A stretch of 28,132 nucleotides of DNA from a virus. Below, one piece after another: positions 1-28,132 of this stretch. Under the pieces are notes generated by a model. That model was given only the letters and a program-made list of their open reading frames with translations, was not told the DNA's origin and ran no database searches. The position numbers and the translations under genes are program-made. Numbering within the stretch: position 1 is the stretch's first letter; the number at the start of each line of letters is the position of its first letter. The stretch is from positions 1 through 28,132 of the IMG/VR virus record IMGVR_UViG_3300020438_000213; one strand, written 5' to 3'.

Positions 1-438
1 AAACTCACAGCAGCAATGCAACCTGAGTTTGAGGATGAGGAAGCAATCGATCCATTCGATTTCTGGCAAGGTGCTAACTTCAAGTTGAAGGCAAAGAACG
101 TTGCTGGTTATAGAAACTATGACTCTTCTGAGTTCGCTGCCACTAGTGCTTTACTAGATGATGACGATGCGATGGAAGCAGTTTGGAAGAAGGAGCATTC
201 CTTAGCAGAACTAGTTGCTAACGATCAGTTCAAAACTTATGATGAACTTAAGACTCGTCTTGGTTATGTTCTTGGTAACAAGCCAGTTCGTAATGATGCT
301 GAAACTGTAGAGCAAGAAGTTGAAGATGTAAGAGCATCTGCTCCTGTTGTTGAGACAGTCGAATCTGTATCTAAAGCACCTGCTTCAGATGATGACGATG
401 ACGCATTATCATACTTTGCTAAATTAGCGGAAAGTTAA
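1..438 (+). CDS. 32: gp32 single-stranded DNA-binding protein, C-terminal part (5' end outside window)
   Basis: The reading frame is open from base 1 (KLTAAMQPEF...), so this is the C-terminal ~145 residues of a longer gene and the ATG at 16 is internal. Two stretches align by eye with T4 gp32: WQGANFKLKAKNVAGYRNYD resembles the T4 core segment EGANFVLKVKQVSGFSNYD, and LVANDQFKTYDELKTRLGYV resembles T4 SKDKFKSFEELNTKFGQV. The protein ends in an acidic tail (DDDDDALSYFAKLAES), like the T4 gp32 C-terminal domain that recruits replication proteins. In T4 the protein coats ssDNA cooperatively during replication, recombination and repair. It is the only replication gene in the window. Its stop codon overlaps the ATG of a small downstream ORF (TAATG). 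Confidence 0.93.
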   Translation, partial: KLTAAMQPEFEDEEAIDPFDFWQGANFKLKAKNVAGYRNYDSSEFAATSALLDDDDAMEAVWKKEHSLAELVANDQFKTYDELKTRLGYVLGNKPVRNDAETVEQEVEDVRASAPVVETVESVSKAPASDDDDDALSYFAKLAES

Positions 439-563
439 TGAAAATCAAGCCTCTTAAACATTGTCGATTATCCCAGATGAATTTCTTCTACTGGGATCCG
501 AAAGATGATCCAAGAGAGCCTGAATATTGGGAAGACTCACCTTCGGGTGGGTCTTTTTTATGA
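438..563 (+). CDS. Small 41-codon ORF coupled to gp32, unknown function
   Basis: ATG at 438 overlaps the gp32 stop codon (TAATG), a usual coupling arrangement. The 41 residues begin MKIKPLKHCRLSQMNFFYWD and continue with an acidic, aromatic stretch (DPKDDPREPEYWED). The stop codon ends one base before the convergent gp53 gene, so the ORF fills the gap exactly. The last codons (SPSGGSFL) are also the terminator hairpin and its T-run. No family was recognised. In T4 the genes after gp32 are replication or late-transcription accessory genes, but nothing here shows such a function. It may also be a non-coding 3' region that is open by chance. Confidence 0.5.
   Translation: MKIKPLKHCRLSQMNFFYWDPKDDPREPEYWEDSPSGGSFL
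532..559 (+). terminator. Rho-independent terminator after the gp32 unit
   Basis: A ten-pair stem (AAGACTCACC / GGTGGGTCTT, one G-U pair) is closed by a UUCG tetraloop and runs into six T residues. The T-run lies only on the + strand side, so it terminates the gp32 transcript. On the other strand the stem is followed by CCC, so it would not be an efficient terminator for the leftward block. Confidence 0.9.
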
Positions 564-1298
564 TTAATCTACTAAACGTGTATTTTCTGTTTTAATTAGT
601 TTCTTAGAGATATATTGAGAGTTTCTATCATATTTCATAATTCTTCTAAAATCTTCTAAGAATTGTGGTATGTAACTATCTCTAAGAATTCTTATAGATC
701 TTTTTTTGTCATTCTTTTCAGTTTCATATTGCCAGTTACTAATAGCAATGCCAATATCGTTTACTAGATTTGCTCCACCTAAAGTATCTGCTGTAAGTTC
801 TACTATATTTAATTCACGTTTAGATGTCCAAACAATTGGAGGTTCGTTAGCACCTCTGTATTGTTTTCCTGGTCCATCTATTGTAAAACTATTATCGACT
901 TCTATTCCTTCTGGTAGAATGAGACGATTATGTTGATCTCTAACTTCTGTAGTCTGGAAATGATGAACATCGTTTAATGAGTCTCCATATTTACCTAGAG
1001 CATATTCGTATAGATCTTGGTTGTTGAGTGGCCATTGATCTCTAATATTTGTAATATTAGCACTTAATATGACAATCCAATCTAAACCAGGATCACCATA
1101 TACTTCTTCTGCGACTGTATCAGGTCTATCTCCCTCATATATTTCATACGTATTGAATAATACAGCATTATTTTCTATATGATCTAATATTTTTGTGTGG
1201 CGAAATATATTTTTTATTAAAACATATTCTCTGGAAGATAACTTATCAGGTAATGGTGACTGATATGCTACATTTGGTAATTCTCTAAAATATGCCAT
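564..1298 (-). CDS. 53: gp53-like baseplate wedge protein
   Basis: This 244-residue protein has the T4 gp53 family signature: an N-terminal FRELPNVAYQSPLP followed by a LysM-like region (YEGDRPDTVAEEVYGDPGLD, then WIVILSANI). In T4, gp53 (196 aa) is the last wedge subunit added and allows wedges to assemble around the hub. The ~50 extra residues are mostly C-terminal (after about residue 170). The start codon overlaps the stop of gp48 (TAATG), and AGGAG lies about ten bases upstream of the ATG. It is the last gene of the leftward block and converges on the gp32 unit. Confidence 0.88.
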   Translation of the reverse strand: MAYFRELPNVAYQSPLPDKLSSREYVLIKNIFRHTKILDHIENNAVLFNTYEIYEGDRPDTVAEEVYGDPGLDWIVILSANITNIRDQWPLNNQDLYEYALGKYGDSLNDVHHFQTTEVRDQHNRLILPEGIEVDNSFTIDGPGKQYRGANEPPIVWTSKRELNIVELTADTLGGANLVNDIGIAISNWQYETEKNDKKRSIRILRDSYIPQFLEDFRRIMKYDRNSQYISKKLIKTENTRLVD

Positions 1299-2413
1299 TA
1301 GTATCCTACTCCTGGTCCTGCTTCATTTGTATCATAATCTTCAGCATATATTGGATTGACTTCTTTGAATACCATTCTCACCTGAATATTTACTGGTGTA
1401 GAATCTCCATATGTTGCGTATGTACCAGCACCAGTATAATTAACATTTAATTGTGCTAAGGCACATGGTTTGAAACAATTTAAGAATGGATGATCCTTTC
1501 CCTTTCTTAGATATCTTAATAAGAATAGATCTGGTGCTTGTAAAAAGAATTTCCCTTTACCATCAAGAGTGCCTTTTCCACCACCACCTTTTCTTGGAGC
1601 CATTGATTTTTTTAATGATCTGATTATATTTTTAACTACTTCTGCTTCTTTTCTGCTTCTTGGTGAAAAAGTGATATCAAATGGAAAAGTTCTTAGTGCT
1701 GCTCCTTGAAATAATAACTCTAGATTTGAGTTTAATACTTGTCCTGTTGATCTTGATAGAACTGACCTAAAACTAACATTGGATCCTAATTGGTTTATAG
1801 CAGCACCTGCAAAGGCTGCTTGTAATGCTCCTTTAGCTTCTGCTGATATTGGTAAAGTTATAAGCGAATCCATATTTCTGGACATTGCTTGTGCTCTTTG
1901 AATGCCTTTACTAATATCTCCACCTTCTTGTATAATTGCTTTACCAACTGCTAATCCTGCTAATTCAAAAACATTCATAGTATCATCACCCCAAACACAA
2001 GCACTGGTATCATTTACCTGTTGTGGTATTGGTAATTCAATATAATAGTTTATTTTATTTTTACCTTTGTTTATTCTTTGAGTTATGTCTTCATTTCTGA
2101 TAGAAAATCCTGAACCTTCTTTTATACCAGTTATTTTTGTAGTTGGATCCTTTTTTAGCTCCCCAATTTCACTATTGAAATTATCCCAAGGTTTTTGCTC
2201 AATTTCAATACCTACACCTTCACCTGGACCTGGCGGTCTATATTGTATTGATTTTATTCTAAAAGAATCTTCATTCTCTTTTACATCTCTACTAATTGGA
2301 TAGATATAAACTGGAGTCTTTGTTCTTTTTTTAGGAGATTTTAGACTTGTATTTTTTGCATCAACAAGTTTAGAATTATCTTCTAATTTTGTTTCTACAG
2401 GAAGTGTTGCCAT
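1298..2413 (-). CDS. 48: gp48-like baseplate tail tube cap
   Basis: This 371-residue protein is close to T4 gp48 (364 aa). In T4 gp48 caps the hub/dome of the baseplate, sits beneath gp54, and has a tail-tube-like fold. The segment FPFDITFSPRSRKEAEVVKN (about residues 240-262) parallels T4 gp48 FTWDLTPRSTEDLMAIIN. The C-terminal part ends in the beta-strand pattern VNIQVRMVFKEVNPIYAEDY, as in T4 (FTLEITMREIITLNRASLY). The N-terminal ~100 residues are Lys/Pro-rich and variable. A perfect TATAAATA lies 19 bases upstream of the start, inside the end of the preceding gene, so gp48-gp53 can be transcribed separately. Confidence 0.85.
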   Translation of the reverse strand: MATLPVETKLEDNSKLVDAKNTSLKSPKKRTKTPVYIYPISRDVKENEDSFRIKSIQYRPPGPGEGVGIEIEQKPWDNFNSEIGELKKDPTTKITGIKEGSGFSIRNEDITQRINKGKNKINYYIELPIPQQVNDTSACVWGDDTMNVFELAGLAVGKAIIQEGGDISKGIQRAQAMSRNMDSLITLPISAEAKGALQAAFAGAAINQLGSNVSFRSVLSRSTGQVLNSNLELLFQGAALRTFPFDITFSPRSRKEAEVVKNIIRSLKKSMAPRKGGGGKGTLDGKGKFFLQAPDLFLLRYLRKGKDHPFLNCFKPCALAQLNVNYTGAGTYATYGDSTPVNIQVRMVFKEVNPIYAEDYDTNEAGPGVGY

Positions 2414-2427
2414 TATATTTCCAATTT

Positions 2428-2829
2428 TCAGCTATTTATACGAAATCTTGCAAAAGGAATACCATCAAGATCATTTAGTTCTGATTGTGTTATTTCATAT
2501 AAACCTCCAATGATTTCATTCCAAGTATATTGGCGATATGTATTCCAGTGAAAGTTTAGTCCTCTAAATCCCCATTGAAAAACATTCGTAACAGCAACCA
2601 TTGGATGCTGATCATATCTCATATTTGGAGTTTTAGCTTTATATAAAAAAACGTACAGTTTTCCTTCTGTTGGAGTTTTACTACCTTCTGTTAATGATTC
2701 TATGATATTCATCATTAAATCATCAGGATGTTCCGTACCAATTAAATCATTAAGTATATGTGATATCCTATTTCGATTTGATCTTGCTTTTTCAAGTTTT
2801 TCTTTTTGACTTGTAATAAAAGATGCCAT
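2428..2829 (-). CDS. Conserved-looking 133-aa protein between gp4 and gp48, function unknown
   Basis: No family was recognised with certainty. The protein starts with a charged, helical N-terminus (MASFITSQKEKLEKARSNRN). It continues with a mixed, aromatic-rich domain including KLYVFLYKAKTPNMRYDQHP and FQWGFRGLNFHWNTYRQYTW, and has no signal peptide or transmembrane segment. Its ATG overlaps the gp4 stop codon (TAATG), so it is translationally coupled to a head-completion protein. It lies upstream of gp48, which suggests a virion or assembly role, but this is inference from position only. Confidence 0.8.
   Translation of the reverse strand: MASFITSQKEKLEKARSNRNRISHILNDLIGTEHPDDLMMNIIESLTEGSKTPTEGKLYVFLYKAKTPNMRYDQHPMVAVTNVFQWGFRGLNFHWNTYRQYTWNEIIGGLYEITQSELNDLDGIPFARFRINS
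2433..2440 (-). promoter_or_regulatory. T4-type late promoter for gp48-gp53
   Basis: On the minus strand the sequence reads TATAAATA, a full match to the T4 late promoter -10 element recognised by the gp55 sigma factor. It ends 19 bases before the gp48 ATG and lies in the last codons of the upstream 133-aa gene. Confidence 0.75.
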
Positions 2830-3266
2830 TATTTTATACCAAGTTCTTTTTCTGTGATTACTTTAAATTCCCATTGTCTATCAGCACAAAATTCTCTTGC
2901 CCTTTTCCATTTTGACTGATTAGTAGCATATGCATATGCTTCACGGATGTATCCTGGAGTTTGACGTTTTGGTTTTTTGGGTGGAGTACATTGTTTTAGT
3001 GGTTTTACTTCAATAACATATTTTTTTATTAAACCATTACTTTCCTTTACTTTTATATAGAAATCTGGAAAGTATCTATGAATCCTATTATCAACAGGAG
3101 ATCTGTATGGAATGATAATTTCCTCACTATTCCATTCTAATATATTATCATTAGAATCACAGTAAACCATGAATTTTCTCTCCCATAATGATCTAAATGT
3201 AATATTGGTATAATCACCTTTATATTTCATTGGGTTTGATGGTTGATATTTTCCTTTATAAGCCAT
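2829..3266 (-). CDS. 4: gp4-like head completion protein (nuclease fold)
   Basis: This 145-residue protein is close to T4 gp4 (150 aa), which completes filled heads before tail joining. It carries the endonuclease-like residue set of TnsA/Vsr-type folds: Glu29 in FRSLWERKF, Asp68 in RYFPDFYIKV, and Glu86-x-Lys88 in YVIEVKP. A Lys/Pro-rich stretch (PPKKPKRQTP) and a C-terminal helical segment follow. The ATG lies 25 bases downstream of a minus-strand TCTAAATA motif. It is the first gene of the leftward block. Confidence 0.87.
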   Translation of the reverse strand: MAYKGKYQPSNPMKYKGDYTNITFRSLWERKFMVYCDSNDNILEWNSEEIIIPYRSPVDNRIHRYFPDFYIKVKESNGLIKKYVIEVKPLKQCTPPKKPKRQTPGYIREAYAYATNQSKWKRAREFCADRQWEFKVITEKELGIK

Positions 3267-3273
3267 CTAAATA
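3266..3273 (+). promoter_or_regulatory. Probable late promoter (+ strand arm) for gp54
   Basis: TCTAAATA matches the late consensus TATAAATA at seven of eight positions and starts at the first base of the gp4 start codon complement. It ends 26 bases before the GTG proposed as the gp54 start. It is mirrored by the same sequence on the other strand at 3292-3299. Confidence 0.6.
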
Positions 3274-3291
3274 GAAATGATATAGTAGAAC

Positions 3292-3299
3292 TATTTAGA
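3292..3299 (-). promoter_or_regulatory. Probable late promoter (- strand arm) for gp4
   Basis: On the minus strand the sequence reads TCTAAATA, ending 25 bases before the gp4 ATG. With the + strand copy it forms a perfect inverted repeat (CTAAATAG ... CTATTTAG, 16-base gap), so the two opposite transcription units have mirror-image promoters. Confidence 0.6.
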
Positions 3300-4166
3300 G
3301 TGCCAGCACCAATCCCAAAGAAAATATCTCAGATATTACCGACATTTCAGAATGTTTCACAAACCTCTAATTATCTTGTAAAGTTTGCTTTACCTCCACA
3401 TACTAATAATGATGGATATTCATTAGGACATCATCTTAGAAGGAAAAATGTAGATTTTAGATTTGTTGGTGAAAAAATAGGAATGCTTTGTAGTAGTGCT
3501 GTACTACCTGGTAGTGCTATGGCTTCATTCAATGCTATTGGAGATTATCAAGGTGTTGTTGAGACATTTGCTCATACTAGAAACTATACTCAAATACAAT
3601 TAGAATTTTATGTTGATAATCAATATAAATCAATTAAGTTTTTAGAGCATTGGATGGAATATATTGCTGGTGCTAATCCAGAAGATGCTAATCAACCTAA
3701 TACCTATCATTTTAAGATGAGGTATCCAGAACTTTATAAATCAAATGAAACTAGAATAATTAAATTTGAAAAAAATTATAGACAATTTTTAGAGTATAAA
3801 TTTATTGGATTATTTCCCCTATCATTAAATTCGACAAGAGTTCAATATCAAAACTCTCAAGTATTAAAAGCAACTTGTAGTTTTAGTTATGATCGTTATA
3901 TTTGTGGTCAATCAACTACAGCAGCAATAGAAAGGGGAGTTGATCTTGAAAAAAATAATGTTTATAATGAAAGACCATATAGTCTCCCTGATGTTGTAAG
4001 ATCTCAATTGGATGGTAATACATATTTACTTAATAGTCCAACAGGTTTAGTTAATGCTGGTAATACTAATACTGATGCTGGATTAGCACAGTTTGATAAT
4101 TTTGTACCAGAGGGAGCATTGGGTGATTGGAATAGTAGACCTATGTCTACTAGGCAAACATCTTAA
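3300..4166 (+). CDS. 54: gp54-like baseplate tail tube initiator
   Basis: I chose the GTG at 3300 (288 aa: V/M-PAPIPKKISQILPTF...). The longer TTG at 3243 would start inside gp4 and upstream of the promoter motif. The protein has the tail-tube (gp19/gp54) pattern: LPGSAMASFNAIGDYQG, then FAHTRNYTQIQLEFYVDNQY, then a helix with FLEHWMEYIAGANP, then YKFIGLFPLSLNSTRVQYQN and a final strand (LKATCSFSYDRYICG). T4 gp54 (320 aa) binds gp48 and nucleates tube polymerisation; the length here fits gp54 rather than the 163-aa gp19. The Gly/Asn-rich C-terminus (about residues 230-288) is likely disordered. Confidence 0.72.
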   Translation: MPAPIPKKISQILPTFQNVSQTSNYLVKFALPPHTNNDGYSLGHHLRRKNVDFRFVGEKIGMLCSSAVLPGSAMASFNAIGDYQGVVETFAHTRNYTQIQLEFYVDNQYKSIKFLEHWMEYIAGANPEDANQPNTYHFKMRYPELYKSNETRIIKFEKNYRQFLEYKFIGLFPLSLNSTRVQYQNSQVLKATCSFSYDRYICGQSTTAAIERGVDLEKNNVYNERPYSLPDVVRSQLDGNTYLLNSPTGLVNAGNTNTDAGLAQFDNFVPEGALGDWNSRPMSTRQTS

Positions 4167-4179
4167 AATAACCCACCTA

Positions 4180-4187
4180 TATAAATT
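4180..4187 (+). promoter_or_regulatory. T4-type late promoter for gp26
   Basis: TATAAATT matches TATAAATA at seven of eight positions, lies in the only intergenic gap here (4167-4207), and ends 20 bases before the gp26 ATG. This is the same spacing as at gp48 and the spike gene. Confidence 0.7.
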
Positions 4188-4207
4188 ACGACTTGTTATA
4201 GTTTATT

Positions 4208-4930
4208 ATGCCTTTACCAAAAATTGCGACACCTTCTTATGAGTTGGTAATACCTTCAACAAAAAAGAAAGTTAAATACAGACCATTCTTAGTTAAAGAA
4301 GAAAAAGTTTTAATTTTGGCTATGGAAAGTCAAGATACTAAACAAATTGCTAATGCTGTGAAGGATGTTATTTCTTCATGTATTACGACAAGAGGTGTGA
4401 AAGTTGATAAATTATCTACGTTTGATATTGAATATCTATTTCTCAATATTCGTGGGAAATCTGTTGGTGAAGAAGTTGAGGTTATGGTAACTTGTCCTGA
4501 TGATGGAGAAACTAAAGTTCCTGCGGTTATTAATTTGGATGAAATAAAAGTTCAAATTGGTGATGATCATTCTCCAGATATTAAATTGGATGATGATCAT
4601 ACGTTAAGAATGAAATATCCTTCTATGAGTGAGTTTATAAAAACCAATTTTGCCACAACAACAGAAGAGATAAGTGTTGATGACACTTTTGATTTAATAG
4701 CATCATGTATAGATCAAGTTTATTCTGAAGAAGAGTCTTGGGCAGGTACAGATTGTACTAAAAAAGAATTATCCGATTTTGTTGGATCTTTAAACACAAA
4801 ACAATTTAAAGATATTGAGAGATTTTTTGAAACTATGCCAAAACTTTCACATACTGTTAAGGTTACAAATCCAAACACTAAAAAGGATAGTGAGGTTGTA
4901 TTGGAGGGATTACAAAGTTTTTTCAGGTAA
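4208..4930 (+). CDS. 26: gp26-like baseplate hub / probable tail assembly chaperone
   Basis: This 240-residue protein opens with MPLPKIATPSYELVIPSTKK and has the T4 gp26 family pattern: a beta-rich start, YRPFLVKEEKVLILAMES, then CPDDGETKVPAVINLDEIKV and LRMKYPSM. T4 gp26 (208 aa) takes part in hub assembly. The C-terminal third is helical (DTFDLIASCIDQVYSEEESW, then FKDIERFFETMP). The 3' end contains GGAGGG, nine bases, then TTTTTTC in the correct frame, followed four bases later by the TAA stop. The -1 frame is open into the next 59-codon ORF. This fits a tail assembly chaperone that makes two products (240 and 301 aa) just before the tape measure genes. The identity is well supported by motif and order; the chaperone role is inference. 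Confidence 0.82.
   Translation: MPLPKIATPSYELVIPSTKKKVKYRPFLVKEEKVLILAMESQDTKQIANAVKDVISSCITTRGVKVDKLSTFDIEYLFLNIRGKSVGEEVEVMVTCPDDGETKVPAVINLDEIKVQIGDDHSPDIKLDDDHTLRMKYPSMSEFIKTNFATTTEEISVDDTFDLIASCIDQVYSEEESWAGTDCTKKELSDFVGSLNTKQFKDIERFFETMPKLSHTVKVTNPNTKKDSEVVLEGLQSFFR
4903..4924 (+). promoter_or_regulatory. Predicted -1 programmed ribosomal frameshift signal
   Basis: The heptamer T TTT TTC (4918-4924) is in the zero frame of gp26 (AGT TTT TTC AGG TAA) and allows tandem slippage of both tRNAs onto TTT TTT. GGAGGG (4903-4908) lies nine bases upstream, like the Shine-Dalgarno-like stimulator of the E. coli dnaX frameshift. After slipping, translation reads CAG GTA AGT ATG GCA and continues 59 codons to the TGA at 5110. 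I see only a weak possible downstream hairpin (GTATG at 4931 with CATAC at 4954). Confidence 0.78.
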
Positions 4931-4932
4931 GT

Positions 4933-5112
4933 ATGGCACATGAAGACCTTGCGTCATACTATAAAATAAACTTTGCTTTGGTTCAGCATCATAAATATAG
5001 TTTAACAGAGTTGGAAAATATGATTCCTTGGGAAAGAGAAATTTATCTTTCACTTTTACAACAACATATTGAAGAAGAAAATTTAAAAGCACAGCAAGCA
5101 AACAATGGCTGA
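4933..5112 (+). CDS. 59-codon ORF in the -1 frame of gp26 (frameshift extension / second chaperone domain)
   Basis: Reading from the ATG at 4933 gives MAHEDLASYYKINFALVQHH, then a helical, acidic, Gln-rich end including PWEREIYLSLLQQHIEEEN. It overlaps the first tape-measure-like gene by eight bases. The frame is exactly -1 to gp26 and stays open back through the slippery heptamer. It is therefore most likely the C-terminal extension of a 301-aa gp26 fusion, analogous to lambda gpGT. The internal ATG has no convincing ribosome binding site, so independent translation is less likely though possible. The PWEREIYLSLL pattern resembles the short helical second parts of tail chaperones in siphophages and P2-like phages; this is a resemblance only. 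Confidence 0.75.
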   Translation: MAHEDLASYYKINFALVQHHKYSLTELENMIPWEREIYLSLLQQHIEEENLKAQQANNG

Positions 5113-6529
5113 AATAGCATCACCAATATCAGGAGGAATACAGGCAGTTAGGAGAACAGTTTCTTCTAGTATTTTTACTGGAGCTGGTGTTGTACAGGGT
5201 AATACTCAACAACAAGATAATAATAGTAGATTATTGAGTAGGAATTCTCTACAACTTTCAATGGTTACAGGTCAATTAACTAATATTTCATTTCAAGTAA
5301 TTAATTTAAATGCTTCGTTAAAAGTTTTAAAGGATAATCTAGAAATACAAGCATCTTTAGATAGGCAGAGAGCTGCGGCTCAAGATATAAGAGAATCACA
5401 ATTAGCAGAAGAAGGTCTTAGAGAGGGTAAAGAAAGTGTTATTGAAAATAAGATAAGAAATAATTTATTAGGTCCTGTTCAAAAATTAGGGCAAAAATTA
5501 CAGGGTATATTGGGTAGAGTAACTGGATTCTTATCTACATTGCTTGTTGGGTGGTTAAGTAGTACTTTTATTGATACAATAAATGCAATAGCTACTGGTA
5601 ATTTTATAGAATTAAAGAAAGTTTTTAGAAATACTGCTAAGATTCTTCTTGCTGTTGGTAGTATAGTATTAATATCTAGATTTGGTGTTGGTGGTATAAT
5701 TGGTGGTCTTGTAAAGTTTGGTAGAAATTTAAGATTTTTAAAACTTGGTATGATACTGACTAGTCCATTTAAATGGATAAAAAATATAGCTTTAAATGTC
5801 TTAAAATTTGTAGCTAAGTTAGTACCTTGGATTATGTTGGGAACTCCTTTTCCTGGTGAAGGAGGTGATCAAAATGAACCACCACCAGAACAGGAAGGTG
5901 ATGATACCAAATCATCTGATGATAATGATGATACTGGTGATGTTCAACCTGGAATGTTTACCCCAACCACTAATTTAGACATACTAACAGATGTTGAACG
6001 TAAGAGACCAAAGAGGGAGGAATATGGAGAAGGTTCAGATGGTGATGTAAAATATCAGACTGATTTAGATACTTTTAAAGAAAAGTATGATTCTTATATA
6101 AGAAAACTTATTTCAGATGATAAAACTTATGTAGAAACTCCTGACTTTGATCCTAAGCAACTTTGGCATCCTGAAGATGCTATTGTTAAAATAGGTAAGG
6201 AACTCTTTAGATTAAATGAAGATAATGAAATTGAGGGAAAATATAAACCTTTTACACCACCAGCAGTAATTGAAGGAACAATTAAAAACGATCAAATTGC
6301 TCCTGTTAATAAAAAGAGGGAACTTGATAAAACTATTAGTGATACTAGTTCATCGCAAAATAATATTAATGTTTTACCAGTAGAAGTTGATGAAAGCAAT
6401 GATGTGCCAGATGGATCTTTAATAAATGGAGAGGCTGTAGGGTGGCCAGTAATAAAAGCTACAAACTCATTTAATACTTTTGTTTATATTGCTTATCATC
6501 AATTTAATATAGTACCAGTATTAGCATAG
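5105..6529 (+). CDS. Tape-measure-like tail protein, copy 1
   Basis: This 474-residue protein has a Gln/Asn-rich N-terminus and a helical heptad-like stretch (about 50-115: LSMVTGQLTNISFQVINLNA onward, rich in Lys/Glu). A hydrophobic segment follows (GFLSTLLVGWLSSTFID, about 141-157), then two more hydrophobic stretches (about 178-200 and 225-247). The second half (about 250-474) is acidic, Pro-rich and low-complexity. Helices, hydrophobic patches and position right after the gp26 frameshift are those of a tape measure protein, which in T4 is gp29 (590 aa) inside the tail tube. The LVGW segment is shared with the next gene, of identical length. No T4 gene number is assigned because I cannot align it by eye. 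It starts inside the end of the 59-codon ORF. Confidence 0.6.
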   Translation: MAEIASPISGGIQAVRRTVSSSIFTGAGVVQGNTQQQDNNSRLLSRNSLQLSMVTGQLTNISFQVINLNASLKVLKDNLEIQASLDRQRAAAQDIRESQLAEEGLREGKESVIENKIRNNLLGPVQKLGQKLQGILGRVTGFLSTLLVGWLSSTFIDTINAIATGNFIELKKVFRNTAKILLAVGSIVLISRFGVGGIIGGLVKFGRNLRFLKLGMILTSPFKWIKNIALNVLKFVAKLVPWIMLGTPFPGEGGDQNEPPPEQEGDDTKSSDDNDDTGDVQPGMFTPTTNLDILTDVERKRPKREEYGEGSDGDVKYQTDLDTFKEKYDSYIRKLISDDKTYVETPDFDPKQLWHPEDAIVKIGKELFRLNEDNEIEGKYKPFTPPAVIEGTIKNDQIAPVNKKRELDKTISDTSSSQNNINVLPVEVDESNDVPDGSLINGEAVGWPVIKATNSFNTFVYIAYHQFNIVPVLA

Positions 6530-6530
6530 T

Positions 6531-7955
6531 ATGGCAATAACACCTGTACAATTGAATAGGAGAGCCTTTACTAGAAATTCTATAAGTATTGAAGGTATAA
6601 GAAAATCTGTAGGAGATCTTTCTTCTGCTTTGTCAAAGTCTAATAGTATTACAAGAGCATTAGCAAAACAAACATTTGAAACTACTAAATTTAAAGCAAC
6701 TTTAATTGATAAAGATGCTTCTTATTTTAGAAAGAGGAGAGAAAATATTAGAAGAAAGGAAAGAGAGGATTTAATTGAGGCATCTAAAGTTGGTGGAACA
6801 ATTAAAAAGTCTGGATCTATTATGACTAATAGTAGTAGGGGATTTTTAGGAAGAATATTGGACACTGTTGGTGTTCTTTTAGTTGGTTGGTCTGTCGCTA
6901 ATTTTACAAAAATTATAGGTCAATCTGAATTTTTTATTAAAAGTATCACTAGAACATTGCGTGAAATTGATTTCTTCATGGAAGGAGTATTAGATTTATT
7001 TGAAAGTGTTGCTAGAATGGTAAAGAATACTTCTATGGCATTAGATCTTAATGGTCGTAGTGTAAATGATGATAAAGAGGATTTAGAGAACGCTATAGAT
7101 TTTGTTAATGTTGAATTTGCCGAGTCTGAAAAAACTATTTTAAATGATGTTATAAGTTATAAAGATCCAGATCAAATGGGTTTTGGTAATGTTAAAAAAG
7201 AATTTTTAGAAAATCCAGGACAGGTAAAAGGTGTTAAAGGTAGTGGTGATGGAGCAAAAAGTGGTGAAGATGTAAAAGTAACTGTTGATAATTATTTTGG
7301 ACAAAAAGTTAGCACCTCAAAGTATATTGAAAGAGAGAGTAGTAAAATAAGTTATTCTGACGTAAGTGAAGATGCGATAACAATGTCTATTCAATATGAA
7401 GATGGTGTAGTATCGGTTTACAAACGTCTTGGAGGTGGAGAATTTGAAAGAGTTACAAGTTTTCCTGATGGTACTGAAGATACTGAAGTGTTTCAAGCTT
7501 TTAAGAAAGGTGGATTAGTTACTGGTACTGGTAATGAAGATACAATTCCTGCTTTATTAACTCCTGGTGAATTTGTTATAACTGCAGAAACAGTTGAGAA
7601 ATTGGGAAGCGAATTTTTTACAGCATTAAATTCTATATCCAATTCTAATATTATTCCTGATATGAAACAGAAATTAAAAGTTTCTGAATCTGGTGAAGTG
7701 GTATATAACTTTATAGAAGTTATTGCTGATAATGTGGAGAAAATTGATTTTGACGTTCCTAAAGTGAATGAAGTAAGATCAAATGATTTAAATTCTTCTT
7801 ATAATAATGAACAAGTTATTGTTGTTCCTATACCAAAAAGAAAACCTTCAAGTTCTGGATCTGTTAAAAGGTCAAGAACATCCAGTTTACCTGATACTAG
7901 ATCAGGTGTAAATATGATGAGAGTACTTTCAGATTTAGAACTATCTTATACCTAA
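6531..7955 (+). CDS. Tape-measure-like tail protein, copy 2
   Basis: This 474-residue protein follows copy 1 after one base. The first 85 residues are basic and helical. A hydrophobic segment follows (LDTVGVLLVGWSVANF, about 110-125) that resembles copy 1, then an aliphatic helix (FFIKSITRTLREIDFFMEGV). The middle (about 180-320) is acidic. Residues about 327-351 read GGLVTGTGNEDTIPALLTPG followed by EFVI, a motif I recognise from the C-terminal part of many tape measure proteins (G...D.hPALL.PGEhVh). The tail (425-474) is basic and Ser/Pro-rich. Copy 1 carries the stronger membrane-like part and copy 2 the PGEFVI motif, so the pair may be one ancestral tape measure split or duplicated. Its stop overlaps the gp27 ATG. 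Confidence 0.62.
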   Translation: MAITPVQLNRRAFTRNSISIEGIRKSVGDLSSALSKSNSITRALAKQTFETTKFKATLIDKDASYFRKRRENIRRKEREDLIEASKVGGTIKKSGSIMTNSSRGFLGRILDTVGVLLVGWSVANFTKIIGQSEFFIKSITRTLREIDFFMEGVLDLFESVARMVKNTSMALDLNGRSVNDDKEDLENAIDFVNVEFAESEKTILNDVISYKDPDQMGFGNVKKEFLENPGQVKGVKGSGDGAKSGEDVKVTVDNYFGQKVSTSKYIERESSKISYSDVSEDAITMSIQYEDGVVSVYKRLGGGEFERVTSFPDGTEDTEVFQAFKKGGLVTGTGNEDTIPALLTPGEFVITAETVEKLGSEFFTALNSISNSNIIPDMKQKLKVSESGEVVYNFIEVIADNVEKIDFDVPKVNEVRSNDLNSSYNNEQVIVVPIPKRKPSSSGSVKRSRTSSLPDTRSGVNMMRVLSDLELSYT

Positions 7956-9301
7956 TGTCAGCAATAGATCCCTCACAATACGAAAAAATATTATTAGAAT
8001 CATCTGATAAGGAAAAGGTCATTGATATAAAAATGGGATGTATTGCCATTGAATATTTTGAAGATATCTTTTCACCAACAATTACAGTTAAAATACAGTT
8101 TGTGAATACTGGCGGTCAAATTAAAGGGCCAGATGGATATATGGATTCTGTCTATAATGGTCTTCCATTAAGAGGTGGTGAGAGAGTTAGTTTAAAGATT
8201 GGTGGAAATACTGAAAGTAATCCAGGATTAGATTTTCATACTGAAGAATCGGACTATTTCTATGTTTCTAATATTACTAATGTTATTAGAACTAAAAAAC
8301 AAGAAAGTTTTGTAATTCATTTATGTTCTAAAGAAGCTATAACTAATGAGACTGCTAGAATTGGTAAGAAATACATAGCTCAAAATATATCAGAATCTGT
8401 TGGAAAGATATTTAATTATTTAAAAAGTGATAAAAATATTGATATTGAAAAGACTTCTGGGAAGTATGGTTTTATTAGTAATATGAGAAAACCATTTACT
8501 TTACTTACTTGGTTAGCATCAAAGTCTGTGCCAGCATCTGGACCTGATGGAAGTACAACTGCTGGATATTGTTTTTATGAAACCAAAAGTGGATATAAAT
8601 TTAAATCTATTGATGGGTTAATAGGAGAAGAACATTTTCCTAAAGATTATACTTTTAGTGAAATATCACAAGCACAGATGGATGATTACAAAATTTTAGA
8701 TTATACTATTACTGAGAATCAGGACTTATTGACAAAATTAAAACGTGGTGCTTTTTGTAGTACTAGAATGTTTTTTGATCCTTTAAAACACACTTATGCT
8801 CCACAAGGAGAAAAGGCAATATTTAAGATGAAGGATTATCAAGGTAAATTAAATCCTTTTCTATTGGGTGATGATCTACATGAATTACCAAAAATAAATG
8901 ATACTGATGAGGATAGTTTAGGTGATCTTCCAACTAGACAAATAACTGCTATTTTAGATATAGGAACTTTAGATGAAAAGGTGACAAGAGCAGAAAATGC
9001 TAATCCTATGGAAGTACAATCGCAGTCTTTGATGAGATATAATTTACTTATGACTCAGACTGTAAATATGCTTATTCCTTCTAATACTCAATTAGAAGCT
9101 GGTAATATTATTAAATGCGTATTTCCTACAATAAATAGGACAATATCAAAGGGTGGGGAAATCGATCAGCAACAAAGTGGTAGATACATGATTAAATCAT
9201 TATGTCATCATTTTACTTCTGCTGGATCTTTTACCTCATTGGATCTTGTAAAGGATACTAGTGGTGGTGGTGAAGTTGGTGAACCAGGAGAACTAAAATG
9301 A
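7955..9301 (+). CDS. 27: gp27-like baseplate hub protein
   Basis: This 448-residue protein (T4 gp27: 391 aa) sits directly before the gp5-like gene, as hub genes cluster in T4-like phages. In T4, gp27 forms a trimeric torus between the tail tube and the gp5 spike. The visible pattern fits: an N-terminal beta region (KVIDIKMGCIAIEYFEDIFS, TITVKIQFVNTGG), SDYFYVSNITNVIRTKKQES with FVIHLCSKEAITNE, then LLTWLASKSVPA and GYCFYETKSGYKFKSIDGLI. The last portion (about 360-448) forms the second barrel-like part (LMRYNLLMTQTVNMLIPSNT, then a strand ending in IIKCVFP). The start overlaps the preceding stop (TAATG) and the end overlaps gp5 (ATGA), indicating translational coupling. Confidence 0.85.
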   Translation: MSAIDPSQYEKILLESSDKEKVIDIKMGCIAIEYFEDIFSPTITVKIQFVNTGGQIKGPDGYMDSVYNGLPLRGGERVSLKIGGNTESNPGLDFHTEESDYFYVSNITNVIRTKKQESFVIHLCSKEAITNETARIGKKYIAQNISESVGKIFNYLKSDKNIDIEKTSGKYGFISNMRKPFTLLTWLASKSVPASGPDGSTTAGYCFYETKSGYKFKSIDGLIGEEHFPKDYTFSEISQAQMDDYKILDYTITENQDLLTKLKRGAFCSTRMFFDPLKHTYAPQGEKAIFKMKDYQGKLNPFLLGDDLHELPKINDTDEDSLGDLPTRQITAILDIGTLDEKVTRAENANPMEVQSQSLMRYNLLMTQTVNMLIPSNTQLEAGNIIKCVFPTINRTISKGGEIDQQQSGRYMIKSLCHHFTSAGSFTSLDLVKDTSGGGEVGEPGELK

Positions 9302-11385
9302 TAGAACAAAGTGTTGTAAAAAGTAATTTTGTAGGAAGAGATGGATTCCGATGGTGGCTAGGTCAAGTAGCACCTGAAGATGCCCAATCAGATCAGTTGA
9401 ATATGGCTGGATGGGGAAATAGAGTTAAAGTTCGTATTATGGGATATCATCCCACTAGTGTGGAAGAATTACCAAATAGTGATCTTCCTTGGGCACAAGT
9501 TTTATTGGGTAGTTGTGATGGATCTGGTAAGGCAAATAGGGCAACTAGTTTAAAATTATCACCAGGTGATGATGTAGTTGGATTCTTTTTAGATGGTGAT
9601 GATGCACAACTACCAGTTGTAATGGGTGTGTTTGGAACTACTTTAGATCAGGATGAACTTATTAAAACTCTTGGTGGTGAATATAAGAGTCCATTTGTTC
9701 CATTTACTGGATATACGTCTAAGATTAAAAATGATGGTGCGTACATAGTAAATAGAGAATCTAATGAGATGAATACTAAATCTCAAGTTTCTCCACAACA
9801 TGTTCCTCAATCTCTATTAAGTAGTCTACCTGAAGATGCTAGATCAGCATATAATGGCATTGGTGATACAATTGTTGCTGCTAACGCTTCAAGAGGTTCG
9901 ACTGTAAATAAGATCAGTGCTGAAGTTGGTAACATGGTCAGTAAACTTCAGGCTTTGAAAAGTAAGGCAGGAGGTATCAGTAATATATCTGGTAAGATTT
10001 CAAAAGTTATTGGTGGTGTAACCAGTAAAATTAAAGGATTATCTAAAGGAGTAGTCAATTTTATGACTAATAACCTTTATAAGGGTGGAGTTTTGCCAGT
10101 TTTAAAAAAAGGAGTAGATATTTTATATAAAACTGTATATGGTCAAGTGTTAGCTGCTACTAAGAAAACTGATAAGGCAAAGAAAGCAGGAGCAGCAGCA
10201 CAAAAAGCAATGATAGGTCCTGTTAAACTACTTCAAGATGCTTTACCTTGTATAGCAAGTAAGATAATGGATACTATTGGTAGTGCTATTAAATCATTAC
10301 TTACTTCCATAGCATCTAATATTAGTAATTTTGTAAGTTGTATTGGTGAACAGTTTGTTGGTGGATTATTTAATCACATTATCGGTGGAATTACTAATTT
10401 TTTAAATCCTCTAATGGGTGGAGTTGGTACTCTTTTAAAATTTGCTGGTGGATTTGATATAGGTGGATTCCTTAGATCAAAAGCAGCTGGATTGCAAGGA
10501 ATATTGGATATTATAAGTTGTAGTTCTGCTGAACCAACTGTTAATTCTAAGACTAATGAATGGACTATTGGAAAAGGACCTAAAAATATTATAGGAGTAT
10601 CTATAGATAAGATTGTTGAAGTTGCTAATGCTGCTGATAAAATTACAGAGGGAGTTATTGGTGGTATTCAAGGAATAAGTGTTGCTTCTGGATCATTAGG
10701 AATGTTTGATTTCTTAAATCCAAGTGTAACTAATCCTGGATTCAAGAGTGGACTTGGTGAATGTTATGCAGGTCCTCCATTAAACTGTGCTGGAATAAAA
10801 ATTAATATTTTTGGTGGAGGTGGCACACAGGCACTTGGTAAAGCTATAATTGGTTCTATTGTTGGCGATGGTGCTGAAGCAGTAGGAAGTCTTATTGGAA
10901 TTGATTTGGTAAGTGGTGGATCTGGATATACAACTCCACCATATGTTGAAATAACAGATAATTGTAATAAAGGAATTGGTGCTGTTGCTAGAGCAGTCAT
11001 TGATTATGATGAAGATTCACCTACTTACCAACAGGTAACTGACATTTATATTGTTTCTGATGGAGAAGGATACCCAGTTTCTGAGGAACCAGTTCCACAT
11101 ACTATAGATCATGTAGTTGTAGTTAATCCTGGACTTGATTATAGTGATGATGACACTATTACTGATGATGATGGTAATATATATGATAAGTACCTTGATG
11201 AGTTTGGTAGAATATTAAAAATTGTTAGTCCAAACAGTGCTTTAACAAATTCAAGTGAGATAAATGATTTACCAGAACTTACAATTAAATCTAATACTGG
11301 TTATGGTGCTATATTAAAACCTCAATTAAAACCAAGACCAACCTATCAAGGTGAAGTCAAGCAAGTTATTGATTGTATTACTTGA
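9298..11385 (+). CDS. 5: gp5-like baseplate hub protein without recognisable lysozyme domain
   Basis: This 695-residue protein starts with the gp5/VgrG OB-fold: RWWLGQVAPEDAQSD, GNRVKVRIMGYHP, LPWAQVLLGS, SPGDDVVGFFLDGDDAQLPV and VMGVFGT (about residues 17-115; T4: VGVVEDRMDPLKLGRVRVRV ... LPWMSV ... GTRVYGHFLD). Where T4 gp5 carries a lysozyme domain, this protein has ~340 residues of Gly/Ile/Ser/Lys-rich amphipathic and hydrophobic sequence (about 190-535), and I see no T4-lysozyme catalytic pattern. Residues from about 536 form a beta-rich region opening GGSGYTTPPYVEIT, a motif seen in many phage and surface adhesins. The C-terminal beta-helix of gp5 is missing from this chain and appears to be supplied by the next gene. 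GGAG lies seven bases before the ATG. Confidence 0.8.
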   Translation: MIEQSVVKSNFVGRDGFRWWLGQVAPEDAQSDQLNMAGWGNRVKVRIMGYHPTSVEELPNSDLPWAQVLLGSCDGSGKANRATSLKLSPGDDVVGFFLDGDDAQLPVVMGVFGTTLDQDELIKTLGGEYKSPFVPFTGYTSKIKNDGAYIVNRESNEMNTKSQVSPQHVPQSLLSSLPEDARSAYNGIGDTIVAANASRGSTVNKISAEVGNMVSKLQALKSKAGGISNISGKISKVIGGVTSKIKGLSKGVVNFMTNNLYKGGVLPVLKKGVDILYKTVYGQVLAATKKTDKAKKAGAAAQKAMIGPVKLLQDALPCIASKIMDTIGSAIKSLLTSIASNISNFVSCIGEQFVGGLFNHIIGGITNFLNPLMGGVGTLLKFAGGFDIGGFLRSKAAGLQGILDIISCSSAEPTVNSKTNEWTIGKGPKNIIGVSIDKIVEVANAADKITEGVIGGIQGISVASGSLGMFDFLNPSVTNPGFKSGLGECYAGPPLNCAGIKINIFGGGGTQALGKAIIGSIVGDGAEAVGSLIGIDLVSGGSGYTTPPYVEITDNCNKGIGAVARAVIDYDEDSPTYQQVTDIYIVSDGEGYPVSEEPVPHTIDHVVVVNPGLDYSDDDTITDDDGNIYDKYLDEFGRILKIVSPNSALTNSSEINDLPELTIKSNTGYGAILKPQLKPRPTYQGEVKQVIDCIT

Positions 11386-11393
11386 AATAAATA
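11386..11393 (+). promoter_or_regulatory. Probable late promoter for the spike gene
   Basis: AATAAATA begins right after the gp5-like stop codon, matches the late consensus at seven of eight positions and ends 20 bases before the ATG at 11414. This spacing equals that at gp26 (20) and gp48 (19). Confidence 0.62.
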
Positions 11394-11413
11394 AAAGGGT
11401 ATAGTATTAGAAT

Positions 11414-11944
11414 ATGGCAGAAAGACCGACAAATTGGCAACAAAGACAGTATCTTTCATTTGGACCTCATTTTAGGATAGAGACTGCTAATCCTAATTTA
11501 GGATTGAATGGATCTATTGTATATGATTTATTTGCTCAAACTGCAAATGGTGATAAGAGTGTTGTTGGTATGTCCAATGGTGGAATGTATCACATTTATA
11601 ATGATCAATGTATTGAAATAATTGGTGGACAAGAAGATGAATCGGGTGGAGTTAATATTAATATTGCCAGTAAGACTGGTGATGTTTGGATAACAGCACT
11701 AGAGAATGGTGAAGTTAAGATCAGAGCTAAAAAAATAGTTATTGATGCTGATGAAGACATTGATCTAACTGCTAATAATAATATAACAATTAGTGCAGGA
11801 AATAGAATATCACTTAAATCAAATGTGGCAGATTGTGATGCCTTACGTGGTAATTTAGCACCAAGAGATGTAACTGCTCTGGGTATTGTTTTTAAAGATA
11901 GTAAAGTTAAAGATGCTATTCCATTCGGAGGTTCAATAGGATGA
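11414..11944 (+). CDS. Beta-helical spike protein (separate gp5 C-terminal/VgrG-tip-like domain)
   Basis: This 176-residue protein is dominated by short alternating strands of the kind seen in triple-stranded beta-helices of T4 gp5C and VgrG: KTGDVWITALENGEVKIRAK, KIVIDADEDIDLTANNNITI and SAGNRISLKS (about 95-140). The N-terminal part (YLSFGPHFRIETANPNLGLN, then YHIYNDQCIEIIGG) may dock to the hub. The C-terminus (KDAIPFGGSIG) would form the base or tip. The position next to the gp5-like hub and its own late promoter suggest it is the puncturing spike expressed as a separate chain. No PAAR-type tip gene is visible next to it. Its stop overlaps the next ATG (ATGA). Confidence 0.72.
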   Translation: MAERPTNWQQRQYLSFGPHFRIETANPNLGLNGSIVYDLFAQTANGDKSVVGMSNGGMYHIYNDQCIEIIGGQEDESGGVNINIASKTGDVWITALENGEVKIRAKKIVIDADEDIDLTANNNITISAGNRISLKSNVADCDALRGNLAPRDVTALGIVFKDSKVKDAIPFGGSIG

Positions 11945-14900
11945 GTCCTAATCTACCAGATTCTGGAAAGTATCCAGGAAATCCAGAATATAATGCCGAA
12001 GGGGGAAATTCTAGGGTAAATATAACCGAATTTAATGATGATGTTTATGTATATGGCACATTATATGCTGATGTATTTGGTTCTGCTTTAAATGTTGATA
12101 GTTTAACTGAATTAGAAGTTGGTTCTTTAAAGGTTACTAAAGATGCTACTTTTGATCAAGATGTTTTTATATCTGGTGAATTATTTACTGAATATTTAAC
12201 AGTAAAGCAAAGATTTAATGTTGGTGCTGGTGGTAGTGTATTTACTGCTATATCCTCAGAAAAATATGAAAATGATGGGCAAATACCAGGCCGAGTAGGT
12301 ATTGGAACATCACAACCTGATGGTAGATTCCAAGTTAGTGTTGGTGGAGAGGGTCTTGACTCAGAATTACCAATAGATCCTCTTTATTCTGCTCTTATTG
12401 TCACTGATAAAGGATCTGTTGGTATTGGATCTACTCAACCAGACGGTGAGAAAGGTTTTGAAACTGATGCTAAACTTCAGATTGGTGATAAGTGTTTAAC
12501 TGTACTTCAAAGAGATGCGGTTGTTGTTGATGAATTTAATACTATACCTGGTATTTGTAGGGTTGGTATAGGCACTACACTTCCTGATGGTAAACTGCAG
12601 GTTGGTATAAGAGAGAAGTCTTTTATTTTAGCGCAGGATTCAAATACTGGAGTAACGTCAGTAGGTATAGGAACAACACAACCATATCAACGTTTCCAAG
12701 TCGGTGAAAAGGATGATTCTTTTGTTGTTACTGATACGGGCATTGTTGGTATAGGTAGTACTAATCCTGGTAATATACCTGGATATAATGAAGGTACGGA
12801 TGGTGTAATAAAACTTGATGTAGAAGGAACGGTTAAGATTGATAGAAATATTATCGACTCTGCTGATTCGCCAGGTATTAATGGATATTATTTGAATCAA
12901 GATGAGAATGGTATTCGTTGGATACAAGCATCTCCTATAGAATTGGATGGTATGTATGCCCAAGATGAGGGTGTTTATTTACCTACAGGTGGAACTGCTC
13001 AATTATTTACAGTATTTAATTATAAGCAAATTAACAGTCAAGGTACTGGCATAGACAATTTATTGCCAATACCCAATCCAGCAAACCCAACAATGATCTG
13101 CGATGTGCAGACACAGGATTTCTGGGGACATAATGGAACTGATATCTTTAGGATGACTAAAGTTGGAATTCAAAATAATAATCCAACATCTACTTTAGAT
13201 ATTACAGGAACAGTACATGCTACTGGGTCGGTTGATTTTGATAGCACATTAAATGTAGATGGAGATACAACTTTAAACGCTACACTAGATGTAGATGGAG
13301 ATACAACTTTAAACGCTACACTAGATGTAGATGGAGATACGACTTTAAATGCTACATTAGATGTTGATGGTGCTACAACTCTTAATGACACACTAGATGT
13401 TGATGGTAAAGCAACATTTAATGATGGAACAGATACCTCAAGTCCTACTACTGGATCTGTTCAAATTGATGGTGGTGTTGGTATTGTTAAGAAACTGCAT
13501 GTTGGTGGAAAGGTAACAGTTAATGATACTACACAATCTACAGATAAGGATACTGGATCTATAGTTACTGAAGGTGGTGTTGGTATTGAGAGAAATTTAA
13601 ATGTAGGTCAGAATACAAAACTTATTGGTACTCTAGAATTAGAGAACTTCTTAATTGATAAGCTTAATGCTACTGGACATATTCCTAGTAGAACAAAGAA
13701 TGATTATAGATTATCTTCATATCAAGATGGTGTAAAATGGAGACCATCTGGAGTAGAAACTACTAATATTTACTGGGTAACTAGAGATGGTGATGATAGT
13801 AATACTGGATTATTAGAGGGAGATGCTAAAGCAACCATTGGTGCTGCAGCAGCAGTAGCGCAAGAAGGTGATACAATTAAAGTTCGTTCTGGTGTTTATA
13901 ATGAACCAAATCCTATTGGATTAAGAGATAATGTTACAGTAACTGGGGAAGACCTTAGATTGGTTAGTATTATTCCAGATGATCCCAATAAAGATGTCTT
14001 TCATGTTAGACGTGGATGTTTAATACAGAATTTAAGTTTTCATGGAACTTCAGTAGCACAGGATCATCTTGGTTGTGGTGCTGTTGCTTTCCCACCAATA
14101 CAATCTGATGTTGCTAGTGGTGAATTTTCGCAAGCAGTTGCAGGATTTACTAATTTTGGTCCAGCAAATGAAGGATCGACTGGAAGATATAAGAGTCCTT
14201 ATATCAGAAACTGTACTAACTTTATGACAGGTAGTATTGGTATGAAGATTAATGGTCGTCATGTTGATGCTTCATATACAGGAACCAATGATCTTGGTCA
14301 AGATTTAAAGAGTATGGTCTGTGATTCATTCACACAATATAATGAAGCAGGTATTGGTGTTTCTATTTCTCATAATGGATATGCTCAGTTGGTTTCTATA
14401 TTTACGATTGGAAATGAGATAGGTGTTGGTTGTACATCAGGTGGTCAATGCGATTTAACAAACTCTAACTCATCATTTGGTACATTTGGATTAGTTGCTG
14501 ATGGTGTTGGTGCTGTTGAATTTGATGGAACAGTAAAAGTTGGTATTAGTGGTGAATCTGATAGTCTTATTCTACAAGATTGTAGAGATTTTAATACTCC
14601 TACTAGAAGGTATAGAACTCCATTTGATGGTCAGGGAGCATATTTCCATCTAGATCTAACTACGTTCCAAGATGTTTTGCCATCTTTCACTGGAACTGTG
14701 ACTAAACCATTAGAGTTTATTAGGAATATAAGAATTACTAACGGTGGTGTTCCTGGTGATTATGCTTCTTCTGCTCCTCCAATTATTACTGCTACTTTAC
14801 CTCAAGGACCAGAAGCAATATTTGCTGAATTTTCACCTAATGTAAGTGCTGCTGGTACAATTACTTCAATTGATATTATTGCTAGTGGTAGAAATTTCTT

Positions 14901-15414
14901 ACCTGTAAATAATAATGCTGGCACTAGAGATAATAGTAAGGAGCAAGAATGTATAATTAATATTTCTGGTAATGGATCGGCAACTGCCGAAGCAGATATG
15001 GATCCAATATTGTTTACAATAGACGAAGCAAGTAAAGCAGCAGATTCTGGAATTTATGCTGGAATAACTACAATAACTTTTAATGAATTTATTCCTTATG
15101 CTGTATCTGCTTCAACTAAATTGGAGATGGTTAGATTGAGTAGGATTATTACCAGTTCACATTCATTTGAATACATAGGTGCAGGTACAGATATAAATAC
15201 AGCTAACCCATTCCAGGCTGGAAAACCAATACCAGAAAATGAAGTTGTTGCCATTAATGGTGGTCAAGTTCCTTTCACAAGTACGGATCAAAAAGGTAAT
15301 TTTAGAATTGGTGACGGTTTGACAATTGATCAAACTACGTCTACAATAAGGGGAAGGGACTTTAATAGAGCAATACAAGCACAATTAACACCATTAATAT
15401 TAGCATTGAAATAA
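11941..15414 (+). CDS. Large virion fibre/baseplate-associated protein with pectin-lyase-like region
   Basis: 1157 residues. N-terminal region: strand repeats (VYVYGTLYADVFGSALNVDS) and five VGIG(T/S)xxP units at about 119, 158, 207, 240 and 269, typical of trimeric phage fibre stalks. Next, five 12-residue units (LDVDGDTTLNAT) from 437 to ~496, then SVQIDGGVGIVKKLHVGGKV and a degenerate copy. From about 607, YWVTRDGDDSNTG, then GDTIKVRSGVYNE and SPYIRNCTNF, through NSNSSFGTFGLVADG at 841, look like a right-handed beta-helix (pectin-lyase-like). The C-terminus carries HSFEYIGAG (1074) and DQKGNFRIGDGLTI (about 1115). The same beta-helix and C-terminal motifs recur in the giant gene at 23269. 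It is probably displayed at the baseplate; no T4 orthologue was recognised. GGAGG precedes the ATG. Confidence 0.75.
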   Translation: MSPNLPDSGKYPGNPEYNAEGGNSRVNITEFNDDVYVYGTLYADVFGSALNVDSLTELEVGSLKVTKDATFDQDVFISGELFTEYLTVKQRFNVGAGGSVFTAISSEKYENDGQIPGRVGIGTSQPDGRFQVSVGGEGLDSELPIDPLYSALIVTDKGSVGIGSTQPDGEKGFETDAKLQIGDKCLTVLQRDAVVVDEFNTIPGICRVGIGTTLPDGKLQVGIREKSFILAQDSNTGVTSVGIGTTQPYQRFQVGEKDDSFVVTDTGIVGIGSTNPGNIPGYNEGTDGVIKLDVEGTVKIDRNIIDSADSPGINGYYLNQDENGIRWIQASPIELDGMYAQDEGVYLPTGGTAQLFTVFNYKQINSQGTGIDNLLPIPNPANPTMICDVQTQDFWGHNGTDIFRMTKVGIQNNNPTSTLDITGTVHATGSVDFDSTLNVDGDTTLNATLDVDGDTTLNATLDVDGDTTLNATLDVDGATTLNDTLDVDGKATFNDGTDTSSPTTGSVQIDGGVGIVKKLHVGGKVTVNDTTQSTDKDTGSIVTEGGVGIERNLNVGQNTKLIGTLELENFLIDKLNATGHIPSRTKNDYRLSSYQDGVKWRPSGVETTNIYWVTRDGDDSNTGLLEGDAKATIGAAAAVAQEGDTIKVRSGVYNEPNPIGLRDNVTVTGEDLRLVSIIPDDPNKDVFHVRRGCLIQNLSFHGTSVAQDHLGCGAVAFPPIQSDVASGEFSQAVAGFTNFGPANEGSTGRYKSPYIRNCTNFMTGSIGMKINGRHVDASYTGTNDLGQDLKSMVCDSFTQYNEAGIGVSISHNGYAQLVSIFTIGNEIGVGCTSGGQCDLTNSNSSFGTFGLVADGVGAVEFDGTVKVGISGESDSLILQDCRDFNTPTRRYRTPFDGQGAYFHLDLTTFQDVLPSFTGTVTKPLEFIRNIRITNGGVPGDYASSAPPIITATLPQGPEAIFAEFSPNVSAAGTITSIDIIASGRNFLPVNNNAGTRDNSKEQECIINISGNGSATAEADMDPILFTIDEASKAADSGIYAGITTITFNEFIPYAVSASTKLEMVRLSRIITSSHSFEYIGAGTDINTANPFQAGKPIPENEVVAINGGQVPFTSTDQKGNFRIGDGLTIDQTTSTIRGRDFNRAIQAQLTPLILALK
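13249..13428 (+). repeat. Five tandem 36-bp units (12-residue LDVDGDTTLNAT repeats)
   Basis: Units start at 13249, 13285, 13321, 13357 and 13393. Units 1-3 are nearly identical at the DNA level (one full unit is CTAGATGTAGATGGAGATAC plus AACTTTAAACGCTACA). Units 4 and 5 have diverged (GATTL, GKATF). They are in frame in the 1157-aa protein and extend its stalk. Confidence 0.92.
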
Positions 15415-17058
15415 ATGGCAATAGCACCAGTAAATAAATTTATTAATATTGCGGTTCCTGTAGTACCAGGAGTACAAAAATTGTATGAAGTTCCTACAGG
15501 AACAACATCATTACTCCTTTACGCACAGGTTGCAAATGTTGGTGTAAATACTTTTCCAACTGTCACTTTTTGGCAAAAAAGAACACAAAGAAGTACAAAT
15601 AATGATAGAGATATAAGAGTAGTAAAGGATGTAGAGATTCCGCAAAATGATGCCGTCATATTGGTTGATGGTAGAATGGTATTGGAGAAAACTCCATTAG
15701 TTGTTGATAGTCTTCATATTAGTGGTGTTACTGAAAAGGTTGGTATTATTACTGGGGTTGACTATGATGAACCTACAGGAATAGCAACTGTAATGTGCTT
15801 GGGAAAGCATGAGATGGAGAAAGGTGATGATATCACCATGAGTGGAATTTATTTTTCATGTGGAACCACATATACTCCTGGTAATAATACATCATATAAT
15901 CCTACTACTGGTCTTCTTGAATTAGATTTGGGTACTCATACTTTAACAGTTGGTCAGACGGTTAAAATTACTGATAACGCAATGAAGTTTACTTGTGATC
16001 AGGATAGTAATGCTACACAACATGCTTATCCTCGTTCTTCAGATCCTGCTAGTGGTAAGACTTTACCTGTTACAGCAATTACAGGAACTACTGCTACTGT
16101 ACAAGTTCTTGATACGACTCCCTCTACAAATACAACTACTCACACTTTTGTAGCTGATAGTGGTATTAAGGATTCTATTAGTGATAATGCTTACAGTGGA
16201 ATTACGACAAATATATTTCCAAATCCACAACAGGGATATTTCATAGAATCAATTGTTGATAATGTTGGAACATCTAAGACATTTACAACACATCTTGGAG
16301 GTGCTACAGGTAATAAACATAATTACAAACCTTCAATTCATACATTTAAACGTGCTCTTCCTAATGCGGTTGAGGTGGTAGATAGTAATGGAGAAACAGA
16401 TCAACTTAAATTAACTCCTACTACTGGAACAGCATACAATCCTACTACTGGTATTTTGGATGTAACTACAACTGCTGTTCATGGTATGGTTGCTGGTGAT
16501 AGAGTTAAGTTTGATGGTAATGCTATTGTATTCACTTGTGATCAGGATAGTAATGCTACAACACATGCTTATCCAAGACCAACTGATCCTGCCTATCAGG
16601 TATGGTTAGAGGTTATTAGTGTTCCTTCAACGACTAGATTTACTGTTCAGGTATTGGGATCTACACCTTCTACAAATACGACTGCTCATACTTACTCATC
16701 TGGAGTTACTGAGTCCATCACAAGAGGTGGACAACAATTTGATGTTACTATGTCAACTTATAATCCAATTTCTGGTGAATTAACTATGACTATTGGTCCT
16801 AATAGTTTATCAAATAATGATAAAGTTAAGATTCGAGAAAATTCTATTATATATTCATGTACAATGGACTATAATATGACTGAACATCCTTATCCAAGAT
16901 CAACAGATCCTGCAGGAGGAGATTCTACATTAACTATGGCTGTTTCTGAAGTTAATGCTGGAATCAGAGTTAATGTTGGATCTACTTTAGCTGGTGGATT
17001 TGTTGGACCATTACAAATGGAACTAACAGCAAGTATTCTTGAAAATAGTAATGTATAA
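15415..17058 (+). CDS. Virion structural protein with three internal YNPxxG...YPRxxDPA repeats
   Basis: This 547-residue protein abuts the preceding stop codon. Residues 1-130 form a beta-rich module ([53 protein letters not shown]), likely a virion-attachment domain. Three homologous modules follow, starting at residues 160, 340 and 448. Each opens with YNPxTG, has a turn near (V/I)(K/R)(I/F)xxN, then (F/Y)(T/S)C and the motif NxTxHxYPRxxDPA. The first two share [10 protein letters not shown] and PSTNTT almost letter for letter. The fold is unknown to me, but the modules look like beta domains with a conserved Cys, His and Arg. It sits between a fibre and the collagen genes, so it is probably a tail or baseplate surface protein. 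Confidence 0.72.
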
Positions 17059-17060
17059 TC

Positions 17061-18884
17061 ATGCCAAGATATCTTAGTGGTAGAGTAAAAAAGGATCCTC
17101 CTAGTAAGGTTGATCCCAATAGGTATAATTATTTAAGTCTTCAACAGGCAGAACCAACTCTTGGTGATCCTATTAATAGTGATCCTGTTCCTTCTGGAAC
17201 ACAGTATCAGTTAGTTGCTGTTCCTGGTAATCCTGGTAAAAGATATTGGGTTCCTACTGGTGGTGGATTAATTCCTGGTGCTATTAGTGTATATGATGAA
17301 GGAACTATAGTAGGTAGTGCTAATAGTATTACTCAACTTAATTTTGAAGGTGCTGCTGTAACTGCGTTTGTTGATGTTCAAAATCCTTCAGGACATCCTG
17401 GCATTGCTGCCACCATGACAATTATTCCAACTACGATTGCGAATGATCCTCCTCCTGAACCAAGGCATGGTGAATTGTGGTGGGAGAGTGATAGTGGAGA
17501 TTTATTCATATATTATATTGATCCAGATGGAACTGGTGTATGGGCAACTGCCAACTCAGGTGGTGGTAATGTCAATCCTGGTCCTCCTGGTGTTGCTGGA
17601 CCTCCTGGTCAAACTGGATTAACAGGGACACCTGGTCTTGCTGGTCCTCCTGGTCCTGCTTCAAATGTTGCTGGACCTCCTGGTCCTGCTGGTCCTCCAG
17701 CAACAACTCCTGGTCCTGCTGGAACTATTGGACCACCTGGATCACCTGGAACTATTGGACCTCCTGGTAATGCTGGACCTCCTGGTTCTGGTCCTCCTGG
17801 TACGATAGGACCTCCTGGTGAGGCTGGTCCTCCTGGCACAGAATCTGGTCCTCCTGGTGATTCTGGACCTCCTGGTCCTCCTGGCACAGAAGCTGGTCCT
17901 CCTGGTGATGCTGGTCCTCCTGGTGATGTTGGACCTCCTGGTACTGATGGTCCTCCTGGTACGCAAGCAGGTCCTCCTGGTACAATTGGTCCTCCTGGAA
18001 CTACTGGACCTCCTGGTTCTGGTCCTCCTGGTACGATAGGACCTCCTGGTGCTGGTGGTCCTCCTGGTACGATAGGACCTCCTGGTTCTAGTCCTCCTGG
18101 TGCTGGTGGTCCTCCTGGCGATCCTGGTCCTCCTGGTACAATTGGTCCTCCTGGATCAAGTCCTGCTGGTCCTCCTGGTGACGCTGGTCCTCCTGGTAAC
18201 GCTGGTCCTCCTGGTACTCAAGCTGGTCCTCCTGGTACAATTGGTCCTCCTGGTTCTAGTCCTGCTGGTCCTCCTGGTACAATTGGTCCTCCTGGTAATG
18301 CTGGTCCTCCTTCAACAGTAGCAGGACCTCCTGGTCCTCCTGGAACTAATCCTGGACCTCCTGGTCCTGGTGGTCCTCCAGGTCCTTCTGGTCCTCCTGG
18401 TGGATCTGGAGCTGCTAGTATTGGAGTAGCGGTTAATGTAGTGGGATCAAGTATTGCTACTTTCTCAAATAATTCTTGGCAACAAATTATGCTAGTTCAG
18501 ATTTCTAAATCTGCAGGTACTGATATTTTAGTTCGTACAGGAGTTAATTTCTTATATGGAGTTGTAAATGATACCGATGATGATGGTGGTATGAATGCTT
18601 ATTTCAGAATTATGAGAAGAATAGGAACATCTGGTGGTTGGGGTCAACTTGGAGTTGGATTAGATTGTACTAATCTTTTTAGTGAGACTGGGAATAGTTC
18701 TCAAACTAAAAAATTTAATGCTCATGGTTCTCTTGAATATCCTGATGTTGGTCTGACTAATAGTTCTTATAGTGCAATTCAATATAGAATTGAGGCAAGA
18801 TATGTAGAAACAGGTAATGATAGTATTGATAGTGATGGATTTCAGATTTTAAAAGGTTCATCTCTTGTAGCTATGGAGTATTAA
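17061..18884 (+). CDS. Collagen-like fibre protein 1
   Basis: 607 residues. An N-terminal domain (1-173; [20 protein letters not shown], then [20 protein letters not shown]) probably anchors it to the virion. Residues 174-450 are Gly-X-Y repeats, mostly Gly-Pro-Pro with Thr, Ala, Asp, Asn or Ile in alternating triplets, broken by short insertions such as GTQAGPPG and GSGPPG. Residues 451-607 are a compact beta-rich head ([20 protein letters not shown], then [20 protein letters not shown]), suggestive of a jelly-roll trimer like those that register collagen stalks; the fold is a guess. Most triplets have Pro in the Y position, the usual target of prolyl 4-hydroxylase, and two such enzymes lie downstream. 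It starts two bases after the preceding stop codon. Confidence 0.85.
17580..18410 (+). repeat. Collagen-like Gly-X-Y repeat tract 1
   Basis: A nine-base-periodic tract made of GGT CCT CCT triplets with varied spacer triplets. Proline is almost always CCT and glycine GGT or GGA, so the DNA is highly repetitive and prone to slippage or misassembly. It encodes residues 174-450 of the 607-aa protein. Confidence 0.93.
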
Positions 18885-18887
18885 AAT

Positions 18888-19226
18888 ATGGCAATTACTC
18901 ATACCGAAACTGTTACTGATTTAATAGTATTAAACGATGGAACAAATGTTGTTTCGCAAGTAGCAATCAAAACTGTCTCTGTTGATGATTCAGATCCTTC
19001 AAATCTTACACAAACAAATTATGATTGTTTTATTATAGATAGTTCTGGTGGAACATCTGCTGCTGGATTTGTAGCATATGATAGTCTATCAGAAACTGTT
19101 GTTAAGGGTTGGATAGCAGATGAACTTTCTGCAAGTGATACAAAGACAAATGCGGAGGCATGGATTAATTCTGTTAAGTCTCCTCCAACACCATCAGAAG
19201 TAAATAAAAAACTACCTTGGTCGTAA
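18888..19226 (+). CDS. 112-aa protein between the two collagen-like genes, unknown function
   Basis: It starts three bases after the first collagen gene and ends one base before the second. It begins [20 protein letters not shown], followed by alternating strands ([29 protein letters not shown]). It ends with a helical segment ([20 protein letters not shown]) and KLPWS. No signal peptide or membrane segment is present and no family was recognised. The tight packing suggests a structural adaptor or a small fibre-assembly protein, which is inference from position. Confidence 0.8.
19199..19206 (+). promoter_or_regulatory. Weak candidate late promoter before collagen-like gene 2
   Basis: AGTAAATA matches six of eight consensus positions and ends 21 bases before the ATG at 19228, the same spacing as the better late promoters. 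It lies inside the end of the 112-aa gene. In such AT-rich DNA a chance match is quite possible. Confidence 0.3.
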
Positions 19227-19227
19227 T

Positions 19228-21462
19228 ATGTCTATAAATTTCCCATCAAATCCTAGCGTTGGAGCCACTTATGTTTTTGGTGTGGCAACTTGGAGATGGG
19301 ATGGTGCTGTTTGGAGAAGAGTTCCTGATCCTGGTGCTCAAGGACCATCTGGATCACCTGGAACTCAAGGATCTCAAGGTCTTACTGGAGGACCTGGTCC
19401 TGCTGGACCTCCTGGTGCTCCTTCTACAGTAGGAGGTCCTCCTGGTGCTGGTGGACCACCTGGACCTGCTGGTCCTCCTGGTCCTGCTTCAACTGTTGCT
19501 GGTCCTCCTGGTCCTGCTGGTGGTCCAATCGGTCCTCCTGGTCCTGCTTCAACTGTTGCTGGTCCTCCTGGTACTCAAGGTATTGCTGGTCCTCCTGGTC
19601 CTGCGTCAACTGCTGCTGGTCCTCCTGGTCCTCCTGGTCTTCAAGGTAATGCTGGACCTCCTGGTCCTGGATCTACAGTAGCTGGTCCTGGTGGTCCTCC
19701 TGGTGCTGCTGGTCCTCCTGGTCCTGCGTCAACTACTCCTGGTCCTGCTGGTCCTCCTGGTGCTGCTGGTCCTCCTGGCCCTGCTTCTACTGTTGCTGGT
19801 CCTGCTGGACCTCCTGGTCTTCAAGGTAACGCTGGTCCTCCTGGCCCTGCTTCTACTGTTGCTGGTCCTGCTGGACCTCCTGGTATTGCTGGTCCTCCAG
19901 GTCCTTCCGTAACTGGATCTCCTGGTCCTGCTTCTACTATTGCTGGTCCTCCAGGTAATGCTGGTCCTCCTGGTGCTGGAACACCTGGATCTCCTGGTCC
20001 TGCTGGTCCTCCTGGTGGTCCAATCGGTCCTCCTGGTCCTGCTGGTCCTCCTGGTCCTGCTTCTACTATTGCTGGTCCTCCTGGTCCTGCTTCAACTGTT
20101 GCTGGTCCTCCTGGTCCTCCTGGTAATGCTGGTCCTCCTGGTGCTGGTGGTCCTCCTGGTGCTTCTGTAAGTGGACCTCCTGGTCCTGCTTCAACTGTTG
20201 CTGGTCCTCCAGGTCCTAATGGTCCTCCTGGTAATGCTGGTCCTCCTGGTCAATCTGGACCTCCAGCAAGTGCTGCTTATCTTGTTCCATCTGGTGGAAT
20301 AATAATGTGGTCTGGGTCTACGTCCAATATTCCTACAGGATGGTACTTATGTGATGGTACTAATGGAACACCAGATTTAACTGATAAATTTATTATTGGT
20401 GCTGGTGGAAATTATTCTGTAGGTGTTAGTGGTGGTAATAAGGATGCTTCAGTTATATCCCATACTCACGATTCTTCTGGAACTGTAAGTGGTGGATCTC
20501 ATACTCACGATGTTTCTGGATCAGCAACTCATAGTCATGATGCCTCTGGTAGTGTAACTGGTAGTTTATCTCATACTCATGCAGTTACTTCAACAGGATC
20601 TCATACTCACGATTCTTCTGGAACTGTAAGTGGTGGTGGATCGCATAGTCATGATATTACTGGATCTGGAAGTCATAATCATGATGTATCAGTTTCTGGT
20701 AGTAGTGGATCTCATAGCCACACATTCTCTGGATCTGGATCTAGTTCTCATAGTCATAGTGTAAGTGCTGGTTCACATAGTCACTCCTTCTCTGGATCTG
20801 GAAGTCATAACCATTCATCATCAGGTGGTTCTCATGGTCATAGTGCTACCTTCAGTGAAAGTGCTCACCAACATACTACTGCTATACCTTCTGGCTCTCA
20901 GGGGGTTGACACAGACAGTCATGGATGGGATACTACTGTTGTTTCTGGTGCTTCTAATTCTCTAACTTGGGGAGCAACTACTGGTGGGAGTGTTTCCGTT
21001 AGTAATGCTACTCCTAGTATTTCTATTAGTAGTGCTAGTGTTTCTGTATCTGGTAATACTGGAAATGCTTCGTCATCAGGTAGTTCAAGTAATGAAAGTG
21101 TATCAGTTTCAGTATCTGGTAGTACTAGTGGTGAGACAACTTCACAATCATCTAGTGGAACTGCTAGTAATGAAACAACAAACATTACAGGATCTACAAG
21201 CTCTGAATCTTTGGGATCATTTAGTGCTTCTGTGACTGTTGATTCAGAATCTATAAGTGTTAGTGGAACTACAGATCCTGCGAATGCTGGAACATTAAAC
21301 AGTTCCGTAAGTGTTGATTCAGAATCGGCAAGTTTTTCTGGATCTACAAGTAATGAGGGTGGTTCATTCAGTGCTTCTATAACTGTTGATAGTGAAGGAT
21401 CAAGTGGTACTAATAAGAATCTTCCACCATATTACGCTTTATGCTTTATAATGAAAACTTAA
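19228..21462 (+). CDS. Collagen-like tail fibre 2 with collar domain and His-X-His needle tip
   Basis: 744 residues. N-terminal Trp-rich tag ([20 protein letters not shown]), then collagen-like Gly-X-Y repeats (about 32-348) broken at regular intervals by PAST(V/I/A)A. A phage tail collar domain follows (about 353-405: [40 protein letters not shown]). Residues 412-549 contain thirteen H-x-H motifs (HTH, HSH, HNH, HGH, HQH). Then comes a Ser/Val strand-rich region (about 580-725) and the end [14 protein letters not shown]. This is the layout of the T4 gp37 tip, where HxH motifs from three chains hold a row of iron ions (seven in T4) and the chain then folds back. The residues between ladder and return arm (about 550-580, including [10 protein letters not shown]) would be the receptor-contact tip. 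The product is probably a host-recognition fibre. Confidence 0.85.
19321..20271 (+). repeat. Collagen-like Gly-X-Y repeat tract 2 with periodic PAST(V/I/A)A interruptions
   Basis: Repeats of GGTCCTCCTGGTCCTGCT, about 12 of them followed by TCTACTGTTGCT-type codons (ST-V/I/A-A). The interruption inserts four residues between Gly-X-Y blocks ([10 protein letters not shown]), a pattern largely absent from tract 1. Confidence 0.9.
20461..20874 (+). repeat. Thirteen H-x-H motifs (metal-binding needle)
   Basis: In-frame CAT/CAC-x-CAT/CAC codons recur every 8-16 residues over residues 412-549 of the 744-aa fibre, mostly in the context (G)SH(T/S/N)H(D/S). In T4 gp37, seven such motifs each coordinate one iron ion per trimer. 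Confidence 0.88.
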
Positions 21463-21474
21463 TTACTTTTTTGT

Positions 21475-22068
21475 ATGAAATTTGAAGATTTTATTTATGT
21501 AAATGATAATGCACTGCCTGAAGACTTATGTGATCAAATTATTATAAAATATGAAGAGGATGATAGAAAATCTCCTGGTTTAGTTGGAATTACTGGGGAT
21601 GACAGAGTCGTTGATACAAGTATTAAAACCTCTGTTGATCTTTTTATTAGTGATTTGGATGATTGGAAAGATGTTGATAGTACTTTAGCAAAAGTAGTAT
21701 CTCAAAATATTCAGAACTATATTAATCATTCTTTTGGTTATCTTGGTCAATTAAATCCAACTCCCAATCCATTTCGTAGTTCTTCATTTGAGGATCGTGG
21801 TTATAATATAAAAGCATACGAACCAGGTGGATATTTTCACTGGCATGATGATTTTGCTTTAGAAGAACATTCTCCTAGAATGCTTGCTATGTTATTCTAT
21901 CTGAATACTATTGATGAAGGTGGATATACTGAATTTGTTAGTGGTGCAAGAGTTTATCCAGTTACTGGAAGATTGGTTATGTTTCCTGCTACATGGAACT
22001 ATATCCATAGAGGAGTCCCTCCTAAGAAAGACAAAAAGTATATAATGTCTGCTTACTTATATCAGTAG
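21475..22068 (+). CDS. 2-oxoglutarate/Fe(II) oxygenase, prolyl 4-hydroxylase type (P4H-1)
   Basis: This 197-residue protein has a double-stranded beta-helix core. It carries the P4H iron and co-substrate set: His124-x-Asp126 in YFHWHDDFA, distal His178 in TWNYIHRGVPP, and Lys188, exactly ten residues after it, to bind the 2OG carboxylate (the human P4H alpha spacing His483-Lys493). Supporting pattern: YNIKAYEPGGYFHWHDD, MLAMLFYLN, GGYTEFVSG, PVTGRLVMFPATW. Such enzymes hydroxylate carbon centres, classically Pro in Y-position collagen triplets. It starts 12 bases after the collagen-like fibre gene with no terminator between, so it is likely expressed late with it. AlkB-type DNA repair is less likely because Lys rather than Arg follows the distal His. 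The substrate is inferred. Confidence 0.87.
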   Translation: MKFEDFIYVNDNALPEDLCDQIIIKYEEDDRKSPGLVGITGDDRVVDTSIKTSVDLFISDLDDWKDVDSTLAKVVSQNIQNYINHSFGYLGQLNPTPNPFRSSSFEDRGYNIKAYEPGGYFHWHDDFALEEHSPRMLAMLFYLNTIDEGGYTEFVSGARVYPVTGRLVMFPATWNYIHRGVPPKKDKKYIMSAYLYQ

Positions 22069-22069
22069 G

Positions 22070-22098
22070 TTGATATTTTTTCTTCTTTATAGTATAAT
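22070..22098 (+). promoter_or_regulatory. Near-consensus sigma70-type promoter
   Basis: TTGATA (22070-22075), a 17-base spacer, then TATAAT (22093-22098), six of six for -10 and five of six for -35. It lies in the only gap between the two oxygenase genes and ends 25 bases before the ATG at 22124. Marine T4-like phages use host sigma70-type promoters for early genes, so this marks a new transcription unit. Confidence 0.82.
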
Positions 22099-22123
22099 AT
22101 GACCTATAGTATTTCAATTAAAA

Positions 22124-22735
22124 ATGAATGACCTGATACAACTAATAGATATTTTAGATGCTGATGATTTAAAGATTATTAATGATTATGCAGATACTTT
22201 AGATTTTGCTGGATCATCTGTCTTTGCATCTGATGGTGGACAGAGAACCGATACTGGTATTAGATCTAGTAGTGGGAGCACTTTTATTGAAGGTACTGAT
22301 GCTACTGTTTTATTACATACCAGAATTAATCAGGGATTAGAAAAATACTATAAAAAAGTTTCTTCAATACATCAAAATTTCACATATTACCCTGTTCCTT
22401 GTGGTTTTGATACTACATGTTGGAGAGAATCAATTCAGTGTTTAGAGTATAATGATGGGCAAGAATATAAATTTCATCATGATTGTGCTACTGATCCTAG
22501 GCTTAGAGAATATGAAAGGAAATTATCTATAATTCTTTATCTTAGTGATGATTTTCTTGGTGGTGGAACAGAGTTTATTCACAAAACTTTTAAACCTAAA
22601 GCTGGAACTGCTGTAATGTTTCCTTCAAACTGGTGTTATCCTCATTCTGGTCAACCAGTTACTGAAGGTACAAAAAGAGTCGCAGTAACTTGGTACTATG
22701 TTGACGGTAATTTTAATAAAAATGAGGAGAATTAA
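22124..22735 (+). CDS. 2-oxoglutarate/Fe(II) oxygenase, prolyl 4-hydroxylase type (P4H-2)
   Basis: This 203-residue protein has the same catalytic set as its neighbour: His118-x-Asp120 in YKFHHDCATDP, distal His174 in NWCYPHSGQPV, and Lys184 ten residues later (EGTKRVAVTWYYV). The core strands read KLSIILYLSDDFLGGGTEF and PKAGTAVMFPSNW. It is closer to canonical P4H than P4H-1 in the ECLEYNDGQEY-like lead-in (actual: IQCLEYNDGQEYKFHHD). Outside the core the two proteins differ, so they are distant paralogues, not a recent duplication. Unlike P4H-1 it has its own sigma70-type promoter, so it could be made early. It may act on the collagen fibres, on P4H-1 targets, or on a host protein. Cys93, Cys99, Cys106, Cys121 and Cys171 are unusually frequent for this phage. 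Confidence 0.87.
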   Translation: MNDLIQLIDILDADDLKIINDYADTLDFAGSSVFASDGGQRTDTGIRSSSGSTFIEGTDATVLLHTRINQGLEKYYKKVSSIHQNFTYYPVPCGFDTTCWRESIQCLEYNDGQEYKFHHDCATDPRLREYERKLSIILYLSDDFLGGGTEFIHKTFKPKAGTAVMFPSNWCYPHSGQPVTEGTKRVAVTWYYVDGNFNKNEEN

Positions 22736-22936
22736 ATGTCTTTACACGATTACGAATGTGATAACGAATTTGTTGAAAAAATTGTTATAGATGTATGTGC
22801 TAGAAAGTTTCTTCTTTATAGTGATACTGGTACTAGAAAAAAGGTAGTATGTGAAACTACAGAGCAATTTATGGATGTGTTGGGAGTAGTAACACAACAT
22901 GCTAATCCAGATTTAATAAAATATTGTGAAATTTAA
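22736..22936 (+). CDS. Small 66-aa protein, unknown function
   Basis: It starts directly after the P4H-2 stop codon, with a strong ribosome binding site (GAGGAGA, 22724-22730), so it belongs to the same transcription unit. The sequence MSLHDYECDNEFVEKIVIDV, then CARKFLLYSDTGTRKKVVCE, looks like a small alpha/beta protein: beta strands, then a helix (TTEQFMDVLGVVTQHANPDL). Four cysteines are present. No family was recognised. Confidence 0.75.
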   Translation: MSLHDYECDNEFVEKIVIDVCARKFLLYSDTGTRKKVVCETTEQFMDVLGVVTQHANPDLIKYCEI

Positions 22937-22973
22937 AATAACTACTCCTTTCTGTTGGTATAAAAACCACACT

Positions 22974-23231
22974 ATGATTGTTAAAATGTATTGTATAAAT
23001 GGAAAACCATTTACATTTGATGAATTACCAGACGATCATTTACAGGATGAGGAACTTATTGAAGAGGCGAATGGACATAATTCATTTGAGGAAGAGGATT
23101 TGTATAAAAATTATAACTATTTAAATCAGGAACAATTACATCCTTCATTCTTTCCTATAGAGTTGGAGAATCCAGATGAATTGCCAGATGATTTAAAATG
23201 CTTTGATATTGATGGAGATGTGACTAGCTAA
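22974..23231 (+). CDS. Small acidic 85-aa protein, unknown function
   Basis: I chose ATG 22974 (MIVKMYCINGKPFTFDELPD). A GTG at 22926 would add 16 residues and overlap the previous gene by 11 bases, and ATG 22986 is also possible; none has a clear ribosome binding site, so the start is uncertain. The protein is very acidic (EEEDLYKNYNYLNQEQLH, DELPDDLKCFDIDGDVTS) with two copies of DELPDD (residues ~15 and ~72). No family was recognised. Its stop codon overlaps the late-promoter-like motif of the next gene. Confidence 0.68.
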   Translation: MIVKMYCINGKPFTFDELPDDHLQDEELIEEANGHNSFEEEDLYKNYNYLNQEQLHPSFFPIELENPDELPDDLKCFDIDGDVTS

Positions 23232-23234
23232 ATA
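23227..23234 (+). promoter_or_regulatory. Probable late promoter for the giant structural gene
   Basis: GCTAAATA matches six of eight late consensus positions and shares CTAAATAG with the gp4/gp54 promoters. It lies within GACTA-GCTAAA-TAGTC, an inverted repeat (23222-23237), and ends 34 bases before the ATG at 23269. Confidence 0.5.
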
Positions 23235-23244
23235 GTCCAAAGAA

Positions 23245-23260
23245 ACTTTTGGCCAAAAGT
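23245..23260 (+). repeat. Perfect 16-bp palindrome in the 5' leader
   Basis: ACTTTTGGCCAAAAGT is its own reverse complement. It lies between the promoter motif and the GGAG ribosome binding site (23261-23264) of the giant gene. In RNA it could form a six-pair hairpin with a GGCC loop directly upstream of the ribosome binding site. Confidence 0.8.
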
Positions 23261-23268
23261 GGAGTAAG

Positions 23269-26200
23269 ATGCCTTTAAATAAATTAGAGAATTTCATAAA
23301 AAATACTGAAGGACGTATTCTTTATGTAAACCCAAATGACCTTGACGCTACTGATGGTATCGAGAATCAAGGAAATTCATTAACAAAACCTTTTAAGACT
23401 TTACAGAGGGCGTTAATAGAGTCTGCTAGATTTTCATATTTGGAAGGTAACGATAACGATATAACGGAAAAAACAACTATATTACTATTTCCTGGTGAGC
23501 ATTTAATTGACAATAGACCAGGTTTAGGTATTAAAAGTATTTCTGGGGATGCTAAAGCAGTATCACCTTCTGGTGTTGTTCTTGATGATGGAGCAGCAGA
23601 TGTATTTTCATTAAATCTTAATTCTAATTTTGATTTAACACAGGAAGATAATGTACTTCATAAGTTTAATAGTGTTCATGGTGGTGTTGTTGTACCCCGT
23701 GGTACATCTGTTGTTGGTTTAGATCTTAGAAAAACTAAGATAAGACCCAAGTATGTTCCAAACCCAACAGATGACAACGTACCAACCACTGCTATTTTTA
23801 GGGTTACTGGTTCTTGTTATTTCTGGCAGTTCACTATCTTTGATGGTGATGAGGCAAATCTAGTATATACAGATAATATTGACTTTGGTACTGATAATAG
23901 ATCAAAACCAACATTCTCTCACCATAAACTAACAGTATTTGAATATGCTGATGGTGTTAATACTATTGAGAATTATCAATTAACAGACCTTCAAATATAT
24001 TATAGTAAGTTATCAAATGCATTTAATAGGGCATCTACTAGAGAGATAACGCAGAAATATCCTAAGAATCCTGAAGGATTTGCTCCACAGAGACCTGAAT
24101 TTGAGATTGTTGGTGCTTTTGCTACTGATGATAAAGCAATATCTACAATTATTTCTGGTGATGGTGCTACTGCTGGTACTGTAATTACAGTTACTACGTC
24201 TTTACCTCACGATTTAAGTTCTGGAACTCCTGTAAAAATTACTGGAGTTAATTTTAGAGACTTTAATGTCTCTACAAAGGTACAGACAGTCATAGATGAT
24301 AATAGATTCACATATTTATTACCATATGTAAGACCTAATCTACCTGCAGGACCTTCTGCTGGATTAAGTGCTGCTGGAGCGTTTATTTCTGTTGAAACTG
24401 ATACTGTTACTGGTGCTTCTCCTTATATCTTTAACTGTTCAATGAGATCAGTTTGGGGTATGTGTGGTATGCATGCTGATGGTGCTAAGGCAACTGGATT
24501 TAAGTCAATGGTTGTGGCACAGTTTACTGGTGTTTCACTACAGAAAGATGATCGTGCATTTACTGAGTATGATCCAGTAAATAGAACTTACAGTGGTATA
24601 AATTATACAAGACAAAATGGTGAAAAGTTATCTTCTGAATCATCTTCTAAAAATAATAATCAAGTATTCCATTTAAAACCAACTGCAGTTTATAGAACTG
24701 GTTGGAAAAATATTCACGTTAGAGTTTCTAACGATTCTGTTATTCAGGTTGTATCTGTTTTTGCTATTGGATACCATATTCATTTCCGTATGGAGTCTGG
24801 TGGTGATGCTTCAGTTACAAACTCAAACTCAAACTTTGGTCAGTTTGCTCTCTCTGCTGATGGATTCAAGAACAAAGCGTTTGATAAAGATAATAAAGGT
24901 TTTGTAACTTCAATTATTACTCCAAGAGCGATTAATACGACTGAATTTGATGTTGAGTGGTTACAGGTAGATAAATCTAAAACTAAAAAGATATATGCTG
25001 CTTGTGCTTCGGGTGAAACCTCAGTTGGTCAAATAAACATTGGTGCTGATCTTGATAGTCCCAAGAGACGTATATACCTTTTAGGTCAAACTAATAAGTC
25101 ACTTATACCTTCTGATATTGCTCAAGGTTTTAGAGTTGGTGCTAAAGTTAATGAGAAAATTTGTATTAACAAGGATGCTAATGGAGATCCTTTATATACT
25201 GCTGATGTTTTCATGTCAAACGGCACTCTAACTGCCGCTACTGTGACATCTGAGAAACTATATGAAGCATTACATTCTAATCAAGTTGATTATGTAAACC
25301 CATCAATATATCAAATTGAGGGATCTCATGAATTACAAAATGGTGAGTCTGTCAGAATAATATCTGAAAGTGGAAGATTGCCTGAAGGATTAGATGCTCA
25401 TGCCATATATTTTGCCATTACTAGTGCTCAAGATAGTGATCTTCAATCAAATGAAATAAGATTGGCATCATCAAGAGCTAATGCTAATTTAGCTGATCCT
25501 GAATATATTAAAACTATATCTGATTCTGCGTCTGGATCTCTAAAAATTGTTAGTAGAGTATCTGATAAGAGACCAGGAGAATTGGGACATCCAATTCAAT
25601 ATGATGAAACTACATATAATGCTGATTGGGATGATACTGATAGTGATACAACTAAGACTTATCAATCAGGTGGTTGGTTTGTTCATACTCATATAGACAA
25701 CACAATTAATACTGCTCTAGATCCAACAGGTACTGGTAGTAGTTCTGCCGAACTTACTGGAGATGAAATTCCATATATTGTTAGAAAATCTGATGATAGA
25801 AGTTTAGATGAAAAACTCTATAAGGTTAGATATGTAGTTCCTAAAGAACTAGTAGATGCTAAAGATCCAACAGATGGTTTCATTTTACAGGATTCAAGTC
25901 AAACAACAGTCGATAGGATTGAAGACTTTACTAGATCTGAAATTGGAAATGGTAATGATTCTACAATAAGTCCAAATGATCCTGGATACACTTTCAATAG
26001 AAATCTAAGATTTATTTCATTCCTTGAGTATGATACTAACTCTAGAATTGCTACAGTTAGATCTGATAAATCTCATGATATGAAAGTGGGTGAGTTAGTT
26101 ACTATTAGAAATATAAAGAGTAGTACTAATAGTACAGGTATATTTAATACTGAATATAATGGATCCTTTGTTGTTGAAAGTGTAATTGATGAAAAAACCT

Positions 26201-28132
26201 TTACATATAAAGTAGTAAAATTAGTTGATGGGGAGGCTGTAGGTGATATTATTACCGTTGGTACATATACTCACACAAGCAATACAAGAACTAGAGATTT
26301 ACCTAGATTTGAAAGAACCGATAATAAAGAAAATCTTTATATCTATCGTACAGAAACATTAACACCATACAAATATAATATTCAAGATGGTATCTATCAT
26401 CTTTATGTATTGAATGGTAATAATGTTATTGAGAAGGAATTTACCGATTTAAAATTTAATCAAAGTGTTGTTGATCTTTATCCACAGTTGGATAGAGATA
26501 ATCCAAATCAAAATGCTCCAGCATCTAAGTCATACGCTCAGTTGTCTCCAATTGGTCAAGTTGTAACTAATGATCTTAAGAAGAGTGTTACACGAGAAAC
26601 AGCAAATATTTTCTTAGATACTTTTGGTGTCAGTAATACTATTACAAATATATCAAGTAGTGCTACTAATCCAATACTAACATTAAGTACAGAACATAAG
26701 TTAAATGGATTGCGATTTATTGAAAATGGTGATATAACCAGTGTTGTCAATACTTCTGCTCCTCATCATGAAGGAACCTATCATAATATAAAATTATTTG
26801 ATTCATCTGTTTCTCCATCTGCTGCTCCTTGGAAGGGAGCAACTGCTGAAGTTGTTGTTGGTGGTGCTAATAATTTAGTCACTACTGCAAAAATAAGTGA
26901 ATCTGGTTCTGGTTATTCTGCTGGTGATCAATTGTATTTTGATTCTTCACCTATTGTTGGTGCTGGATTATCTGGTGTGCCAAGTAACAGTAAGATTACA
27001 TTGAAAGCTGATCATATCTCAATAGCAGATGATATCGGTTATGTTCAAGTTACAGGTATAACAACTGGTACTGATGCTTATTATAGAATTAAGAATACTC
27101 CAAGTGAGAAACAGGTAACTGTTTATACTCATGCGGATAATGATAAAATCCTAGAAGGGCAGCAAATAATTGATTTGGGGCCTTATTCTGAGGTTACTGC
27201 TACTGGTGGAGTTGTTTCTGTCACAGAAGATTTTGTGACAACCACAACATTTACTACAAAAGCACCTCATGGATTTGCTAAGGGTAATACTATAAGAATC
27301 CTTGATTCATCTGATAAGAAACTAGGAGACTTCTTAGTATCTGAATCTATAAAGGATACTAATAATGCCAATACAATATTCACTGTGGTTACTACTGGTG
27401 TTACTGTAACTTCTGCTAAGTATATTCTTAAACATGGATTGTCTGCTCATGATGCAATATCTGGAAAAGCAGGTGAGAATTTAGATGTAAGGGGTGTAGG
27501 ATTATATGCTCAAGATACCCTGCAATTAGATGCTGGTATTACGACTGAGAATGAGTTTATAGTTAATCTTGGTGATGGTACTGAAATTGCTACTGGAACT
27601 GCTGGTGAACAATTAACTAAGAAGGCATCTGTTGAATCTAGATTCCCATTAGGATCTTACTTCCAGATGGGCGGTGAGATATTAAGGGTAAGAAAAGATG
27701 CCTTACAGGGAACTTCATTTAATAAGATCTCTGTAATTCGTGGAGCATTAGGATCTAATGTACAAAATCATGATCCTAAGTCTGTAATTAGAAAGATTAA
27801 ACCATTAGCTCTTGAAGTAAGAAGACCATCTATCTTGAGGGCATCTGGTCATACATTTGAATATCTTGGTTATGGTCCAGGTAACTATTCAACAGGTCTT
27901 CCACAGATCTCTAAGAGAACTTTAACTGAAAGAGAAGAGTTCTTATCACAGTCACAAGAAACATCTTGTGGTACTGTTGTTTACACTGGTATGAATGATA
28001 AGGGTGATTTCTATATTGGAAACACCAAGATTTCTGCTGACAGTGGTGAGCAAATTACATTTGATATTCCAATTCCAACTGTAACGGGTGAAGATCCAAG
28101 TAAGTTGAGTGTTGTATTTGATGAAGTAATCA
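23269..28132 (+). CDS. Giant virion structural protein, 5' part (runs off right edge)
   Basis: The frame is open from ATG 23269 (GGAG five bases upstream) to the last base: at least 1621 codons. The start reads MPLNKLENFIKNTEGRILYV. It continues with a pectin-lyase-like entry (NPNDLDATDG, SLTKPFKTLQRALIESARFS, TTILLFPGEHLIDNRP), VPRGTSVVGLDLRKTKIRPK, SPYIFNCSMRSVWGMCGMHA (384 on) and NSNSNFGQFALSADGF (518 on). The last two motifs and HTFEYLGYG (1528) plus NDKGDFYIG (about 1576) recur in the 1157-aa protein, so the two share modules. The middle (about 660-1450) is beta-rich repeats without clear homology. Very long proteins of this type are virion components of marine T4-like phages, probably baseplate or fibre associated. 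Function is inferred; no enzymatic motif was seen. Confidence 0.8.
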   Translation, partial: MPLNKLENFIKNTEGRILYVNPNDLDATDGIENQGNSLTKPFKTLQRALIESARFSYLEGNDNDITEKTTILLFPGEHLIDNRPGLGIKSISGDAKAVSPSGVVLDDGAADVFSLNLNSNFDLTQEDNVLHKFNSVHGGVVVPRGTSVVGLDLRKTKIRPKYVPNPTDDNVPTTAIFRVTGSCYFWQFTIFDGDEANLVYTDNIDFGTDNRSKPTFSHHKLTVFEYADGVNTIENYQLTDLQIYYSKLSNAFNRASTREITQKYPKNPEGFAPQRPEFEIVGAFATDDKAISTIISGDGATAGTVITVTTSLPHDLSSGTPVKITGVNFRDFNVSTKVQTVIDDNRFTYLLPYVRPNLPAGPSAGLSAAGAFISVETDTVTGASPYIFNCSMRSVWGMCGMHADGAKATGFKSMVVAQFTGVSLQKDDRAFTEYDPVNRTYSGINYTRQNGEKLSSESSSKNNNQVFHLKPTAVYRTGWKNIHVRVSNDSVIQVVSVFAIGYHIHFRMESGGDASVTNSNSNFGQFALSADGFKNKAFDKDNKGFVTSIITPRAINTTEFDVEWLQVDKSKTKKIYAACASGETSVGQINIGADLDSPKRRIYLLGQTNKSLIPSDIAQGFRVGAKVNEKICINKDANGDPLYTADVFMSNGTLTAATVTSEKLYEALHSNQVDYVNPSIYQIEGSHELQNGESVRIISESGRLPEGLDAHAIYFAITSAQDSDLQSNEIRLASSRANANLADPEYIKTISDSASGSLKIVSRVSDKRPGELGHPIQYDETTYNADWDDTDSDTTKTYQSGGWFVHTHIDNTINTALDPTGTGSSSAELTGDEIPYIVRKSDDRSLDEKLYKVRYVVPKELVDAKDPTDGFILQDSSQTTVDRIEDFTRSEIGNGNDSTISPNDPGYTFNRNLRFISFLEYDTNSRIATVRSDKSHDMKVGELVTIRNIKSSTNSTGIFNTEYNGSFVVESVIDEKTFTYKVVKLVDGEAVGDIITVGTYTHTSNTRTRDLPRFERTDNKENLYIYRTETLTPYKYNIQDGIYHLYVLNGNNVIEKEFTDLKFNQSVVDLYPQLDRDNPNQNAPASKSYAQLSPIGQVVTNDLKKSVTRETANIFLDTFGVSNTITNISSSATNPILTLSTEHKLNGLRFIENGDITSVVNTSAPHHEGTYHNIKLFDSSVSPSAAPWKGATAEVVVGGANNLVTTAKISESGSGYSAGDQLYFDSSPIVGAGLSGVPSNSKITLKADHISIADDIGYVQVTGITTGTDAYYRIKNTPSEKQVTVYTHADNDKILEGQQIIDLGPYSEVTATGGVVSVTEDFVTTTTFTTKAPHGFAKGNTIRILDSSDKKLGDFLVSESIKDTNNANTIFTVVTTGVTVTSAKYILKHGLSAHDAISGKAGENLDVRGVGLYAQDTLQLDAGITTENEFIVNLGDGTEIATGTAGEQLTKKASVESRFPLGSYFQMGGEILRVRKDALQGTSFNKISVIRGALGSNVQNHDPKSVIRKIKPLALEVRRPSILRASGHTFEYLGYGPGNYSTGLPQISKRTLTEREEFLSQSQETSCGTVVYTGMNDKGDFYIGNTKISADSGEQITFDIPIPTVTGEDPSKLSVVFDEVI

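What the first reader, a model, noticed from the sequence alone, without database searches (positions are those of the whole stretch)
17061..22735. Linked collagen-hydroxylation module: two Gly-Pro-Pro fibres next to two prolyl-4-hydroxylase-type enzymes
Two proteins have long Gly-X-Y tracts with Pro in nearly every Y position (residues 174-450 and ~32-348). Within 1.3 kb downstream are two 2OG/Fe(II) oxygenases. Both have HxD, a distal His and a Lys exactly ten residues after it (H124/D126/H178/K188 and H118/D120/H174/K184), the set and spacing of collagen prolyl 4-hydroxylase. P4H-1 follows the second collagen gene after 12 bases with no terminator. Phage 2OG oxygenases are known in marine T4-like phages, but their substrates are largely unassigned. 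The gene order suggests that the phage hydroxylates its own tail collagen during infection, raising the melting temperature of the triple helix or creating attachment points for sugars.
Basis: partly seen in the sequence, partly recalled or inferred. Interest (0 to 1): 0.88.

Follow-up and report, generated by a model that had tools for sequence, protein, structure and literature searches.

The report
Phage tail collagen with prolyl hydroxylases
A marine phage carries two collagen-like tail-fibre genes next to two prolyl-hydroxylase-type enzymes, and a survey of related and unrelated phages shows that such enzymes keep turning up beside collagens rich in proline at the one position that animals hydroxylate, so these phages probably make animal-style hydroxylated collagen, which bacteria and their viruses were thought not to do.

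Summary
C1 (607 aa) and C2 (744 aa) are Gly-X-Y fibre proteins; E1 and E2 are 2OG/Fe(II) oxygenases with the stated residues. One correction: Y is Pro in 48% of triplets, not nearly all. That is still extreme: viral collagens picked without regard to proline have a median of 1.5%. Both oxygenase models match prolyl hydroxylases best, including that of chlorovirus PBCV-1. E2 is the strong case: 43 of 48 distinct E2 loci have collagen within 10 kb, with Y-proline far above the viral background. From the collagen side, 20 of 40 phage records with a long Pro-Y collagen have such an oxygenase within 1.5 kb, against 1 of 50 low-proline controls; several belong to other oxygenase subfamilies, so the pairing is not one inherited arrangement. 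E1 is weaker: it adjoins collagen only in the window's close relatives. Counterexamples exist: E2 beside Lys-Y or proline-free collagens, and Pro-Y collagens with no such enzyme in view. No enzyme or virion chemistry was tested. Collagen hydroxylation by the phage is the best explanation (about 0.62); it is a phage version of a system known from PBCV-1 and mimivirus.

The parts
17061..18884 (+). C1: collagen-like tail-fibre protein (607 aa), N-terminal domain [11 protein letters not shown]..., Gly-X-Y tract residues 174-452, Y=Pro 48%
   Evidence: N-terminal domain relatives
17580..18416 (+). Gly-X-Y (GPP-rich) tract of C1
   Evidence: GPPGxxGPPGxxGPP matches (0 in shuffles)
18888..19226 (+). 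112-aa protein between the two fibres, DUF7936
   Evidence: PF25590 E 1.5e-7
19228..21462 (+). C2: collagen-like tail-collar type fibre protein (744 aa), Gly-X-Y tract residues 36-346, His-rich C-terminal half
19333..20265 (+). Gly-X-Y (GPP-rich) tract of C2
21475..22068 (+). E1: prolyl-hydroxylase-like 2OG/Fe(II) oxygenase (197 aa; H124, D126, H178, K188)
22070..22098 (+). sigma70-like promoter match upstream of E2 (TTGATA-17-TATAAT); TATAAT at a similar place in many E2 orthologs
22124..22735 (+). E2: prolyl-hydroxylase-like 2OG/Fe(II) oxygenase (203 aa; H118, D120, H174, K184), ortholog of P-SSM2 'piuC' PSSM2_031
22736..22936 (+). small ORF (66 aa) at the place of T4-GC29 in P-SSM2, directly after E2
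23269..28131 (+). giant tail-fibre gene (open at the window end), at the place of T4-GC30 of P-SSM2: syntenic anchor downstream of E2

Best explanation
C1 and C2 are tail-fibre proteins with collagen triple helices. E2, probably helped by E1, is a monomeric prolyl 4-hydroxylase that hydroxylates Y-position prolines in their Gly-Pro-Pro triplets inside the infected cell before the chains trimerise, using O2, 2-oxoglutarate and Fe(II). The hydroxyproline stabilises the fibre shaft and may, in some relatives, be a handle for sugars or other groups. Shown: gene order, residues, predicted fold, and statistical linkage of this enzyme type with Pro-Y collagen. Inferred: substrate, hydroxylated carbon, timing and effect on the fibre.
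For: Fold: the E2 model (pLDDT 85) and E1 model (pLDDT 83) match prolyl hydroxylases best: Cr-P4H with a (Ser-Pro)5 peptide (3gze, Z 17.1 and 18.8), P. putida P4H (4iw3, Z 17.2 and 18.5), PBCV-1 vCPH (5c5t, Z 15.8 and 18.3). By sequence E2's nearest solved structure is B. anthracis P4H (E 9e-7), an enzyme reported to hydroxylate collagen-type peptides with Y favoured (PMC8968730). Linkage from the enzyme side: 43/48 distinct evaluable E2 loci have at least 20 Gly-X-Y triplets within 10 kb; Y-Pro median 0.29 against 0.015 in collagens found without regard to proline or enzyme (Mann-Whitney p 9e-15), and 0.38 against 0.04 where X-Pro is at least 0.3 (p 1e-9). Linkage from the collagen side: 26/74 records with an AT-codon GPP tract, and 20/40 with a long one, have the enzyme within 1.5 kb, against 1/50 controls; nine of the 26 use oxygenases outside the E1/E2 families. 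Within the C1 fibre family, Pro-Y members with sequence downstream have E2; a Lys-Y member and a member without collagen have none. P-SSM2 and AG-345-F15 keep the arrangement. Published tables give 7-9% Y-Pro for viral/prophage collagens and 33-42% for human ones (PMC3368898).
Against: No activity or virion mass data. E2 orthologs also sit beside collagens with Lys in Y (L055, L061, L062, L070) and beside a proline-free one (L050, GAQGTSGSQG). Several long Pro-Y collagens have no such enzyme in view (G009, G120, G127), though others end at a contig edge. In S-CAM7 and ACG-2014f, with E2 present, Y-Pro is only 0.12 and 0.09. E1 relatives lie outside collagen loci. The p-values ignore relatedness of the phages. 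Structure cannot tell collagen from EF-Tu as substrate.
Confidence: 0.62

Rival explanations
1. E1 and E2 are prolyl (or other) hydroxylases of host proteins such as EF-Tu or a ribosomal protein, and lie beside the fibres only because the tail-fibre region is a hot spot where auxiliary genes accumulate.
For: P. putida P4H bound to EF-Tu is among the top structural matches for both. The host-recognition region of marine T4-like phages is known to collect genes unrelated to tail fibres (PMC7029224). E1 relatives sit away from collagen; E2 is kept in L050 without Pro-Y collagen.
Against: A hot spot does not predict that collagens near the enzyme carry Pro specifically in Y (Y/X Pro ratio 0.70 against 0.08), nor that oxygenases of other subfamilies repeat the pairing in other phages.
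Confidence: 0.2
2. The enzymes act on Y-position residues of fibre collagens in general: proline in the window, lysine in relatives with GQKGEKG-type tracts, with hydroxylysine or hydroxyproline then glycosylated, sulfated or carbamoylated.
For: Eight evaluable E2 loci have Y=Lys at 20% or more, with tracts such as KGQKGEKGQKGEKG; tandem E2 copies in two of them (L034, L062). Glycosyltransferase, carbamoyltransferase and sulfotransferase genes lie near E2 in other phages. Mimivirus encodes collagen prolyl and lysyl hydroxylases and glucosyltransferases (PMC9546862).
Against: K-G-E charge pairs stabilise triple helices without hydroxylation (own knowledge). The window's collagens have almost no Y-Lys. 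Lysyl hydroxylases are weaker matches than prolyl hydroxylases.
Confidence: 0.25
3. Metabolic or DNA-repair role: phage 2OG oxygenases tune 2-oxoglutarate/nitrogen signalling or repair DNA, as proposed for cyanophages.
For: Stated in the literature for cyanophage 2OG oxygenases (PMC3037559; PMC2984593; PMC9602691).
Against: Those arguments concern the family as a whole or copies next to uvsX/uvsY; E2 sits in the tail-fibre locus and tracks Y-Pro. Both folds match protein prolyl hydroxylases best.
Confidence: 0.07
4. GPP repeats spread by DNA slippage of a 9/18-base unit without selection for hydroxylation, so Y-Pro content says nothing about the enzymes.
For: Degenerate 9-, 18- and 57-base arrays in C1 and C2.
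Against: The long arrays are diverged (57-71% matches) and the triplets between GPP units vary. Slippage does not predict enzyme adjacency in unrelated phages, and other phage collagens with strong X-Pro keep Y-Pro near zero.
Confidence: 0.08

Closest known systems
PBCV-1 (chlorovirus) prolyl 4-hydroxylase vCPH, PDB 5c5t/5c5u
   Same: Small virus-encoded prolyl hydroxylase; top Foldseek match of E1 (E 1.5e-10) and in the top five of E2.
   Different: Virus of a eukaryotic alga; whether it has a neighbouring collagen-fibre gene was not checked here; 16-24% identity to E1/E2.
Mimivirus collagens with collagen prolyl and lysyl hydroxylases (L230 etc.)
   Same: One virus encodes both collagens and the enzymes that hydroxylate them (PMC9546862).
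   Different: Giant virus of amoebae; one enzyme (L230) joins lysyl hydroxylase and glucosyltransferase; here separate 200-aa enzymes next to phage tail-fibre genes.
Bacillus anthracis P4H (3itq, 5hv0)
   Same: Nearest solved sequence to E2 (E 9e-7), same H...K spacing in the alignment; described as acting on synthetic collagen-type peptides with Y favoured (PMC8968730).
   Different: Bacterial chromosomal gene; also reported to bind and modify EF-Tu (title of 5v7y).
Prochlorococcus phage P-SSM2 PSSM2_031 ('piuC'/'ferrochelatase')
   Same: Syntenic E2 ortholog (56% identity) after collagen-like fibre genes and before the giant fibre T4-GC30.
   Different: No E1 beside it; Y-Pro 0.23; the annotation names do not reflect a prolyl hydroxylase.
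Prophage collagens of E. coli O157:H7 (EPclPs)
   Same: Collagen-like phage tail-fibre proteins rich in X-position proline.
   Different: Y-Pro only 7.4% and no hydroxylase, as the authors stress (PMC3368898).

Membership tests
Monomeric P4H-type 2OG/Fe(II) oxygenases (algal, bacterial, viral prolyl hydroxylases) | HxD...H iron triad | tested here: met
   Invariant in 35 E2-family and 22 E1-family sequences
Monomeric P4H-type 2OG/Fe(II) oxygenases (algal, bacterial, viral prolyl hydroxylases) | 2OG-binding Lys ten residues after the distal His | tested here: met
   K184 and K188 invariant; same spacing in the B. anthracis P4H alignment
Monomeric P4H-type 2OG/Fe(II) oxygenases (algal, bacterial, viral prolyl hydroxylases) | Double-stranded beta-helix fold closest to prolyl hydroxylases | tested here: met
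   Top structural matches are prolyl hydroxylases, Z 16-19 over about 160-176 residues
Monomeric P4H-type 2OG/Fe(II) oxygenases (algal, bacterial, viral prolyl hydroxylases) | Prolyl hydroxylation activity | not testable with these tools
   Needs an assay
Animal collagen P4H (alpha2beta2 C-P4H) | Separate peptide-substrate-binding domain in the alpha subunit | tested here: not met
   E1 and E2 are 197 and 203 aa, filled by the catalytic fold
PiuC/PKHD-type hydroxylases | Arg (HRVxPVxxGxR) instead of Lys after the distal His | tested here: not met
   E1/E2 have Lys; other oxygenases found beside collagens (L188, L221, L223, L389, L401, L305) have Arg. That Arg marks PiuC is own knowledge; PiuC structures score somewhat lower (Z 14.9 and 15.7)
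Collagen-like phage tail fibres | Long Gly-X-Y tract plus tail-fibre domains | tested here: met
   PF01391, tail-fibre PHROGs, 88 and 77 triplets
Hydroxyproline-containing collagens | Hydroxyproline in Y | not testable with these tools
   Needs mass spectrometry of virions

The most novel reading that the evidence does not exclude
Hydroxylation of fibre collagen is a widespread, repeatedly evolved trait of aquatic phages: several separate subfamilies of 2OG oxygenase (E2 with Lys, a PiuC-like group with Arg) were recruited to collagen fibre genes, letting these phages build animal-type Gly-Pro-Hyp collagen, with Y-Lys collagens and nearby glycosyl-, sulfo- and carbamoyltransferases forming a broader fibre-decoration system.
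Probability: 0.38. Interest if true: 0.85.

Novelty: new variant of a known kind. Interest (0 to 1): 0.74.

Why it matters
Cyanophages carry from one to two dozen 2OG oxygenases whose substrates are unknown (PMC3037559, PMC9602691). This gives one subset a concrete, testable substrate. It also contradicts the published rule that viral collagens have little Y-proline because bacteria and viruses lack the hydroxylase (PMC3368898), and it may offer small soluble enzymes for making hydroxylated collagen in bacteria.

Tried and rejected
Two collection scans were wasted: the GPP pattern lacked one N per Gly-X-Y spacer and matched nothing, not even the window; corrected. A tblastn with the GPP tract itself found nothing in the phage collection, probably because of the low-complexity filter. 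A scan of bacterial and archaeal genomes for E2 gave only three contigs, probably phage DNA in a SAR11 single-cell genome and a MAG (one has a Pro-Y collagen just upstream), so no cellular ancestor was found. A single-lineage origin of the pairing was considered and is unlikely, since nine adjacent oxygenases lie outside the E1/E2 families. The 2005 paper on P-SSM2 is not held. Text searches found no paper linking phage collagen with a prolyl hydroxylase beyond a passing remark (PMC9301287) and a structural resemblance of cyanophage 2OG oxygenases to human EGLN3 (PMC12774648).

Full report
What was checked. The window is a 28,132-base linear IMG/VR virus record that reads as the structural region of a marine T4-like phage; its nearest isolates at this locus are Prochlorococcus phages P-SSM2/P-SSM5 and single-cell virus AG-345-F15, family Kyanoviridae. 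C1 and C2 contain 88 and 77 Gly-X-Y triplets; shuffles of the same proteins reach at most 33. The catalytic residues are as stated and invariant in 22 E1-family and 35 E2-family sequences. One statement is too strong: Y is Pro in 48% of triplets in both fibres, mostly as GPP alternating with Pro-free triplets.

What the enzymes are. Both carry PF13640 and fall in phrog_61. AlphaFold models (pLDDT 83 and 85) match prolyl hydroxylases best: algal P4H with a proline peptide, P. putida P4H with EF-Tu, HIF prolyl hydroxylases and the PBCV-1 collagen prolyl hydroxylase. By sequence, E2 is nearest to Bacillus P4H. They lack room for the peptide-binding domain of animal C-P4H, and they have Lys rather than Arg after the distal His, so I file them as monomeric P4H-type enzymes, not as animal C-P4H or PiuC.

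Is the linkage more than chance? Three surveys were made. (a) Enzyme side: 66 IMG/VR loci encode E2 relatives. Of 48 distinct loci with at least 3 kb upstream, 43 have 20 or more Gly-X-Y triplets within 10 kb, and 36 have four or more GPP. (b) Unselected viral collagens: a scan for bare Gly-X-Y spacing gives a median Y-Pro of 0.015, against 0.29 at E2 loci; with X-Pro at least 0.3 the figures are 0.04 and 0.38. Published values for viral and prophage collagens are 7-9%, against 33-42% in humans (PMC3368898). (c) Collagen side: IMG/VR stretches with an AT-codon GPPGxxGPPGxxGPP tract (91 in all) were searched for PF13640 over their whole records. In 26 of the 74 records examined an oxygenase lies within 1.5 kb; among records with a long tract it is 20 of 40; among 50 low-proline collagen records it is 1 (Fisher p 4e-8 for the long-tract comparison). 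Some of the 20 negatives end at the contig edge just past the collagen (for example G154, G151, G136). A first sample not restricted to AT codons gave the same trend, 8/47 against 1/50.

Is it one inherited arrangement? Partly. Seventeen of the 26 belong to the E1/E2 families of T4-like phages, so those counts are not independent and the p-values are only indicative. Nine others use oxygenases outside these families (G028, G043, G046, G118, G129, G132, G141, G142, G146), and on the tree the label 'next to Pro-Y collagen' falls in at least three separate places. Most of these other enzymes carry Arg instead of Lys. Without the E2 family the comparison is 9/57 against 1/50, p 0.018. A within-family contrast points the same way: of loci found only by the C1 N-terminal domain, those with Pro-Y tracts and downstream sequence have E2, whereas L477 (Lys-Y) and L478 (no collagen) have none in their records. 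Among isolates, S-CRM01 has 197 collagen triplets at Y-Pro 0.03 and no E2-grade match.

E1 is less certain. Six related contigs keep E1 within 13 bases of the second collagen, and loci with both enzymes have the highest Y-Pro among long collagens (0.47-0.54; one lineage). But more distant E1 relatives lie between terminase and tail sheath (L006, L097) or, with a second oxygenase, before the giant tail fibre without any collagen (L081, L087, L088). AG-345-F15 has such an E1 on one contig and E2 beside a Pro-Y collagen on another, so E1 may still act in trans.

Mechanism. The best reading is that the fibre chains are hydroxylated at Y-prolines of GPP before folding; in other collagens this raises triple-helix stability (established knowledge). 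E2 orthologs often have a TATAAT box 25-35 bases upstream of the start (10 or more of 12 matches to the sigma70 consensus in 28% of upstream regions, against 4% of shuffles), which fits expression from the host-type polymerase; timing is inference.

What does not fit. E2 is kept in phages whose collagens have Lys in Y, and in L050 whose collagens have almost no proline. E2 in S-CAM7 and ACG-2014f sits by collagens with 9-12% Y-Pro. Pro-Y collagens in G009, G120 and G127 have no such oxygenase nearby. So either the substrate range is wider, or the link is looser than one enzyme to one residue.

What is known. Virus-encoded collagen hydroxylation is known in mimivirus, and a prolyl 4-hydroxylase in PBCV-1. 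In phages, 2OG oxygenases have been discussed as DNA-repair or 2OG-metabolism genes, and one survey notes that the use of P4H by viruses is cryptic (PMC9301287). I found no paper that reports the pairing; the library holds open-access papers only.

Noticed in passing
L061:6123-7868, L064:3609-5786, L055:2229-4988, L070:3683-5065: A second class of collagen next to E2 orthologs has Lys in Y (KGQKGEKGQKGEKG), a candidate for hydroxylysine or for salt-bridge stabilised triple helices; L034 and L062 carry two E2 copies.
   Followed up: partly
L050:6881-16521: E2 ortholog surrounded by collagen-like proteins of the GAQGTSGSQG type with almost no proline: a counterexample to a simple Pro-Y rule.
   Followed up: partly
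L005:13827-14918; L004:9943-11912; L068:8560-9990; L040:1876-2817; L043:7771-8436: Near E2 orthologs lie GT4 glycosyltransferases, a carbamoyltransferase, a sulfotransferase and a JmjC_2 protein, all of which could decorate or add hydroxyls.
   Followed up: partly
L221, L223, L188, L174, L389, L401, L305: A different oxygenase clade (HRVxPVxxGxR) adjoins collagens, most of them with Y-Pro, in other phages, one of them on a 200-kb contig.
   Followed up: partly
L456:13262-18232, L457, L467, L468: Arrays of five 2OG oxygenase genes in a row about 1.1 kb downstream of a short GPP-rich protein.
   Followed up: no
window 20457-20742: The C-terminal half of C2 is made of His-rich repeats ([18 protein letters not shown]), possibly metal-binding tail-collar repeats.
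   Followed up: no
window 18888-19226: A DUF7936 protein lies between the two collagen genes.
   Followed up: no
window 22070-22098: Sigma70-like promoter in the 55-base gap before E2; a TATAAT box at a similar place in many E2 orthologs.
   Followed up: partly
L081:9923-11154, L087, L088: E1 relatives followed by a second, distant 2OG oxygenase directly before the giant tail fibre, in loci without collagen.
   Followed up: partly
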